Assembly (NCBI GenBank): GCA_016928395.1
Contig: JAFGKV010000147.1
Span: 62,001 to 126,000, forward strand
DNA from: Candidatus Fermentibacterota bacterium
GTDB lineage: Bacteria; JAFGKV01
Reading direction: 5' to 3'
Length of the DNA stretch: 64,000 nt
Both the position numbers and the translations under genes were made by a program. The notes beneath the pieces were generated by a model. That model made no database searches. It saw only the letters and a program-made list of their open reading frames with translations, and had not been told where the DNA came from. Shown here in pieces: positions 1-64,000 of the stretch; position 1 is the first letter of the stretch, and the number at the start of each line of letters is the position of its first letter.

Positions 1-63
1 GAGTCGGCGGGAGCAATGTATTCCGTTTGGTGAAGCGGGGGACGGCCCGGGTCTCAGAGGAAG

Positions 64-3000
64 ATGCCCAGTGAAGAACGACCATCGCGACCAGACTGTT
101 CGCGCGTCGTTCATAAGGTATCAAAGGGGGCCTCGGTGACATTCCATGAGGAATCGGGATTGATCACTCAGGGTATAGGCAACAAAGCAGGGCAGGAGGC
201 GGGAGTGTCCGGGGCTTCCTCCGCCGATTCTGCTCTCTTTGAGGCTGGGACTATGTACCAGTCGCTTCACCGGCTCATGCGCCTGATGTGCGACAATGTG
301 CCTGATTTGATCTGGGCCAAAGACGCGCAGAAGCGGTACCTCTTCGCGAACAAGGCCATGTGTGAACGCCTGCTCAATGCCACCCACATCGACGAACCGA
401 GGGGCAAGACCGACATGTTCTTCGCCCAGCGTGAGAGGGCGGCGCATCCTGACCGACCAGATTGGCACACCTTCGGAGAGATCTGTCGTGACTCCGATGA
501 GGAAGTCATGCGTTCTGGGAAGCCGGGCAGGTTTGACGAGTACGGGAATGTTCGGGGAGAGCCCCTTTACCTAGACGTCTACAAGGCGCCGTTGGTGGAT
601 GAGAAGGGACGGTTGCTCGGCACGGTGGGGTGCGGCAGAGTCGTCACGCGGGAAAGGCATCTCGAAGCCGAGCAGAAGAGTACTGAAGAGGCGCTGAGAG
701 AGTCGCAGCAGATGCTGCGTCTGGTTCTTGATACGATCCCTGTGCGGGTGTTTTGGAAGGACACGTCCCTCAACTACTTGGGGTGCAACCGCCCGTTCGC
801 CCAAGATGGAGGGCTGGCGACGCCGCAGGAGATTATCGGCAAGAACGATTACGAATTGGGCTGGTCAGAGCAAGCCGATCTGTATCGGGCTGATGACAGA
901 AGCGTCATTACTAGGGGTCTTCCGAAACTGAACTACGAGGAACCCCAGACCACGCCGGATGGTGGCCGGATCTGGCTTTGTACCAGCAAGATTCCGCTTC
1001 GGGACAGTTCCGGCGGTGTGCGCGGCGTGCTGGGCACCTACGAAGATGTCACTGAACGGAAACGCCAGGAAATCGTTGAGCGGGTGGTGTACCGGATTGC
1101 CACCGCGGTGCATTCCGTTGACGATCTCGATCAGCTCTTCGAGGCAATTCGCATGAATTTGGGCGAACTGATGCCGGTGAGCAACATGTATGTCGCCCTC
1201 TTCGATACCGAATCGAACACTCTGTCGTTTCCGTATTTTCTGGATCAGGCGATGGATGCGCCGGTGGCCAAACCACTAGGCAAGGGTCTGACCGAGTATG
1301 TGCTGCGTACTGGGGAACCCCTCCTGGCAACCCCCGAGGTGTTCGATGATCTTGTGGCCCGGGGCGAGGTGGAGTCTCTGGGCGCGCCGTCGATCGATTG
1401 GCTGGGAGTGCCACTGCGTGCGGGCGACAGTGTCGTGGGGGTGCTGGCAGTGCAGACCTATGACCCGACGGTTCGATACACGGATTCGGATCGACAGATG
1501 CTGGCCTTTGTCTCCGATGAGGTGGCTACCGCCATTGCGCGGAAGCGGCATGAGGAGGAACAGGCCGCTCAGATGGCACGGATTCGGAGTCAGCAGGCCG
1601 CAGTGGTGCGGCTCGCCACGTCGGAGCTGGTCGCCTCCGGTGACTTCGCCGAAGCGGCCAGGGAATTCGCCGAGGTGGCCGCGCACACGCTCCAGGTCGA
1701 GCGGGTCGGTATCTGGCTGGGGAATCCAGACGAGCAGATGCGCTGTGTTGACCTCTATGCACTTTCAGACCAGACGCACGCAAGCGGCCTGACGCTCGAG
1801 GCGTCAAAGCATCCCCGATACTTCGCGGCATTGCTTTCGGACCGGGCCATCGCCGCTGATGAGGCCCTGACCGATCCTCGCACCAGCGAATTCAGAGAGT
1901 CGTATCTGATTCCTCACGGCATCACATCGATGCTGGATGCCCCTATACGCGTCGCTGGACGAGTAAGGGGCATTGTCTGCTTCGAACATGTCGGCAAGCC
2001 TCGGCGGTGGCGTGCAGATGAGGAGCGGTTTGCCGGCGAGATCGCCGACCAGGTGGCGCAGGCTCTGGTGTACCAGCAGCGGCGGAGGGCCGAGGAAGAG
2101 CGCAGGGCACTGGAGAAGAGGGTTCAGCATACCCAGAAGCTGGAGAGCCTTGGCGTACTTGCCGGCGGCATCGCGCACGATTTCAACAACATACTCACCG
2201 CTATCCTTGGACACGCGGATCTTGCGCTGTTGCGCCTCCCACCGGTCTCCCCGGCTCGCCATGATCTTGAACGCGTGGTGACTGCCGCCCGGCGTGCGGC
2301 AGACATTAGCCGGCAACTCCTCGCCTACTCTGGCAAGGGGCAGTTCGTGTCGCAACGACTTGACCTGAAGCAGGTCGTGGTCGAGATGGCACACATCCTG
2401 AATGTTTCCATCTCCAAGAAGGCATCGCTTCGGTTCTCCTTTGCCACCGAGCTTTCTGCCATACACGCAGACCCTGGTCAGATTCGTCAGGTCATCATGA
2501 ACCTCATCATCAATGCCTCAGAGTCCCTCGGAGAAGGAGAGGGAGAGATCATCCTTTCGACCGGTGTGAGATACTGCGATCGTGAGAGTCTGATGAGCTC
2601 CTGGCCGGGGGAGGATCTACCCGAAGGCCACTATGTGTGTGTTGAGGTCGCCGACACAGGGTGCGGTATGGATGAGGCCACCATGGCACGGCTCTTTGAC
2701 CCCTTCTTCACCACCAAGTTTGCCGGGCGCGGTCTCGGCCTGGCCGCGGTTCTGGGGATTATCCGAGGCCATGGCGGCGCCATACAGGTGGAGAGCACGC
2801 CAGGCCAGGGTTCTTTGTTCCGGGTGCTGTTCCCTCCGGCTTCGGAGGCGGTTGTGTGTGAGGGTCAGGACCAGAGCGAGGCGGGGACGGTGCGAGGAGT
2901 CGGAACAGTCTTGCTCGTGGATGATGAGGAATCAGTGAGAAGCGTTGGTAAAGAGATGCTTGAGCTCCTGGGTTACGCCGTACTCATCGCTTCCGACGGG

Positions 3001-3276
3001 CAGGAGGCGGTGGCAGCAGTCCGTGAGAAGGGTGCGGAGATCTCGTGTGTGATCCTTGATCTCACCATGCCCCGCATGGATGGGGTCGAGACCTTCGGCG
3101 AATTGCGATCAATTCGGGAAGATCTACCGGTGATCCTCTCCAGCGGCTACGCGGAACACGAGGCCACGCGCCACTTCACCGGGAGCGGGCTCACCGGGTT
3201 CATTCAGAAGCCGTATCTGGTGACAACGCTGGGAGAACGGATTCGCGAGGCCCTTTCCGGGGGCCGGAAGGGCTGA
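64..3276 (+). CDS. PAS/GAF hybrid sensor histidine kinase with C-terminal receiver
   Basis: Cytoplasmic hybrid histidine kinase of 1070 residues. After about 60 low-complexity residues there are two PAS domains (about 65-200 and 215-335), two GAF domains (about 345-490 and 510-680), then a HisKA/HATPase_c core and a receiver. The phospho-acceptor is His705 in GGIAHDFNN; the ATP-binding part shows NLIINASES, DTGCGMD and GRGLGLAAV. The receiver begins TVLLVDDEE and its acceptor is Asp999 in VILDLTMP. No transmembrane segment is visible, so the signal is probably intracellular and sensed by PAS/GAF. No output domain or adjacent response regulator is present, so phosphoryl groups must go to a distant partner. 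The start at 64 follows AGAGGA by about 4 bases. It is followed by convergent genes. Confidence 0.93.
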   Translation: MPSEERPSRPDCSRVVHKVSKGASVTFHEESGLITQGIGNKAGQEAGVSGASSADSALFEAGTMYQSLHRLMRLMCDNVPDLIWAKDAQKRYLFANKAMCERLLNATHIDEPRGKTDMFFAQRERAAHPDRPDWHTFGEICRDSDEEVMRSGKPGRFDEYGNVRGEPLYLDVYKAPLVDEKGRLLGTVGCGRVVTRERHLEAEQKSTEEALRESQQMLRLVLDTIPVRVFWKDTSLNYLGCNRPFAQDGGLATPQEIIGKNDYELGWSEQADLYRADDRSVITRGLPKLNYEEPQTTPDGGRIWLCTSKIPLRDSSGGVRGVLGTYEDVTERKRQEIVERVVYRIATAVHSVDDLDQLFEAIRMNLGELMPVSNMYVALFDTESNTLSFPYFLDQAMDAPVAKPLGKGLTEYVLRTGEPLLATPEVFDDLVARGEVESLGAPSIDWLGVPLRAGDSVVGVLAVQTYDPTVRYTDSDRQMLAFVSDEVATAIARKRHEEEQAAQMARIRSQQAAVVRLATSELVASGDFAEAAREFAEVAAHTLQVERVGIWLGNPDEQMRCVDLYALSDQTHASGLTLEASKHPRYFAALLSDRAIAADEALTDPRTSEFRESYLIPHGITSMLDAPIRVAGRVRGIVCFEHVGKPRRWRADEERFAGEIADQVAQALVYQQRRRAEEERRALEKRVQHTQKLESLGVLAGGIAHDFNNILTAILGHADLALLRLPPVSPARHDLERVVTAARRAADISRQLLAYSGKGQFVSQRLDLKQVVVEMAHILNVSISKKASLRFSFATELSAIHADPGQIRQVIMNLIINASESLGEGEGEIILSTGVRYCDRESLMSSWPGEDLPEGHYVCVEVADTGCGMDEATMARLFDPFFTTKFAGRGLGLAAVLGIIRGHGGAIQVESTPGQGSLFRVLFPPASEAVVCEGQDQSEAGTVRGVGTVLLVDDEESVRSVGKEMLELLGYAVLIASDGQEAVAAVREKGAEISCVILDLTMPRMDGVETFGELRSIREDLPVILSSGYAEHEATRHFTGSGLTGFIQKPYLVTTLGERIREALSGGRKG

Positions 3277-3654
3277 GAGGCGAGTCACGCCGGGGGGTGG
3301 AAGTGTGCTCTCCCCGTCAAGGTCGGGGCTGGGCATCCGTGGCATTGGCGCCTATCTCCGGTGGTTGCACGGTGCTCGGGGGTCCACGCCGCCTTATGCG
3401 ACCGTCCCGCGTGCATGGTCGTCGCCGGTTCCCGGAGCACGCCTGGTTAGGAAGAGCTGGATTGCGACACCCGGCAAGTGAGCCTGAAGTACCGTTCGGC
3501 CGAGGACAAGAAAGGTGCGCGCCATGCTTCCGATGAGGCGACCTCTTGTTCTAATGTTGCCATTCAGGGTGTAGGGCTGGTGGGCGCTCCCGCTCTGCAG
3601 AAGGTCATTGGCTGCCGGTTCGCCAGACTCTATTCTGCCGGTGGCGGGAGAGGA
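3277..3654. other. Convergent intergenic gap, nothing recognised
   Basis: 378 bases between the end of the kinase gene and the end of the anti-sigma gene. I see no convincing gene, RNA, promoter or strong hairpin; the short open frames here lack a family signature and a good ribosome site. Confidence 0.5.
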
Positions 3655-4308
3655 CTATGTCGTCGACCCAGAGAGGGTTTCCAGATGGCGCAGCAGGGAT
3701 GCGGTCTGTTTGATGAGGGCAGTTTTCCGCTGGTACTCAGAGCGGAGACGCGCGATGAGTCTGACGTCGCCGGGGTTTCTCCGTACCGCCGTACGTAGGG
3801 CCTCGATGGCACGGTCCACCGCGGCCACGTTCTTCCACACGGCCAGAGCCGCCCGTACCGCCGGTGTAGGGTGACGAGTCGTGAGGTCAGTGAGAATAAC
3901 CGCCCTCGCGGCAGAGGTCTCGTGTTCCGCAGGGTCAAACGCGGCCAGAATCGCATTGGCTGTGGGCGTATGGAGCCCGATTGGTGCCACGGGTCCTTGT
4001 CTTGCGTGATGCAGGATCCCCATGACGGCGATCAGCACCATGGCGGCGGCCAGCAGAGGCAGCCGCCGAGATGAGGGCATCACGCGGCTGGTTTCCAGGA
4101 TGCGAGACCTGACACGTGGCCATACATCGTGGGGAGGGTTCACTTCGGCCGGAAGGGCTGAAACCCTTGCTCGCAGGCTACGAAGGAAGCGTTCCTCTTC
4201 CCGGCATCTCTCGCACGTCTGCAGATGAGCCTCAACCTCGATGCTGATGGCATTGGCGAGGGTTCCGTCGATATACTCATCCATCAGATGGATCGGGTGG
4301 TCATTCAT
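3655..4308 (-). CDS. Zinc-finger anti-sigma factor, membrane anchored
   Basis: A 217-residue protein whose N-terminus carries the ZAS motif of group-ECF anti-sigma factors: His28, Cys32 and Cys35 in HLQTCERC. One transmembrane segment lies at about 84-100 (LPLLAAAMVLIAVMG), leaving a C-terminal part of about 115 residues, probably periplasmic, that matches nothing I recognise. By family, the N-terminal domain binds the cognate sigma factor at the membrane until a signal releases it. Its ATG overlaps the sigma gene stop by 4 bases, so the pair is translationally coupled and likely made at a fixed ratio. The cognate sigma is therefore almost certainly the upstream gene. Confidence 0.88.
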   Translation of the reverse strand: MNDHPIHLMDEYIDGTLANAISIEVEAHLQTCERCREEERFLRSLRARVSALPAEVNPPHDVWPRVRSRILETSRVMPSSRRLPLLAAAMVLIAVMGILHHARQGPVAPIGLHTPTANAILAAFDPAEHETSAARAVILTDLTTRHPTPAVRAALAVWKNVAAVDRAIEALRTAVRRNPGDVRLIARLRSEYQRKTALIKQTASLLRHLETLSGSTT

Positions 4309-4886
4309 CGTTCAAGCCTCAGGCGAAGCAGCCTCCGTGCCCTATGGAGTTGTGCCTTGGAGGTTCCCACTGAGACACCGGCAAGCTCGGCGATCTCATG
4401 GTGTTCATATCCCTCCACATCATGCAGCACGAAGACGGTGCGTGCACCATCGGGCAAGCTGGCGATAGCGCGTTCTATGTCAAGCCTGTCCGCTGTGTCA
4501 GGATCATGCGTGCTGTACGCTTCGATGCTGTCAGAGGCAACTCCCTCACTATCCGTGCCCGCATCAACGCGAGCGGACTCATGGAAGCGGATTCTCCCCA
4601 GCGATCGTCCGCTTTCAACAATGACATTGACCGTAAGACGATACATCCAGGAGGAAAATGCCGCGGCGCCTCGAAACGTCGCAAGCTTCTCCCACGCCCG
4701 AACAAAGGCTTCCTGCGCCAGCTCCTCGGCCCTGGTCTGATCGGCAACCATGCGCAGGCAGATGGCATAGACCCGCCCGATATGGCGCCGGTAGAGGCGT
4801 TCGAATGCATGATGATCGCCACGGGCCGCCCTTCCTACCAGAAGCGCGTCCTCAAGGCTTTGGAGCACGCTCATTCCAGGTTTCAC
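4305..4886 (-). CDS. ECF-type RNA polymerase sigma factor
   Basis: A 193-residue sigma-70 family protein of ECF layout. Region 2 is at about 25-95 (AFERLYRRHIGRVYAICLRM, then AEELAQEAFVRAWEKL). Region 4 is at about 135-190 (LPDGARTVFVLHDVEGY, then EIAELAGVSVGTSKAQLHRA), a typical helix-turn-helix for -35 recognition. Regions 1 and 3 are absent, as expected. It directs RNA polymerase to a stress or envelope regulon and is presumably held by the zinc-finger anti-sigma gene that overlaps its stop. It lies 42 bases after the PHP phosphatase gene on the same strand, so the three may form one operon. An alternative ATG lies four codons downstream. Confidence 0.93.
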   Translation of the reverse strand: MKPGMSVLQSLEDALLVGRAARGDHHAFERLYRRHIGRVYAICLRMVADQTRAEELAQEAFVRAWEKLATFRGAAAFSSWMYRLTVNVIVESGRSLGRIRFHESARVDAGTDSEGVASDSIEAYSTHDPDTADRLDIERAIASLPDGARTVFVLHDVEGYEHHEIAELAGVSVGTSKAQLHRARRLLRLRLER

Positions 4887-4928
4887 CGGGGCCGGGTGGC
4901 GTTGGGAATCCGCCTCATGACAGCACGT

Positions 4929-5735
4929 TCAGTCCTTCGACGCGTATCCCAGAAGAGAACTGGCAAGGGTGCCCAGGGAGTATCGTTTCGCGTGGCGGGG
5001 AGAGGGCACTATCCGGCCGATATCCTCATCCTCCAGCACTGCCCGGGGCAGATCATCCGCTATGATGCACGCATATTCCTGGCCGCCCAGCTTGGCGATC
5101 CGGCGGTATGCCCGGGCCCAGAGATCCGGGATGGGTGGGGGAGAATGAAGGTCTGAACCGAGAAGGTGGATGAGATGATTGCGTACTAGATACTCCGCGA
5201 AACGCTGCACGCGAGTTCCATGAATGCCGAGAAGAGAACCCAAGTCCAGTTGGGCGAGGATGCCTTTCGAGTACCATGCCCGTAGTTCCGCAATGTCACG
5301 ATGCAATGGGTAGCATCGCTCCGGATGGGCGACGATGGGTATGACGCCCAGTTCAGTCATGTGCTCCAGAGTCGTGAAGGCGAACCATGGGATCTCTCGG
5401 CTCGAGAACTCGACCAAGGCATAGTGCTTCATCTTTCCGATACCTGTCAGCTCTCCGGATCGTACCCGTTCGGCCAGGCCCTGCTGAATCATGATCTCGT
5501 TGGCCACGGTGACCTCCAGAGGAATTCCTCCGATCTCCAGAGCCTCCCGCGTTCGGGTGAGCGCCTCTGATACGGTTTCGGGAGGAATTTCGTAGACGCC
5601 CGGCAGATGATGCACCGTTGCCACGGCGTGTTTGATGCCCTCACTCGTCAGGTAGTTGGCCAGCGCAACGGTTTCTTCAAGGGTACCACATCCGTCATCA
5701 AGACCGGGAAGCAAGTGCACATGGAGGTCTATCAC
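4929..5735 (-). CDS. PHP-domain tyrosine-protein phosphatase, CpsB/CapC type
   Basis: A 268-residue PHP-family protein starting at GTG with the canonical opening MIDLHVHLLPGLDDG, which supplies the first metal-ligand histidines (His5, His7). GTVHH-like AVATVHHLPG, IVAHPERCYP and HLLGSDLHSP provide further metal ligands. In Gram-positives CpsB/CapC proteins dephosphorylate the bacterial tyrosine kinase that controls capsule chain length and export; Gram-negative homologues are common. No BY-kinase is in the window, but a polysaccharide locus begins about 8 kb away. The ECF sigma gene follows after 42 bases. The gene is divergent from the transglutaminase gene across a 247-base gap in which I could not read a clear promoter. 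Confidence 0.88.
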   Translation of the reverse strand: MIDLHVHLLPGLDDGCGTLEETVALANYLTSEGIKHAVATVHHLPGVYEIPPETVSEALTRTREALEIGGIPLEVTVANEIMIQQGLAERVRSGELTGIGKMKHYALVEFSSREIPWFAFTTLEHMTELGVIPIVAHPERCYPLHRDIAELRAWYSKGILAQLDLGSLLGIHGTRVQRFAEYLVRNHLIHLLGSDLHSPPPIPDLWARAYRRIAKLGGQEYACIIADDLPRAVLEDEDIGRIVPSPRHAKRYSLGTLASSLLGYASKD

Positions 5736-5982
5736 GTAATCCTCGACAGCAGGTCAGGGAAGGGGGCGACTTTAGAACGCACCCAAATAAGAAACCTGGA
5801 GAAGTCGGTCAATGCGCTAGTCCACGTTTGGCCGCGGCAATCTCGAAGCCTATCTTGCTATGCCATTCGGCGCGATGAGGTTCCCTCTGCGCAATGTAGA
5901 AGGCTGTGGCGATGGTTCGCCGCGGACCCGTCTGAGGGTAGGCTTGCGCCGCAAATGCGGCCGCAGATGGTGGAGATAGCCC

Positions 5983-8316
5983 ATGAATGCATTCAGATGT
6001 ATGCTCCTTCCGATGTGCATGGCAGGTGCGGCCTATGCTGCACTTGTCTCGGCTGAGGCCACTGTGCCCGGCGACTCCCGCGAGGCGGGCATCGAGGCCG
6101 TACAAGCTGCACTGAGAGCCGTTCTTGATTCGGCCGTGACCGAGATCATCGGCCCAGAGTTGCCTACGCGATTCCCTCGCGACATTGAGGCACGCATTCA
6201 CGCGCAGCGCAGGGCCTATGTGGCTCACTTCAATATTCCCTACATTTCATCCGAGCTCGACACGCCTTACGATGGGCGCACCTGCCGGAAGGTCCGAGCA
6301 GAAGTGCGCATGGCTGCCCTGGCGGATAGCCTGATTGATATGGGTCTGGCCTGGCGGGATACCCGCGATCAGGTTTGGCCATGCCAGGAGATCACGGTGA
6401 ATTTCCTGGGCTTCTCTCCTGATGATGCGCGAGCCGCGACCGTGGCCCTCCTCTCGTCGGGGAATGTGGCCCGAAGCGTGGAACCGGTTGCCATGGATGA
6501 AAGAATCCAGCAACGATTCCTCGTGCCGGGAGATGGCTGGGGTTTGGCGCGGGCACTGGGCAAGGCCAGCGCCGGTCGGTGGGGTGTCGCCGCGGTGCAG
6601 GGGAACATAGTGGATGTCATAATGGGGGGCGACACGTCACAGCGCCCCTCGCCGACGCGGAGTGATCTGCCGCCCCTGGAGATTGAGGAGATATGGATTG
6701 ATGAGGTGTTTCCCGCCCGCCAGGCCATGTACCAGACCCGTCCCATTGGTAGAGTGATTGTGGCACTCCATGAACCCAGGCCAGCCAGCCGGTTGGAGCT
6801 GGAGATCACGTGCCCCGAGTACCTTGACGTGCCGCTGACCATTCCTGTCGGCAATCTGCAGCCTTCGGAGACCAAGACGATCCCGCTGACCATACCGTTC
6901 TCGGCCCACAGGCTGATGCGGAACAAAGCGCCGACGATGGCCATGGCCAGGGTGGTAGCCCGGTGCTGGGCCGTTGGCGGACAGAAGGAGGCTGCATCCA
7001 GCGTGACCTTCACCGTCCATGGCCGGAATGCCATAGATTGGGAGGACGTGCAATCGGCCTGTGCCTTCGTCACCCCGGAAGCCGACGATGTGCAGCACAT
7101 GACCCGGGCCGCGGCAACCTTTGACGTGCCGCACGTTGATGTCTTGCCGGGTCGTCTGGAACTTGGGTTCAAGGTGGTGCGGGCTCTCACCAGTCTCTCC
7201 CTGCGATACGTACCTGATCCGACTTCTACCGGATCTGCCTATGACCGTGTGCAGTTCGCCGGGGAGACGCTACGGCTTCGTTCAGGTGATTGCGAAGATT
7301 CGGCGATGCTCTTGGCATCATGCCTGGAGGGCGGCGATATCCCGACTGAACTCCTGCTCACCAAAGACCATGTCTTCGCAGCGTTTTCCACGGGGCTCTT
7401 CGAAAAGGACGGGTTTCTGGTAGCGCCAGAGCGGGAGCGATACATCGTTCGCGAGGGGATGGTGTGGCTTCCCGTTGAGACGACGCTGTTGGCCAAGGGA
7501 TTCCTTCCGGCGTGGGAGGAAGGCGTCCGTACGTTCCGTGAGATCGAGAGGTCGGGAGATTACCTTGAACGCGTGAATGTCCGCGAAGGATGGAAGACCT
7601 ATCCTCCTGCGACGCTTGAACCCGCGGGTAGTCTCGGCACGCTCAGTGCGGAGGGTGCAGCTGCCGAGCTGAGCCTGTGGCTCGCGCAGCGAGAGCGCGA
7701 GATGTCTGCCGTCGAGCGGGGGTTGCGAATTTCGGTGGCACGCCAGCCCGAGGATCACGGTGTCGCATACCGTCTGGGGGTGTTTTTGGGCCGCACCGGC
7801 AGGATAGACGAGGCAGGGGCGCTTTTCGCCGCCATCCCGGACGGGCACAAGCTGGGCGCCTGGGCACGGGTGGGTGAAGGGAACTGCTCTCTACTGGCCA
7901 CTCAGGCTGACTCGGCGGTGGTGCGATTTACCCGGGCCACGGAGTTGGCCCCAGATGATCCGGTGCCGTGGGTCAATCTGGGTGTGGCGTTCCACGTCGC
8001 GGGCGACGTGAACGGTGCAGCCTCGGCCTTCGGGCGCGCCCTTGGAGCAGTCGGAGGCAATGAGGATGCGTTGGCGCGGCTGCTGGGAGTGCGCCTGGAT
8101 GATCTCTCCACCAAGGCGGACGATGCGGAGAGCCGCAGGGCACTCACGCAGGCCGAGATGAGGGCCCTCATGGAGCGAGCCCGCGCCTCGCATGCCGGGA
8201 AGCAGGTGGCGCAGCGCGGGCCGAGCAGGCACAAGTTCGCTGGGCGCAAGGCTCTGGACCCACAGCAGCGCCTGAAGGCCGAGCGGCTGATCTACTGGCC
8301 AGAGCCCGTGGTCTGA
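5983..8316 (+). CDS. Exported transglutaminase-like protein with TPR repeats
   Basis: A 777-residue protein with a likely signal peptide (about 1-24). A transglutaminase-like core lies at about 380-520: Cys437 in GDCEDSAML, His463 in TKDHVFAA and an acidic residue Glu499 in WLPVETT would form the Cys-His-Asp/Glu triad. Residues about 570-700 form TPR-like helices (VAYRLGVFLGRTGRIDEAG, PWVNLGVAFHVAGD). The first 370 residues have no family I recognise. Such proteins may be cysteine proteases or cross-linkers acting in the periplasm. ATG at 5983 has GGTGGAGA about 8 bases upstream. It ends 7 bases before the CHASE2 cyclase gene, so the two are probably co-transcribed and may act together. Confidence 0.8.
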   Translation: MNAFRCMLLPMCMAGAAYAALVSAEATVPGDSREAGIEAVQAALRAVLDSAVTEIIGPELPTRFPRDIEARIHAQRRAYVAHFNIPYISSELDTPYDGRTCRKVRAEVRMAALADSLIDMGLAWRDTRDQVWPCQEITVNFLGFSPDDARAATVALLSSGNVARSVEPVAMDERIQQRFLVPGDGWGLARALGKASAGRWGVAAVQGNIVDVIMGGDTSQRPSPTRSDLPPLEIEEIWIDEVFPARQAMYQTRPIGRVIVALHEPRPASRLELEITCPEYLDVPLTIPVGNLQPSETKTIPLTIPFSAHRLMRNKAPTMAMARVVARCWAVGGQKEAASSVTFTVHGRNAIDWEDVQSACAFVTPEADDVQHMTRAAATFDVPHVDVLPGRLELGFKVVRALTSLSLRYVPDPTSTGSAYDRVQFAGETLRLRSGDCEDSAMLLASCLEGGDIPTELLLTKDHVFAAFSTGLFEKDGFLVAPERERYIVREGMVWLPVETTLLAKGFLPAWEEGVRTFREIERSGDYLERVNVREGWKTYPPATLEPAGSLGTLSAEGAAAELSLWLAQREREMSAVERGLRISVARQPEDHGVAYRLGVFLGRTGRIDEAGALFAAIPDGHKLGAWARVGEGNCSLLATQADSAVVRFTRATELAPDDPVPWVNLGVAFHVAGDVNGAASAFGRALGAVGGNEDALARLLGVRLDDLSTKADDAESRRALTQAEMRALMERARASHAGKQVAQRGPSRHKFAGRKALDPQQRLKAERLIYWPEPVV

Positions 8317-8323
8317 CCCCGTC

Positions 8324-10246
8324 ATGAGGCGACTGACCACCCTCGCTTCCGGCCCCGTGGTGGCCGTGGCATGGGTGGCCCTGGCTCTGGCTCTGCGTCC
8401 CATTGTGCTGGAGCACGTCGAGCTGCGCTTCCACGACCTTCGCCAGAGGTTCTACGGCATCGACCGTGGGCATATTCAGGACATCGTTCTCGTCAACATC
8501 GATGCACCGACCCATGAGGTGATCGGGTGGCCCATCCCACGGCACGAATGGTCGGCCTTGCTTATCGGACTCATGGCGTTCCAGCCGCGTCAGATCGCCT
8601 TGGATCTGTTTTTCACCCACCATTTGTGTTCGGCCGAGGAGGACACCACGCTGGCTAGAGCGATGCAGATGTGCGGCAACGTGCTTCTGGGGATTGGTCT
8701 TGAGATCCCCGCTCATCGATTCGAGCCACTGCCGAGGGAGCCATTCCCTGCCGACTCATTGCTTCTTCGATGGCTCGACCCGAGGCCGGCCTTACACGGC
8801 GACGACCGCGTGGTCCACTCTCACTATGTCTCGGACCGCCCCCTGCCGGTTCTGGCGGAGGCAGCCGCCGCCATCGGGAACGCTGCCGTGGATCCTGACC
8901 AGGACGGCGTATTCCGGAGGATTCCCGTCCTCACCGAGTATGGGGGGTACGCGGTGCCGAGTTTCGCATTGGCAGCTTACCTTCAGCGCCAGGGTTTGGC
9001 GTTGTCTGACTGCCGCCTATCCCCCGGGCGCTCCCTGGAAATCCCCGGACGGAAGCCGGTGCCGCTGGATGCGATGTCCCGGATGATCCTCCACTATGTG
9101 GGGGGACCGAGTACGTTTCGCACCGTGGAGTTCTACGAGTTCACACAGCAACTCGAACGCGCGGTGCTCGACGATGACCCGGAGGCGGTTGCGTCCTTGG
9201 CCTTCTTGCGTGACGCCACCGTATTGGTCGGCATCACGGATCCTTCGGTGATGGATCTTCCTGCCACGCCAGTTCACCCACGTTTCCCCGGTTTTGAGAT
9301 TCAGGCGACTGCTCTGGACAACCTCATAAGAGCCCGGCATGTCCGACGGCTGGGTATGGGTTGGGAGGTGGTGACGGCGTTGCTGCTGGCTCTGGCCGGC
9401 GCCTTCGCTGGTCTGAGGCTTCGCCCGGCGGCCGGTACGGCAGGCGCCGTGCTGGCCGCCGTGGTCTTCGCTGGTGTCGTGTTTTGGCTGGGAGGGGAAC
9501 GCGATATTTGGCTTGGCGCAATCATGCCGCTGGTAGCCTTGGCCGGCAGCTACGGTACCACCGTCATGTTGGAGCGGCTGGCCCGGGAGAGGGAGCAACG
9601 CCTCGTCAAGGATGCCTTCGGCAAGTATGTGTCGCCCGGGGCGTTGAAACAGCTTCTGGAAGACCCGGTCACGGTGTTGGGTAGGCGGGGTGAGAAGAAG
9701 CAGATTACAATCCTGTTTTCTGACGTGAAGGGCTTCAGCGCGCTCTGCGAAGGGCATGAGCCGGATCCGCTGCTGACTCAGCTCAATGAGTATTTGGCGG
9801 AGATGACCGAGATCGTGTTTGCCCACGGCGGTGCCGTGGACAAGTTCATGGGCGATGGGCTCATGGCCTTCTTTGGCCACCCCGTACCCATGCCCGACCA
9901 CGCCCGCCGGGCCGTAGAAGCGGGCCGTCACATGCAGAGACGTCTGGAGGAACTCAGGGGGGAATGGCAGAACCAAGGACGCTTGGACTTTCACATCAGG
10001 ATCGGTATCAACTCCGGCGAGGTGATTGCTGGTAGTATGGGGGGCGGGCGCAAGATGGACTACACGGTGTTTGGAAAGTCGGTGAACCTCGCCCAACGTT
10101 TGGAGAGCGGTAGCGATGTGGATGGTGTGCTGGTGAGCGCTGATACCCTGGCCCGCGCCGGCATTGACCCCTCGACGGCAGTCGCGAAGACCATCAGCGC
10201 AAAGAACATCGGCGAAGTGACTGCATACCAGGTGTCGACGGGATAA
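8324..10246 (+). CDS. CHASE2-domain class III adenylate/guanylate cyclase
   Basis: A 640-residue membrane cyclase. An N-terminal transmembrane helix (about 8-28) precedes an extracytoplasmic CHASE2 sensor domain (about 30-335, beginning VELRFHDLRQRFYG). Two or three membrane helices follow (about 345-420), then a linker AFGKYVSPGALKQLLEDP and a class III catalytic domain (about 455-625). The metal aspartates are in FSDVKGFS and KFMGDGLMAFFG, and the substrate region contains MDYTVFGKSVNLAQRLES. The lysine before FMGDG favours ATP as substrate, which is inference. It makes a cyclic nucleotide in response to a periplasmic signal. The upstream transglutaminase/TPR protein, 7 bases away, is a candidate signal partner. 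Confidence 0.92.
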   Translation: MRRLTTLASGPVVAVAWVALALALRPIVLEHVELRFHDLRQRFYGIDRGHIQDIVLVNIDAPTHEVIGWPIPRHEWSALLIGLMAFQPRQIALDLFFTHHLCSAEEDTTLARAMQMCGNVLLGIGLEIPAHRFEPLPREPFPADSLLLRWLDPRPALHGDDRVVHSHYVSDRPLPVLAEAAAAIGNAAVDPDQDGVFRRIPVLTEYGGYAVPSFALAAYLQRQGLALSDCRLSPGRSLEIPGRKPVPLDAMSRMILHYVGGPSTFRTVEFYEFTQQLERAVLDDDPEAVASLAFLRDATVLVGITDPSVMDLPATPVHPRFPGFEIQATALDNLIRARHVRRLGMGWEVVTALLLALAGAFAGLRLRPAAGTAGAVLAAVVFAGVVFWLGGERDIWLGAIMPLVALAGSYGTTVMLERLAREREQRLVKDAFGKYVSPGALKQLLEDPVTVLGRRGEKKQITILFSDVKGFSALCEGHEPDPLLTQLNEYLAEMTEIVFAHGGAVDKFMGDGLMAFFGHPVPMPDHARRAVEAGRHMQRRLEELRGEWQNQGRLDFHIRIGINSGEVIAGSMGGGRKMDYTVFGKSVNLAQRLESGSDVDGVLVSADTLARAGIDPSTAVAKTISAKNIGEVTAYQVSTG

Positions 10247-10260
10247 GGTTGCGACAGCGC

Positions 10261-10280
10261 GCGAGGGAGGCTCCCTTCGC
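10261..10280. terminator. Stem-loop between convergent genes
   Basis: GCGAGGG and CCTTCGC pair (one G-T) around a 6-base loop, 15 bases after the cyclase stop and 60 bases from the helicase stop. There is no T-run, so it is only a possible bidirectional terminator. Confidence 0.4.
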
Positions 10281-10339
10281 TCGATCAGGACGGCTTGCTG
10301 GTTACAGCTCGATCCCATTCTCCCTTCATCCGATCCTCC

Positions 10340-11785
10340 CTATCTTCTGCGCCGGGGGCCACGGGGGATCGGTACCTTATGCTCCACATGCCGCTGGGTG
10401 GGAGTTGGTGGCCCCTCGGGCTCAACTGTGGGCCTATGGAGCGCCTGTTGGTAGAAATCGTCCACCAACATGGCGATTATGGCGGCCTCATCCTCGTTCT
10501 CTGCAAGGCTGCGAGCCAGGGGTACGAACCGCAGGCTTCGCTCGGTCTTGAGTTTGTCACGCTCCCGGAGGCGCGCTTCCAGCAAGGCCGTCACCCGTTC
10601 AGCCACTACTGCTTGCACATCCTCGTCGGTGGGCAAAACCCTGCGCTGCATATCGATCCCGTAGTGACGGGCGATACGGCCAAGGTCAGACTCCTCCTCC
10701 GGCCCGCTGACCAGAGTGATTGCCACACCAGGCGCCCCTGCGCGGCCCGTGCGGCCCGCCCGGTGAATGTAGCCCTCGATGTCTTCCGGTACTTGGTACA
10801 GGACAACGTGCGAGAGCTCTGGAATGTCGAGGCCGCGGGCTGCGACATCCGTGGCAACCAGAAAGCGCAAGGCCCCGCGGCGCACTCTGCCCAAGACCTG
10901 TTCTCGGTCAGCCTGGCTGAGATCGGCACTCAGCTCGTCGGCGTCATAGCCGAAGCGCTGTAGTACCACGCTGACGTAGTGTACTTCGGACTTCCTGTTG
11001 CAGAAGATGATCGCTGAGGCCGGATTCTCGACCTCAATGATACGCACTAGGGCCCGGTCTTTGTCCATACCCGGGACGGCATAGAAGACATGCTCCGTGT
11101 CAGTGACATGGACATGGTCGTGGCTGAGGGAGAGGAACTGAGGGCTTTTCATGAACTCCCGGGCGGTGCGCATGACCTCCCACGGAAAGGTGGCCGAGAA
11201 CATGCATACGTGGAGGTGCCTCGGAGGCAAGTGGCGTTGAATGCGCTTCATATCCGGATAGAACCCCATGGAGAGCATCCGATCGGCCTCATCATAGATC
11301 AGCATCACGAGGTGATCAAGCACCAGTGTGTGGCGGATCAGGTGGTCCAAGACTCGACCCGGAGTTCCGACAACGATGTGGGTGCCTTGTCGCAAAGCCT
11401 CGATCTGTGCGCCGTATCCAACGCCCCCATAAACGGCGGCTACCCGCAGGCCATCGTCCCCGCAGAGAGTCGCTGTCGCTTCATACACCTGGCGCGCCAA
11501 CTCCCGGGTAGGGACGAGGACCAATGCCTGGCATTGGGCGAGAGATGGATCCAGCCGCTCTAGCATCGGCAGCACGAAGGCACCGGTCTTCCCGCTGCCT
11601 GTACGCGCCTGGATCATCATGTTCCGTTCTGCAAGCAGATAGGGGATGGCCTTCGCCTGGACCGGCATCAGTGTATTCCAGCCGGCGCGCCTTGCTGCTG
11701 CTTGGAGCTTGTCAGGGAGGTGGTCAACAGTGATTTCCGGAAGTGGATTGCCGGGTTCACTCGTGGATACGCTTGTGCTGTTCAT
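10340..11785 (-). CDS. DEAD-box ATP-dependent RNA helicase
   Basis: A 481-residue superfamily 2 helicase. In order: Q motif region (PVQAKAIPYLL), motif I ARTGSGKT, Ia PTRELARQVY, GG, TPGR, motif II YDEADRML, motif III SATFP, then domain 2 with IIFCNRKSEV, ATDVAARGLDIP and motif VI HRAGRTGR. It unwinds short RNA duplexes in ribosome assembly or mRNA turnover. The C-terminus lacks a DbpA-type RNA-binding domain but ends in a basic tail (IPRGPRRRR) likely to hold RNA. The ATG at 11785 has weak Shine-Dalgarno candidates. It is divergent from ychF over a 381-base gap. Confidence 0.95.
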   Translation of the reverse strand: MNSTSVSTSEPGNPLPEITVDHLPDKLQAAARRAGWNTLMPVQAKAIPYLLAERNMMIQARTGSGKTGAFVLPMLERLDPSLAQCQALVLVPTRELARQVYEATATLCGDDGLRVAAVYGGVGYGAQIEALRQGTHIVVGTPGRVLDHLIRHTLVLDHLVMLIYDEADRMLSMGFYPDMKRIQRHLPPRHLHVCMFSATFPWEVMRTAREFMKSPQFLSLSHDHVHVTDTEHVFYAVPGMDKDRALVRIIEVENPASAIIFCNRKSEVHYVSVVLQRFGYDADELSADLSQADREQVLGRVRRGALRFLVATDVAARGLDIPELSHVVLYQVPEDIEGYIHRAGRTGRAGAPGVAITLVSGPEEESDLGRIARHYGIDMQRRVLPTDEDVQAVVAERVTALLEARLRERDKLKTERSLRFVPLARSLAENEDEAAIIAMLVDDFYQQALHRPTVEPEGPPTPTQRHVEHKVPIPRGPRRRR

Positions 11786-12166
11786 CTGATCTCGATTCCT
11801 GTGCTGTGCAGACTATCTGCCTTCTCCCTGCTTCCCCTGCCGGAAGGCATTGCCGCGTGAATCCTCTGGATACGCCACAGAGATTACCGTGTGGGCGGCA
11901 TCAGAGCAAGCCAGAGCTTGCAGAGGAAGTGTATCTCAGGTAGTAGACTTCCTGGCAACGTGGATTGATCTAGGGTGGGCCGACCAGCATGTATGGAGGC
12001 GCAAAGCGCAGGATTACACGAAGGCGAGCGGTAGCCGAATCGGGGGTCAACGACTGACAGCCGGCCCTTCCGGAGAGGCCCGAGCGTGCTGACAAGGCGA
12101 GGTCATGGCCGTATCTTCGATAGCTTATTCGTTCACGATTGTCCCTGCCCCCTCTGAGGTTCCTTA
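11786..12166. other. Divergent intergenic region between helicase and ychF
   Basis: 381 bases that must hold the promoters of two divergent genes. I see one small perfect hairpin, GCAAGC-CAGA-GCTTGC, near 11907-11922. No clear -35/-10 pair or known riboswitch was readable. Confidence 0.4.
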
Positions 12167-13252
12167 GTGTCAACGTCACTCGGACTGGTCGGCTTGCCCA
12201 ATGCCGGCAAGACGACGGTGTTCAATGCCATCACCGCGGCTGGTGCACCGGCGCTCAACTACCCCTTCTGCACGATTCAGCGGAATGTGGCGGTTGTGCC
12301 CGTACCCGAACCCCGGCTAGACCTTCTTGCCTCGTGCCTTGCGCCCGACGAGGTAAAGCCGGCGACCATCGAGGTGATCGACATAGCAGGATTGGTGAAA
12401 GGAGCCCACGCCGGAGAAGGGTTGGGCAATCGTTTCTTGGATGACATTCGGACGGTGGATGCCGTACTTCATGTGGTGCGGTGCTTTCGGCAGCCGACCG
12501 TGGTGCGGGCGGGAGGATCGGCCGACCCCGTGGCGGACCTGCAACTGGTGGATACCGAGCTCATGCTGGCGGATCTGGAGGTTGTTCAGCGGAGGCTTGA
12601 TCAGCACACGAAGAAGGCCAAGGCCATGGGTGGGGTTTCTTCGACGGTAGTTGATCTGTTCTCCCGGATCGCCTCGTGCTTGACCGCGGGGAGACGTATA
12701 TCGGTGGATGAACTGAGCGACGAACAGCTGAGTTACCTGGAGCAGGAGCCCTTGCTCACCACGAAGCCGTGTATCGTGGTCGCCAACTGTGATGAGGACG
12801 CTGTAGATGTGGCAGCGCACGAGCTGCAGGCCTTGGTCAGGGAAGCGTTGCCTCGCCAGGTTATCCCGTTCCCCGGAGCTGTCGAGGCCGACCTTTCTTC
12901 CATCGATGAGGCGGAACGCGAGGAGTTCTATCACGAGCTGGGCCTTGAGCACAGCAGGGTGCCCGAACTTCTTCGCGCCGGTTTTGAGCTGCTGGGGCTC
13001 ATTACCTTTTTCACCGTGGCTCGTAACAAGCTCCATGCCTGGCGGATTCGGCGGGGGCGTACGGCTCTGGATGCGGCGGCCCTTATTCATTCCGACATTG
13101 CCGCGGGCTTTGTCCGTGCCGATGTCTTCACTGCACACGATTTGGTCTCCCACGGGTCCATCGGCGCCCTTCGTTCAGCAGGTAAGCTTCGAAGCGAGGG
13201 GCGTGAGTACGAGGTTCGCGACGGTGACGTCTTGTATGTGCATTTCCAGTAG
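12167..13252 (+). CDS. ychF: Redox-regulated ATPase / GTPase YchF
   Basis: A 361-residue Obg-like P-loop NTPase of the YchF/OLA1 family, which prefers ATP and interacts with ribosomes. The P-loop is GLPNAGKTTVFNA; the switch II region is DIAGLVKGAHAGEGLGN, the YchF hallmark; TKPCIVVANCDED replaces the usual NKxD region. A central coiled coil (about 125-200) and a C-terminal TGS domain (about 275-361) complete the normal length. The start is GTG at 12167, with GAGG about 8 bases upstream, and gives the family-typical N-terminus MSTSLGLVGLPNAG. It is transcribed toward the polysaccharide locus, 50 bases ahead of the first gene there. Confidence 0.95.
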   Translation: MSTSLGLVGLPNAGKTTVFNAITAAGAPALNYPFCTIQRNVAVVPVPEPRLDLLASCLAPDEVKPATIEVIDIAGLVKGAHAGEGLGNRFLDDIRTVDAVLHVVRCFRQPTVVRAGGSADPVADLQLVDTELMLADLEVVQRRLDQHTKKAKAMGGVSSTVVDLFSRIASCLTAGRRISVDELSDEQLSYLEQEPLLTTKPCIVVANCDEDAVDVAAHELQALVREALPRQVIPFPGAVEADLSSIDEAEREEFYHELGLEHSRVPELLRAGFELLGLITFFTVARNKLHAWRIRRGRTALDAAALIHSDIAAGFVRADVFTAHDLVSHGSIGALRSAGKLRSEGREYEVRDGDVLYVHFQ

Positions 13253-13302
13253 ACCTTCGCTACACCGTGTGTCCACGGCAACAATGGCACGGAGCTAGTC
13301 GC

Positions 13303-14730
13303 ATGCATCTTGTGATCCTTGCGGTCATCGCGGCGGTGGGATACGTGGTAGGCACCAATCTGTCGGCCGGAGACCCCAAGGTCGCCGCGGCGGTATTGGC
13401 CTTCGTCGGGATCATCGCAAGCTTCTCGAAGCCTTACGCCGTGTTGATGCTTCTCTTGATCCTGGCGCCATTCCACGGTACGGCGCGGGCGTATTTCCTG
13501 AATCCTACGACCGCTCTGTGGAAGGAGTTCCTGGCGGTGTGCTTGGCGGTCGGCTGGCTCGCCCGTCAGATCGTGCGCCGGCAGAAGCTGAAGCCAAACG
13601 CGCTCAATGTGCCCATTGCACTCTTCACGGGTCTCACGATCATCCACGCCTTCACCTCTCCGACTCTGCTCCAGGGCCTGTACGAACTGAAGAAGATCGC
13701 TCCTTTCATTCCTGTCTTCTTTTTCGTGGCCAATAATCCCATGACCAAGTCGCAACTCAGGAAAGCCATGGGCGCACTGCTGGTCGTCGGTACCTTCACC
13801 GCCGGCATCGGAGTACTTCAGTGGATGGCCGGGGGGGCATGGCTGCTGCGGCACAACCTGATGTACGTGGGTCGGAACGTCGCCTTCCCCTCCTCGACAT
13901 TTCTGCGCGTGTGGTCGACCTATGGTGGGCCGGGCTTCTTTGCCGCGAACCTCTTGGTCTTTCTCTACATCGCGACGGCACTCTTCCTGAGCCAGGACAC
14001 TGAGATCCGGAAGAACCGCATACTCGTGGCGATGGTTGTCCTCTTCTCGGCCTTGGTATTCACCATGTCGCGGGGACCCGTGATTCTGTTTGGGCTCGGG
14101 TTGCTGGCCATGAGCCACTTTAGCGGCAAGAAGAGCCCTCTGCTGTTCGTTGCCTTGGCCGCAGTGGCCATCATGGCCGTGTTTCCTGCTGCCGTACGGG
14201 AGCGGGCTGCCATGTCCTTCGGGCAGGAGGACACGAGCTGGCAGTTCCGTATTTGGTTTCTTACCAATGTCGGCATCCCTGACATGATCCAGCATCCGCT
14301 GGGCGCGGGGCTCGGCACCACGCGCGGTTTCAACTACGGCGTGGTCAGTGGACTCGCAGATGTGACTGGTTTGACGGGCGAGTTTGAGCGTCTCGAAGGC
14401 GGCACGGAGAACGGGTACCTCCATGTCGGCATCCAGATGGGATTCCCAGGCCTGGTGCTCTTCGTGTGGATATTCCTGGCGGTCTTCGTCGCCGGATTCG
14501 GGATCTTCAAGCGGCTGAAGGATCCTTTCCTGCGGGCCGTCGCGTTGGCGGTGCTGGCCGTCAACGTGGAAGTGACGGTGGGGAATATGCTGGGTGTTGC
14601 ATTCGATGCATTTCCACTGGACCTCTACTACTGGTTCTTGCTGGGAATCCTCGTCACACTCCCGGAGGTGGAGGCGGGCATCGCAGAGGGGAGCCCACCT
14701 TCCAGCTCGACGGTCGTGGCGAAGACGTAA
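13303..14730 (+). CDS. O-antigen ligase/Wzy polymerase-like membrane protein
   Basis: A 475-residue polytopic membrane protein with roughly 10-12 hydrophobic segments, starting MHLVILAVIAAVGYVVGTN. The large periplasmic loop before the last helices contains HPLGAGLGTT and GGTENGYLHVGIQMGFPG, the pattern of the O-antigen ligase (Wzy_C) family, which polymerises or transfers lipid-linked glycans at the periplasmic face. A GTG at 13267 would extend the frame by 12 hydrophilic residues, but ATG 13303 has GGAG about 9 bases upstream and starts directly with a membrane helix. It opens the polysaccharide locus; the following glycosyltransferase is separated by 410 bases. Polymerase and ligase cannot be told apart from sequence. 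Confidence 0.82.
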   Translation: MHLVILAVIAAVGYVVGTNLSAGDPKVAAAVLAFVGIIASFSKPYAVLMLLLILAPFHGTARAYFLNPTTALWKEFLAVCLAVGWLARQIVRRQKLKPNALNVPIALFTGLTIIHAFTSPTLLQGLYELKKIAPFIPVFFFVANNPMTKSQLRKAMGALLVVGTFTAGIGVLQWMAGGAWLLRHNLMYVGRNVAFPSSTFLRVWSTYGGPGFFAANLLVFLYIATALFLSQDTEIRKNRILVAMVVLFSALVFTMSRGPVILFGLGLLAMSHFSGKKSPLLFVALAAVAIMAVFPAAVRERAAMSFGQEDTSWQFRIWFLTNVGIPDMIQHPLGAGLGTTRGFNYGVVSGLADVTGLTGEFERLEGGTENGYLHVGIQMGFPGLVLFVWIFLAVFVAGFGIFKRLKDPFLRAVALAVLAVNVEVTVGNMLGVAFDAFPLDLYYWFLLGILVTLPEVEAGIAEGSPPSSSTVVAKT

Positions 14731-15140
14731 TTGAGTTCTCGCCGTCAACGGGATGCCTGTTCGTTTCCTCCGCGCTGGGGTGAGGACCTCGGCCCTGGCC
14801 GCTCCCCTGTTGGGCGGATGTGTGGGGATCGGTGCTCAGTCAGGAGTTCGGAGGGTTGAGGGCGAGCATCGAACATCACGCCAAGAGCCGCAGGGTACAG
14901 GTTCACGAACGGGGCACTTCGTTGCATATGTACGACACGACTGCCCGTGATGTGCCGGCCTCGCCATAATGTTCACCACTACCGCACCGGCCCGCGAGGG
15001 TTGTGAGGATCCACACCATGCGCCACTCTGAACCCCGAATTCTGAACCCTGGACGCTTTCTCGCACCTCGTCCCTCGTGCTCCATCGCTCTGTCGTTTGG
15101 GCTCGCGTCACTCTCAACCCGCGGTGCCTGAGTAGTCACC
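14731..15140. other. Intergenic region with a dispersed GAACCC-type repeat
   Basis: 410 bases without a convincing gene. At 15028-15051 there is a tandem-like motif, CTGAACCCCGAATT followed by CTGAACCCTG, related to motifs near 24.9, 46.7, 52.1 and 59.5 kb. The promoter for the downstream glycosyltransferase genes is presumably here but I could not read it. Confidence 0.45.
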
Positions 15141-16334
15141 ATGCGCGATTCGTTTCTCTCTCTGGCTGACCTGTTCCCACCAGAGCGTTTCGGAGGCTCG
15201 GAACGGGTCATACTGGAGCTCTCCCGCGCGCTGGTACGCCGGGAGTGCCACGTGGGAGTTCTTGCGGGAGGCCCGCATTCCTGCCAGCCTGACCCGGCCG
15301 CGGAGGTACCCATCTGGAGGTACCGGGTGCGCACATCGCCTCTTCCACTGCTCTTTCTGACATCGTGCAGAGGGCTACGTGCCATGCACGAGCTGCCCAT
15401 AGTGGGCACCGAGGGCGCATTGCTGCTGCATCATCCCCTCTCAGGATGGGGAGCGTTGCGCGCAGGGCACGGCCGGTTGGCGGTGCCAATCGGGTTTTTC
15501 TATGGCGCCATTGACGAGGAGTGGGCATGGCATTGGCGTGGAGTGCGCCGTTGGGGATCGAGGGGTCTGGTCTCTCCAGCTCTGGTATGGATGCTTCCAC
15601 CACTGCTTCGGGCCGTACAGCGCGCAATGCTGCAGAGAGCCCGAGCCATTATCGTCTTGGGCTCATATACAGAACGCCTCGTGCGGGAGCGGGTTCCGCA
15701 GGCGACGGTGTCTGTCGTGCCGCCGGGGGTTGACCTCCAACGATTCTCTCCGGCGCCAGACAAGGCGGATGCGAAGCGGAAGCTTGGGTTCGACCCGCGC
15801 GCCGACATCGTGCTGTCGGTGCGTCGCCTCGTGCCCCGCATGGGGCTTTCGACCCTTCTGGAGGCTGTCTGGATTCTCCAGAGAGACCGGCCGTCCGTGC
15901 GGCTAGTCCTGGTCGGCACCGGCGAAATGGCGCCCCGATTGATGAGGGAGGCGGCCAGCCTGGGTATCGCGGACCGTCTCACCTTGGCGGGTCACGTCAG
16001 CGATGTCGACCTGGTCGACTACTACCGTGCCGCAGACGTTTTTGTCCTTCCCAGCGACGCCTTGGAGGGATTCGGGTTGGTCACGTTGGAGGCCCTGGCC
16101 TCAGGAGTGCCAGTGGTAGGGACCGACGTAGGGGAGACCCCCTCGATCATTGCTGGATCGACAGAGCTGGGCAGGCTTGTAACCCACGGAGATTCCCGCG
16201 CGATGGCCGCCGCCTGTGCCGAGGTTCTGGAGGTCGGGCCGCAGGCCGAGGCGTGCCGGAACTTCGCCGGCCGTTTCAGCTGGGACGCCATGGCAGCTGC
16301 CGTGCAATCCATTGCCTCCTCAGCGGCTTCATGA
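15141..16334 (+). CDS. Glycosyltransferase family 4
   Basis: A 397-residue GT-B fold retaining transferase of family 4. The N-terminal acceptor domain opens LADLFPPERFGGSERVILEL, and a linker (VSVVPPGVDLQRFSP) leads to the donor domain. There KRKLGFDPRADIVLSVRRLV and the GPGTP_binding region ALEGFGLVTLEALASGVPVV, with the conserved E-x7-E arrangement, bind the nucleotide-sugar. It transfers a sugar from NDP-sugar to a growing lipid-linked glycan at the inner face of the cytoplasmic membrane. Its stop overlaps the next gene's ATG by 4 bases. The sugar specificity cannot be read. Confidence 0.92.
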   Translation: MRDSFLSLADLFPPERFGGSERVILELSRALVRRECHVGVLAGGPHSCQPDPAAEVPIWRYRVRTSPLPLLFLTSCRGLRAMHELPIVGTEGALLLHHPLSGWGALRAGHGRLAVPIGFFYGAIDEEWAWHWRGVRRWGSRGLVSPALVWMLPPLLRAVQRAMLQRARAIIVLGSYTERLVRERVPQATVSVVPPGVDLQRFSPAPDKADAKRKLGFDPRADIVLSVRRLVPRMGLSTLLEAVWILQRDRPSVRLVLVGTGEMAPRLMREAASLGIADRLTLAGHVSDVDLVDYYRAADVFVLPSDALEGFGLVTLEALASGVPVVGTDVGETPSIIAGSTELGRLVTHGDSRAMAAACAEVLEVGPQAEACRNFAGRFSWDAMAAAVQSIASSAAS

Positions 16335-17479
16335 AGCCAGTGCGGGTTTTACATCTCGTGCATACTCCCGGACCGGGAGGCACCGAGGCCGTCGTGGCCA
16401 ATCTCCTGTCGTGGATTCCACGAAGCGAGGCGGTGCAGGCTCTTGCCTGCCCTGAAGGCCCCCTCGCGGTGCAGGCTCGGGATGCAGGAAATCCCTGCTA
16501 TCCGGTTCCATTCGATCTTGTCCGCAGGACTGCTTCCCCAATCGGCCTTGCCCAGACCCTTGGGCACGTGTGCGCGGTCAACAATGCCCTTGTCAGGTCG
16601 ATTGACGCCTTCCAGCCCGACATCGTCCATGCCCACGCCGTGAAGGCGGCGGTCCTGGCGCACCGCTACGCCGGCTCCCGACGCAACTGGCGTCTGGTGT
16701 GGCACCTTCATGACTACATTCCGCTGGGTCGCCTTCGCCGGTTATGGATATGGCAGGCCTGCAGAGCGGCTGATGCCATAGCCACTGTGTCAGAGCATGT
16801 CGCCCTGAATGTCCCTGGAGTTGAGGGACGTGCCACCGTTGTCCACAACTCCCTGCCGCCCCAGCGATCCAAGGATCCTCGATTGTCGCGGGAGTTGCTG
16901 CGATCGTGTGGCGTTCCCGGGACAAGCCCGATACTTGGATACGCAGGCAGACTTGATGCGGAGAAGGGTGTGCATCTCCTCTTGCGGGCGTTCTCTCTTG
17001 TTCGCCTCAATCTCCCGTCCGCCCGGCTGCTCATCGCGGGGGGATCGCAGTTCCGGTCAAACGATGTGACGAGAGAGCTGCAAGGCGAGGCTGCTCGCTT
17101 GGGTGTGAATGACGCTGTGCATTTCTTGGGCAGATTGCCCGATCTCCTTGGATTCTACGGGGCCATCACGGTGTTCGCTCATCCTGCCCCCCGCGAGCCG
17201 TTCGGTTTGGTTGTCTTGGAAGCCTTGGCCCAAGGGATCCCGGTGGTGGCCTACGATGCAGGCGGACCGCGGGAAATTCTCCGGGGCTTCGATCCCTCCT
17301 TCCTGGTACCTCAGGGTGACCTGGAAGCATTCGCCGCCAAGTGCTGCCGCCTGTTGAGCGACTCTGCCCTTCAGGCTCGTACAGGCGTCGAAGGGCCTGT
17401 CTTCGTTGCCGAGGCATACAGACCAGAGGTTCAATGCCGAAAGGTTCTCTCGTTGTACTGGCGGGTTCATACCCCATGA
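16331..17479 (+). CDS. Glycosyltransferase family 4
   Basis: A 382-residue GT4-type transferase. ATG 16331 overlaps the previous stop (ATGA) and gives the classic start MKPVRVLHLVHTPGPGGTE; longer upstream frames run through the preceding gene and are not used. The C-terminal half has LGYAGRLDAEKGVHLLLRAF and HPAPREPFGLVVLEALAQGI, with the E-x7-E motif for donor binding. It is expected to add one sugar of the repeat unit. The stop again overlaps the next start by 4 bases, so the two glycosyltransferases and the methyltransferase are coupled. Confidence 0.92.
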   Translation: MKPVRVLHLVHTPGPGGTEAVVANLLSWIPRSEAVQALACPEGPLAVQARDAGNPCYPVPFDLVRRTASPIGLAQTLGHVCAVNNALVRSIDAFQPDIVHAHAVKAAVLAHRYAGSRRNWRLVWHLHDYIPLGRLRRLWIWQACRAADAIATVSEHVALNVPGVEGRATVVHNSLPPQRSKDPRLSRELLRSCGVPGTSPILGYAGRLDAEKGVHLLLRAFSLVRLNLPSARLLIAGGSQFRSNDVTRELQGEAARLGVNDAVHFLGRLPDLLGFYGAITVFAHPAPREPFGLVVLEALAQGIPVVAYDAGGPREILRGFDPSFLVPQGDLEAFAAKCCRLLSDSALQARTGVEGPVFVAEAYRPEVQCRKVLSLYWRVHTP

Positions 17480-18510
17480 GACCCCATGTCGTGCCTTTGC
17501 TCCGCTGTCCGGCATGTCGATCTGACGGTCCGCTGAGCCTCGCGACCAGCATTGATCGTGAGGGTGAGATTCTCGAAGGAACTCTGAGATGCGACACCTG
17601 CTCTGGGTCGTTTCCGATCACTGACGGGATCGCCCGCTTGCTGGGATCCTGTTCCGAGGTGGCCTCCAAGGAACGGGCCGTGTACCGGCGGAGTAGGGAG
17701 GAAGTGGAGAAGAGGATAGGGCTTCTTCCCCCCGAACATAAGGATGAAGAACTACGCCGGATAGCCTTCATGGAGCACACCGGCGATGATTTCCGACTTA
17801 CCTCGACTCTGAACCTGGACGGTGCGCTCCGAGGCGTGGACCCGCATCCAGGAGAATGGCTCGTCGAACTGGGGGCGGGGTCCGGGTGGCTCACCTCCAG
17901 GTGGGCCACCCGGGGACTTCGGTGCATCGCCATGGACCTGTCGCCGGACCTAAAGCTGGAGCTCTCGCCGCTGGTGATGCGTCAGGAGGGAGTCTATTTC
18001 GACCGTCTGATGGGAGACATGACCAATATCCCTTTGCGGTCAGGCGCCGTGCGGTGGGTCTTCGTGTCGGCATCACTCCATCACGCGGAAGGCCTGGCAG
18101 CGAGCCTTGCCGAGGCAGCCAGGGTACTGGAGCCGGGCGGTTCGCTGGTGGCGATAAACGAACCTATGCACGGGATTTTTCGACGCAGCGGCAAACGTTT
18201 CGTGGACCAGGTCGCCCGCGACAACCCGGGACTCAACGAGCAGAGTTTCAGCTATCTCCAATGGCGCCATGCCCTACGGGTTGCCGGTCTTCGGCCGCGC
18301 TTTCTCTTTCCCCCATACTACCGGGCCGTGCTGGAGCGCCGGATCCGTGCGCCACGAACATCCGGAGGGTTCGCCGCACTGGCGGCCGCGTTGTGGCGTT
18401 CTCCTCTGCGCCATGCGGTTCGGCTGCCGTGGGTCATGGCCTCCGCCCAGTTGCTCTTGGGCCTGAACGTGTGCATGATAGCGCGCAAAGAGTCATCCCG
18501 TGGGCAATGA
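17476..18510 (+). CDS. Zinc-ribbon (Trm112-like) plus SAM-dependent methyltransferase
   Basis: A 344-residue protein. ATG 17476 overlaps the upstream stop and starts at a Trm112-like zinc ribbon: LLRCPACRSDG, then LRCDTCSGSFPITDGIARLL. A class I methyltransferase domain follows (about 110-260) with motif I VELGAGSGWLT, the acidic ribose-binding IAMDLSPDLK, and VFVSASLHHAEGLAASLAEA. Within a polysaccharide locus, such enzymes typically methylate a sugar hydroxyl or cap the chain end; this role is inferred from context. The last 80 residues have no domain I recognise. Its end overlaps the next gene's GTG by 11 bases. Confidence 0.85.
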   Translation: MRPHVVPLLRCPACRSDGPLSLATSIDREGEILEGTLRCDTCSGSFPITDGIARLLGSCSEVASKERAVYRRSREEVEKRIGLLPPEHKDEELRRIAFMEHTGDDFRLTSTLNLDGALRGVDPHPGEWLVELGAGSGWLTSRWATRGLRCIAMDLSPDLKLELSPLVMRQEGVYFDRLMGDMTNIPLRSGAVRWVFVSASLHHAEGLAASLAEAARVLEPGGSLVAINEPMHGIFRRSGKRFVDQVARDNPGLNEQSFSYLQWRHALRVAGLRPRFLFPPYYRAVLERRIRAPRTSGGFAALAAALWRSPLRHAVRLPWVMASAQLLLGLNVCMIARKESSRGQ

Positions 18511-20020
18511 TTGCCCTCGCAGCGGCAGCGATCCGCAACGGCGCACGTGGTGGGCCGGTCTGGGACTTCTCGTGGCTGTGGGAACAGTCCTTCGGCTCTG
18601 GCACATCGATGCCCAGAGCCTGTGGCTCGACGAGACGCTGTTCCTTCACGCGGCACTCCTGCCAACCGTGCGTGATCTGATCACCTTTCTGGCGGAGCAT
18701 GACTACCACCCCCCCGCCTATCTCTTGCTTCTGCGATTCTGGTTGAAGACCTTCGGCTCGAGCGACTTTGCGGTACGGGCACTTCCCGCGTTGTTCGGTG
18801 TTCTGCTCATACCGGCGACTGCGGCATTCTGCCATACGCTGGTTCGCCGCCGATCCGCCGCGGTGGCCGCAGCATTCATCGTGACCTTCAATGGGTATCA
18901 GCTGTACCTGAGCCAAGAGGGGCGGCACTACTCCTGGCTTGCCCTCATCGCTGTCGTGCACATGCTGGCGTTCGTGAAGCTGCTGGGAGCCGACGGACGG
19001 CGTTGGCTGCCGCTATTCGCGTTGTCCGGGATCATCGGCTTGTTCTCGCATTACTACATGTTGCTGGTGCTCGGAGCCGAGGCCCTGCTGGCAATGACGG
19101 CGCCTCGTCGCCGGTTGCTGCTTACGGTCCTGGGAGTGTGTGTCGCGGTGTTCCTCGTGACGTGGGCCAAAACTCTCGTGCTGCAGAATCAGCGCCGGTC
19201 ACTCTGGGGCGAGGGTTTCATGGATCCCGATAGCAACGCCTTGGGAGTTGTGCTTGTCGTGGTGCGGAATCTGGGCTGGACCGTATTGGACTTCTCCACC
19301 GGCAGCTATATCAGGCTTTTTGGGGAGAAGGGGTTTGATCTTCCGGATCTTCTAAAGATCGCGGTGGGTCTCAGTGTGGCGGCCGTGGCAGTTTTCGGTG
19401 TGGTGCACGTGGCACGGATTGCCCATTCTCCCTCTCTCCTTCGGATCTTGGGCGCTTTGGGCCTTCTGCCCATTACGGGTGCCATTGCAGGCGGATTGCT
19501 GCAGGCGAATGTGTACGAGACGAAGTACGTGGCGTTCGTCGCGCCGCTATGGGCCACCGTGCTGGGAGCCGGCTGTGCGGCCTTAATGAAGGGCTGGGTA
19601 GGGCGGGCTATTGTCGCGGTGGTCGCGGGGGGGCTTTGGATCAGCGCGTGGCATTTTCACACTGAGGCGATGCCGTGGAAGGAGGATTGGCGCGGCGCAG
19701 CACACATCCTCCAGCAGGGCTGGAGACCGGGGGACGTGATGCTTCAACGGGCACATTACACCTCGCTCTCGCTGGATCGCTATCTGCCGTTCCAGCCGGT
19801 TAGGCTGGAATCGGGGAAGGCCCGTTTTCCCAGCCCTGCCATAGCCGATTCGGTCACCGCCGAGGTTCGTCGACGCGACGCGGTCCGGTTGTGGGTGGTG
19901 TTGAGCCATGATGAGAGGGCACTATACACAGTACGACTCCTGGAGAAAGTCCTGCCCCTTGAGGAGCAATGGGCGCTGCAGGGAATTCTGATCGCACGGT
20001 TCGGCGGTCTCACCGGATGA
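18500..20020 (+). CDS. GT39/ArnT-like polyprenyl-sugar glycosyltransferase
   Basis: A 506-residue membrane protein of the dolichyl-/undecaprenyl-phosphate mannosyltransferase-like (PMT_2) superfamily. After a first helix, the periplasmic loop has the signature acidic pair in LWLDETLFLHAALL and the following HDYHPPAYLLLLRFW. About ten more hydrophobic segments follow and the last 110 residues are a soluble periplasmic domain. These enzymes use lipid-phosphate sugars to modify glycans or lipids in the periplasm. GTG 18500 overlaps the methyltransferase end, and the stop overlaps the next ATG by 4 bases. Donor and acceptor are unknown. Confidence 0.85.
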   Translation: MGNDCPRSGSDPQRRTWWAGLGLLVAVGTVLRLWHIDAQSLWLDETLFLHAALLPTVRDLITFLAEHDYHPPAYLLLLRFWLKTFGSSDFAVRALPALFGVLLIPATAAFCHTLVRRRSAAVAAAFIVTFNGYQLYLSQEGRHYSWLALIAVVHMLAFVKLLGADGRRWLPLFALSGIIGLFSHYYMLLVLGAEALLAMTAPRRRLLLTVLGVCVAVFLVTWAKTLVLQNQRRSLWGEGFMDPDSNALGVVLVVVRNLGWTVLDFSTGSYIRLFGEKGFDLPDLLKIAVGLSVAAVAVFGVVHVARIAHSPSLLRILGALGLLPITGAIAGGLLQANVYETKYVAFVAPLWATVLGAGCAALMKGWVGRAIVAVVAGGLWISAWHFHTEAMPWKEDWRGAAHILQQGWRPGDVMLQRAHYTSLSLDRYLPFQPVRLESGKARFPSPAIADSVTAEVRRRDAVRLWVVLSHDERALYTVRLLEKVLPLEEQWALQGILIARFGGLTG

Positions 20021-21228
20021 ATGTTGTCTGGGTCAGCCCCTATCTGCCATTGCCCGTGACCACGGGGGGACGGCGGCGGATAGGCAGCCTCATGGCGCGA
20101 TTGTCCCGCCGTCACGAGATAACACTCGTATCCTTCGACCGGGGAGAGGATACCGGCGCCCGGGATGCCAGCAGGGCTCTGGTTCACGAAGTGCACACGG
20201 TCAAGCGCCGCTCGACCAAGAGCGCCGTCAATGCCTTGCTGTGGGCCGCGACGCCGATGCCCTTCATGGCAGTAGCCAATGGGTTTCACGGGGCCATGGT
20301 GCACAGGATCCGCCAGGTCGTGAGGGAGACATCTCCCCATATCATCCACTGTGAGCATTTTCACCTCTGGCACACAGTAGCGCGGGCGCGGGAGCCCTCG
20401 TGGCCACCCGTCATACTGAGTCAACAGGGCGTTGAGTTCCTTGTCACCCAGCGTTTTGCATCGGTGCCGGGGTCACCACTCCTTCGAGCCGGGCTGAGGA
20501 TCGAATTGCAAAAGGCCCGGCGTTGGGAGATTGCCGCGTGCCGGGCGGCAGATGCAGTTGTGGTGGTTTCAGATGAAGACCGGCGGGTGCTGGCGCGGTA
20601 CCTTCCCGAGGCACACCTTCGCGTTGTAGAGAACGGCGTGGATGCCGGTGAGTTCTGTCCCGGCGCGGCGGGTATTGACCCCGTCGGCTCTTTGATGCTA
20701 TTCGTGGGCACATTCTCGTTTTTCGGCAATCGTGATGCCCTCGCGTACCTTGTTTCGGATATCCTGCCTTCGGTTCGTTCCGTGCGGCGGGATGCCGTCC
20801 TCCGCGTCGTCGGGGAGAATCCGCCCACCGTGGAGGGAGAAGGAGTGGAGTACATGGGGTTCGTCCCCAGCGTCGTACCGCATCTTCAGCAGGCGCGCCT
20901 CCTTATTGCGCCTCTTCGCACCGGTAGCGGGACGAAGCTGAAGCTGCTGGAGGCAATGGCCTGCGGCATTCCCTTTGTCACGACCTCATTTGGTGCCGAG
21001 GGTATCGTTGGAGCTGATGAGGCTGGGCTCATTGCCGACGATTCACAAGGACTTGCGGCGGCAACGCTGCGACTTCTCGAGGATCATGACCTCGCGGTCC
21101 GGTTGGGGCGGCGGGGCAGGGAGATCGTTGTGGACCGATACTCGTGGGATGCCAGCGCCGAGGCATTGGAAGGGGTATGGGAATCGATTCGGGTGATGCG
21201 AGGGGAAGGCCATGCCGCCTCTGATTGA
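20017..21228 (+). CDS. Glycosyltransferase family 4
   Basis: A 403-residue GT4-like transferase of the sub-type that opens MNVVWVSPYLPLPVTTGGRR. The donor domain shows LMLFVGTFSFFGNRDALAYL, FVPSVVPHLQQARLLIAPLR and the conserved GSGTKLKLLEAMACGIPFV, where the glutamate and glycine-rich turn bind the nucleotide-sugar. ATG 20017 sits in the stop of the preceding gene (ATGA). The 3' end runs 17 bases into the ABC ATPase gene. It should be cytoplasmic or peripheral to the inner membrane. Confidence 0.92.
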   Translation: MNVVWVSPYLPLPVTTGGRRRIGSLMARLSRRHEITLVSFDRGEDTGARDASRALVHEVHTVKRRSTKSAVNALLWAATPMPFMAVANGFHGAMVHRIRQVVRETSPHIIHCEHFHLWHTVARAREPSWPPVILSQQGVEFLVTQRFASVPGSPLLRAGLRIELQKARRWEIAACRAADAVVVVSDEDRRVLARYLPEAHLRVVENGVDAGEFCPGAAGIDPVGSLMLFVGTFSFFGNRDALAYLVSDILPSVRSVRRDAVLRVVGENPPTVEGEGVEYMGFVPSVVPHLQQARLLIAPLRTGSGTKLKLLEAMACGIPFVTTSFGAEGIVGADEAGLIADDSQGLAAATLRLLEDHDLAVRLGRRGREIVVDRYSWDASAEALEGVWESIRVMRGEGHAASD

Positions 21229-22126
21229 AGCAGACGACGTCACGTTCCGTTATGGATCCCGAACAGCCCTTGACGGCCTCTCGTTTTCGCTTCCACACGG
21301 TGCTACGGGCCTCTTGGGTCCCAACGGCGCGGGGAAGACGACTTTGGTGCGCCTCATCGTGGGACATCTCCCGGTGGGAGTGGGCAAGCTCTGGGTCCAG
21401 GGTTTGGATGCGGCCCTGGATTCCTGCGCTCTTCGAGCCACCCTCGGCCTCGCACCCGAAGGCGATGTTCTCGTCCCGGGCTTGAGCGGTGTGGCCTATG
21501 TCGCGTACGCCGGTCGGCTGGCCGGCCTCTCCTCCAGGGCGGCAATGGATCGGGCGCACATGGCGCTTCATCACGTGGGGTTGGGGGCTGATCGCTACCG
21601 CCGCGTCGAGGAGTACTCCAAAGGCATGCGGCAGAGGCTGAAACTGGCCCAGGCGCTGGTCCATGATCCGTCGTTCCTCATCCTCGATGAGCCTACCGAC
21701 GGGATGGATCCTGGCGGTCGCGATGAGATGCTGGAGCTGTTGGCAAATCTAGTGGTCGAGCATGGCAAGAACATGCTGCTGTGCACCCATATCCTCGACG
21801 ATGTGCAGCGAGTGTGTCAGCGGGCCTTGGTGATCTCAAAGGGAAAGGCCATGGGCTGTGTGGAATTGGATCGGGCGGCACGGGGCGTCGACACCTACCA
21901 GGTGGTCCTCACTGGCGCGGTACAGGGTTTTGCCGACTCGGTCCGGCAGCATGGAGTGACCATTCGCGTCGACGATGAGGGGGAGGGGGACATCAGTATC
22001 CCCCAGGGAGAAGTCGATACCGTCATTGCTCTGGGGCGCGAGGCCGGGGTCGAATTCCGTCGGCTCCTTCCCGCCCGGGAACGTCTCGAAGACCTGTTTG
22101 CGCGGTTAGTGCGCACGGAGCCCTGA
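21212..22126 (+). CDS. ABC transporter ATP-binding protein (first of two)
   Basis: A 304-residue ABC ATPase of the CcmA/DrrA/NatA type. Walker A is LGPNGAGKTT, the signature is YSKGMRQRLKLAQAL, Walker B is FLILDEPTDGMDPGG, and the switch His is in LLCTHILDD. The Q-loop reads LAPEG, with Glu in place of Gln as in many exporters of this type. A C-terminal extension of about 85 residues follows the nucleotide-binding core. It starts 17 bases inside the last glycosyltransferase gene with GGGGAAGG upstream, and its stop is one base from the permease ATG. It energises export with the neighbouring permease; the second ATPase may be its partner. Confidence 0.9.
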   Translation: MPPLIEADDVTFRYGSRTALDGLSFSLPHGATGLLGPNGAGKTTLVRLIVGHLPVGVGKLWVQGLDAALDSCALRATLGLAPEGDVLVPGLSGVAYVAYAGRLAGLSSRAAMDRAHMALHHVGLGADRYRRVEEYSKGMRQRLKLAQALVHDPSFLILDEPTDGMDPGGRDEMLELLANLVVEHGKNMLLCTHILDDVQRVCQRALVISKGKAMGCVELDRAARGVDTYQVVLTGAVQGFADSVRQHGVTIRVDDEGEGDISIPQGEVDTVIALGREAGVEFRRLLPARERLEDLFARLVRTEP

Positions 22127-22127
22127 C

Positions 22128-22970
22128 ATGTCGGCATACCCATACGAACCCCTGGCGGAAACACCCAGGCCACGGGCGCCGTGGAGAACCGTATTCTCCA
22201 TGTATGCCAGGCGGCACATACGCCGCAAGAGTGTCATCATCGTCATCCTGCTCGCCAATATCCCCACGGTGGTGGCAGCCGTGCTCCTGTACCTTATCGG
22301 CCAGGGAAAGCAAATCGGGCCACTGAGCGGTTCGCTTCCCGACGTCAACCTCAAGATGGCGCGCCCCTTTATAGACAATTTCCTCACTGCCTCCGCCATC
22401 CTTGGCGCCATCATCGGTCCGCCGGCCATCGCCGGGGAGCGCCGAGCCGGAGGGGTGCTCTTTCACCTGCTGCGACCCATGACGGCCCGCCACCTGGTAA
22501 CCGGGCATTGGATGGCGGTTTCGTCGGTGCTGTGCGCCACGGGTCTGGTGCCCGTGATGGCGCTGTTTCTCTTTGCACGGCTGGTTCTCCCCGTAAGCCT
22601 CCTGGCGTCGCTGCCCTGGGCGGCGGGCCTACGAGTCATAGGGTTCGGCCTTGGAATGGCTGCCCTCATCGGCGTGGTGGTGATCTCCATCTCCGCGGTG
22701 GCTGGCAGCAGCCGCGGCGCCCTGATGCTGTGGCTTCTGCTGTACTTCGGCAGCAAATTCGCCATGGACGTACTCACTATGGCCAAGGTGGGCCGGATCG
22801 TTCGATGTCTCAGCCTGCCTGATCTGCTCAAGCAGGCTGCGACATACATTCTGGAGGGGAGCCCCCGGTACGAGGGATGCGGCCCGTGGTGGCTCGCTGC
22901 CATGGCTTTGGTGGTGGGCGGGGCCATTGTCGGCCTTTTGCGAGGGGTGTCGGCGGTTGAACGTGTCTGA
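22128..22970 (+). CDS. ABC-2 type transporter permease
   Basis: A 280-residue integral membrane protein with about six hydrophobic segments (for example IVILLANIPTVVAAVLLYL and LIGVVVISISAVAGSS). It contains the ERRAGGVLFHLLRPMTARHL stretch between the second and third helices that is typical of ABC-2 permeases: a coupling region that contacts the ATPase. It is the only permease between two ATPase genes, so it may form a homodimer served by a heterodimeric ATPase pair. The substrate is unknown; the locus suggests a lipid or glycan. Its last bases overlap the next gene. Confidence 0.85.
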   Translation: MSAYPYEPLAETPRPRAPWRTVFSMYARRHIRRKSVIIVILLANIPTVVAAVLLYLIGQGKQIGPLSGSLPDVNLKMARPFIDNFLTASAILGAIIGPPAIAGERRAGGVLFHLLRPMTARHLVTGHWMAVSSVLCATGLVPVMALFLFARLVLPVSLLASLPWAAGLRVIGFGLGMAALIGVVVISISAVAGSSRGALMLWLLLYFGSKFAMDVLTMAKVGRIVRCLSLPDLLKQAATYILEGSPRYEGCGPWWLAAMALVVGGAIVGLLRGVSAVERV

Positions 22971-23892
22971 GCCTGCCGTGAGCCTGGCCGGGGTATCGAA
23001 GTGGTACGGCGAGGTGCTGGGTGTCAGCGGGGTGACGTTGGATCTACCTGCCGGCGGCGTCATCGGACTTCTGGGTCCCAATGGGGCAGGCAAGAGCACC
23101 CTCATGGGCATTATCAGCGGTCTTTTGATGCCCTCGGCGGGCACCGCGCGGGTATTCGGGCTCGATCCACGATCGTCGCCTGAGGTCCGAGCTCATGTTG
23201 GGCTGTGTCCAGAGGGGGATGCGTTTTTTCCCGGCATGACCTGCCTTGAGTTCATGGTGTACTTGGGCCGATTATCAGGTTTGAGCGCGACGGTCAGCAG
23301 AGCGCGATCCCGGGATCTGCTGGAAGCGCTGGGCCTGAGTGAGTTCGTGAATCGGGAGCCCCGCCGCATGAGCAAAGGCGAGCGGCAGCGGGTCAAGCTG
23401 GCCCAGGCCTTGCTTCACGAGCCAGCCCTCCTCCTGTTGGACGAGCCACTGTCGGGAATGGATCCTCTTGTACGGATTGACATCACTGCCCGCATTCGCG
23501 AGTTGGGCTCCCGGGGCGTCACCGCCGTGGTGTCGAGTCACATCCTGTCAGAAGTAGAAGCCATGACCTCAACGGTGGTGGTGATCAGCGCCGGCAAGGT
23601 CGTAGCCAGCGGTACTGTTGCGGATATTCGCGCCATGTTGCACCGATTCCCCCATATGATCAGAGTGACCTGCAGCCGGCCGGCGACCCTGGCCAAGGAA
23701 CTGCTAGACGGCCCAGGGGTCGTCGGTTTGGAGCTGGGAGAGGAGGGCATCATGGTGCGCACTACCGAGCCTTTGCGTTTCTATGCCCACCTGAACGATG
23801 CCATTGCCCGGATTCGACCCGGAGTTGAGGGGTTTCATGCTGAGGACCAGGATCTGGCCTCGGTGTTCAAGTACCTCGTACCGGGGCAGTAG
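22963..23892 (+). CDS. ABC transporter ATP-binding protein (second of two)
   Basis: A 309-residue ABC ATPase: Walker A LGPNGAGKST, Q-loop region LCPEGDAFFPG (Glu for Gln, as in its partner), signature MSKGERQRVKLAQAL, Walker B LLLLDEPLSGMDPL, and switch His in VVSSHILSEV. About 90 C-terminal residues extend beyond the core. The start is uncertain: GTG 22963 fits the family N-terminus, while TTG 22957, two codons upstream, has better spacing to GAGGGGT; both overlap the permease end. Similarity to the first ATPase in every motif suggests duplication and a heterodimer. Confidence 0.9.
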   Translation: MSEPAVSLAGVSKWYGEVLGVSGVTLDLPAGGVIGLLGPNGAGKSTLMGIISGLLMPSAGTARVFGLDPRSSPEVRAHVGLCPEGDAFFPGMTCLEFMVYLGRLSGLSATVSRARSRDLLEALGLSEFVNREPRRMSKGERQRVKLAQALLHEPALLLLDEPLSGMDPLVRIDITARIRELGSRGVTAVVSSHILSEVEAMTSTVVVISAGKVVASGTVADIRAMLHRFPHMIRVTCSRPATLAKELLDGPGVVGLELGEEGIMVRTTEPLRFYAHLNDAIARIRPGVEGFHAEDQDLASVFKYLVPGQ

Positions 23893-23949
23893 AAGAGGCT
23901 CCCGCACCATCGGGTGAGATTCCATGGCGTGGCAGGAGGAGGATGAAAC

Positions 23950-24237
23950 ATGAGCCGCGCTCCCCTGTTGGCAATGGGCGCGCTACTGGGATTCGTCATG
24001 CTGGTGGCTGGCGCTTTGGGGTGGTCTCCCTGGCGGCATGAGCCGGTGGCGCCGACGCCCGCCGTGGATGCGTTCTCGCCCGAGCTTGTCCTCCCTGCGG
24101 TGCCGAAGGACTCCGTGACTGTCGACGCTGACCAGGCACCGCCTGATACCGCTGAAGCACCGAGCCCGGCTCCCGACGAACCCCTGGAGCAGCCCGACTC
24201 ACTGTCGCGTCCTTTCGCGGCCTCTGATTCCATATAG
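23950..24237 (+). CDS. Small membrane-anchored proline/acid-rich protein, unknown
   Basis: A 95-residue ORF I do not recognise. It has a strong ribosome site (GGAGGAGG, 7 bases before ATG), one hydrophobic segment (about 7-25, ALLGFVMLVAGALGW) and a low-complexity tail rich in Pro, Ala, Asp and Glu (about 30-95), which should be extracytoplasmic. It follows the second ABC ATPase by 57 bases and is probably the last gene of the polysaccharide/export locus. Its TAG lies inside the left arm of the palindrome at 24233-24266. It could be an accessory subunit of the exporter; that is inference from position only. Confidence 0.65.
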   Translation: MSRAPLLAMGALLGFVMLVAGALGWSPWRHEPVAPTPAVDAFSPELVLPAVPKDSVTVDADQAPPDTAEAPSPAPDEPLEQPDSLSRPFAASDSI

Positions 24238-24266
24238 GACACGTCCGATATAGGACGTGTCCTATA
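24233..24266. terminator. Perfect 14-bp palindrome between convergent genes (REP/terminator-like)
   Basis: Arms TATAGGACACGTCC (24233-24246) and GGACGTGTCCTATA (24253-24266) pair perfectly around the loop GATATA. The left arm includes the stop codon of the small membrane protein. There is no T-run. It is related to the palindrome at 61389-61414, also between convergent genes, so it may be a dispersed REP-type element that also ends transcription. Confidence 0.65.
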
Positions 24267-24933
24267 CAGTGTGGGTCAGGAATTGATCCCCTTCACCATC
24301 GTTCCATGGTGCCGACCGTGAACTGCGAACGGTGAAGACGAACGGGAGCCATGTTTATCACAGAGTTGCAGAGGGCACCGAGAGGAAGGCAGGTACAGAG
24401 GGTCGCCTCAGCACGAAGCGCGAAACGAGGAGGCGCGGTTGATGAGCGTCACTGGATGCTGGGGCTCCAACAGGCCCGCCCGCAGCCTGTGGTGCGGGCC
24501 AGGCTCTGTGGGAAATCCGAAGCACGCTCAGCACCTGCCGATGCAGGCCAAGGCGCGAACAGGAGGCAGGTGTTGGGTTACGCTGGCGCTAACCCCAACC
24601 TACATTTCTGCGGGAGCAAGCTCCCGCGAAACAAAGCGCACGCATGCTTGCGCACTCCACAGAGCGCCCTGCTCGATGTATCGGAAGAGATCGCGAGGAC
24701 TACCAGGGAATCCTCTGATCGGCGATTTCGAGATATTTCACGCCGGCGTCGACATCAAAGGGCTTGTGGTCGACCGCCCCAGGCTGTAGCCCCGGCGCTC
24801 TGCGCCGGGTGGCACGCCGCAGAGCGGCGTGGCTGCAACACGCCGTCCTCTCAGCCGCGAAAACCCTGAGTCCCTTCGCACTGAAAGGCTGAACTGGACC
24901 CCGAACCCTGAGCCTGCTCGCGAAGCGAGCCAT
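24267..24933. repeat. Non-coding block of REP-like palindromes
   Basis: About 670 bases with no supportable gene and many inverted repeats. 24572-24599 pairs TTGGGTTACGC with GCGCTAACCCCAA (imperfect). 24610-24627 is GCGGGAGC-AA-GCTCCCGC. 24791-24809 is CCCGGCGC-TCT-GCGCCGGG and 24813-24831 is CACGCCGC-AGA-GCGGCGTG, together enclosed by TGTAGCC (from 24785) and GGCTGCA. 24916-24930 is GCTCGC-GAA-GCGAGC. 24891-24914 carries a CCCCGAACCCTGAG motif. A stretch at 24358-24384 (CACAGAGTTGCAGAGGGCAC) resembles, in reverse, 52277-52313. It separates the polysaccharide locus from the envelope cluster. Confidence 0.6.
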
Positions 24934-24957
24934 CCATCATTCCATCATTCCATCATT
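24930..24957. repeat. Tandem octamer CCATCATT, three copies plus partial
   Basis: Three perfect copies of CCATCATT at 24934-24957, preceded by a partial CCAT at 24930. The stop codon of the minus-strand glycosyltransferase (24937-24939) lies in the first copy, so its last residues are repeat-encoded. A similar octamer array (ATGGAAGA) occurs at 52167-52190. Confidence 0.8.
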
Positions 24958-26130
24958 TCTTCCCTCCAGGAAGGCGCACAGCTCTGTCGTTGCTTCGACG
25001 AAGCGGGGCCAGGAGTAGCGCTGCTCAACCAGGCTACGGCCATTGGAGCCAAGACGGGCGGCGAGGTCGGCATCACCGAGGACTCGCAGGATGCCCGATG
25101 CGAGTGCCGTGGGCTCCGCAGGCACGAGTACCGCGGTATCGGAGCTCAGGACCTGGGTGTGGGTGGCCAGATCCGTGGCAACGATGGGCTTTCCTGACTG
25201 GAGATAGGAGTAGATCTTCAAGGGCGTGTTCTGCCCAACCAGCCGCGGCGACACCAACACCGATGCCAACTCCATGAATGCAGGCATCTCGTCGGGCGGG
25301 CGCTGGCCGGTCAAACGCACATGGTCGCCCAATCTCATCCGCTCTGCCCTGGAGTGAAATTCCGCGACCTGACCCGGCTCTCCGCCGACCAGCACGAACA
25401 TGGCTCGCGGGTGGCGGGCGAGCACCTGCGGAACAGCCTCCATAAGGAGATCCAGCCCCTGGTTCACCTCGAACGTGCCGGTATACAGGACGACGTCTCT
25501 TCCCTTCACGCCCAGGCTTGTCCTGAGGACGCGGGCACTGGTCACGACGTCAGGGCCGGGTGGCTCGCACACTGGTGGGTTCTCGATCAGAAAGACCCGC
25601 TTCTCTGGGTCGATCTTACGGACTACCCGTTCCAGCCAAGGACACACCACGATCACCGCCGCACTGTGTCGCACGATCCAGGCCTCCGTTCGTCGGGCCA
25701 GGGTCACCAGCGACCGGGGCTTGGTGAACCGGTAGTTTTCCAGCTGCTGCGGCAGGCTCGAGTGCATATCATAGATATGCGGAACCCCGAGCAGCATGGC
25801 GACGACGACCCCGATGATGCCGCCTTCTTCGTGAGAATCCACCACATCTACCCTTCCCACCTGGGGAAGCGCAGCCACGACGCGGAGGGCAAGGAGGAAG
25901 TCCAGGGGAAACTTGATCCACGATGGGCCGATGGGCACGCTTCGTATCGGCGGCAGGGGAGGGCTTCGGAAGACTCTCACCCCCGGTAGTTCCACCCGCT
26001 GGCCGATGGCATAGGTGATCAGGTCCACCGTGTGTCCGAGATGGGTGAGTGCCCGCAATCGTTCCCGGATACTGAACGGGGTGCCGCGAAACTGGAAATA
26101 GGGCTGGGGCGCGATCATGAGTATGCGCAC
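24937..26130 (-). CDS. Glycosyltransferase family 4
   Basis: A 397-residue GT4-type transferase starting at GTG 26130 (AGGAG about 9 bases upstream) with MRILMIAPQPYFQFRGTPFS. The acceptor domain contains VVDSHEEGGIIG and IYDMHSSLPQQL. The donor domain contains VLYTGTFEVNQGLDLLMEAV and PLKIYSYLQSGKPIVATDLA, which replaces the usual E-x7-E with a variant found in this sub-type. It lies 36 bases downstream of the envelope cluster on the same strand and could be its last gene, or a separate member of the glycan machinery. Its final codons run into the octamer repeat. Confidence 0.9.
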   Translation of the reverse strand: MRILMIAPQPYFQFRGTPFSIRERLRALTHLGHTVDLITYAIGQRVELPGVRVFRSPPLPPIRSVPIGPSWIKFPLDFLLALRVVAALPQVGRVDVVDSHEEGGIIGVVVAMLLGVPHIYDMHSSLPQQLENYRFTKPRSLVTLARRTEAWIVRHSAAVIVVCPWLERVVRKIDPEKRVFLIENPPVCEPPGPDVVTSARVLRTSLGVKGRDVVLYTGTFEVNQGLDLLMEAVPQVLARHPRAMFVLVGGEPGQVAEFHSRAERMRLGDHVRLTGQRPPDEMPAFMELASVLVSPRLVGQNTPLKIYSYLQSGKPIVATDLATHTQVLSSDTAVLVPAEPTALASGILRVLGDADLAARLGSNGRSLVEQRYSWPRFVEATTELCAFLEGRNDGMME

Positions 26131-26166
26131 GCGCCCCAGCTCCTTTCGCAGTCGATACGGCCGAGC

Positions 26167-27267
26167 CTACTCCAGCTCAGCCTTGAACCTTCTCAGGATC
26201 TCGAGGGCCTCGGATCCCGGCACATTGTCCATGACGCCGAACGCGCCATCCATCTTGCCCTTCATGATTCCCCGGGCCGTCATGAGCCGCACGGGGTTGT
26301 AGTAGGGGCTTTGGGGCGACAGATCCGAGAAGTCGGCCTTGGTCTCGCCGACGTACTTCGTCTCCAGGGAAGGATCCCGGAAGGCCTCCACGAGTATTCG
26401 CTGCATGACCATGGCCAGCTCTGCCCTCGGTAGCGTCTCGTCGGGAATGAATGAGCCATCCGGCGCCACATCAAGGATTCCGCAGGAGAGCACCTTCTCG
26501 GCGAACCCGCGGGCCCACGATCCCACCAGATCGGGAGGCGTTGCCACATCCGACATGCGATGGCGGTAGATGCGGTCTAGCGGAAGAAGCTCCACCAGCA
26601 CGCCGGAGAGCTCGGCCTTGGTGATCGCCGGGGATACCGCGACTTTACGCATGACCTCTGACTGGCCGGCGGTGGCCCTGCGAATCTCCTGAAGGCGTTC
26701 CCACGCTTCGGAGGCCTTGAGGAACTTGGGATCGATCTCCAGGGCCTTGGCATAGCTGGCTTCGGCGGCATCGGTCAGGTTCTGCTTCTCCTGCACGGCT
26801 GCCTTGTAGAACCACGCAAACTTGTACGCCTCGGGCTGGGGTTTGCCGTCTCTGCTTGTGGTGTCCAGAGCCTTGTCGAACTGCTTCACGGCATCATCGA
26901 GCTTGCCCTGGGCCGCCTTCACTCTGCCCAAGCCGACCCTGGCCATGGCGTAGCGGCCGTCCTGGTCGAGTGACTCGTCCATTTCCTTCTCGGCCTTCTC
27001 CAACTCGCCACGCTCAAGATGCACCAGGCCCAGGCCTTCGTGGGCAGGCGCGTAGGGCCGCTTGGCGGTCTTGGCCAGATCCCGCGAGCGGACAAACATG
27101 TCCCCCGCAAGGTCCGGCTTGCCGGTGTTCAGGTAGTCCATACCCTGGCGGTACGCGCCCTCGGGCGTATCCAAGACACTCACCGGTTTGAGCTGCTTGC
27201 CGCCGCCGCAGGCGACGAGCAGCGACGCTGCCAAGAGCATCACGACATACACGGGTCTCATTCGCAC
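26167..27267 (-). CDS. TPR lipoprotein with C-terminal SLH repeats
   Basis: A 366-residue lipoprotein: lipobox LVAC with Cys20 after a hydrophobic signal. TPR-like repeats fill about 38-200 (for example PAHEGLGLVHLERGELEKAE, ARVGLGRVKAAQGKLDDAV). The C-terminal 150 residues have three SLH-like units (ITKAELSGVLVELL; DGSFIPDETLPRAELAMVMQ; FSDLSPQSPYYNPVRLMTAR). SLH domains bind secondary cell-wall polymer or peptidoglycan, so the protein should bridge a membrane and the wall. It is the seventh gene of the envelope cluster, 5 bases after the FlgT-N-like gene. Confidence 0.85.
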   Translation of the reverse strand: MRMRPVYVVMLLAASLLVACGGGKQLKPVSVLDTPEGAYRQGMDYLNTGKPDLAGDMFVRSRDLAKTAKRPYAPAHEGLGLVHLERGELEKAEKEMDESLDQDGRYAMARVGLGRVKAAQGKLDDAVKQFDKALDTTSRDGKPQPEAYKFAWFYKAAVQEKQNLTDAAEASYAKALEIDPKFLKASEAWERLQEIRRATAGQSEVMRKVAVSPAITKAELSGVLVELLPLDRIYRHRMSDVATPPDLVGSWARGFAEKVLSCGILDVAPDGSFIPDETLPRAELAMVMQRILVEAFRDPSLETKYVGETKADFSDLSPQSPYYNPVRLMTARGIMKGKMDGAFGVMDNVPGSEALEILRRFKAELE

Positions 27268-27272
27268 CTCCT

Positions 27273-28403
27273 CTATCGCCTCTCGGCTGCGACGACGATC
27301 TTCCTGTCATCCATGGTCGTCAGCCGGAACTCGGAATGCCGATCGATCCCAGTTGCCAGATACACGAGCTTCTCGGGGTAGTGGAGCGTAACAGTGCCTC
27401 CCCCATTCTTAAACACGCCGGGTTCCACGCCTTCCACCCACCGCTGCTTCTCCACCAGGTTCACCAGCTTGCGGAACGATGCCATGTCGGGCAGGTCGGC
27501 CGCTTCGACGGTCACGGTCTGCATCTTCTGAACCAGGTACTCGGAGTTCATCCACGCCATGACTTTGGCCACCATCTGAGGGGCAGCCCTGATGAGGGCC
27601 TTTTCGCTGGCATCAATGGGGTCTTGACCGAAGTCTTTGACGCGCTGGAGCTGTTCCTGGCCGATGATGCGGCCGGTTTCCACTTCGACCATGCGGCAGG
27701 TAACCCTGGCATGGGCCGACGGCAATGAGATGTCAGACGCATACTCTGTCGTGTTCTCGTGAACCGTGGTGCGGGACGTGCCTTTGATGACCAGATTCGA
27801 CAGGAAGCGCAAGCCGATCACCTGGGCTTCTTCCACGTCACCCTTGATGCGGGACAGCTCCGAGTCACGGCGTCTCAGCTCAGTGATCTGTTCGCGATCC
27901 CGCACGTCGTAGCCGGCATTCACCAGCGCCTCGACTACTTCGCTTTCCACCAGTGGGTCGGGCACCGTCTCGCCGGCCATATCCTCGTCGATCTGGACGA
28001 CCACGGTCATGTTGGCGGTCAGATTGCTCTTGATCCCCGTCTCCAGGGAGGCCTTGTCCACTGTTGCCGAGATCTTGACCTTGTAAAGCCCTGCGGCTGC
28101 GTCGGGACCCTCCTCGAGGATCTTGTAGGCGGTGATCAGACCGGAGGATGTATTGCGCACCGTGGCTGCCAGGAGCAACTCGTTCTGCACCAAAGTTTCG
28201 GCATCCACCAGAACGCCGACTGCCTGCTCCAGGGCACGGACCCTGGCATCGATGATAGCCTCGTCCCGCGCCTGGGCGATGTCGCCCGAGAGGATGGTGC
28301 CAACTCCCTCGGCCTCGACGATCTCCGCTCGAGAGATAGAGGCCGTCGTGAGCACCAGCAGCGCCAGAACGGAACGCGAAGCCCTATCCCACCACGAAGA
28401 CAA
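27273..28403 (-). CDS. Exported protein with FlgT N-terminal-like domain
   Basis: A 376-residue protein with a signal peptide (about 1-26, ending ISRA). Residues about 27-130 resemble the N-terminal domain of Vibrio FlgT: VEAEGVGTILSGDIAQARDE, then AIIDARVRALEQAVGVLVDA and YKVKISATVDKASLE. The middle (about 130-300) resembles the TolB-N/FlgT-M or CsgG-like fold, with a nucleating pattern PDPLVESEVVEALVNAGYDV. The last 70 residues are unassigned. In Vibrio, FlgT forms the H ring around the flagellar basal body; there are no flagellar genes here. The gene overlaps the upstream LPP20-like gene by 20 bases. Homology is judged by eye and is moderate. Confidence 0.7.
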   Translation of the reverse strand: MSSWWDRASRSVLALLVLTTASISRAEIVEAEGVGTILSGDIAQARDEAIIDARVRALEQAVGVLVDAETLVQNELLLAATVRNTSSGLITAYKILEEGPDAAAGLYKVKISATVDKASLETGIKSNLTANMTVVVQIDEDMAGETVPDPLVESEVVEALVNAGYDVRDREQITELRRRDSELSRIKGDVEEAQVIGLRFLSNLVIKGTSRTTVHENTTEYASDISLPSAHARVTCRMVEVETGRIIGQEQLQRVKDFGQDPIDASEKALIRAAPQMVAKVMAWMNSEYLVQKMQTVTVEAADLPDMASFRKLVNLVEKQRWVEGVEPGVFKNGGGTVTLHYPEKLVYLATGIDRHSEFRLTTMDDRKIVVAAERR

Positions 28404-29286
28404 CTCGGCACTCCTTGAGGAAGTCGCTCTTCATGTTGGCAGCCACCACGCGTGCGGCATCATCCGTGGAGAGCAGCACATCGGCGGAATAGGCGCCACC
28501 GGTGGCAACGGCCCGAACCACAAGCGGGCTCTCGCCCACGCGCTCTTTGAGCGCCGTCGCCTTGGCGACGGTGTCGGTGTAGCCTACAACGCCGAAGCGA
28601 ACGGCTGCGGCCCGGTCCATGTTGACGCGGCCATACAACTCTTCGTCACGGCCTTGCACCAGCACGCGCGGCGCCATCGTCGGCTTCACGCCCAAACCTG
28701 AGGCGTCTACAATGAGGCCGGAAGCGGGTGGAACGTCGGAGGGTGCAGAGTCGCCCACGGTGAATAGCTTTGGCGCCGCCGCCTGAGTTCGTCGCTGCAG
28801 CCAGGGCACCACCGCCGATGAGAGGCCCTTTTCACCCGTGAGTACGATACCGACGGTCATCTCAACCCACACGGATCCATCCTCGAACTCGGTTCGCTCC
28901 ATGGCGACTTCCCGGGCGCCTTTGATGAGGCCCTCGGTGGAAGATTTCAACTGCACGTCCTGGTGAACCTCATTGGCGAACAGATTGTCGGCGTCGATGC
29001 GCACACCGTAGATGATCTCTGCCAGTTTCTCAAAGGCCAGATGCCGGGCGGTCTTCAGGGCCATGGCATAGCATTGTGCCTTAGACTTTGCCCTCTCGAC
29101 ATTGCAGGTGCCACCGGCGGTGACTTCAAGGTACCCGTTCTCCCAGTTGACGCGGCTCTTGTAGTCTTCGGCGATGGTCCGCTCCTCCAACGCGGCCTTG
29201 GCACTCTGCTCGTCTTCCCACCAACGGGTCTGGGCAGAGACCACAGCAGCACTCGCCAACATGAGCGCGATGATCGATTTCACCAT
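28384..29286 (-). CDS. LPP20/FlgP-like exported protein
   Basis: A 300-residue exported protein. ATG 29286 has AAGGAAGG upstream and starts a signal peptide (MVKSIIALMLASAAVVSAQ). The N-terminal domain (about 46-165) has the LPP20/FlgP look: WENGYLEVTAGGTC, then CYAMALKTARHLAFEKLAEI and STEGLIKGAREVAMERTEFE with a final VEMTVGIVL strand. Cys61 and Cys72 are spaced exactly as in the longer paralogue upstream. A second conserved domain follows (about 205-300, GLIVDASGLGVKPTMAPRVL). FlgP-type proteins form outer-membrane or periplasmic rings. There is no lipobox. It overlaps the FlgT-N-like gene by 20 bases. Confidence 0.75.
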   Translation of the reverse strand: MVKSIIALMLASAAVVSAQTRWWEDEQSAKAALEERTIAEDYKSRVNWENGYLEVTAGGTCNVERAKSKAQCYAMALKTARHLAFEKLAEIIYGVRIDADNLFANEVHQDVQLKSSTEGLIKGAREVAMERTEFEDGSVWVEMTVGIVLTGEKGLSSAVVPWLQRRTQAAAPKLFTVGDSAPSDVPPASGLIVDASGLGVKPTMAPRVLVQGRDEELYGRVNMDRAAAVRFGVVGYTDTVAKATALKERVGESPLVVRAVATGGAYSADVLLSTDDAARVVAANMKSDFLKECRVVFVVG

Positions 29287-29387
29287 ACCACCTTCCTTTC
29301 GATAGGGCGATCCAGACACAGCGCCAGAACCCTGGCACTCGCCGGGCTCGCATACCATTCGATTCCCACGGCGACGCGCCTATGGAT

Positions 29388-31958
29388 TCATGCCGTGGGT
29401 TCCACCGTGATGGCAACCCTGCAGTTCTTGAGAAATCCTCCCGCCCTATCGGCACGGTCAATGAGCAGTGCGTCCTCCCGGGAGACTACCACATCGGATC
29501 TGTTCTTACCCGTTGCCTCGATAGCCTTGACCACCAGAGGATTCGAACCGATGACACTCACGTGTTTTGTTCGGGCGGCCTCGGGAGTGGCAGCAAACCG
29601 GGTCAGCCCGCCCAGATTCAACTGCACGCTCCGAGAGGCCTTGGAATCGCCGTAGACCTCTTCGCCATCAGTCGAGAAAACCCGGGACTTAGTGGCCGGC
29701 CGAACGCCAAGGTACGCAGCATCCACGATGAGGCCGGTATAGGGTTCCTTACCCAGTTCGACGACCCGCGTCACACTGGCTGCCGGCACCGGCATCGCCG
29801 AGCCGGGAGCGGACCTCAGCGAGTCCCGGAGTGTCTGTACCGCGCGGGCGGCGGCGGCCGCCTGCTCCATGGCTCGGGCCACATCGTCGCGGGATGCCCC
29901 ATCGGTCCTGACGAGCTTTCGCATGGCCGCGGCTTCGGTCTCCGCAGTCGCGGCTCGTCCCTCCAGGGCAGCCACAGCAGCCTGGAGTGTCTGGGTCTGC
30001 GCCAGGCTCCTTTTCAAATCCGCGACCAAGGCGGTCACTTCCGGGGAGGGGGCACGGCTTCCCGTCTCCACGGCCTTTGTGGCCAGGGACATGGCGGCCA
30101 TGGTCTCCCGCTCCAGCTCGGTCTGCCGGGCCCTGCTGGAAGCCAACTCCTCGGCCAACCGCTGGGTCTGGGCAGCCAAGGCCTGAATCTGGGCATCGCG
30201 CTGGGCTGCCGATGTCGTGGCGGCACTCTCGGTTGCCAATCGCGCCTGGGAGAGCTGCCGTTCCAACGCCACGGCCTTTTCCCGCGCAGCCTTGGCCTCG
30301 TGCGACGCCTGGCGGGCTTCGGCTACGGCCTGGGCTAGCGCCGCATTGTCTTCCTCTTTCAGACGGGACATGGCCGACGTCGTCTGCGCTTCGAAGGCGC
30401 TCTGCTTCTGCCGGGCCGACGCCAACTCATCAGCGAGCCGCTTCGTCTCAGCCGATAGACGGGCCATCTCAATTTCTCGTTCTTGAGCAGGTTTCGAGGA
30501 GAGCGTGTCCACGGCGTTTCGGGTGTCCTGCAGTTGTCGTTCTAGCCCATCGGCCCGTTCCCTGGCCCGAAGCGCATCATCCGCGGCCTGGCGGGCTTCC
30601 GCCAGGGCCTCGGCTGCTTTGTCTCCGGAGCCCGCCGCGGCCATGGCGGTCGTGGTACCCTTTTCGAATTGGGTCTCCAATTGTACCTGCCTCTGGCGCG
30701 TGGCTCCCAATTCCTGGGCAAGGCGCTGGGTTTCCGCGGCCAGCCTCACCATCTCAACGTCTCTCCCGGCGGCTGATCGGGCCGTCAGGCTGTCGATAGC
30801 CAAGCGTGCCTCGCGAAGCTGCCGTTCCAGGGCCACTGCCTGCTCCCTGGCGTGGCGCGCCTCCTGGGCGGCCTGATGGGCTTCGGTGAGAGCTGCGGAG
30901 GCCGCCGAATTGTCTGTGGCCAGGGCCGACTGGGCCTGGGTCAAACGTGTGAGCGCCAGCTCATTGTCCCGCCGCAATCGGTCCGCTTCAGACCGGGCTG
31001 CCTCCACCTGCAGCGCCGCATCCTGGGACTTCTGTAGCATGTCGGCTACCTGGCGAGCCTGTTCTGTGGCCGAGGCGCTGGCTGCGCGGGCCTCATCCGC
31101 CGCGGTCTGGGCTTCGGCTGCGGCGTTGGCCAAACGGCCGGCGATCTCCCGGGCCTCCTGGGCCGCAGCCTGGGCCTGGCGCGTCTCATCGGATGAGGCC
31201 GCCTGAACCTGGCGGGCCTGGGCCTCGGCCGCGGAGCGGGCTACCTCGTCCGCAGCCTTGCGGGCCTCTTCGGCGATGCGAAGGGCCGCGGCGGCTTGCT
31301 CCAGTGCCCGCGTGGCGGTCTCTCCGTCGCGCGAAGCGGTGATGGCGGCACGGGAGTCCTGGGCGGCCTGGGTTGCCTGTTGCACCAACGTTTCCAAGCG
31401 TTCGGCGCGCTGTGTGGTCTGCGCCAGCTCCGCCTGGGCACGCTCAAAGTCGGCGCGAAGCTTGGCGATCTCCGGGGCCACGGACGGCGCGGACGCGTGC
31501 TGCACCGCGGCGGCGCCGAGGCCCCGGGGACCAAAGATCATGACACCCAACTTCACCCTGACCAGCGGCGACCCGTCGGGCATGGTGACAGTGTCCTCGC
31601 TGATGATCCGGGCGTTCTTGATGAGGCCGTTCACCGCGGTGCGCAGTGTCGTGTTGGCGATTACCTCATCCTGGAAGGTATTCGAGGAACTCACATGAAG
31701 GCCGTGCACCGTCTCCGCCAGCTTCTCATAGGCTAAGGCGCGGGCGGCCTTGATCGCCATGGTGTAGCAGTGGCCCTGGTTCACGGCGAGGGTGGGATCG
31801 CAGGTCGCTTCTCCGACGACCTCCACATACCCGTTCTCCCAGTCTACCGTGGCGGTGTAGTCGGCACCCTGGTCTATGTGCCTCAGGGCCGAAGCCTCCT
31901 GCGACGAGGCCGCAGTCGCAAGAAGGAGGATCAGACCGCTTACGATTTCATGCCGCAT
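29388..31958 (-). CDS. LPP20/FlgP-like protein with a 550-residue coiled-coil insertion
   Basis: An 856-residue exported protein (signal peptide about 1-19) built from the same two end domains as the 300-residue gene downstream: WENGYVEVVGEATC at about 40-53 and GLIVDAAYLGVRPATKSRVF at about 742-761. Between them, residues about 155-715 are an Ala/Gln/Glu/Arg-rich coiled coil that includes three tandem repeats of 93-95 residues beginning near 356, 451 and 544 (units start ALTEAHQAAQ, ALAEARQAAD, AVAEARQASH). Cys53 and Cys64 match the paralogue's pair. A coiled coil of this length could span about 80 nm, reaching across or along the periplasm. GAGGAG precedes the ATG. The role is unknown. Confidence 0.8.
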   Translation of the reverse strand: MRHEIVSGLILLLATAASSQEASALRHIDQGADYTATVDWENGYVEVVGEATCDPTLAVNQGHCYTMAIKAARALAYEKLAETVHGLHVSSSNTFQDEVIANTTLRTAVNGLIKNARIISEDTVTMPDGSPLVRVKLGVMIFGPRGLGAAAVQHASAPSVAPEIAKLRADFERAQAELAQTTQRAERLETLVQQATQAAQDSRAAITASRDGETATRALEQAAAALRIAEEARKAADEVARSAAEAQARQVQAASSDETRQAQAAAQEAREIAGRLANAAAEAQTAADEARAASASATEQARQVADMLQKSQDAALQVEAARSEADRLRRDNELALTRLTQAQSALATDNSAASAALTEAHQAAQEARHAREQAVALERQLREARLAIDSLTARSAAGRDVEMVRLAAETQRLAQELGATRQRQVQLETQFEKGTTTAMAAAGSGDKAAEALAEARQAADDALRARERADGLERQLQDTRNAVDTLSSKPAQEREIEMARLSAETKRLADELASARQKQSAFEAQTTSAMSRLKEEDNAALAQAVAEARQASHEAKAAREKAVALERQLSQARLATESAATTSAAQRDAQIQALAAQTQRLAEELASSRARQTELERETMAAMSLATKAVETGSRAPSPEVTALVADLKRSLAQTQTLQAAVAALEGRAATAETEAAAMRKLVRTDGASRDDVARAMEQAAAAARAVQTLRDSLRSAPGSAMPVPAASVTRVVELGKEPYTGLIVDAAYLGVRPATKSRVFSTDGEEVYGDSKASRSVQLNLGGLTRFAATPEAARTKHVSVIGSNPLVVKAIEATGKNRSDVVVSREDALLIDRADRAGGFLKNCRVAITVEPTA

Positions 31959-31968
31959 GGTGCGCTCC

Positions 31969-32805
31969 TCACGTGCAGTGGTTCTTGACGTAGTGGGTGG
32001 CTGCCTTGTTTGACGGGTCGATGGCGAGAATCCGTTTCCATAGAGCGCAGGCTTCCTTCAGGTCGCCGCGCTTCTGAGCTTCCAATGCCAGATCGCCATA
32101 CACCTTCGCCAGGTTGAACTTGGCATCCTGACTGTTCGGGTTCACCTGGAGAACCCTCCGCCACTGATCGATGGCCGCCTGGGATTCACCCTTGGCGTAG
32201 AGTACCCAGCCCAGGCTGTTGCGGGCCTCCTGATGGCGCGAGTCAAGCTCGATGGCCCGGCGGAACGACAGCTCGGCATTGGCCTGCATGCCCAGCCGGA
32301 AGAACACCGCGCCCAGCTTCAGGTGGGTCTCTGGCTCCATGGCGTCGGCGTCTCGGGAGCGTCGCAGATGGTCCATCGCATCCTCGACGCGACCGCGAAG
32401 CAGATAGAGAGCCCCCAGGAAGTAGTGTGCGGTGGCATTGCCGGGATCTGCGCCAAGCATGGCCTGGAATTGACCCCTGGCCTGTTCGATCCGCTCGGCG
32501 TGGAGATCAATCACGCCCTGCCACATGCACGCGGTCTCATTGCCCGGATCCAAGGCCTGGACGTAGGCGAACTGAGCCGAAGCTCCTTTCGTATCGCCGA
32601 GCTTGAGGAGAACAAGCCCCAGCAGGTTTCTGGCATAGACGTTTCGTGGGTCCATTGTCACTGCCTGGTTCAGCTTGTCTCGGGCAGCAGGGAGCCGGCC
32701 CGCCACATGATCGAGGTCGGCATCCAGCGCCAGGCGCAGAGACTCTTCAGCCGGGCCTGCCGTGCAGACACCCACGATAATCGCGAGTAACGCCGCCACT
32801 CTCAT
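31969..32805 (-). CDS. Exported TPR protein
   Basis: A 278-residue protein with a signal peptide (MRVAALLAIIVGVCTAG) and six or so TPR repeats (for example NVYARNLLGLVLLKLGDTKG, TAHYFLGALYLLRGRVEDAM, EARNSLGWVLYAKGESQAAI, AKFNLAKVYGDLALEAQKRG). TPR proteins of this kind act as assembly platforms in the periplasm. Its start overlaps the amidase stop by 4 bases (ATGA), and it ends 10 bases before the coiled-coil gene, so it is well inside the envelope operon. Confidence 0.85.
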   Translation of the reverse strand: MRVAALLAIIVGVCTAGPAEESLRLALDADLDHVAGRLPAARDKLNQAVTMDPRNVYARNLLGLVLLKLGDTKGASAQFAYVQALDPGNETACMWQGVIDLHAERIEQARGQFQAMLGADPGNATAHYFLGALYLLRGRVEDAMDHLRRSRDADAMEPETHLKLGAVFFRLGMQANAELSFRRAIELDSRHQEARNSLGWVLYAKGESQAAIDQWRRVLQVNPNSQDAKFNLAKVYGDLALEAQKRGDLKEACALWKRILAIDPSNKAATHYVKNHCT

Positions 32806-33980
32806 GACGCGTAGGCCGCCAGCTTCGCCGCCAGGGTCTCGACCAGCCTCTCCTGAGCCTGTTCGCGGGCCAAGAGAAGCTCCTCGTCAGGATTGCTGAT
32901 GAAGGCAGTTTCGACGAGCACCGAGGGCATCCGTGCCTTCTTGAGTACGAAGAAACCCGCGCTACTAATGCCGCGGCTTCGCACCGGAAACCCGGTCTTG
33001 AGGGCCTCCTGCACGTCGGCCGCGATGCGGCCGGAATCTTTCCACAGGAGCTTGCGCTGCAGCCGGAACAAGACCCACTCGATATCGACGAGACTCTCCT
33101 GTCTGGCCAGTTCCTCGGGCTCGGCGAAGCTGTTCTCGAAGGTGGCGACTCGGGCCGCCTCCGCGCTGGAGGCCTGCTCGGAGCAGAAGAAGGTCTCGGA
33201 GCCGACGGCCTTGCGGTTCTCATTGGCGTTGCAGTGAATGGACACGAAGAGATCGGCGCCATACTGGTTGGCCACGGCGGTGCGGTCGCTTAGGTTCAGG
33301 TAGTAGTCATCGGTGCGTGTCAGGGCAATCCTGCCGAAGCCCGCCCGATCGAGGCGCGCGGCCAGGAGCCGGCTTAGTGCGAGAGTGATATCCTTCTCCT
33401 TGGTTCCCTTGAGACCTACGGCGCCGGGATCATGGCCGCCGTGGCCCGGATCGATGACGATGTTGCGGATACGCAACCCAAGCCTGCCATCGGAGCTTCT
33501 TTGTCTGAGGCGTTCCGCTTCCTCGCGCGCTTCGGCCTCCAGCCGGGCCATCTCGGGCGAGGTGGCCGCGATTCTTGGGGCCAAGGCGGGGCCAAGAACA
33601 TCCACGATGACCCGGGGGGGATCACCCACCATCCGGGCCGTGACATGGGATCCGGTGGATGCATCAAACTCCAGGATGGTTTTGTAGCCTTCGTCAGACG
33701 GCGTGAAGATCCGATAGCTCCGCACAGGTCCGGAGGAGAGCTGGCGGCTGTCCTCCACTGGCAGATACAGCGCATTCTTCAGAACCACTTGGGGGGGAGG
33801 CCCGGGGCGGACATCCAGAGGGCAGGCTCCATCTAACTCAAGGACGACCCGCGTCTGGTCTTCCAGTACGAAGGCGTCCACCCTGCCAATGAGGGGAAGA
33901 AGATCGTCGTCCGCAAAGGCTGTCCGGGAGAGCAGGATAGCAGACGCCGGAAGGGTTTTCAGGAAGATGCGCCGCCGCAT
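32802..33980 (-). CDS. N-acetylmuramoyl-L-alanine amidase with AMIN-like domain
   Basis: A 392-residue exported amidase. The N-terminus MRRRIFLKTLPASAILLSRT resembles a weak twin-arginine or Sec signal. A beta-rich AMIN-like domain (about 28-130) should localise it to peptidoglycan. A helix-rich linker leads to an Amidase_3 domain (about 170-390) with zinc ligands His180 (DPGHGG), Glu195 and His249 (SIHCNA) and catalytic Glu357 (VLVETAF). It cleaves the amide bond between MurNAc and the stem peptide in the periplasm. In E. coli AmiC-like enzymes split septal wall; here, between a peptidoglycan-binding protein (3 bases upstream) and a TPR protein (4-base overlap), it may open the wall for an envelope structure. 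Confidence 0.93.
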   Translation of the reverse strand: MRRRIFLKTLPASAILLSRTAFADDDLLPLIGRVDAFVLEDQTRVVLELDGACPLDVRPGPPPQVVLKNALYLPVEDSRQLSSGPVRSYRIFTPSDEGYKTILEFDASTGSHVTARMVGDPPRVIVDVLGPALAPRIAATSPEMARLEAEAREEAERLRQRSSDGRLGLRIRNIVIDPGHGGHDPGAVGLKGTKEKDITLALSRLLAARLDRAGFGRIALTRTDDYYLNLSDRTAVANQYGADLFVSIHCNANENRKAVGSETFFCSEQASSAEAARVATFENSFAEPEELARQESLVDIEWVLFRLQRKLLWKDSGRIAADVQEALKTGFPVRSRGISSAGFFVLKKARMPSVLVETAFISNPDEELLLAREQAQERLVETLAAKLAAYAS

Positions 33981-33983
33981 GGA

Positions 33984-35414
33984 CTACTTCGTGACTACCA
34001 GATCATTCACCGTGACCGCCCCGCCCGTGCCCTCAACGGGCTGGGCCACCGCCATCATCTCCATCACTTCGGTCAGGACGACTTCAGACTTGCTCTTGCG
34101 GGTTCTTCCAAGGGTCTTCCCGGTCGCAGGATGGGTGATCGGTTCGCCCTCGGTGAAGACGTGGAGCTTCATGCCTTTGCGCATGCCTTGGCGGGAACCC
34201 AACCCGACGTAGACTGATCCGTCAGGGTCGACCTTGACCACGGAGCCCTCCACGAGGGGGAGGACATTGGCGAAGTAGGCGGCGATATCCGCCACGGAGC
34301 GACGTAGCTGCGCAGGATCGGATTCCGGGGCTTGGGCCGATCGGGCGGCCAGCACTTCTCCCGTTTCCGTGTCAACCAGCCGCAGATCCATCTCCACTGT
34401 TGGACCCGAACGGTTCACGCTTCCCATCACCAGGCAGTCAACCCCCGCCTGCTTGCCAAGTCTTGCCGCGGTTGATTGATCGACGAGGTCGGTCAGCCCG
34501 AACTTGAGTTCCTTCAGCACCTTGTCCATCTGGATGCGTTCATTGACTTGAAACCGCTGATACTCCACCAACGATGTCACCATGCGCTCCGCAATGAGCC
34601 CGCCCAAGTCTTCCGTGCCCTTTGGGGCCGACATGGGGATGACTCCGACCGAGAGATAGGGAACAACGCGCTGCACCTTGCCGGATGGGTGCGCGGTCGC
34701 CGGCGCGGGCGGACGAGTCTGGGCCGGCGGCGTGACCTGCTGAAGTGGAGGAGTTGCAGCCGGCTCAGGGATGACGCCGAAATCCTTGGGCACTTTCACC
34801 TTCCTGATGGCGCCGAGGGTCTTCTTGTCCAGCGTTCCCGTAGCGGAGAGCCGGTTGTCCTGTTGGAAACTCTGTAGCGCCGCCTGGCTGCCTTTGCCGA
34901 AGATTCCGTCTACTGTGCCGGAGTAGTAGCCTTTGTACGACAAGACCCTTTGTACTTCCCGAAGCTCATCCTGCGACAGAGTGAGGGCGGGGGTTGCCTG
35001 TGGTTTCTCTGGTGTTGCAGGCGGGGTGGGTGTGACGCGGGCAGGAGGAGCAACTCCATTAGAAACCTTGGAAAGGAACTCGAGCGTCCGCGCATCGTTG
35101 GGAGTGTAGGCTGCTGCGAGATCGAGTTCTTCCCGTGCCCGGGTCAGGTCGCCAAGATGATAGGCGGCGATCCCGATCTCCCGGTGGGGATGGTAGTCGA
35201 CGAAATGCATGCCGTAGGTCTGAACCTTTTTCGACTGGTCTTGAAAGAGACCCTCCAACGCTTGTTCGAAGGCCACGATGGCCTGCGCGTACTTCGCCTC
35301 TTTCGTGAGACGGAGACCCTGGGCGTAGTAGTTGTACCATCGGTCGGCGGAATCGACGAGGCCCGGCCCTGCCGAAAGAAACCCCACCACGAGGAGAATC
35401 ACAGTCCGTCTCAT
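33984..35414 (-). CDS. TPR / peptidoglycan-binding / FlgO-CsgG-like / FlgT-C-like protein
   Basis: A 476-residue exported protein, first gene of the envelope cluster. Signal peptide about 1-23; TPR-like helices about 25-115; a proline-rich linker; PG_binding_1 about 147-202 (VQRVLSYKGYYSGTVDGIFG); a second Pro-rich linker; a CsgG/FlgO/TolB-N-like domain about 248-385 (LGGLIAERMVTSLVEYQRFQ, LGKQAGVDCLVMGSV); and about 390-476 a FlgT C-terminal-like domain (VVKVDPDGSVYVGLGSRQGM, HPATGKTLG). The ATG at 35414 has AGGGAAG upstream; an ATG at 35426 lacks a ribosome site. It probably anchors an outer-membrane ring to peptidoglycan. Domain homologies are by eye. Confidence 0.78.
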   Translation of the reverse strand: MRRTVILLVVGFLSAGPGLVDSADRWYNYYAQGLRLTKEAKYAQAIVAFEQALEGLFQDQSKKVQTYGMHFVDYHPHREIGIAAYHLGDLTRAREELDLAAAYTPNDARTLEFLSKVSNGVAPPARVTPTPPATPEKPQATPALTLSQDELREVQRVLSYKGYYSGTVDGIFGKGSQAALQSFQQDNRLSATGTLDKKTLGAIRKVKVPKDFGVIPEPAATPPLQQVTPPAQTRPPAPATAHPSGKVQRVVPYLSVGVIPMSAPKGTEDLGGLIAERMVTSLVEYQRFQVNERIQMDKVLKELKFGLTDLVDQSTAARLGKQAGVDCLVMGSVNRSGPTVEMDLRLVDTETGEVLAARSAQAPESDPAQLRRSVADIAAYFANVLPLVEGSVVKVDPDGSVYVGLGSRQGMRKGMKLHVFTEGEPITHPATGKTLGRTRKSKSEVVLTEVMEMMAVAQPVEGTGGAVTVNDLVVTK

Positions 35415-35776
35415 CTCTTCCCTCATCGTGAAAACGGCCAGAGTGTCAGATGTACGAAAGCAAGATAGCCAGGCCCCGAGGAGGCGGCAAGACACGGATT
35501 AGGTGCCGGGGTAGGGACAGGCTATCCTCCGCAGACGAAGGGAGTCCTCAAACCCTTCGTGGCTGGAGGTGCGGCAGAGCACACCGGCTGGTGTGTGGGC
35601 TCGCGCGGGAGCAAGCAGGTGTGCAGGAGGGCACGGTGTCATACCCCTTCAGGCCCTGAAGCCATCCTTCATGCCAGCGTTGCTCTCTTCTGTCGCCGAG
35701 CCACACTCGGACCTGCCGCCTTGACAGCGTCACCGGCATTCTTGACCAGCGGGGTGGTCTCTGCGGATGGTTGCTA
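35415..35776. other. Divergent intergenic region before the PTS IIA gene
   Basis: Holds the promoter of the minus-strand envelope cluster, which I could not read, and upstream sequence of the PTS IIA promoter. No supportable gene or RNA seen in about 360 bases. Confidence 0.4.
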
Positions 35777-35805
35777 TTGACATGGGGGCACCCTGCATGC
35801 AGAAT
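35777..35805 (+). promoter_or_regulatory. Sigma-70-type promoter of the PTS IIA gene
   Basis: Perfect -35 TTGACA at 35777-35782, a 17-base spacer, and CAGAAT (4 of 6) at 35800-35805. Transcription would begin about 35812, leaving a short leader with GGGAGGA before ATG 35840. Confidence 0.6.
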
Positions 35806-35839
35806 ACTGTCAGACATATCTCGCTGGGAGGATACTACT

Positions 35840-36334
35840 ATGCTCGTGAGCAGTTTGCTGAGCCCCGCCACAGTCGCGACCGGACTCTCCCTGGAAAGCA
35901 AACAGGAGGTGCTTGAGCGTCTCGTTAGCCTAGCGGCGACGTTCGGCACGGTCGTCAACCGCTCTGCTGCGCTGACTGCGCTGTTGGAGCGTGAGGGGCT
36001 CTGCAGCACGGCGATCGGCCACGGTATTGCCATACCGCATGCGACCCAGCCGTTGCCAGGGGTATTCAAGGGCGTGGCCTTGTCGGTCGTGCGCTTGGAA
36101 CGGGGCCTCGATCTTGACGCGCCGGATGGTGAACCAGTGCGGCTCTTTGTGCTCATGGGTACGGATGATCGCAAGCAGCACCTGCAAGTCTTGGGGCGGT
36201 TGGCCCGGCTGTTCCGTTGCGACCAACTTCGAGCCGAACTCATGCAGGCCCCGACAAGCGAGGCCTTCACCGATTCGTTGGCGAAGGCCGACAATGCGCT
36301 CAATCGGCTGAATGGCACCCTGAGCTCCCCCTGA
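35840..36334 (+). CDS. PTS EIIA domain protein, fructose/nitrogen (PtsN) type
   Basis: A 164-residue single EIIA domain of the fructose/mannitol/PtsN family. The phosphorylated histidine is His67 in GHGIAIPHAT; VRLFVLMGTDDRKQHLQVLG and LARLFRCDQLRAELMQA are typical. In proteobacteria PtsN receives phosphate from a PEP-dependent relay and regulates potassium and nitrogen functions rather than sugar uptake. No EIIB/EIIC, HPr or EI is in the window, so a regulatory role is more likely. ATG 35840 has GGGAGGA about 9 bases upstream; an upstream frame beginning at 35771 lies in the promoter and is rejected. Confidence 0.88.
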   Translation: MLVSSLLSPATVATGLSLESKQEVLERLVSLAATFGTVVNRSAALTALLEREGLCSTAIGHGIAIPHATQPLPGVFKGVALSVVRLERGLDLDAPDGEPVRLFVLMGTDDRKQHLQVLGRLARLFRCDQLRAELMQAPTSEAFTDSLAKADNALNRLNGTLSSP

Positions 36335-36418
36335 CGGTCGGTAGTCGCCGAGAGGATCGCGGATTGCTCGCCATGCGGTATTCATTGAAGCCCCGCGCCT
36401 GATCTCGGGCGAGGGACA

Positions 36419-38260
36419 CTACTTCAAAGGCGCAGAGAATGTCTCCTCAATCAGATGCAGCACATTCTGAGGAAGCTCACAGGCAAGAAACTCCTTCACA
36501 TCACGAGCTGACTTTTCCGACTTCTGCGCCCGATTGAGCGAGGCCCGGCTTATCCGGAATCGACAGGCGTGGTCAACAGCGATGATTTCCGCGAATTCGG
36601 CGGCCTGCCGGAGGCGCTGCAGCGATATCGTCAGCGGAAGGAAGAACTCACCGTTGGCGGCGACGCGCAACGGCAGCGAGGTCTCAACCGGTGGTGCCTC
36701 GAGAGGGGGCTGAAGCGCACGGATGTAGAGCACGTTGGCTTGATCCCGGGCCATGTCGGCCCGTTGACTCCACCAGATCGTGGTGGCAAGGCCGGCAAGG
36801 AGAGGAGAGGCTGAGTGCTCCGGGGAATCGAGTATCTCCGAAATGGGCGCCAGATCCGGTGCGGTGGCAAGGAGGCGACGAAAACCCGCAATCCCTATGA
36901 GATAGCCCGAAAGACTGGCCACGGGAACCCAGGCCTTCATGGTGGATGTCAGCTCAATAAGATAGCTGCGCAGCCTGCCGACCAAATGAGTCATCGGTCC
37001 CGGCGAAGCGAGGCGACAGGGGCACGATCTGCTTTCGTCCCATGAGAGCAAGGTAGGGAGTTGCGCCACCGCGATCTGAAACAGCGCACGGGGACCCCGG
37101 GCCATGAGATCCTCGGCCTCCGCCGACGGCACAATGACCGGAGATCCGCGTTCCATTGTGACCTGGAGCCAGCCGCAATCCCAGGACACCGCCAGCAGGA
37201 AGCGCTGGTATGGCTGCTGAAGAGCCAACAGTCTGGAAAGCCTATCGACATGGATCATGCTGGGGGTGCTGTCCTTGGTGGACGGGGGAGGCATCAGGGA
37301 GGTCGCGACAAGCAGGCGCAACAGGTCGAGAGCGAAGTCTCCAGGCGGAGTTACCCTGACCAAGGATGTGTCGCGTGCCGCACGGGAGGGTCGGCTGAAT
37401 CGCTTAAACAGGCGGGGGATCGCACGGGCTACGGGCTTGTCTGCCTCAAGGGAGATCGAAATCTCCCTCAAGGCAGAACTTGGATCCAGATCCTTCGGGC
37501 GGGCAAGTCCGAGAAGCAAGATCTCCTGAAGCGGGTTGTGACTCCCCGTTCCATGGTAGCGCATATACCGTGGCCACGAGAACACCTCCGGCGAGCCTGT
37601 TCCTAGCAGGATCGCCAGCCGGGCGGCAGGCTGAGGCGAGGGCGACGACTGCAGTGTTTCCATGGCGAGCAACTGGCGCAAGGAAAGTGCGGGGATCTGC
37701 GAAGCCCACGATCGCCTGACCTGATAGTAGGTGCCGGCCAGGGCATGCAATGCGCGCAGGTACGAGGCTGACTCACGGACAGTCTGCCGTGGAATGACCC
37801 CCTGTGCCATGTAGGCGACCATGGCCTGCGCCAGGCTCCCTTGCAGAGTCCACGCAGCATCGGAGAGGAAGGCATACTCCAGTGGCATCAGAGGCTTGTC
37901 GTGTGTATCGATACGAAACGCAAGCCCCAGCTCCACAAGGCGTTGACCGAAGCTCTCACCCAGCGACGGGGGCGAGAGTTCGAGAAGGAGCTTCTGGAGC
38001 GCAAGGCGGTATTGGTTGCGTTCTGATTCGGTGAGCTGCCGAACCTGAAGGAGAATCCACTCCCTACGCCCAAGAAAGCGACACAGCTTGTCCTGAAGCA
38101 TGAGCCCCCGAAAGTGATCGCCCCTGGTAAGGCCGATCCCCAGATACTGCGCCATATGCTCCACGAGGGCAGGGCTGGATGAGAGTATCTGTGCCATCAG
38201 TATGGGAGGGCGCAGTCGGCGGGCATTCGTGGCGGTTTTCGGATCAGTTCGCGCGCTCAA
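36419..38260 (-). CDS. Helicase_C_3 (XPB-associated)-like protein, function unknown
   Basis: A 613-residue protein without helicase motifs. The C-terminal part (about 535-610) follows the pattern of the helicase-associated domain common in large actinobacterial proteins: LPLRVAANGEFFLPLTISLQ, then LRQAAEFAEIIAVDHACRFR and a terminal LPQNVLHLIEETF. The rest is helix-rich and resembles repeated winged-helix-like segments in the same family. The function of such proteins is unknown; DNA binding is a guess. The start is TTG 38260, overlapping the cphA stop (TTGA) with GGGGAA upstream; the next ATG (38197) has no ribosome site. Translational coupling to cphA is therefore likely. Confidence 0.6.
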   Translation of the reverse strand: MSARTDPKTATNARRLRPPILMAQILSSSPALVEHMAQYLGIGLTRGDHFRGLMLQDKLCRFLGRREWILLQVRQLTESERNQYRLALQKLLLELSPPSLGESFGQRLVELGLAFRIDTHDKPLMPLEYAFLSDAAWTLQGSLAQAMVAYMAQGVIPRQTVRESASYLRALHALAGTYYQVRRSWASQIPALSLRQLLAMETLQSSPSPQPAARLAILLGTGSPEVFSWPRYMRYHGTGSHNPLQEILLLGLARPKDLDPSSALREISISLEADKPVARAIPRLFKRFSRPSRAARDTSLVRVTPPGDFALDLLRLLVATSLMPPPSTKDSTPSMIHVDRLSRLLALQQPYQRFLLAVSWDCGWLQVTMERGSPVIVPSAEAEDLMARGPRALFQIAVAQLPTLLSWDESRSCPCRLASPGPMTHLVGRLRSYLIELTSTMKAWVPVASLSGYLIGIAGFRRLLATAPDLAPISEILDSPEHSASPLLAGLATTIWWSQRADMARDQANVLYIRALQPPLEAPPVETSLPLRVAANGEFFLPLTISLQRLRQAAEFAEIIAVDHACRFRISRASLNRAQKSEKSARDVKEFLACELPQNVLHLIEETFSAPLK

Positions 38261-40911
38261 AACGACATTTCCCCGATTCCGGCGGCGGTAGTGCCCGGCG
38301 TATTCTGCATGTGCCGACGATTCGCACGGAGCACGTCGAGCGCGATATCCCCGCGGGCGGTCATCACCAGCACCACATCACCCGTGCGGGCGGCATCCAG
38401 TGCCTGCACCATCGCTGATTCCTCGCTTTCATACCTTTGGATGTGCTCTGGCGGCACCCCGACCATGGACAGACCTCTTGCCAGCAACTCCGTGGTACTC
38501 CCAGGCTCACGACCCCGCCGGTACCGGGGATCCTCGTACAGATAGGTCTCGTCAGCCACGGCCCCGAGGATGCTGCCGATGGCGATGATATCCTCGTCCC
38601 GGCGATCACCGACCGCGTTCAACACGAAGAGCTTTCTCCGGAATTGGCTTCGCCGAAGGTAATCGACCAGCGCCTCATAGGCGGCAGGGTTGTGGGCATA
38701 GTCGATCATGACCCAGAAATCGTCTCGGGGTACCAGGTTCATCCGGCCGGGCAACTGGGTGAGAGAAGGGAAAAAGGAGAGTAATCCCTGACGAACAGTA
38801 TCAACCTTGACTCCCAGACTGAATGCAGCAAGAGAGGCCGCCATGACATTCTGGATGTTGAACTCAGCAGCGCCGCCAAGGGTGACCGGGATGTCGGCCG
38901 CCTTTGCCAGCGGGTGTACGGTTCCGTCAGCAACAAGAGTCACATAGCCGTTTTGATAGGTAGACGCGGTTCTCCCGCGCTCAATGTGATGGGTGAGGAC
39001 GTCACTCTCGGGGTCCATAGAGAAATATGCGATGTTCTCAGAGCAATGTCGTGCCATATCCCGGCAATACGGATCGTCTGCGTTGAGTACCGAGTATCCA
39101 CCGGGCCGAACCACTTCCGCCACGATGGACTTCAGAAACGCCAGATCATCCAAGGTCTTCACGTTACCCAGATTCAAGTGATCCGCGCACACATTCAGAA
39201 CGATTCCGACATCGGCGTTCTTGTACCCAAGACCATCCCGCAAGAGCCCACCCCGGGCGGTCTCCAGCACGGCGCAGTCGATGGTGGGATCGCGGAGTAC
39301 CACTCCTGCGGAGTGGGGTCCGCTCATGTCGCCCTTCACCATCAGACGTCCACCGATGTAGATGCCATCCGTGCATGTCATACCCACCGCATACCCGGCG
39401 GTCTTCATGATGTGTGCCGCCAAGCGCACCGTGGTGGTCTTGCCATTGGTGCCGGTGACGGAGATGATTGGGATGTCGGTTTGCGAGCCCGGAGGGAACA
39501 GCATATCGAGGATGGGTGCCGCCACATTCCGGGGCTTCCCCTTAGCAGGGGCGAGATGCGCCCTGAGGCCGGGCGCGGCATTCACCTCGATCACTGCGCT
39601 TCCAGTTTCGGTGATCGGCACGTCTATCCGAGGGGCCAGTATATCGATGCCGGCCACGTCCAGCCCAATGATCCTGGCCACTCGTTCGGCGATGAACCGA
39701 TTCGTGGGGTGCAAGTCGTCCGTCACATCCTCGGCAGAGCCTCCGGTGCTGAGGTTTGCCGTCAGCTCAAGATTGAAAACCTCGCCCTCGGGGAGTATCG
39801 CCTCCATGGTGTAGCCAGCCTGGGTAAGGAGTCGATGGGTGGTCTTGGAGACGACCAATCGCGTCATTTCCCTTTCGTGGCCGATACCACGACGGGGATT
39901 GGTGTTCTCGATCTCGATGAGCCGCTCGATGGAGTGGATGCCGTCTCCAATCACATGGGCGGGATCGCGGCGCACCGCGGCAATGAACCGTCCTCCCACG
40001 ACCAGCAGCCGGAAATCGACGCCGCGGATCATCTGCTCGACCACGATTTCCCGCGAGTACTCCTTCGCCTTGGCAAACGCAATCTCCATCTCTTCGTCGC
40101 TGGAGATACCGATGGTCACGCCTTTTCCATGGTGGCCGTCAAGTGGCTTCACAACCACTGGGTACCCTATCCACGCGGCATCCTCCTTGGCAGCCGAGAT
40201 GTTCGAACACTTCGTGCCCCGGGGTACCGGAATCCCCGCATCGCGAAGCATTCCCGTGGTGAGCGCCTTGTCTCCGGCCGTCTCTACGCCGATGAATCCC
40301 GTTCCCGAGGTGATGGTCGCCTTGACGAGCTTTTGGAACCGCCCTTCACCTAGCTGGATGAGACGATAGTCGTCGAGCCGGAGTACCGTGATCCGGCGTC
40401 GTTCCGCCTCTTCGACGATAGCCGCGGTCGATGGGCCCAACCGGTTGTCGTCCAAGATAGTGAGCAAACGTTTTACTGTGGCCTCAAGATCATAGGCCTT
40501 GCCGGCAAGGATGGCCTCCACAAGAGCCAAAGCCTCCTCGCCCGCCATGATTCCCGCCTTGTCGACCCAGTAGCTGAAGATCACATCGTACACGCCTGGC
40601 GACCCCGCATTGCGGGTCTTGCCAAAGCCGACAGGCATGTACGCGATGGTCTGGAGCTCGAGGGCGACATGCTCGATAACGTGGGTCAGGAGAGTGCCCT
40701 CATGCATACGTTCGACAAAACCACCGGGAATGCCTTTACTGCATCGATGATCCCCCAGGCTGGGGATGCACTCCAGTAGTCTTTCCGGGAACCCGTCGAG
40801 CTCTGACGTGAAGACCTCATCGTAGTCCTCGAGGTCGATGGTCATGACTATCACGGGCCGCAAGCTGTAGTAGTTGGCGCCGTGGAGTGCCTTGATGCCC
40901 AAAGTCTTCAT
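38257..40911 (-). CDS. cphA: Cyanophycin synthetase
   Basis: An 884-residue, full-length CphA. The N-terminal domain (about 1-160) contains HEGTLLTHVIEHVALELQ, the stretch where some CphA1 enzymes hold a hidden primer-producing hydrolase site. An ATP-grasp domain (about 190-480) has YPVVVKPLDGHHGKGVTIGI and AVIEVNAAPGLRAHLAP, and a Mur-ligase-like domain (about 480-884) has the P-loop GTNGKTTT, DYAHNPAAYEAL and GDRRDEDI. It polymerises Asp and Arg, using ATP, into the storage polymer cyanophycin in the cytoplasm. No cyanophycinase is in view. Upstream by 90 bases is a SpeD-fold gene, and its stop overlaps the Helicase_C_3-like gene. Confidence 0.95.
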   Translation of the reverse strand: MKTLGIKALHGANYYSLRPVIVMTIDLEDYDEVFTSELDGFPERLLECIPSLGDHRCSKGIPGGFVERMHEGTLLTHVIEHVALELQTIAYMPVGFGKTRNAGSPGVYDVIFSYWVDKAGIMAGEEALALVEAILAGKAYDLEATVKRLLTILDDNRLGPSTAAIVEEAERRRITVLRLDDYRLIQLGEGRFQKLVKATITSGTGFIGVETAGDKALTTGMLRDAGIPVPRGTKCSNISAAKEDAAWIGYPVVVKPLDGHHGKGVTIGISSDEEMEIAFAKAKEYSREIVVEQMIRGVDFRLLVVGGRFIAAVRRDPAHVIGDGIHSIERLIEIENTNPRRGIGHEREMTRLVVSKTTHRLLTQAGYTMEAILPEGEVFNLELTANLSTGGSAEDVTDDLHPTNRFIAERVARIIGLDVAGIDILAPRIDVPITETGSAVIEVNAAPGLRAHLAPAKGKPRNVAAPILDMLFPPGSQTDIPIISVTGTNGKTTTVRLAAHIMKTAGYAVGMTCTDGIYIGGRLMVKGDMSGPHSAGVVLRDPTIDCAVLETARGGLLRDGLGYKNADVGIVLNVCADHLNLGNVKTLDDLAFLKSIVAEVVRPGGYSVLNADDPYCRDMARHCSENIAYFSMDPESDVLTHHIERGRTASTYQNGYVTLVADGTVHPLAKAADIPVTLGGAAEFNIQNVMAASLAAFSLGVKVDTVRQGLLSFFPSLTQLPGRMNLVPRDDFWVMIDYAHNPAAYEALVDYLRRSQFRRKLFVLNAVGDRRDEDIIAIGSILGAVADETYLYEDPRYRRGREPGSTTELLARGLSMVGVPPEHIQRYESEESAMVQALDAARTGDVVLVMTARGDIALDVLRANRRHMQNTPGTTAAGIGEMSF

Positions 40912-41001
40912 GGCAGATTAGGGCATCCTTTCATGATCTGAGGGGTTTCGTAGGCTCGGAATGGACAGCAGGGAGGCTGGCGCATGGCACGGGAAGTCCG
41001 G

Positions 41002-41355
41002 TCAGCACTCATGTAAGGCGCCCCGACCAATCTCCAAGGCAATATGATGTGATGCATTGAACGCCGCGAGGAGGCGTTCAATGCAGGGAGAGGTCTGCAG
41101 CGAGGCCGTGGCCATGATGTCGGCAGTTACCATGCCTTCCTTTGGCCATGCCTTCATGACCACATGGGCCACATCAGCCATAGCGACTCCCGTGACCGAG
41201 TCTTCACCGGTGCTGCACACGTGGGTGAAAATCACATGAATGCCCAAAGCTCGTGCAGTCGACCCGAGAGCCTCTCCCAACACTGCCTTGTCGGCAAGGA
41301 CCGAAGCGGGGCATCCACTCAGCTCAACCAAGAGCTGCCGGGCAACGGTTTCCAT
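41002..41355 (-). CDS. SpeD-fold (AdoMet decarboxylase-like) pseudoenzyme
   Basis: A 117-residue protein that aligns without gaps through residue 85 to bacterial AdoMet decarboxylase (SpeD): LLVELSGCPASVL, GEALGSTARALGIHVI, TGVAMADVAHVVMKAWPKEG and DIMATA match the family's length and pattern. The catalytic positions of Thermotoga SpeD are all changed: Ser63, which becomes the pyruvoyl group, is Ala63; Glu62 is Val; Ser55 is Thr; His68 is Lys; Cys83 is Thr. It cannot self-process into the pyruvoyl enzyme, so a non-decarboxylase role (ligand binding or regulation) is likely. ATG 41355 has GGGAGGA at 6 bases. It lies 90 bases upstream of cphA on the same strand. Confidence 0.72.
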   Translation of the reverse strand: METVARQLLVELSGCPASVLADKAVLGEALGSTARALGIHVIFTHVCSTGEDSVTGVAMADVAHVVMKAWPKEGMVTADIMATASLQTSPCIERLLAAFNASHHIALEIGRGALHEC

Positions 41356-41463
41356 GGGCATTCCTCCCAATCAGAATGCGGCGGCTTGCCGATTCGCCCA
41401 GAATGACGCACACTGGATCGTGCGGGCACTGGGGCCTCTTTGCGTGATTGAGACCATCAGGCT

Positions 41464-41496
41464 GCCGCGCGGGAGGTCGCTGATCTCCCGCGCGGC
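41464..41496 (-). terminator. 12-bp hairpin after the ferredoxin gene
   Basis: GCCGCGCGGGAG (41464-41475) pairs perfectly with CTCCCGCGCGGC (41485-41496) around a 9-base loop, starting 9 bases beyond the ferredoxin stop. No T-run follows, so it may attenuate rather than stop transcription into the SpeD-like and cphA genes. Confidence 0.6.
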
Positions 41497-41505
41497 GCCA
41501 GGAGG

Positions 41506-41679
41506 CTAGCCAGGCAGGGAAATGGCTCCCTCGGGGCACTCATCAACGCAGACGCCGCACTCTATGCAGTCATCCTCGCTGATAATGGCGACCTTCTCAA
41601 CCGTTATCGCCTCAACGGGGCACACGGGAACACAGGATTCACACCCGGTGCACTTGGTGGCATCGACGATGGCGGCCAT
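41506..41679 (-). CDS. 2[4Fe-4S] ferredoxin
   Basis: A 57-residue clostridial-type ferredoxin. Cys10, 13, 16 and 20 (CTGCESCVPVCP) and Cys38, 41, 44 and 48 (CIECGVCVDECP) ligate two [4Fe-4S] clusters. It carries low-potential electrons for oxidoreductases or SAM-radical enzymes in the cytoplasm. The ATG at 41679 has a strong GGAGGAG 7 bases upstream; a longer frame from 41715 adds 12 residues without a ribosome site. It is the first gene of the minus-strand group leading to cphA but is separated from it by a strong hairpin. Confidence 0.95.
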   Translation of the reverse strand: MAAIVDATKCTGCESCVPVCPVEAITVEKVAIISEDDCIECGVCVDECPEGAISLPG

Positions 41680-41940
41680 GGTGAGTCTCCTCCACATAAG
41701 GTGTGCAACACACAATCCGAGCAGGGGTCAACCGTCCCCTTCTCAGTGCATAAACGAAGAAACTACTCAGGGCGAGGCCATCGTCGTCAAGGATTTCCTT
41801 ATCGAGGCATGATGGCGACCGCAGAAGCGAGCCCTGGGTGGGGATTCTCGCTAGGGACAAGAGGCGGTAACAAGACAGGGTGCATACGGGCAGGGTGCGC
41901 ACCGTATGCCCTTGGCCACCACAGCCACGCGACGCGGTGT

Positions 41941-42372
41941 TCACTCAGCCCAGGGGGGCTTCTTCTTGCCCAGCCCCTCCTTCATCTTCCTTTCCAGGTC
42001 CGCGAGGCGTTCCTGCTGGCGGCGCTTGACGGCGGCGGCGGAGAGGGAGGCGCCAAGCTTCTCCTGCTCTTCCCGCTTGCGCTCACGGTGCTTGCGCATC
42101 TCATCCTCAAGTTCGGGGATGGTCTGCTCCGGAAGGTCTCGAAGGTTCTCTGGCTTACGAAGGTAGACCCGCGTCTCGAAAGAGGTGCGAACAGTACGGA
42201 GAACCTCTTCCTGTTCCAGGCGGTTCACCATATGGTAGACCAGTTCAGGCGTCGTGCGCAGGAACTCGGCCAACTCCTCCACGGATGGCGGTGTGCCCTC
42301 TCGGTGCATGAACACGCGGACGCCCGCGACGGTGAGATGGGCCTGAGTGAGAAACGAACGATCATCGTTCAT
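41941..42372 (-). CDS. Winged-helix protein with lysine-rich coiled-coil tail
   Basis: A 143-residue basic protein. Residues about 8-70 form a winged helix-turn-helix (VFMHREGTPPSVEELAEFLR, then TTPELVYHMVNRLEQEEVLR with a wing at VYLRKP). Residues about 85-140 form a charged helix (ELEDEMRKHRERKREEQEKL) ending KKKPPWAE. ATG 42372 has GGAG about 8 bases upstream, whereas an in-frame extension to 42564 would overlap metG and is rejected. It lies 67 bases after metG on the same strand and is likely co-transcribed. It is probably a DNA- or RNA-binding regulator; no specific family is recognised. Confidence 0.7.
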   Translation of the reverse strand: MNDDRSFLTQAHLTVAGVRVFMHREGTPPSVEELAEFLRTTPELVYHMVNRLEQEEVLRTVRTSFETRVYLRKPENLRDLPEQTIPELEDEMRKHRERKREEQEKLGASLSAAAVKRRQQERLADLERKMKEGLGKKKPPWAE

Positions 42373-42439
42373 GCGAGAGGCTCCAGCATGCTCATGTGAT
42401 CCCCGGCTCCGTGGCTTTCGCCGGGAGCCCGTCTCGTAA

Positions 42440-44095
42440 CTACTCCATCTTCCTGAAGAGAGGTTCCGCAATACCAAGAGAGCGTCTGGGCTGAAGAGGA
42501 ACTGCCGCGGATGCCCATCGTCGTTCGCCGGGGTGTAGCCCCAAGATTTCCATAATCTTCTCACTAGTGAAGGGCATGAACGGTTCCCCCAGAATAGCCA
42601 AGGCCTTTACGATGTGCAAGCATGTGTGCAGGGTTGTGCCGCAGCGCCCGAGGTCCTCCTTCCGCTGTCTCCATGGTGCCTCGTAGTCAAAAAAGCGGTT
42701 CCCCATGCGGGCCAGATCCATCACCGCTCCTACGGCGTTCTTGAAGCGAAACGCATCGAGTTCTTCGCCCACGACGCCGGGCAGTCTCTCCAGGTGGGCG
42801 GCCATTTCTTCCGCCTCAGCCGTGACTACCGCAGGTTCCGGCACCGCATTGCCGAAATAGCGAGCCACGAAGGTCAGAGTGCGATGAACGAAGTTGCCCA
42901 TAGTCCCCACCAGTTCATCATTATTGCGGCGCATCAGGTCATCGGGCTTGAAGGCCGTCCGCTGGGCTTCGGGAGCTATGAATGTCAGGTAGTAGCGCAG
43001 CGGATCAGGGTCAGCGTCGCGAAGGTACTCATGAATCCACACCGCTGTGCCCCGGCTCTTCGACATCTTCTCTTCGTCTTTGCCGGGGAACTGGAAGTTC
43101 ACGAAGCAGTTGGCGACGACATTTGTCGGGAGCTGATAGGTTCCTTCCGCCATGAGCATCGCCGGCCACATGAGGGCGTGGAACACTATGTTGTCTTCGC
43201 CGAGGAAATGATAGATGGGAACGTCGGGGTTCTTCCACCAGTCGGCATACGATTCGCGCGGCAGCCCCCGTTGCTCAAGAAGGTCGGCGGTGAAGGTGAC
43301 ATAGCCGATGGGAGCGTCAAACCAGACATAGAGCACCTTGCCGCCCGCATCAGAGTCATCCGAAAGCGGCACAGGCACGCCCCAGGAGAGGTCACGGGTG
43401 ATTGCCCGAGGCTTGAGGCCCTGCTTCAGCATACCCAGCGCGAAGTTCTGCACGCTGGGCCGCCAGCCATCCCTGGCGGAGAGCCATTCTTTGAGTCTGT
43501 CCTCCAACCGGTCCTGGCGGAAGTACCAGTGCGTGGTCTGGCGAACCTCGGGAACAGATCCTGTGATTGCACTGCGAGGATCAATGAGCTCCAACGCATC
43601 CTGGTCTTTGCCGCAATTCTCGCATTGATCGCCCAAAGCCTGCTGTCCACAGAAGGGGCACGTGCCGCGCACGTAACGGTCGGGGAGGAAGATGCCTGCC
43701 TCGGCGTCGAAAAGCTGTTGGGTGCTCCTCTTCTCCAGGAAGCCGTTCCTATTGACGGATAGGAAGAACTCCTGACTCATCGCGGCATGGTGCGGTGACG
43801 ATGTCCGCCCGTACACGTCGAACCTGATGCCCAATCCCTTGAAGTCGCGCTCTTGGGCATCGTGGTAGCGGTGGACCACATCCCGCGGAGTGCACCCCTC
43901 AGCACGGGCACTCAGGGTGGCGGGGACGCCATGATCGTCGGAGCCGCAGATGAACAGGACCTCTCTGCCGACCGACCGGCAGTATCGGGCATATGTGTCG
44001 GCCGGCAGATAGCTCCCCCCAATATGGCCGACATGAAGATTGCCATTGGCGTAGGGTAGCGCGGCGGTGATGAGTACCTTATCATGAGATCCCAT
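42440..44095 (-). CDS. metG: Methionyl-tRNA synthetase
   Basis: A 551-residue class I aminoacyl-tRNA synthetase. The HIGH-type motif is HVGHIGG within ALPYANGNLHVGHIGGSYLP; the zinc knuckle is CPFCGQQALGDQCENCG; the KMSKS loop is KMSKSRG. The anticodon-binding helices follow (YFGNAVPEP to the C-terminus). It charges tRNA-Met with methionine. It lacks the C-terminal EMAP/Arc1p-like dimerisation domain seen in E. coli MetRS, which is a common short form. It is divergent from hypF across a region holding a perfect palindrome at 44217-44241. Confidence 0.96.
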   Translation of the reverse strand: MGSHDKVLITAALPYANGNLHVGHIGGSYLPADTYARYCRSVGREVLFICGSDDHGVPATLSARAEGCTPRDVVHRYHDAQERDFKGLGIRFDVYGRTSSPHHAAMSQEFFLSVNRNGFLEKRSTQQLFDAEAGIFLPDRYVRGTCPFCGQQALGDQCENCGKDQDALELIDPRSAITGSVPEVRQTTHWYFRQDRLEDRLKEWLSARDGWRPSVQNFALGMLKQGLKPRAITRDLSWGVPVPLSDDSDAGGKVLYVWFDAPIGYVTFTADLLEQRGLPRESYADWWKNPDVPIYHFLGEDNIVFHALMWPAMLMAEGTYQLPTNVVANCFVNFQFPGKDEEKMSKSRGTAVWIHEYLRDADPDPLRYYLTFIAPEAQRTAFKPDDLMRRNNDELVGTMGNFVHRTLTFVARYFGNAVPEPAVVTAEAEEMAAHLERLPGVVGEELDAFRFKNAVGAVMDLARMGNRFFDYEAPWRQRKEDLGRCGTTLHTCLHIVKALAILGEPFMPFTSEKIMEILGLHPGERRWASAAVPLQPRRSLGIAEPLFRKME

Positions 44096-44216
44096 GGATC
44101 CTGCCTTGTGCCGTGGGTGAGCGATGGAGCGTTGCCAAACACATAAGGGTATACTGACTCGGTGCCCGATGCAACCATTGCTTTCCCACGAGCAACCGCT
44201 CAGGCTGTTTGGGGTT

Positions 44217-44241
44217 TTGGATCGAGTGATGTTCGATCCAA
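44217..44241. promoter_or_regulatory. Perfect 9-bp inverted repeat in the metG/hypF divergent region
   Basis: TTGGATCGA and TCGATCCAA flank the spacer GTGATGT. It lies about 120 bases upstream of metG and about 155 upstream of hypF. The size (9-7-9) fits a dimeric regulator operator, but it could also be a small hairpin. Confidence 0.45.
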
Positions 44242-44395
44242 CGTGACGGACCGATGAACGAGAGGAGTCCCCGGTTCGTCTTTCGTGACTCCGTGTACGC
44301 CGGGCGCATTGAGGCTATGAGTCGTGACTAGTATGGGTAGCTTGAGGAGGACATGTGACGCAGTGTCGTGCACCAGGAGCATCCGGGGAGATTCC

Positions 44396-46747
44396 GTGGT
44401 AAGACGAACCCTCATGGTGCGTGGCGTGGTCCAAGGAGTGGGGTTTCGCCCCACGGTGTATCGGTGTGCCCTGAGCCGGCGGGTGGCGGGGTGGGTACGG
44501 AATCGTTCTGACGGGCTCGAAATCGCCGTGGAGGGCGATGAACGAACAGTTGCCGGATTCATCAGAGACGTGATCGATCATCCTCCACCGTGCGCTCGAG
44601 TCACGGCCGTGGAGATTGAGGATGCGGAGCCGGTTGGAGAGGAGGGCTTCACGATTCTGCCAAGCCTGACCGTCGCAGGCAATACGCTGTGCCCGGCGGA
44701 TCTGGCGACCTGCGATGCGTGTTTCGGCGAACTGTTCGACCCTCGGGACCGCCGGTTCCGCTATCCGTTCATCAACTGCACGGACTGCGGCCCTCGATTC
44801 AGCGCCGTGGTCACGCTGCCCTATGACCGGCCTTCCACCAGCATGGCGTGTTTTCCCATGTGCCCACTCTGCAGCGCTGAGTATCATGACCCGCTCAACC
44901 GGCGGTACCATGCCCAACCGAACGCCTGTGCCGAGTGCGGCCCGAAAGTGTGGCTGGTGGATGGGGCCGGACAACCTCTGGTTTCAGACGATCCGGTGGG
45001 AACCCTTGCCTCAATGCTCCGGCAGGGATTCCTGGCGGCCATCAAGGGCATAGGGGGGTTCCACCTGGCAGCCGATGCCACCGATGAAGCCTCGGTGGCC
45101 CGCTTGCGCCGGCGAAAGGGCCGCGATGCCAAGCCGCTGGCTGTCATGGTGGCTGACCTCGAGTGGGGCCGCCGTTGCGGCGTCATTGATGACCAGGCCG
45201 AGGCGATTCTGGTATCACCGGCACGCCCCATTGTCGTGGTCGATGCCGTAATGGATGGCCCGTTGGCCCCTTCCATCGCACCGGGGATCGGCACCGTGGG
45301 GATCATGCTGCCCTACAGCCCGATTCATCATCTTCTGTTCCGTGACCGTGCCCAGACACTGCCCCCCTTGGTCATGACCAGCGGGAATCTGAGCGACGAA
45401 CCCATCGCTATCGGCAATCGGGAGGCCATAGGGAGACTTGGGCGATGCGCCGACATCATGCTCCTGCACGATCGCGATATCGTGGCTCGAGCGGATGATT
45501 CCGTGATGCAACACCACCGGCACGGCGCGGTGTTCATTCGCCGCTCTCGCGGCCATGTGCCAGAGCCCCTGCCCCTTCCCTCGGATATGCCGCCCTCGTT
45601 GGGTACGGGGGCCTATCTCAAGGCAACTCCTTGCCTTGTCTCGGGGCGCCAGGCGTTCCTTGGCCAACACGTTGGTGACTTGTCGACCCTGGAAGGCGTT
45701 CGGTTTCATGCTCTGGCGATCGATGCGCTTGAGAGCCTCATGCGAATCACCCCGGAGGCCATCGGGTGTGACCTGAACCCGGATTTTCCTTCCAGTGTGT
45801 GGGCGAGGCGCCATTGTATGAGGGTTGAGCCCGTGCAACACCATCACGCCCACGTGGTAGCGGCGGGCCTGGATCATGGCCTGGAGCCTCCCCTCTTGGG
45901 GTTGGCCATCGACGGGACTGGCCTGGGGACCGACGGTTCGATCTGGGGGTGCGAGCTTGTGCTGGCGGATCGCGTGGATTTCAAGAGGCTTGGTCATCTC
46001 CTCCCTCTCCCTCTTCCCGGAGGCGATGCGGCCGTACACGAAACCTGGCGTGTCGCGATCGGGCTTCTGCATGCTTGCTTCGGAGAGGCCGCGCAGGGCC
46101 TTCTGGAGCAGGTGCTCTGTGGCGTTGACATTGCACACAAACGGCTCGTGCTGGAGGCGGTGCATCGGGGAGCCCACACGCCGATGCAGACGTCGTGTGG
46201 GAGGCTCTTCGATGCTGCAGCCGCCCTTACTGGCGTGTGCACTGTCGCTCGATTTGAGGCAGAGGCGGCCATGATGTTGGAGCGGGCTGCAGGATTCGGG
46301 GCATATCGCCACGCAAAGGCGCGGCCGTTTCCCATGGGGATGCTGGAAGATGCCCCCTTGGTGTTGGATCCGCGCCCCATGGTGAGGGAGCTGACAGGTC
46401 GGCTTTTGGCCGGCGATGGACCGGAGATCCTGGCCAGGAGGTTTCATGACACCATGGTTCACGGTCTTTCCGGAATGGTCATTCGGTGTGCTTCTGGAGC
46501 CGGGTTCGACACGGTGGTTTTGACCGGAGGGTGTATGCTCAACCGTTATCTCGCGGACGGTCTTACCCGAGAGATGGAGCGGGCCGGCCTCCGGGCTTTG
46601 GTGCCACGTCGGATTCCGGTCGGGGATGGGGGCATCAGCCTGGGCCAAGCCGCAGTGGCTGGCTGGCGGTTGAGCACCGATGAGGTTGACAGGGTTCGGG
46701 ATTCGGTGGGGGCTGAGCAGGTTCGGAATCGAGCCCACGCGGGATGA
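44396..46747 (+). CDS. hypF: Carbamoyltransferase HypF
   Basis: A 783-residue HypF with all four parts: acylphosphatase domain (about 3-90, VVQGVGFRP), two Cys4 zinc fingers (about 106-131 and 156-181), YrdC-like domain (about 190-380) and a Kae1-like carbamoyltransferase domain (VQHHHAHVVAAG, then VVLTGGCMLNRYL). It makes the CN ligands of [NiFe] hydrogenase with HypE. GTG 44396 with GGGGAG upstream starts at the domain; a frame from 44324 would add 24 odd residues. The C-terminus runs about 20 residues past the usual end, over a GGGTTCGGG motif. No other hyp gene or hydrogenase is in the window. Confidence 0.94.
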   Translation: MVRRTLMVRGVVQGVGFRPTVYRCALSRRVAGWVRNRSDGLEIAVEGDERTVAGFIRDVIDHPPPCARVTAVEIEDAEPVGEEGFTILPSLTVAGNTLCPADLATCDACFGELFDPRDRRFRYPFINCTDCGPRFSAVVTLPYDRPSTSMACFPMCPLCSAEYHDPLNRRYHAQPNACAECGPKVWLVDGAGQPLVSDDPVGTLASMLRQGFLAAIKGIGGFHLAADATDEASVARLRRRKGRDAKPLAVMVADLEWGRRCGVIDDQAEAILVSPARPIVVVDAVMDGPLAPSIAPGIGTVGIMLPYSPIHHLLFRDRAQTLPPLVMTSGNLSDEPIAIGNREAIGRLGRCADIMLLHDRDIVARADDSVMQHHRHGAVFIRRSRGHVPEPLPLPSDMPPSLGTGAYLKATPCLVSGRQAFLGQHVGDLSTLEGVRFHALAIDALESLMRITPEAIGCDLNPDFPSSVWARRHCMRVEPVQHHHAHVVAAGLDHGLEPPLLGLAIDGTGLGTDGSIWGCELVLADRVDFKRLGHLLPLPLPGGDAAVHETWRVAIGLLHACFGEAAQGLLEQVLCGVDIAHKRLVLEAVHRGAHTPMQTSCGRLFDAAAALTGVCTVARFEAEAAMMLERAAGFGAYRHAKARPFPMGMLEDAPLVLDPRPMVRELTGRLLAGDGPEILARRFHDTMVHGLSGMVIRCASGAGFDTVVLTGGCMLNRYLADGLTREMERAGLRALVPRRIPVGDGGISLGQAAVAGWRLSTDEVDRVRDSVGAEQVRNRAHAG

Positions 46748-46764
46748 GTCCGCAGTCAGATTGC

Positions 46765-46798
46765 GAGCACGGCAGCGGGACGGCCCGCTGCCGTGCTC
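46765..46798 (+). terminator. 15-bp perfect hairpin after hypF
   Basis: GAGCACGGCAGCGGG pairs with CCCGCTGCCGTGCTC around ACGG, starting 18 bases after the hypF stop. There is no T-run, but the stem is very stable and its place suggests transcript ending or protection. Confidence 0.75.
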
Positions 46799-46979
46799 TC
46801 CGATCCCACATCCTTCACCAGCAGGGTACGTTCAGGTCCCGTGCCACTCCACACCGTCCCTACACCGTGGGTGAGACTTGTGTTTGATGTGAGCACGCCG
46901 TACACTGGCTCTAAATGCTCCCGCTTTTATCCGCTTTTGTCCACAACCGTGGGCCTTTCTACACAGGAGGAAGGAGCAC

Positions 46980-47147
46980 ATGCCCACCTACGATTTCCAC
47001 TGCAGTTCATGCGGCAAGGACTTCAGCACAATCCTCTCCATTGCCGCCAGGGGTGAAGACGCCATTGTATGCCCCGCCTGCGGTTCCAAGAATGTCGAGC
47101 AGCAGTTCACCTCTGTGTCGGTGAAGACCGGCAAGAAGACCTGGTAG
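46980..47147 (+). CDS. FmdB-family zinc ribbon protein
   Basis: A 55-residue protein of the FmdB/zinc-ribbon family: MPTYDFHCSSCGKDFS, then IVCPACGSKNVEQQF. The cysteine pairs (Cys8/Cys11 and Cys31/Cys34) form a zinc ribbon. The family's role is unknown; the founding name comes from a gene linked to formamidase regulation. The ATG at 46980 has GGAGGAAGGAG within 5 bases upstream. The UGA-interrupted secreted protein gene starts 33 bases downstream with its own AAGGAGG, so the two may be co-transcribed. Confidence 0.9.
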   Translation: MPTYDFHCSSCGKDFSTILSIAARGEDAIVCPACGSKNVEQQFTSVSVKTGKKTW

Positions 47148-47180
47148 CACCAGGGCTCATCTCTTCGGAAGGAGGCCTCC

Positions 47181-48233
47181 ATGAGAGTGCCGGCGGTCTT
47201 GCTGTTCCTGTTTTTGGCGATGTCGGTGCAGGCTGCCAACGTTTTCGTGTATGATCACGACGACGGTGCCACGCTGACTGACCCGTTGGGTGCCGGCGTT
47301 GTCGGTACCCAATTCGCCGTGGTCCGGGCTCTGCAGGCATCAGGGCATCAGGTGACCACCTCAACAGTGCTGCCCACGAACCTGAGCCCGTATGATGCCG
47401 TCTTTGTGCTCACCGCCTGGGGTACCGGGTGAGGTTCGTGTATCTCACTTGAGCAGGCTGCTCAAGTCACTCTTATGAGCTACTTGGATTCCGGCGGTTC
47501 GGTGTATCTTGAAGGCGTTGAGATCGGCTACTATCACGCCCCAGGGCAAGCCTACAACTACGGACTCTGGAACTACCTAGGCACTCTCTGGCTGGGTGAT
47601 GGGAACTCCACGAACAATGTGAGCCTCGTGAAAGGTCAGAACGTGTGGTTCGGTACGGGGATGCAGTTCGGCTATCCCTACGGCCAACTCCCCGACTCCT
47701 GGGTTGACATTCTGGGCCCTGCGGGTACGGGCAGCGCGCAGCCTTTCGTTGATCAGACCAACCAGGGCCGGGTCGTTTCCTACATCCCGTCCGGCCAGCC
47801 GTGGCGTACCATTACCAGCGGGGTATGTTTCTGTGCATTCAGCGAGGATGCGCCCCTGTCTACCCAGCAGCGCCTGATGGCGAGGATCATGGGCTTCTTG
47901 CTGGCCGAGGATGCGATTCCTCCTGCGGCTGTTGTGGACGTAACGGCCCAGGTCGTTGGAGTATCTTTGGAGCTCTCATGGGCTCCGGTCACGCAGGATT
48001 CGCAGGGTAATCCTGAGAGTATGGATTCCTACGTGGTGGAACGAGGCACCTCACCGAAAGGGAGATGGACCCCCATCGGCGTCGCAGCGAATCCCGGATT
48101 CACCGACGGTGGTTCAGACATCGGTGATCCTGCTGTGAATAGCTACTATCGTATCAGGGCCGTCGACACCAGTGGGAATGTGGGAGCGGAAGCGCTCGCC
48201 GGCGAGTTCGACTTCGCTCTGAATACTCAATAG
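47181..48233 (+). CDS. Exported protein with in-frame UGA: candidate selenoprotein, or interrupted gene
   Basis: Two open segments in the same frame, 47181-47432 and 47433-48233, are joined only by a TGA at 47430-47432. Read through, they give 350 residues: a signal peptide (about 1-18), a flavodoxin/amidotransferase-like alpha/beta domain (ANVFVYDHDDG, YDAVFVLTAWGTG, then SLEQAAQV and SYLDSGGSVYLEGVEIG), and a fibronectin type III-like domain (about 250-345, SLELSWAPVTQ, YYRIRAVDTSGN). The UGA is residue 84, giving U-G-S-C with Cys87. Downstream is a SECIS-like hairpin (47447-47467). No frameshift is needed. Alternatives are a nonsense change (for example from GGA or TGG) or a sequencing error. 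RBS AAGGAGG precedes the ATG. Confidence 0.6.
47447..47467 (+). promoter_or_regulatory. SECIS-like hairpin downstream of in-frame UGA
   Basis: ACTTGAGCA (47447-47455) pairs perfectly with TGCTCAAGT (47459-47467) with loop GGC (or AGGCT if the closing A-T pair opens). The apical region begins 22-23 bases after the UGA, within the 16-37 base range of bacterial SECIS elements, and has G in the first loop positions. The E. coli fdhF element has a comparable AGGUCU loop on a GC-closed stem. Confidence 0.5.
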
Positions 48234-48246
48234 GCTACACCATACA

Positions 48247-48280
48247 CCGGCGTTCCTCGATGCTTTTTTCGGGGCGCCGG
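48247..48280 (+). terminator. Hairpin with interior T-rich loop after the UGA gene
   Basis: CCGGCG (48247-48252) pairs with CGCCGG (48275-48280), and inside it CCTCGA pairs with TCGGGG around TGCTTTTT. It starts 14 bases after the stop. Confidence 0.6.
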
Positions 48281-48601
48281 ATGCGCGGGAACCACCTGTG
48301 ACTGCAGGGATTGGGCGGAAGGCGATCGCCGAGGTGGCCGGGACTTGGGTTGCTCAGCCGGAAGAATGCGGTCGAACTCCCTTGGATGCCCCGCAGCGGC
48401 ACTCAGCTCGGATCCGCCATTCGCAGCCGGTGCCGTCTCGCCCGGGCTTTCTTCAGCTCCTCGTGTGAGGCACAGAACGTTGGGTTCTTGGCGCTGTGCG
48501 GTCAGTGCCGTCACACTCCTTGGGACCCTGGCTTGGATCTGGCGTCTCTACCACGACTGCCTGATGCGCCTGTGGCCATAGTCCAGGCGTTCGCCGCGAG
48601 G
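48281..48601. other. Convergent intergenic region, no gene seen
   Basis: About 320 bases between the terminator and the ParA stop. Open frames here have no family signature; I see no RNA or repeat. Confidence 0.45.
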
Positions 48602-49357
48602 CTATCTCCTGCCCGGCGTTCCCCTTTCGATCCGATCGACTAGGCTCTTGTAGTCGTGCGCCCCTTGGGAATCAGGGGCGTACTCAAAAATCGTCTTTCC
48701 ATGTCCTGAAGCTTCGAGGATGTGCGCACTGCTTCTGATCGGCTGGCACAGCTGTTTCGAGAAATACGTCTGGAGGAGATCATAGATGTCCATGCTATGC
48801 TGCAGCCCCTCGTTGAGAAACGACGGGAGGATGTAGAGAGTGCCAACGGATGGATCGTGCGCGCCCGTCTTCTTGATCCGGTGGGCGAAGTCGAGGAGAC
48901 CCTTCACCGAGAGCGCCGCCATTGAAACTGGAATCAAGACATCATCGGCGTGAAAGAGCGCATTGACCGTCAGGGAATCGTAGCCGGGAGACGTGTCATG
49001 AATGACATAGTCATACTTCGGCTCAACAGGTTCCAGAGCTCGTCTCAGAGTCAGCACTCCACCGGGGCCATCCCGATCGATAGCCCTCCTCGCGTCATCC
49101 AAAGCACGACCACCGGCGAGCAGATCAAGATTCTTCCTTGCCTCCACGATGGCCTTGTCAGGCGGGAGATTTCCAGATAGTAGGTCGGCAAGTCCTACCG
49201 TCGGGCTGAGCCCCAAGAGCGGTCCGGCTTGGCCCAATGTGTCACAATCTACCAGAAGGACCTTTCTCCCTCTGAGTGCCAAGCCGTGAGCCAAGGTGAC
49301 GGCCGTCGTCGTCTTTCCAACGCCACCTTTCGTGAGGGAGACTGCAATCCTGCGCAT
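48602..49357 (-). CDS. Orphan ParA/MinD-family ATPase
   Basis: A 251-residue P-loop ATPase. ATG 49357 opens MRRIAVSLTKGGVGKTTTAV with the deviant Walker A (K-GGVGKTT) including the signature lysine; another in-frame ATG lies 6 codons upstream. Walker B-like YDYVIHDTSPGYDSLTVNAL and IPVSMAALSVKGLLDFAHRI follow the ParA pattern. ParA proteins position DNA or protein cargo on the nucleoid. There is no ParB, parS-like site or plasmid gene next to it, so cargo is unknown. It stands alone, divergent from the efflux regulator over about 570 bases. Confidence 0.9.
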   Translation of the reverse strand: MRRIAVSLTKGGVGKTTTAVTLAHGLALRGRKVLLVDCDTLGQAGPLLGLSPTVGLADLLSGNLPPDKAIVEARKNLDLLAGGRALDDARRAIDRDGPGGVLTLRRALEPVEPKYDYVIHDTSPGYDSLTVNALFHADDVLIPVSMAALSVKGLLDFAHRIKKTGAHDPSVGTLYILPSFLNEGLQHSMDIYDLLQTYFSKQLCQPIRSSAHILEASGHGKTIFEYAPDSQGAHDYKSLVDRIERGTPGRR

Positions 49358-49851
49358 GGTTCCATACCCTCTCATGCTCACCGAGAACGGCGATCTGAGA
49401 CTACTTGAGAACGGAGAATGACGGTTCATCTATGCACTCCAACTTCCGTGTCGTCAAGGAGTCATACCATGCCGGGGCGGGATCGGCCGAGGATCTGGAG
49501 TCGCAACGCGCGCAGGAAGGCCCGGGTGAGAGACAAGGGATAGGAGAACGCACATGGCAGACAGGGGTACGCGATGCCCCGCCGTCTTTCGATTGACCCG
49601 GGGAACCGACGTGGCGTGCCCTCTCTCCTCTGTGCTGCGCCCCAGGAGAGGCGTAAGGTCCGTTGTGATGCCGACGCGGAGGGGTAGGCCTGGCTGCATG
49701 AGACTTGTGCCGTCGAACCGGGGCTCAGCTGGCCTGCAACGAATAGGGCTGCCGGCTGGCGGTGGTACCGGACTGCACGCGCCGTGTTGTAGGGCGTCCA
49801 AGAGCTCGGATCGTATCACAGGCGGGCATTTCTCCCGACGGAACTCAGTCC
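49358..49851. other. Divergent intergenic region between parA-like gene and efflux regulator
   Basis: About 490 bases with no convincing gene. There is a repeated GAGAACGG near 49380-49417. The right end leads into the efflux promoter. Confidence 0.45.
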
Positions 49852-49880
49852 TTGACCCGGGGTATCTTTTCCCATAGACT
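49852..49880 (+). promoter_or_regulatory. Sigma-70-type promoter of the TetR/efflux operon
   Basis: -35 TTGACC (49852-49857), exactly 17 bases, then -10 TAGACT (49875-49880). The start would fall about 49887, inside the operator-like repeats. Confidence 0.7.
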
Positions 49881-49912
49881 GACTGTCAAGTCAGTTTCTG
49901 ACTGGCAGGTCA
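49880..49912. promoter_or_regulatory. Overlapping palindromic operator for the TetR regulator
   Basis: Three overlapping dyads: TGACT-GTCA-AGTCA (49880-49893), AGTCAG-TTT-CTGACT (49889-49903) and TGACT-GGCA-GGTCA (49899-49912). They sit on the predicted start site, 18 bases before the regulator gene, the usual place for TetR autorepression. Confidence 0.7.
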
Positions 49913-49930
49913 TTTCAAAGGGAGCGCAGT

Positions 49931-50560
49931 GTGGAAACACGATTCCGTGTGAGCCGAAAGGCACTCGAGAAGGAGGCACGGAAGCAGGACATTCTGGATG
50001 CGGCCGCCCGGTTGTTCTCCCAGCGGGATTTCCACGAAGTAACGGTGGATCAGATCGCCGCAGAGGTCGGCCTGTCAAAGGGCACGGTCTATCTCTACTT
50101 CCGGAACAAGGACGACCTGTTCCATGCCATCGTCGTTCAGAAGGGGCAAAGCCTGTTGCGAAAGACCAGAGAGTCGCTGCAGTGCGCCGGGGACTTTGTC
50201 GATTGTCTTCGTGAGTTCGTGCGTGCTCATTGCGGGTTTTTCGAGGAGAATGTGACCTACTTCAGGATCACGCACTCCGAGAAGACCAGAATGACCGCTG
50301 AGGGCAAGCACCGTCTTCATGATTATGCCGACCAGTTGTTCCACGCTCATCTTGCGATGCTGATGGAGTTGGTGGAACGGGGCCGGTCAGAAGGGGTCCT
50401 TCGAGAGGAGGGTTCCCTTGCTCTGGTGAAGGCTCTCCGGGGGATTCTTACTGCCTACGTGTTTCATTACGCCTTCGGTCAGAGCGAGACGCCGCTGTCG
50501 GAGCAGGCGGAGGAAATCGTCGATCTGTTCCTGAACGGTGCGAAACGCCAAGCCCCTTGA
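49931..50560 (+). CDS. TetR/AcrR-family transcriptional repressor
   Basis: A 209-residue TetR-type regulator starting GTG 49931 with GGGAGCG upstream. The N-terminal helix-turn-helix (about 20-65) reads ILDAAARLFSQRDFHEVTVD, then IAAEVGLSKGTVYLYFRNKD. The C-terminal helical domain (about 70-205) would bind the inducer. It most likely represses its own gene and the tolC-MFP-RND genes downstream, through the palindromes overlapping the promoter at 49880-49912. Drugs or bile-like compounds are the usual ligands; none can be named here. Confidence 0.95.
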   Translation: METRFRVSRKALEKEARKQDILDAAARLFSQRDFHEVTVDQIAAEVGLSKGTVYLYFRNKDDLFHAIVVQKGQSLLRKTRESLQCAGDFVDCLREFVRAHCGFFEENVTYFRITHSEKTRMTAEGKHRLHDYADQLFHAHLAMLMELVERGRSEGVLREEGSLALVKALRGILTAYVFHYAFGQSETPLSEQAEEIVDLFLNGAKRQAP

Positions 50561-50721
50561 CTCGAGGTGAGCACTCAAAGCGGTGGCCAGGCACAGGATA
50601 CGTATCGTTCCATCTCCTGCGGCATGTGTAGCGGTGAAGAAACCGTGGCGCGACGAGGTAGAAGGGGATAGACCCGATCAGCACCACAAGGATGATGAAG
50701 GGAAGACGTGGAGGATCGTTC

Positions 50722-52113
50722 ATGATCAAGAGATGCTGCGTAGTGATCTGGCTGCCGGTTGTGCTGGCGGCAGCCGCACTCCATGCCGGTGAGGAGAGAA
50801 CGCTCACCTTGGAGCAGGCCGTGCACATCGCGCTGGACCGAAACCCACAGATGCTGATCGCGGAGAAGGAAGTCGCGAAAGCTCGCGCGGTCGTCTGGGA
50901 AGCATTCGGAGCCCTGATGCCCACGCTGGAGGCCACCGCGGTGGTCAATCACTCGTGGGAGATCCAGACTACCACGATTCCGAACTTTCTGAAGCCCATG
51001 CTGGAGCCTCTGGCGCCGTCGATTCCGGAGTTCGCCGACATGCCGGATTTCGTTGAGATGTCCTTCGGCATGGAGAACCTGGTGACATACGGCGCGAGCC
51101 TTCGACAACCGCTCTTCCTCGGCGGTGCCGGTATCGCGGGCGTTCGACTGGCCAAGGTCGCACGAGAGGCCAGCGAGCAGCAGCTTGAGTCGCGGCGCCA
51201 GAACCTCATATATGGGACTACCCGAGCGTTCTATGGGTGTTTGCTGGCCAAAGAGCTGGTGAGAGTGCAGGAAGATGCCCTGGCCCAAGCCGAGGCCAAT
51301 CTGGCCGCTGTGGAGGCTCAGCACGAGGTGGGCTCAGCCTCGGGATTCGACAAGATGCGATCCGAGGTCGAGGTCGCGAACCTGAAGCCGGACGTGATTT
51401 CGAGCCGAAACGACTACCGGTCTGCCCTGACAGGCTTGAGGACGATTCTGGGATTGCCCGCCGACTCGCAGATCGCCGTTGACGGCGATCTGACATTCGT
51501 GCCCGACGATTACGGGGATCAACCCCTGTCGTCGCTGCGGGAGCTGGCCGATGAGAACAGGCCGGAGTTGCACGCGATGCGTGCGCAGAAGACCATGGCG
51601 TCACGTTCAGTCGCCATTGCCAAGAGCGGATTCCTGCCAAAGGTGTTCTTCAGTACCGACTACTCCAACCAAGCCTCCCGTAACGATTGGGACTTTACCG
51701 GAGATGACTTCAGCAAGGGGTTCTCATCGGCCATCAGCGTTCAGCTCCCGCTCTTCGATGGGCTGCGAAACGTGAAGGCTCATCAGAAGGCACAGCTTGA
51801 CTATCGGATCGCGGACGACAGAGAACGACAACTCGCTGACGCGGTGGCCGGCGAGGTTGAAGTTGCGCGCAATGGCCTGCAGGTGGCCAGCGAGAAGTGC
51901 GCGGCCGCCCAAGAGTCCGTTGCCTTGGCCCGCGAGGCTCTTCGACTGGCCAACTTGCGCTACGAAGAGGGCGCCAGCACTCAGCTGGATGTGTTGGGGT
52001 CACAACTGGCCATGCAGCGGGCGGAGCTCAATCATGTGTCAGCGCTTTTTGAGTACCAGATGGCCCGGTACGGGCTTCGGCTGGCGACCGGTACGCTGGG
52101 GGGGCTCTTGTGA
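50722..52113 (+). CDS. TolC-family outer membrane efflux protein
   Basis: A 463-residue outer-membrane factor. ATG 50722 (GGAGG about 8 bases upstream) starts a signal peptide (MIKRCCVVIWLPVVLAAAAL). Two OEP repeats follow: TLEQAVHIALDRNPQMLIAE at the start of the first and QAEANLAAVEAQHEVGSASG; later ARLKL-like helices and LANLRYEEGASTQLDVLGSQ, the family signature near the end. It forms the trimeric channel-tunnel through the outer membrane for the RND pump encoded downstream. It is the first structural gene after the regulator, with a 350-base repeat-containing gap before the MFP. Confidence 0.94.
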   Translation: MIKRCCVVIWLPVVLAAAALHAGEERTLTLEQAVHIALDRNPQMLIAEKEVAKARAVVWEAFGALMPTLEATAVVNHSWEIQTTTIPNFLKPMLEPLAPSIPEFADMPDFVEMSFGMENLVTYGASLRQPLFLGGAGIAGVRLAKVAREASEQQLESRRQNLIYGTTRAFYGCLLAKELVRVQEDALAQAEANLAAVEAQHEVGSASGFDKMRSEVEVANLKPDVISSRNDYRSALTGLRTILGLPADSQIAVDGDLTFVPDDYGDQPLSSLRELADENRPELHAMRAQKTMASRSVAIAKSGFLPKVFFSTDYSNQASRNDWDFTGDDFSKGFSSAISVQLPLFDGLRNVKAHQKAQLDYRIADDRERQLADAVAGEVEVARNGLQVASEKCAAAQESVALAREALRLANLRYEEGASTQLDVLGSQLAMQRAELNHVSALFEYQMARYGLRLATGTLGGLL

Positions 52114-52463
52114 GGGGGCGTTCCATGAGCCGGGTTCGGGGTTCAGGGGCGGAATGATGGGGATGGATGGAAGAATGGAAGAATGGAAGAATGGAGCGGG
52201 GGGTGTCCTTTCCTGCAATCCCTGGATGCCCTTCATGCCGCAGGCCCTGAGCCGAGTCGAGGGGGTGAGTTTCTCCGCTCTGTGGCATCTGTGCCCTCCG
52301 TGGTGAACTCTCCTTAACGAGCGTTGCGGCTTTGTCGTTGACCCTGAGAGTAGTCGAGGGGCGTCAGATCTCTGTTTTGGATTTCGAGCTTGGCCTCGCA
52401 CCCGCGGATGCGGGGTTTTGTGCCTCCCGCGAAGCGGGCGGACTGCTGAGAATGGAGAGGGCA
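52114..52463. repeat. Repeat-bearing gap inside the efflux operon
   Basis: 350 bases between tolC and the MFP gene. It holds GGGTTCGGGGTTCAGGGG (52132-52149), three ATGGAAGA octamers (52167-52190), a 52277-52313 segment like one at 24.36 kb in reverse, CCCGC-GGAT-GCGGG followed by GTTTT (52401-52419), and CCCGC-GAA-GCGGG (52426-52438). The second-last could weaken transcription. No gene is supportable. Confidence 0.6.
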
Positions 52464-53636
52464 ATGAGATCAAATCTGAGGCTGTGGTACCTTCTCTCCT
52501 TCGCGCTCCTCATCGGATGCCAGCGAGGAGGAGGCGGGGAGTCCAAGGAGCCGCTGGTTCCCGTGGCGGTCAGCGCGGTGCAGCGGGGCACTGTGCGCCA
52601 GGCTTTGACCTACAGCTGCGACATCAAGGCGGAACTCGAAGTCAAGGTCTTCTCCAAGATCCCCGATCGCATCGAGCGATACTTCGTGAACGATGGAGAT
52701 CATGTTCGCCGCGGCGACCCCGTCGCCTCCATAGCGGCGACCACCATTGGGCAGGCGGTTCGGCAGGCTGAAGCCGGCCTGGCCGCAGCCCGTGCCCAGC
52801 ACGGCAACGTCACTACCGAGTTCGAACGCGCGGAGCGTCTGTACAAGGAAGACGCTATCAGCACCCAGCAGTTCGAGGCGATTCAGGCCCAGTACAAGGC
52901 CGTCTCCGCGCAACTGGAGCACGCGCAGGCAGGCCTCGCCACGGCGCGGAGTCAGATGAGTGATGCCACAGTGACTTCGCCCATCGATGGCCTGATCGGG
53001 ATGCGATACTCCGAGGCGGGAGACATGGCCAGCCCCGCGGTCCCGCTGGTCAGCGTGGTGCAAATGGATCGGGTCAAGATCGAGTTCAGTGCCACAGAGG
53101 ATGATCTGGGGAAGCTGGCCGTCGGACAGAAGGCGGAAGTCCGGGTGCGCAGCCATCCCGATACGGCCTTTGAGGGGAAGATCCAGAAAATCAGCCCCGT
53201 CTTGGATCCCGTGACGCGCATGGCAACGGTGGAGGTACTGCTTCCCAATCCGGGACACCGGCTCAAGCCGGGCATGTACGCGGAGGTTGACGTCACCGTG
53301 GGCATCATCGAGAACACGCTGGTCGTGCCCCGGGAATCGGTGCTGGAGGCCACGTCGCTGGAACACGCCAATGGCACTCGTCGCGTAGTAAAGAACTTCT
53401 TCGTATATGTCGTCAATGACAGCGACCGCGCCGAGCAGAGGAAGCTCGAGGTGGCGTACCTCAATCAGACGCATGCGGCTGTGCGCGTCGGCGTTGCTGT
53501 CGGCGAGCGTCTCGTTGTCTCGGGCCAGAACAACCTGCGGGATGGCGTGGCGGTGTTGATCCCCGGCGCGGGTTCAGCGGGCGAGGCGCCAGCCGTGGCG
53601 GATACTACCGGGCCCGTCGAGCAGAAGGCACGATAG
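52464..53636 (+). CDS. RND efflux membrane fusion lipoprotein
   Basis: A 390-residue periplasmic adaptor. ATG 52464 (GGAGAGG 5 bases upstream) begins a lipoprotein signal with lipobox LIGC, Cys19, so it should be anchored in the inner membrane. Order: lipoyl half (VKVFSKIPDRIERYFVNDGD), helical hairpin (about 105-165), lipoyl second half (VTSPIDGLIG), beta-barrel (IEFSATEDDLGKLAVGQKAE), and membrane-proximal domain. It links the RND pump to the TolC channel. The stop overlaps the pump's GTG by one base. Confidence 0.94.
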   Translation: MRSNLRLWYLLSFALLIGCQRGGGGESKEPLVPVAVSAVQRGTVRQALTYSCDIKAELEVKVFSKIPDRIERYFVNDGDHVRRGDPVASIAATTIGQAVRQAEAGLAAARAQHGNVTTEFERAERLYKEDAISTQQFEAIQAQYKAVSAQLEHAQAGLATARSQMSDATVTSPIDGLIGMRYSEAGDMASPAVPLVSVVQMDRVKIEFSATEDDLGKLAVGQKAEVRVRSHPDTAFEGKIQKISPVLDPVTRMATVEVLLPNPGHRLKPGMYAEVDVTVGIIENTLVVPRESVLEATSLEHANGTRRVVKNFFVYVVNDSDRAEQRKLEVAYLNQTHAAVRVGVAVGERLVVSGQNNLRDGVAVLIPGAGSAGEAPAVADTTGPVEQKAR

Positions 53637-56600
53637 TGCGCATCACACAGACCGCCATCAAGCGGGGCGTCACGTTCCTCATGATCTACATCGTTGCCGT
53701 GGGCTTCGGCCTTTTTTCCCTGGGGAGACTTCGGGTCGATCTGTGGCCCCGGCTCGATTTTCCGATGATCGCAGTCATCACCCAATACACCGGAGTCGGA
53801 CCGTTCGACATGGAGACCGTGGTGACCCGGCCGCTGGAGGAAGCGGTCGCGTCGGTGCAGAACGTGAAGACGGTCAGCTCGACCTCGCGCCAGGGCCTCT
53901 CCCTACTCATGCTTGAGTTCGGCTGGGGAACCGACATGAACCAGGCGGAGATCGACGTTCGGAATGCCCTGGAATGGGTTGAGGACTACCTGCCGCCTGA
54001 TGTCACGGATCCCTTGGTCTTCGCCTTTGACCCCGCCATGCAGCCCATCGGATTCTACACCGTGGGTTCCGAAGTTCATGGTCTCGCCGAACTCCGGCGT
54101 ATCTCGGAGCTTGAGCTGGAGCCTCGCATCGAGCGCATCCCGGGAGTGGCCTCGGCATCAACCACGGGCGGACTCCAGCGTGAGATCAAGGTTCTGCTGG
54201 ATCCCGTCAGGCTGCGGGCGCGCAGTACTTCCGCCCAGCAAGTGGAGCTGGCCCTGCAGATGAACAATCGGCAGGTACCCTCCGGATGGATCGATGACGA
54301 ACACCAGGAGTTCACCATTCAGACGCAGGGGGAGTACCAGTCCCTTGAACAGATCGAGCAGACGGCAGTGGCGTCCATGGAAGGATCGGTTGTTCGCATC
54401 AAGGATGTCGCCGATGTCGTGGACGGCTTCGTGGAGTCGCGTCAGCAGGTGTGGACGAACGGAAAGCCCGCCGTGATCCTGATTCTGCAGCGTCAATCGG
54501 ATGCGAACACGGTCTCGGTCACCCGGGAGTTGAAGAAGCGCCTGCCCGGAATCATGGCGGAGTTGCCCAAGGGGGTCGCGGTGGAGGCGGTGTATGAGCA
54601 GGCAGAGTTCATCAACCGGTCCATCTCGAACCTGGGCACTACGGCCATCCAGGCCGTCCTGCTGACCATCGTCGTGCTCTTGGTCTTTCTGCGGAACATC
54701 CGTAGTTCGATGATCGTGGCGCTTTCCATTCCCATCTCGATCATCGTGACGTTCGCCGTGATGGATCAAGCGGGCCTCACCCTGAACATGATCTCCATGG
54801 CCGGCCTCGCTTTGGCCGTGGGGCTCTTGGTCGACAACTCCATCGTGGTGCTGGAGAGTATCTACCGGCACCGGGAGCGGGGGGCCGAGGCGTGGAAGGC
54901 GGCCGAGGTGGGCACCAATGAGGTGGCCATGGCCATCACCGCGTCGACTTTGACCACCGCATCTGTGTTCGTGCCGGTGCTCTTCGTTCCGGGGATTGCG
55001 GGTGAGATGTTCAATGATATGGTGGTCACCATCTGTTTCTCGTTGGCGGCTTCCCTGGCCGTGGCCCTGACACTGGTACCGCTGCTCGCCTCACGCATGC
55101 TCCGGATCAAGGATGGAACGACGCCGCGGTCTGGCTTCGATCGGCTGGGCGACCGCATCGGGGCCGGCATCGACAAGGCTCGAGCGCGGTATCTGGTTGC
55201 GCTGAGGTGGTCGCTCTTCCATCGCCGTGTCGTCCTCATTTCCGCGGCGGGTCTCTTCGTCCTGTCGGTGATCCTGCTCACGACCCGGGGAGGCGAATTC
55301 CTGCCGCACAGTGATATGGGGTTCGTGCAGGTGGCGTTCGACCGTTCGGCGGGAACGAGCCTGGCGGCAACGGAGACGAGCGTTCGAACCTTGCATGAGA
55401 TCGTAAACAACGCCGTTCCCGAGGCCGAGATGGTGTACACGAACTTCGGCCAGGGTGAGGGGGTCTTTGCCGCGTTCTCGGCCAGCGGATCCAATCAGGG
55501 CGAGATGATGATCCGCCTGAAGCCGCGCTCACACCGCGCACGGTCCATGCAGAGGATTCAGGATGATCTACGGGAGCGGGTGAACGCGATTCCCGATCTG
55601 AACGTACGCTTCGAGGACCGTGGAGCCGAGGCGTTTTTCGGTGGCGCGGGCGACATCGCCGTGGAGATCTTTGGCCATGATCTGGAGGTGGCGGAAGCGC
55701 TGGCCCGCGATATCGTTGCCACGGTCGAGGGCATTCGCGGGGTTGCCACTACGGAGGTGAGCGTCGAAGACGCCGCGCACGAGCTGAAGATACGGCTCGA
55801 CCGGCAGCGCATCGCCGATCTGGGACTGTCCACCGCGCAGGTGGGGCAGGTGATCTCCACCAGTGTACTGGGGAGTGTCGCAACACGATACCGTGAAGGC
55901 GGCGACGAGTTCGACGTACGTGTACAACTGAGGGAAGACGCCCGGAGGAATCACGTCGACATCGGCAATATCCTGCTCATGACACCGGGGGGAAGACAGG
56001 TTCCCCTTCGGGCCGTGGCGGATCTCTCCTTCGGGACCGCGCCTGCCGCCATCACCCGGGAGGATCAGGAACGCAAGGTCACGGTGGCCATCGACGTGTC
56101 GGGCCGTGATCTACGACGGACCACCACAGACGTGCAGAGAGCCCTGGCTCAGATCGCCGTGCCCAACGATTTCCGTGTGGAGATCGGCGGCTCCGCCAAG
56201 GAGATGATGGAATCGTTCATGTTTCTCGGCATTGCGTTCATTGTCGCCATGGCCCTGACCTACATGGTCATGGCGTCGCAGTTCGAGTCGCTGGTGGACC
56301 CGTTCATTATCCTGTTCACCATACCGCTGTCCATCATCGGTGTCGCCCTGGGGCTCACGCTGACGGGGACGACGCTGAGTGTCATGTCGCTCATCGGGAT
56401 CATCATGCTCATCGGGATCATCGTGAACAATGGCATCGTGCTGGTTGACTACACGAACCAGCTCCGCGAACAGGGCCACCCCCTGTTTGAAGCCATCATG
56501 CTGGCCGGGGAGGCGCGGATGAGGCCGGTGATCATGACGGCGCTGACCACCATGCTCGCCATGCTTCCCCTGGCCCTGGGCCTCGGCGAGAGCGGGGAGA

Positions 56601-56767
56601 ACTGGGCTCCCATGGCGAGGTCTCTCATCGGCGGGCTCCTGGTTGGTACGGCCCTCACGCTGGTGGTGGTTCCGGTGATCTACGCTGCGCTGGAGACAGG
56701 AGCGCAGAAGAGGAGGGAGCGCCGCCAGACCGGGAGGGTATCCTCCTCTGCCGAACAGCCTGCATAG
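53636..56767 (+). CDS. RND-family multidrug efflux pump
   Basis: A 1043-residue inner-membrane RND transporter of normal length, 12 transmembrane helices and two large periplasmic loops. The proton-relay Asp lies in TM4 (AVGLLVDNSIVVLESIYRHR). The inner repeat shows GDRIGAGIDKARARYLVALR before the second half, and LTYMVMASQFESLVDPFIIL near TM8. GTG 53636 overlaps the MFP stop (TAGTG). With the adaptor and TolC protein it should export drugs, dyes or metabolites driven by protons. No dedicated terminator is obvious after the stop. Confidence 0.95.
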   Translation: MRITQTAIKRGVTFLMIYIVAVGFGLFSLGRLRVDLWPRLDFPMIAVITQYTGVGPFDMETVVTRPLEEAVASVQNVKTVSSTSRQGLSLLMLEFGWGTDMNQAEIDVRNALEWVEDYLPPDVTDPLVFAFDPAMQPIGFYTVGSEVHGLAELRRISELELEPRIERIPGVASASTTGGLQREIKVLLDPVRLRARSTSAQQVELALQMNNRQVPSGWIDDEHQEFTIQTQGEYQSLEQIEQTAVASMEGSVVRIKDVADVVDGFVESRQQVWTNGKPAVILILQRQSDANTVSVTRELKKRLPGIMAELPKGVAVEAVYEQAEFINRSISNLGTTAIQAVLLTIVVLLVFLRNIRSSMIVALSIPISIIVTFAVMDQAGLTLNMISMAGLALAVGLLVDNSIVVLESIYRHRERGAEAWKAAEVGTNEVAMAITASTLTTASVFVPVLFVPGIAGEMFNDMVVTICFSLAASLAVALTLVPLLASRMLRIKDGTTPRSGFDRLGDRIGAGIDKARARYLVALRWSLFHRRVVLISAAGLFVLSVILLTTRGGEFLPHSDMGFVQVAFDRSAGTSLAATETSVRTLHEIVNNAVPEAEMVYTNFGQGEGVFAAFSASGSNQGEMMIRLKPRSHRARSMQRIQDDLRERVNAIPDLNVRFEDRGAEAFFGGAGDIAVEIFGHDLEVAEALARDIVATVEGIRGVATTEVSVEDAAHELKIRLDRQRIADLGLSTAQVGQVISTSVLGSVATRYREGGDEFDVRVQLREDARRNHVDIGNILLMTPGGRQVPLRAVADLSFGTAPAAITREDQERKVTVAIDVSGRDLRRTTTDVQRALAQIAVPNDFRVEIGGSAKEMMESFMFLGIAFIVAMALTYMVMASQFESLVDPFIILFTIPLSIIGVALGLTLTGTTLSVMSLIGIIMLIGIIVNNGIVLVDYTNQLREQGHPLFEAIMLAGEARMRPVIMTALTTMLAMLPLALGLGESGENWAPMARSLIGGLLVGTALTLVVVPVIYAALETGAQKRRERRQTGRVSSSAEQPA

Positions 56768-57138
56768 CCCGTATTGACCCTTTGCCTCCACGCGCCCCGC
56801 CGTCTGGGTTATCCTTGACCAGATCCGGAGTACTCGAGGGGCCTGAGTCAGAGAACCAACCGGAATCCAGCCGACAGAGGGGTGGTCGCGCACGGGATTC
56901 GCTTCTGGATGAGACGGCTGGGAAGCCCCTGCCTCCTGGTCGCGTGATTGGCCGAATCATCGCGCCTGGCTGTCATCGGCGAGGCTTTGTCACGATGGAC
57001 CACACCGCGGCGCCTGGCCGCGTGACTACCTCGCTTCGTTTCGGCAGATTCTGGTCTTGCCAGTCCCGATCGCCTGCGTATGATCCTCATGCCGGTCTCG
57101 GCGGCAGTCATTGAAGGGTAGTGTCTTCTCCGCGCCTC
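56768..57138. other. Intergenic region between RND and sugar-importer operons
   Basis: About 370 bases. No gene, RNA or strong hairpin recognised; the importer promoter follows. Confidence 0.45.
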
Positions 57139-57167
57139 TTGACACCGCGTTCCCGTTGGGTGATTCT
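57139..57167 (+). promoter_or_regulatory. Promoter of the ribose-type importer operon
   Basis: Perfect -35 TTGACA (57139-57144), 17-base spacer, weaker -10 GATTCT (57162-57167). A start near 57174 would leave a short leader with AAGGAGGT before GTG 57192. Confidence 0.5.
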
Positions 57168-57191
57168 GGCCTCTTACCACAAGGAGGTCCC

Positions 57192-58283
57192 GTGAGACAC
57201 CCTGCCAAACCGCTACAGGTAGTGTGCCAACGCGTTCGCGACGCACCGCGCTGGCTCCTGAATCGGCAGCAGACCGGCCTCGTTCTGGTAATACTCGCAC
57301 TCGCCGTGGTGCTCACCGCTTTCTCCGGCACTCATGTCGACCGTCGCTCAGGCGCGGCGGTGAACAACTTCCTCAATTCAGGCACTCTCATGCAGGTCGC
57401 CACCGACGCGAGTTTCTTCGCCGTCATGGCGATAGGGGCGACCATCGTCATCATCTCCGGCGGTATCGACCTTTCGGTGGGATCGGTGTACGCGGTGGCA
57501 GGAGTAACCATGGCCCTCGTCTTGCGCTCCCCTCCGCAGGGGCCCTTGCAGACCGTGGGTGTGGGAATCCTTGTCTCTCTGGGCATCGGCCTTATCTGCG
57601 GAGTGATCAACGGGCTCATGATCGTTGGGCTTCGCGTGCACTCCTTCGTTATCACTCTGGGCACCATGTGGATCTTCCGAGGAATCGCCTTCGTGACCTC
57701 TCGAGCCACCAGCGTGCTGGTCCCTGATGCACTCACGGGGGTGGCCAAAGCGAACTTCGGGCTCGGCCCGGGCCTGTACCCCATGCCCATGGCGGTGATG
57801 ATCGTCGTCACCTTGTGCGGGGCCATCTACCTTTCCCACACGGTGATGGGGCGGCATGTATTTGCTGTGGGAGGCAACGTTGAGGCCAGCAGGTATGCCG
57901 GCCTTAGGATTGAGCGGATTCAGCTCGGCGTGTTTGCGCTTTCCGGGCTCGCCGCGGGGATCGCGGCATTCATGGGTACGAGCTACTATGGATCGGCATC
58001 CTGTGCGGATGCATCGGGCTATGAGCTCTACGTCATCGCCTCGGCGGTGGTGGGCGGCGCCAGCCTCAAGGGAGGCAGAGGCAGCGCGGTCAGCGCCACC
58101 TTGGGCGCCCTGCTCATCGTGCTCATCCGCCAGTCAATTCGCTCTCTGCGGCTTGACCAGAACTACGAATGGATCATTATCGGTTGCGCCATCATCGTTG
58201 CGGTGGTGCTGGATCGTGTCAGCACGGCACTCACATCCCGAAGACTCACCGCCGTGGGCGATACCCACCACAGAGGAGGTTGA
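57192..58283 (+). CDS. Ribose/autoinducer-type ABC transporter permease
   Basis: A 363-residue RbsC-like permease. After a short cytoplasmic N-terminus there are about nine hydrophobic segments, with the family stretch IVIISGGIDLSVGSVYAVAG and later VVGGASLKGGRGSAVSATLG near the ATPase contact. GTG 57192 has AAGGAGGT 4 bases upstream; an upstream frame to 57111 is untypical and is rejected. It forms the transmembrane channel for a pentose, hexose or AI-2-like ligand. It is the first gene of the operon, before the binding protein. Confidence 0.9.
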   Translation: MRHPAKPLQVVCQRVRDAPRWLLNRQQTGLVLVILALAVVLTAFSGTHVDRRSGAAVNNFLNSGTLMQVATDASFFAVMAIGATIVIISGGIDLSVGSVYAVAGVTMALVLRSPPQGPLQTVGVGILVSLGIGLICGVINGLMIVGLRVHSFVITLGTMWIFRGIAFVTSRATSVLVPDALTGVAKANFGLGPGLYPMPMAVMIVVTLCGAIYLSHTVMGRHVFAVGGNVEASRYAGLRIERIQLGVFALSGLAAGIAAFMGTSYYGSASCADASGYELYVIASAVVGGASLKGGRGSAVSATLGALLIVLIRQSIRSLRLDQNYEWIIIGCAIIVAVVLDRVSTALTSRRLTAVGDTHHRGG

Positions 58284-58284
58284 T

Positions 58285-59280
58285 ATGCGCATTGCGACCA
58301 TCACCGCGATCTACACCGTCCTGGTTTGGGCACCTGCGCCCTGCGCCGCGGGATCCGAGCACACCACCCTGCGGATCGCCATGATCGCCAAGAGCTCGAC
58401 CAATCCGGTGTTTCTCTCCGCACGAACCGGCGCTCTGGCTGCCGCGCGGGATCTCTCAGCGCTCCACGGCATCTCCATCACCATCGACTGGTTGACTCCT
58501 CCCACGGAGGACGGCCAGGTCCAAGCGCAACGGATCGCCCAGGCGGTGAACGAAGGCTCGGATGTGGTCTTAATCTCCTGTTCCGATGCCGCCAAGGTCA
58601 CTGGGGCGATCAATGATGCCGTGGCCCGGGGCGTGCCGGTCATGACCTTTGACAGCGATGCACCGCAGTCCAGGCGGTTCGCGTATTATGGGGTGGACGA
58701 TGTGCAGACCGGCGAGAGGGTCATGGCTGAGCTGGCATCCCAACTCGGTGACAGCGGCAATGTCGCCATCCTGGCCGGCAATCAGAACGCCCCTAACCTA
58801 CAGAAACGGGTGCAAGGCGTGAAGCAAGAGGCTCAACGACACCCGGGTATCAGAATTACCGGAACATTCTACCACCCCGAGACTCCCCAGGATGCGGCGG
58901 CGGAGGTCGTACGAGTCGGCAGGGCATATCCAGAGATCGAAGGCTGGGCCATGGTGGGAGGCTGGCCGCTGTTCACTAAGTCTCTGCTCACCGATCTGGA
59001 TCCGGCTAGGACCAAAGTCGTCGCGGTGGATGCCCTGCCTGCCCAGCTTCCCTATGTGGAGATGGGCATCGCACCTGCACTCCTGGCTCAGCCGACCTAC
59101 CGCTGGGGTTACGTATCCGTGGAGACAATCGTCGACAAGGTTGTTCTGGGAGTGGATGTGCCTATGGTCAACCCCATGGAACTCGTCAGGGTAACGAAGG
59201 AGAACCTCGGACAGTGGGCCCGCCAGTTGCAGGAATGGGGATTCACCGATGTGCCGGCCGAGTATCTCCAGATGGAGTAA
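58285..59280 (+). CDS. Periplasmic sugar-binding protein (RbsB-like)
   Basis: A 331-residue type I periplasmic binding protein. ATG 58285 has GAGGAGG upstream; a signal peptide covers about 1-22. LRIAMIAKSSTNPVFLSART opens lobe 1, VVLISCSDAAKVTGAINDAV and GVPVMTFDSDAPQSRRFAYY follow, and GNVAILAGNQNAPNLQKRVQ continues in lobe 2. It delivers the substrate to the RbsC-like permease, whose stop is one base upstream. The substrate is not predictable by eye. A 338-base gap separates it from the ATPase gene. Confidence 0.92.
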   Translation: MRIATITAIYTVLVWAPAPCAAGSEHTTLRIAMIAKSSTNPVFLSARTGALAAARDLSALHGISITIDWLTPPTEDGQVQAQRIAQAVNEGSDVVLISCSDAAKVTGAINDAVARGVPVMTFDSDAPQSRRFAYYGVDDVQTGERVMAELASQLGDSGNVAILAGNQNAPNLQKRVQGVKQEAQRHPGIRITGTFYHPETPQDAAAEVVRVGRAYPEIEGWAMVGGWPLFTKSLLTDLDPARTKVVAVDALPAQLPYVEMGIAPALLAQPTYRWGYVSVETIVDKVVLGVDVPMVNPMELVRVTKENLGQWARQLQEWGFTDVPAEYLQME

Positions 59281-59618
59281 ATCAGCGCACGGAGTTCACG
59301 AGTCACTGTTGACCATTCTGCGTGCTCCGATGCTTCGCGCGGGAAGGGCGTGCGGGACAATCACCGTGGAGTGCGTTGGCATCCCAGCGGTTGTCCCCGC
59401 GCCGGATGCCGGGCCTTCTGGAGCGGGAGTTGGGCTCCCCCAGTCCATTGGGCGGGTACGCCGGCGTACTCCAAGAACTCCACGGCCGGGCTCTTCAGTC
59501 GCGCCGCGGCTAGTTCACAGGGTTCGGGGTTGAGGCTGGACTGGATACGGTGAGGGCCACGGCATCATCTTGCCCCCCCTCCAGGCCCATCCAGTGCCGC
59601 CCCATTCTCTACCAGGAT
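59281..59618. other. Gap inside the importer operon, with dispersed repeat
   Basis: 338 bases. CAGGGTTCGGGGTTGAGGC (59518-59536) belongs to the dispersed GGGTTCGGG family, and GGGAG-TTGGG-CTCCC near 59424-59438 is a small hairpin. No gene is supportable. Confidence 0.5.
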
Positions 59619-61115
59619 ATGCCTGAACCGCTGATTTGCTTTGTCGGGATTACCAAACGTTTCCCCGGCGTTGTGGCCCTGCGCGATGTGCATCTGGACA
59701 TCGCGCAGGGCTCCTGCCATGGGCTCGTCGGAGAGAACGGAGCGGGCAAGAGCACGCTGGGGAAGATTCTGGCGGGCATTCACCGCCCGGATGGCGGTCA
59801 GATCAGGTTGTCAGGGAGTGAGGTTTGCTTCGGTGGTCCCCACGAGGCACTGGGCGCGGGTGTCGGCATCGTACACCAGGAATTGTCGTTCTGCGAGAAC
59901 CTGACGGTGGCGGAGAACCTGAGCTTGGGGTCTCTCCCGACCTGCGGGCCTTTCTGGTCGCGAGACGCCACCGAACGGCTGGCGAGGGAATGCCTGGATT
60001 CGTTGCGGGTTGAGCTGGATCCACAGCGACGCCTAGGTGACTTGCCGGTGAGTCAACAGCAACTCGTCCAGATCGCGTCAGTGGTTTCCCGGGGCGCTCG
60101 GGTGATCGTCATGGACGAGCCGACTTCCTCTCTCTCCCAGGCCGAAGCATGCCGTCTCTTTGCCCTCATTGAACGACTCCGCGATGCAGGCACCACGCTG
60201 ATCTATGTCTCGCACCGGCTGGAAGAGGTATTCATGCTGTGCGACACAATCACGGTGCTGCGGGATGGGGCGATCGTGGCGACCAAAGCCGCAACCGAGT
60301 GGTCGAGGGATGGGCTGGTGCAGGCGATGATCGGGCGTCCGTTGGATGACTACTTCCCCCGCCACATGGAGCAGCCCCTGGGTGAGGAACTCCTGCGCGT
60401 TGAGGACCTGCGCAGCCCGGGTCGCCTGGAGGGGATCTCGTTCTCGCTCCGTGCGGGAGAAGTGCTTGGGCTGGCAGGCCTGGTTGGCTCGGGACGTACC
60501 GAGATTGCCGAGGCCATCTGTGGCCTTGACCGCCGCGCCACGGGCAGGATACTCGTTCGAGGGCGCCCGATGCGAATCCGCCACCCGCGGCAGGCCTTGT
60601 CTTTGGGCATCGGCCTGGTTCCGGAGGACCGGAAACGGCACGGGCTGGTCTTGTCCATGCGGGCCAGTGAGAACCTGACCTTGCCGACTCTAAAGCGCCA
60701 TGCGCGCATGGGGTGGGTGAAGAGACGCAGTGAGAGTGCGGTCGTCCGGGAGTTCTTCGCCGCGCTTGACATTCGGGCAGCCACTCCGGGTGTCGTCACG
60801 GAGAGCCTGTCGGGCGGTAACCAACAGAAGATCGTCCTCGCCAAGTGGGTAGCTGCCCGCTGCCCCATCCTTATCGTTGATGAGCCGACCAGAGGGATCG
60901 ACGTGGGGGCGAAAGCCGAGATTCATGCACTCATCGATGGATTGGCGCGACAGGGAGTCGGCGTACTTCTGATTTCCAGCGAACTACCGGAGCTGATCAA
61001 CCTCGCGACGAGGATCCTCGTGCTCCGAGGAGGCGAAATCGTCGGAGAACTTTCCAGAGGTGATGCCGACCAGGATGCCTTGCTCCGGCTAATGGCCGGC
61101 ATCGAGGCGACCTAG
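59619..61115 (+). CDS. Sugar ABC importer ATPase with two nucleotide-binding domains (RbsA-like)
   Basis: A 498-residue fused double ATPase. Domain 1: Walker A GLVGENGAGKSTL, signature region LPVSQQQLVQIASVV, Walker B VIVMDEPTSSLSQ, switch His in YVSHRLEEV. Domain 2: GLAGLVGSGRTEI (degenerate Walker A), LVPEDRKRHGLV, signature LSGGNQQKIVLAKWV, Walker B ILIVDEPTRGIDVG. This is the standard RbsA/XylG/MglA asymmetry. It powers import through the upstream RbsC-like permease. ATG 59619 is chosen because the family start follows; the frame opens 23 codons earlier. No kinase or repressor follows. Confidence 0.92.
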   Translation: MPEPLICFVGITKRFPGVVALRDVHLDIAQGSCHGLVGENGAGKSTLGKILAGIHRPDGGQIRLSGSEVCFGGPHEALGAGVGIVHQELSFCENLTVAENLSLGSLPTCGPFWSRDATERLARECLDSLRVELDPQRRLGDLPVSQQQLVQIASVVSRGARVIVMDEPTSSLSQAEACRLFALIERLRDAGTTLIYVSHRLEEVFMLCDTITVLRDGAIVATKAATEWSRDGLVQAMIGRPLDDYFPRHMEQPLGEELLRVEDLRSPGRLEGISFSLRAGEVLGLAGLVGSGRTEIAEAICGLDRRATGRILVRGRPMRIRHPRQALSLGIGLVPEDRKRHGLVLSMRASENLTLPTLKRHARMGWVKRRSESAVVREFFAALDIRAATPGVVTESLSGGNQQKIVLAKWVAARCPILIVDEPTRGIDVGAKAEIHALIDGLARQGVGVLLISSELPELINLATRILVLRGGEIVGELSRGDADQDALLRLMAGIEAT

Positions 61116-61388
61116 CGCCTCATCCTGGAGCACGGCTCCCGGGGCGAGGGGGACAAGACGCTCGAAGTCCACGGCGCGAGCAAAGAAGACATCCGCGCGC
61201 CGTCTCACCGACGAGCAGCACAGGAGTCCGCGACGTATCGTTCGCAGATCTCCTTACGTGCAGGCGGTCCCACGCTCTGGAGGAGGGTCGATCTCCGCCA
61301 CTCTCGCCTCATGCGACGGCCTCTCAGAACAGACTCACCTGCGTACAGGACGCCCCATGAACCGCGTGTTCGCCTGGCCGCTCAACTA
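61116..61388. other. Convergent intergenic region after the importer, left part
   Basis: About 270 bases between the importer ATPase stop and the palindrome at 61389. No gene or RNA seen. Confidence 0.45.
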
Positions 61389-61414
61389 GGACGCGTCATA
61401 TATATGACATGTCC
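61389..61414. repeat. Imperfect 26-bp palindrome between convergent genes
   Basis: GGACGCGTCATAT and ATATGACATGTCC pair at 11 of 13 positions, centred on a perfect 14-base core GTCATATATATGAC. It shares the AGGAC...GTCC edge with the palindrome at 24233-24266 and the same setting, between the ends of converging genes. Confidence 0.6.
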
Positions 61415-61603
61415 CATATGCCTCGCTCGGGGTCCACACCGTGACAGAATGAGCTTACCGAAGCCGTAATGCTCCGTGGATGTTTGTGTCGGCCGTTCTG
61501 TACGCGGGAGGGGTCGCCATCCCTCCCGCGTCAGATCGTTCCTTGGGTCAGCAGAGAAGAAACCTTCACGCCCCAAGGCTCGGTCTTCTCGAGAATCGGC
61601 CTT
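61415..61603. other. Convergent intergenic region, right part
   Basis: About 190 bases from the palindrome to the tldE stop. A GC-rich palindromic stretch, CGCGGGAGGG...CCCTCCCGCG (61503-61530), may form a hairpin acting as terminator for the minus-strand genes. No gene seen. Confidence 0.4.
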
Positions 61604-62911
61604 TCAGGCGCCCACCACGCTGATGTCGTTCAGGAGTATCGAAGGGTCTTGGAACACGCTTCCGGTGTAGTGGAGGCCGCTCTCGACCGCGACAGCCTTT
61701 GAGAGCATGTCGTAGACATTGCCCGCCATCATGCCGTCCTTTACCCGGCCCACGATTTCGCCGTTCTCTACATACAGCCCCGGATTCAAGCCCACCGAGA
61801 GATCGCCATTGAGTATGTTGCCGGAATGGGCTCCCAGAAGACCGTGCACAATCACGCCCCGGTCGATCATGGAGAGCATCTCCTCAAAGGATTTCGCTCC
61901 CGGCTGGAAGTTGGCATAGGAGAGGCTGGGGGAGGGGCTCAGAGAGATCTTGTCTCCGCCCCACATGCCTCCTCGAAATCCCGTTCCCAGAGGTTTCTCA
62001 CTCAGTTTCGCAGCGTAATCCAGGTTGTTGTAGGCGCTGGTGAACACACCGTTCTCGAAGATAGGCACCCGTCGGGTCTGCACGCCCTCGTCGTCAAAGA
62101 GCCTTCTGTCGGCGTGTGCCGTCGTGGGATCACTGATGAGAGACAGGAGAGAAGAAATGACCTGCTGCCCCTTCTTGTTCATTAGCGGCGAGATCTTCTC
62201 GTGAAAGGCCTTGGCAGAGGCAGCGGAACCCAACCTCCAGGTGAAGGCGTACAGCACATCGGGGAGCACGAGGACCTTCATTCTTCCCTCGCCTATCTTT
62301 ATCTCGGGAAGAGAGTCCCTGAAGAAGCCCAACGTTCTTTTCACATCAGGTTCGTGGATAACGGCCTTTGACCTCCCACGGAAGACGTTGCCGATATCTG
62401 TGCTGGAACCGGGATACATCACCAGGCCCATTCGGTACACCTCGGAATCCTTCTGCATCAGATTCGCGCCGGAGGTATTCCTGATGGTTATCTCGGTTGT
62501 TCCACACCCGGCTCTAAGGCTGACGATCCCCCGGGTTACTCCGCCGTAGAGGGCCTCAAGCTCCTCGATCTGCTCTCGCAGCTCGGGAAACCCCATTCCT
62601 TCGATCGTGTCATCGTATTCCTCCGTGAATTCAAGAGCGCCAGACTCAGGGAAATCGAAACCGGCTTCTACGCCGGCTTCCAGGGAAGCCAGAGCATTGT
62701 CCACAAGCTCTTCACGGTTGATCAGGTTCTTCGTGTAGGCCATTCCCGTCTTGCCGTTTTTGATCACCCTGAGCGATACGCCGGACTGGATCGAGGCCGA
62801 CACAGCATTCACCGAGCCATTGGTCTTCTCCATCTCCGTTGACTTGGTTCGAATGCCAAACACCTCAGCTCTGCAGCCGCGGCTTTCTGAGATCTCCAAA
62901 AGCTTGTCCAT
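61604..62911 (-). CDS. TldE/PmbA-like metalloprotease partner
   Basis: A 435-residue protein of the TldD/PmbA family, the partner that lacks the metal-binding HExxxH. ATG 62911 overlaps the upstream tldD stop by one base (TAATG) and starts MDKLLEISESRGCRAEVFGI. Later parts show SGVSLRVIKNGKTGMAYTKN, VQTRRVPIFENGVFTSAYNN and the family C-terminus DPSILLNDISVVGA. With TldD it forms a heterodimeric protease that in E. coli trims microcin B17 precursor and degrades unfolded peptides. No RiPP gene is visible here. Confidence 0.9.
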   Translation of the reverse strand: MDKLLEISESRGCRAEVFGIRTKSTEMEKTNGSVNAVSASIQSGVSLRVIKNGKTGMAYTKNLINREELVDNALASLEAGVEAGFDFPESGALEFTEEYDDTIEGMGFPELREQIEELEALYGGVTRGIVSLRAGCGTTEITIRNTSGANLMQKDSEVYRMGLVMYPGSSTDIGNVFRGRSKAVIHEPDVKRTLGFFRDSLPEIKIGEGRMKVLVLPDVLYAFTWRLGSAASAKAFHEKISPLMNKKGQQVISSLLSLISDPTTAHADRRLFDDEGVQTRRVPIFENGVFTSAYNNLDYAAKLSEKPLGTGFRGGMWGGDKISLSPSPSLSYANFQPGAKSFEEMLSMIDRGVIVHGLLGAHSGNILNGDLSVGLNPGLYVENGEIVGRVKDGMMAGNVYDMLSKAVAVESGLHYTGSVFQDPSILLNDISVVGA

Positions 62912-64000
62912 TACGCGCCTCCGATCACCATGGAGCGGATAAGAACGCTGGGTCCTCCGGAACCGCTCTTTATGTTCAGTTGACCCTTGCCGCATCCCCC
63001 CCGTTCGCCGAGCTGCATGGTGTTGTCCGTCGCCTCCATGTTTTTCAGGGTCTTGAACAGGTTTCCCATGATGTTGATGTCGCGGATCATCTCCCGGATC
63101 TGGCCGTTCTTCACGATGTACCCGTACTGGGCGCCGAATGTGAAGTTCTCGCCTGAAGTCTGGCCCCCCTTGGCATCACAGAGATAGAGCCCGTCGCCAA
63201 GCCTGCTTAACAGCTCTTCAAAGCTCATCTCGCCTTTCTCGAGGTAGATGGTCCCCATGCGGACAATCGGTTCGAACCGGTGATCCTCGGCAACGGCGTG
63301 CCCTGACACAGGTTCACCGAATTCGGCTGCGGTCCTGCGGGAATGAAGCCTGCCCCTGAGTACGCCGCGTACCATCAGGGGAGTTCTTCTGACGGGAGTT
63401 CCCTCGTCATCATACTTGTAGAAACCAACCTGATTCGGGATGGTCGAGTCGGCGATGATTGTGACCTGTTCGCTGCCGATCGTGGCGCCCAGCGACATCT
63501 TCTCGCGAAGGGGAGGATTGTCCTCGATGATGTCAGCTTCGCTGAAGTGGCCGAAGGCTTCGTGGACGAACACTCCGGCAAGGTCGGGGTTTATTACCAC
63601 ATCGTATGTGCCGCCCCTCACGGGTGATGCGTCAAGAAGCTCCTTGGCCAGTTCTGCCCGTCGCAGGAATACATCGTCCCTGTCCCTGAGGGACGCCATT
63701 CCGTTGGCTCCGCCCACTGAAGCGCGGATGTTCTGGATGAGCTCGCCGCGCCGGGCAACGACCTCTCCACCGATACTCACGGTACAGACGCGCTCTCTGA
63801 TCGAGGCTCCCTCGGACGAGACAAAGAACTTCTCCCTGTCAACCTCGCTGTAGGTCATGGTGGTACTGGCTATCTCGGGTTGGGAGAGCATAATGCCGTT
63901 GTACATCTTCAACAGAGCTATCTTCTCCCCCAGGGGAGACTTCGCAGGGTCTCCGCGAAGGTCTGGCTCTACGCAATCCTGCGCCGGCTCCACCGGTGCC
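62911..64000 (-). CDS. tldD: TldD-like zinc metalloprotease, N-terminus beyond window
   Basis: About 363 codons of a TldD-family protein; the N-terminal 100 or so residues lie past the right edge, since the frame stays open to position 64000. The metal-binding motif HEAFGHFSEAD is in VFVHEAFGHFSEADII, the family's HExxxH. GGTYDVVINPDLAGVF and FTFGAQYGYIVKNGQIREMI follow, and the C-terminus is VLIRSMVIGGA, typical of TldD. It is the catalytic subunit working with TldE, whose gene overlaps its stop by one base. The GTG at 63993 is simply the first in-frame start codon in view and not the true start. Confidence 0.9.
   Translation of the reverse strand, partial: APVEPAQDCVEPDLRGDPAKSPLGEKIALLKMYNGIMLSQPEIASTTMTYSEVDREKFFVSSEGASIRERVCTVSIGGEVVARRGELIQNIRASVGGANGMASLRDRDDVFLRRAELAKELLDASPVRGGTYDVVINPDLAGVFVHEAFGHFSEADIIEDNPPLREKMSLGATIGSEQVTIIADSTIPNQVGFYKYDDEGTPVRRTPLMVRGVLRGRLHSRRTAAEFGEPVSGHAVAEDHRFEPIVRMGTIYLEKGEMSFEELLSRLGDGLYLCDAKGGQTSGENFTFGAQYGYIVKNGQIREMIRDINIMGNLFKTLKNMEATDNTMQLGERGGCGKGQLNIKSGSGGPSVLIRSMVIGGA

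Follow-up and report, generated by a model that had tools for sequence, protein, structure and literature searches.

Selenoprotein families are found mainly through their cysteine homologues. According to the authors of deep-Sep, Cys homologues now seem to exist for all known selenoproteins, and families that lack them may escape their method (PMC12013277). The catalogued selenoprotein nearest by fold to the one described here is the CTP synthase C-terminal region-related selenoprotein, a glutamine amidotransferase (PMC12013277, PMC13188914), and an amidotransferase-like fold class is common to both. There are differences, as its motif is GxUxG, which in our own reading resembles the amidotransferase nucleophile motif, whereas in the present family selenocysteine (Sec) lies on the loop after strand 3 within a CU, CxxU or UxxC motif and the proteins are apparently exported. 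Vicinal or near Cys-Sec motifs of this kind (CU, CxxU or UxxC) are also found in SaoL, MbdU and the UGSC-containing protein (PMC13188914), although these are listed under other domain models. Among proteins without reported Sec, the fold is common to ThuA-like/GATase1-like proteins (3rht, 4jqs, 1t0b), the GH42 middle domain and the IFT52 N-terminal domain, over 182–195 residues with Z about 15–17, but these are only 8–15% identical to the family and their chains lack a C-U type of loop insert.

The gene described here lies in a window of 64,000 nucleotides, the whole stretch of DNA that was analysed, from the 4.79 Mb MAG (94% complete) of a Candidatus Fermentibacterota bacterium. It contains an in-frame UGA that very likely encodes Sec, a conclusion resting on comparative and not on biochemical evidence. 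The Sec domain has no significant match in Pfam or NCBIfam, none of 27 family members (0/27) matches an NCBIfam model over this domain, and a catalogue of 119 prokaryotic selenoprotein families/subfamilies (2026, PMC13188914) holds no fitting entry. The novelty check against the literature covered open-access papers only, and these contained nothing relevant on selenoproteins in Fermentibacteria, Cloacimonadota or Eisenbacteria, or on selenoproteins with T9SS. We therefore consider it likely that this family of apparently exported selenoproteins was previously uncatalogued; its lack of a Cys homologue in the sampled genomes would explain why it was missed. Other Sec-only families may lie undetected in candidate phyla under the annotation of truncated genes. 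In the present one, Sec occurs in apparently exported proteins, some of them with T9SS tails, and the family allows a direct test of why selenium would be required at a site and sulfur not accepted.

Gene structure and conservation of the UGA

The features of the locus, all on the forward strand, are as follows.

46980–47147, +, fmdB-family zinc ribbon gene (TIGR02605, 58.1 bits), 33 nt from the next gene
47170–47175, +, ribosome-binding site AGGAGG, by sequence reading, ending 5 nt ahead of the ATG
47181–48233, +, very probable selenoprotein gene, 350 residues with the UGA read through (frame; constraint on both sides of the UGA against L022)
47181–47234, +, hydrophobic N-terminus of 18 residues, probable signal peptide (by eye; homologues alike)
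47235–47912, +, predicted GATase1/ThuA-like domain bearing Sec (AlphaFold2 model; structure comparison)
47430–47432, +, UGA codon for Sec84 in the motif U-G-S-C (UGA at the same loop in 31 distinct homologous genes)
47447–47467, +, SECIS hairpin of 9 bp with loop GGC at 47456–47458 (covariation; synonymous shuffles)
47913–48230, +, C-terminal β-rich tail, FN3-like by eye only (no Pfam match; model pLDDT 47)

The gene forms a single frame from ATG 47181 to TAG 48231–48233 (350 codons plus stop), the sole interruption of which is TGA 47430–47432 at codon 84, giving the motif U84-G-S-C87. Comparison with L022 reveals purifying selection, with dN of 0.13 ahead of the UGA and 0.17 past it, against dS of 1.43 and 1.20, respectively. 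Since dN is low relative to dS on both sides, both parts are translated and constrained.

In-frame TGAs were evident from the first homologue search, which met them in one genome of the same genus and in one distant genome. When about 85,000 species genomes were scanned with search patterns that lacked the Sec site, 25 loci emerged, 24 of them with UGA at the homologous position; the exception is L080 from Coatesbacteria. The UGA loci come from Eisenbacteria, TA06 SM23_40, Fermentibacteria/Sabulitectum/Aegiribacteria, Stahlbacteria/WOR-3 and Cloacimonadota. In the phylum to which the Fermentibacterota genome G155 belongs, 19 matches span the Sec site, and 18 of these have UGA there. Altogether, one and the same loop carries UGA in 31 distinct genes, that of the window included, which span at least five candidate phyla, and homologues with 29–77% identity over the domain retain UGA rather than Gly or Trp. 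Each of the 31 Sec genes has a Cys no more than three residues from Sec (CU, CxxU or UxxC), the motifs at the site being TCUG, RCUG, SCUG, WCU/YCU/GCU, CVGUG and UGSC. Cys homologues are customary for a bacterial selenoprotein, if not an absolute requirement. No Cys form at the Sec site was seen among the homologues examined, though the sample is limited and absence is not proof. No family match was found in plasmids, at the DNA or protein level, or in viral contigs.

SECIS hairpin and Sec machinery

SelB reads hairpins just downstream of such UGA codons, a mechanism established for E. coli fdhF. In the bacterial SECIS model, the loop lies 16–37 nt past the UGA and has a G within its first two positions (PMC13188914). 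We applied this as a G early in a loop of 3–9 nt, 16–37 nt from the UGA, above an upper stem of 4–16 bp. The window hairpin (47447–47467), ACTTGAGCA-GGC-TGCTCAAGT, meets these criteria with a perfect 9-bp stem and a GGC loop that begins at 47456, 23 nt from the UGA. When synonymous codons were shuffled with the protein held fixed, an equal stem with a G in the first or second loop position at an allowed distance was obtained 0.3% of the time for the window, and the observed stem was reached in 0.1–6.3% of trials for each homologous locus.

Every one of the 26 first-round loci shows a hairpin whose three-base loop has G first and starts 21–26 nt from the UGA. A comparable hairpin appears in the minimum-energy structure of four of five later loci; the fifth, L131, has the same stem sequence there, but a competing fold wins. 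In an alignment of the 26 loci anchored on the hairpin, 97.1% of stem cells are paired and six of seven pairs show double changes; the covariation score was reached by 0/500 shuffles, and sliding the partners abolishes the signal. Anchoring on structure is a choice that favours the hairpin. An unguided alignment, in which the Cloacimonadota rows are out of register, gives the same covariation result, but weaker. Conservation of the hairpin thus exceeds both codon constraint and chance.

The source genome encodes selB (342 bits), a tRNA-Sec (76.8 bits) with TCA readable in its anticodon loop, and two selD genes (L018, L019), one of Cys type (GLGCACK) and one with an in-frame UGA (motif GUAAK). 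No match to the selA model PF03841 was found in this 94% complete assembly; selA does occur in same-genus and same-family genomes. Among 20 genomes of family members, 16 have tRNA-Sec and 18 have selB above the cut-off. For three UGA members (L062, L079 and L081) no tRNA-Sec was detected in the genome, and for L079 and L070 no selB above the cut-off, possibly because these assemblies are incomplete.

Most of the preliminary description, which had read the UGA and a SECIS-like hairpin as marks of a new selenoprotein, is supported by these results. Its claims of one frame cut only by the TGA at 47430, of the motif U84-G-S-C87, and of a perfect 9-bp hairpin with a G-starting loop at a distance in the SECIS range all held. 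Among the tests that it had proposed, these turned out in its favour: of the sel genes, selB, tRNA-Sec and selD were found in the genome and selA only in its nearest relatives; residue 84 is kept as UGA across the phyla above; and the hairpin is conserved and covarying among homologues. The outcomes it had named as refuting (no sel genes, Gly or Trp in homologues, no conserved hairpin) did not come true.

Natural losses and alternative readings of the UGA

In a tree of the family, the 31 Sec rows cluster; a group without Sec (L080, L094, L095) falls among them, and there is a single nested loss. L136, sister to L064, is an intact gene in which Cys-Sec is replaced by Gly-Arg, with AGA at the place of the UGA, and the hairpin is lost; that UGA, Cys partner and hairpin disappeared together indicates that the three are linked as one unit. 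A copy in G002 (L055 about 4180–4700, C197) has decayed, with its N-terminal part missing after fmdB and AGA at the Sec position, and still shows the hairpin TTGGTCA-GGT-TGACCAA. Non-Sec homologues in secreted multidomain proteins (L094–L120) are matched by the family profile, but their loop is shorter, with PNN-like residues and neither Cys nor Sec.

The UGA could be a nonsense mutation or a sequencing error in an ordinary gene, or the mark of a pseudogene, and the decayed copy in G002 is an instance of such a fate. For the window gene this is very unlikely, as the same UGA is present in 31 genes from independent assemblies, dN/dS is low past the UGA and the hairpin covaries. The caveat of a plain nonsense change or read error, raised in the preliminary description, is countered by independent assemblies that share the UGA. 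A different objection is that an in-frame UGA does not by itself name the amino acid, so that it might be read as something other than Sec, through genome-wide reassignment (Trp, Gly, Cys) or programmed leaky read-through. We consider this highly improbable too. UGA terminates 20 of the 36 long ORFs in the window, and therefore the code is not globally changed; in addition, the genome encodes selB, tRNA-Sec and a SelD that itself contains UGA, the hairpin agrees with the bacterial SECIS model and a Cys is always near.

The presence of an in-frame ATG 42 nt past the UGA would allow two separate proteins, the first ending at the UGA and the second restarting at ATG 47475. This also has very little in its favour, because the codons between the UGA and this ATG are conserved and part of one fold, and relatives with a sense codon at the Sec place (L080, L094, L136) are single continuous proteins. 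Insertion of Sec is instead supported by the conserved UGA, the covarying SECIS, the Sec machinery and the constraint across the UGA. As a proposal inferred from these parts, SelB with Sec-tRNA-Sec would bind the downstream hairpin, and the ribosome would for this reason insert Sec at UGA 47430.

Predicted fold, export and neighbourhood

The AlphaFold2 model, built with 27 sequences, has a pLDDT of 91.5 and a pTM of 0.91 and is confident across the UGA position, with the Sec loop as the least certain inner part. The structures closest to it are those of GATase1/ThuA-like proteins, GH42 middle domains and IFT52 (Z = 17.3 to 3soz and 16.5 to 3rht), and the Sec domain is accordingly predicted by the model to have a GATase1/ThuA-like fold; a search of solved structures by sequence gave no match to the family. 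From the order of strands, we infer that Sec follows strand 3, on the oxyanion-loop side of amidotransferases, and that an invariant Glu-Gly follows strand 4, where amidotransferases carry the nucleophile Cys. The Cys-His-Glu triad of class I glutamine amidotransferases, with its Cys at the nucleophile elbow, is not conserved in the family, which has no invariant Cys. PdxT, through which the catalytic Cys was to be located on the model, was not found in the source genome, so strand order is the basis for inferring that Sec lies elsewhere than at the nucleophile place.

Homologues with an intact start have a hydrophobic N-terminal stretch. T9SS sorting tails (TIGR04183/PF18962) occur in WOR-3/Stahlbacteria and Cloacimonadota members; L067, L074, L079, L076 and L083 exceed the TIGR04183 cut-off and L077 falls just below it. 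The N-termini and T9SS tails suggest that the proteins are exported, and to that extent the earlier claim of an exported selenoprotein is supported. The tails of the window protein and of the TA06 member are different, and no T9SS sorting domain was matched in the window protein, L024 or L065. The fibronectin-like domain also claimed for the window protein was not confirmed, as its tail has no FN3 match in Pfam and its fold prediction is of low confidence; against PHROGs, the tail gave only a weak tail-fibre match (E = 0.017).

The mature protein would thus consist of a GATase1/ThuA-like domain and, behind it, a β-rich or sorting tail; Sec would sit in the domain on a flexible loop past β-strand 3, close to a Cys (UGSC in the window, CU or CxxU in related proteins). 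The Sec/Cys pair may form a reversible selenylsulfide, or a selenolate/thiolate site that binds a soft metal, outside the cytoplasm. Such an extracytoplasmic redox or metal role for the selenol is inferred, is not supported by any functional test, and could as easily prove wrong as right. In a fuller proposal, the family would lack a Cys counterpart, be spread over several candidate phyla and rely obligately on Sec for its extracytoplasmic redox or metal site, at a position new to the GATase1-like fold; this is offered more tentatively, the balance tilting slightly against it.

The fmdB-family gene and the selenoprotein gene likely share one transcript. Upstream, 44324–47147 of the window holds hypF (by Pfam), with the fmdB-type gene in between, and a ParA/MinD-like ATPase gene (48602–49429, − strand) adjoins the selenoprotein gene on the opposite strand. 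A hypF-like end also lies 5' of the family gene in G001 (L054 1–951) and G002 (L055); in G002 the fmdB-type gene again sits between the two, as in the window, and precedes the decayed copy. In L043, at about 2200–2300 and near a contig end (G001 C220), the stretch coding QQRLMNRIVNFLLGDDAV is apparently repeated out of frame, which is likely an assembly artefact. TA06 SM23_40 has two neighbouring paralogues (L051 2477–3172 and 3970–4686), each with its own UGA and hairpin, and a third on another contig (L052).
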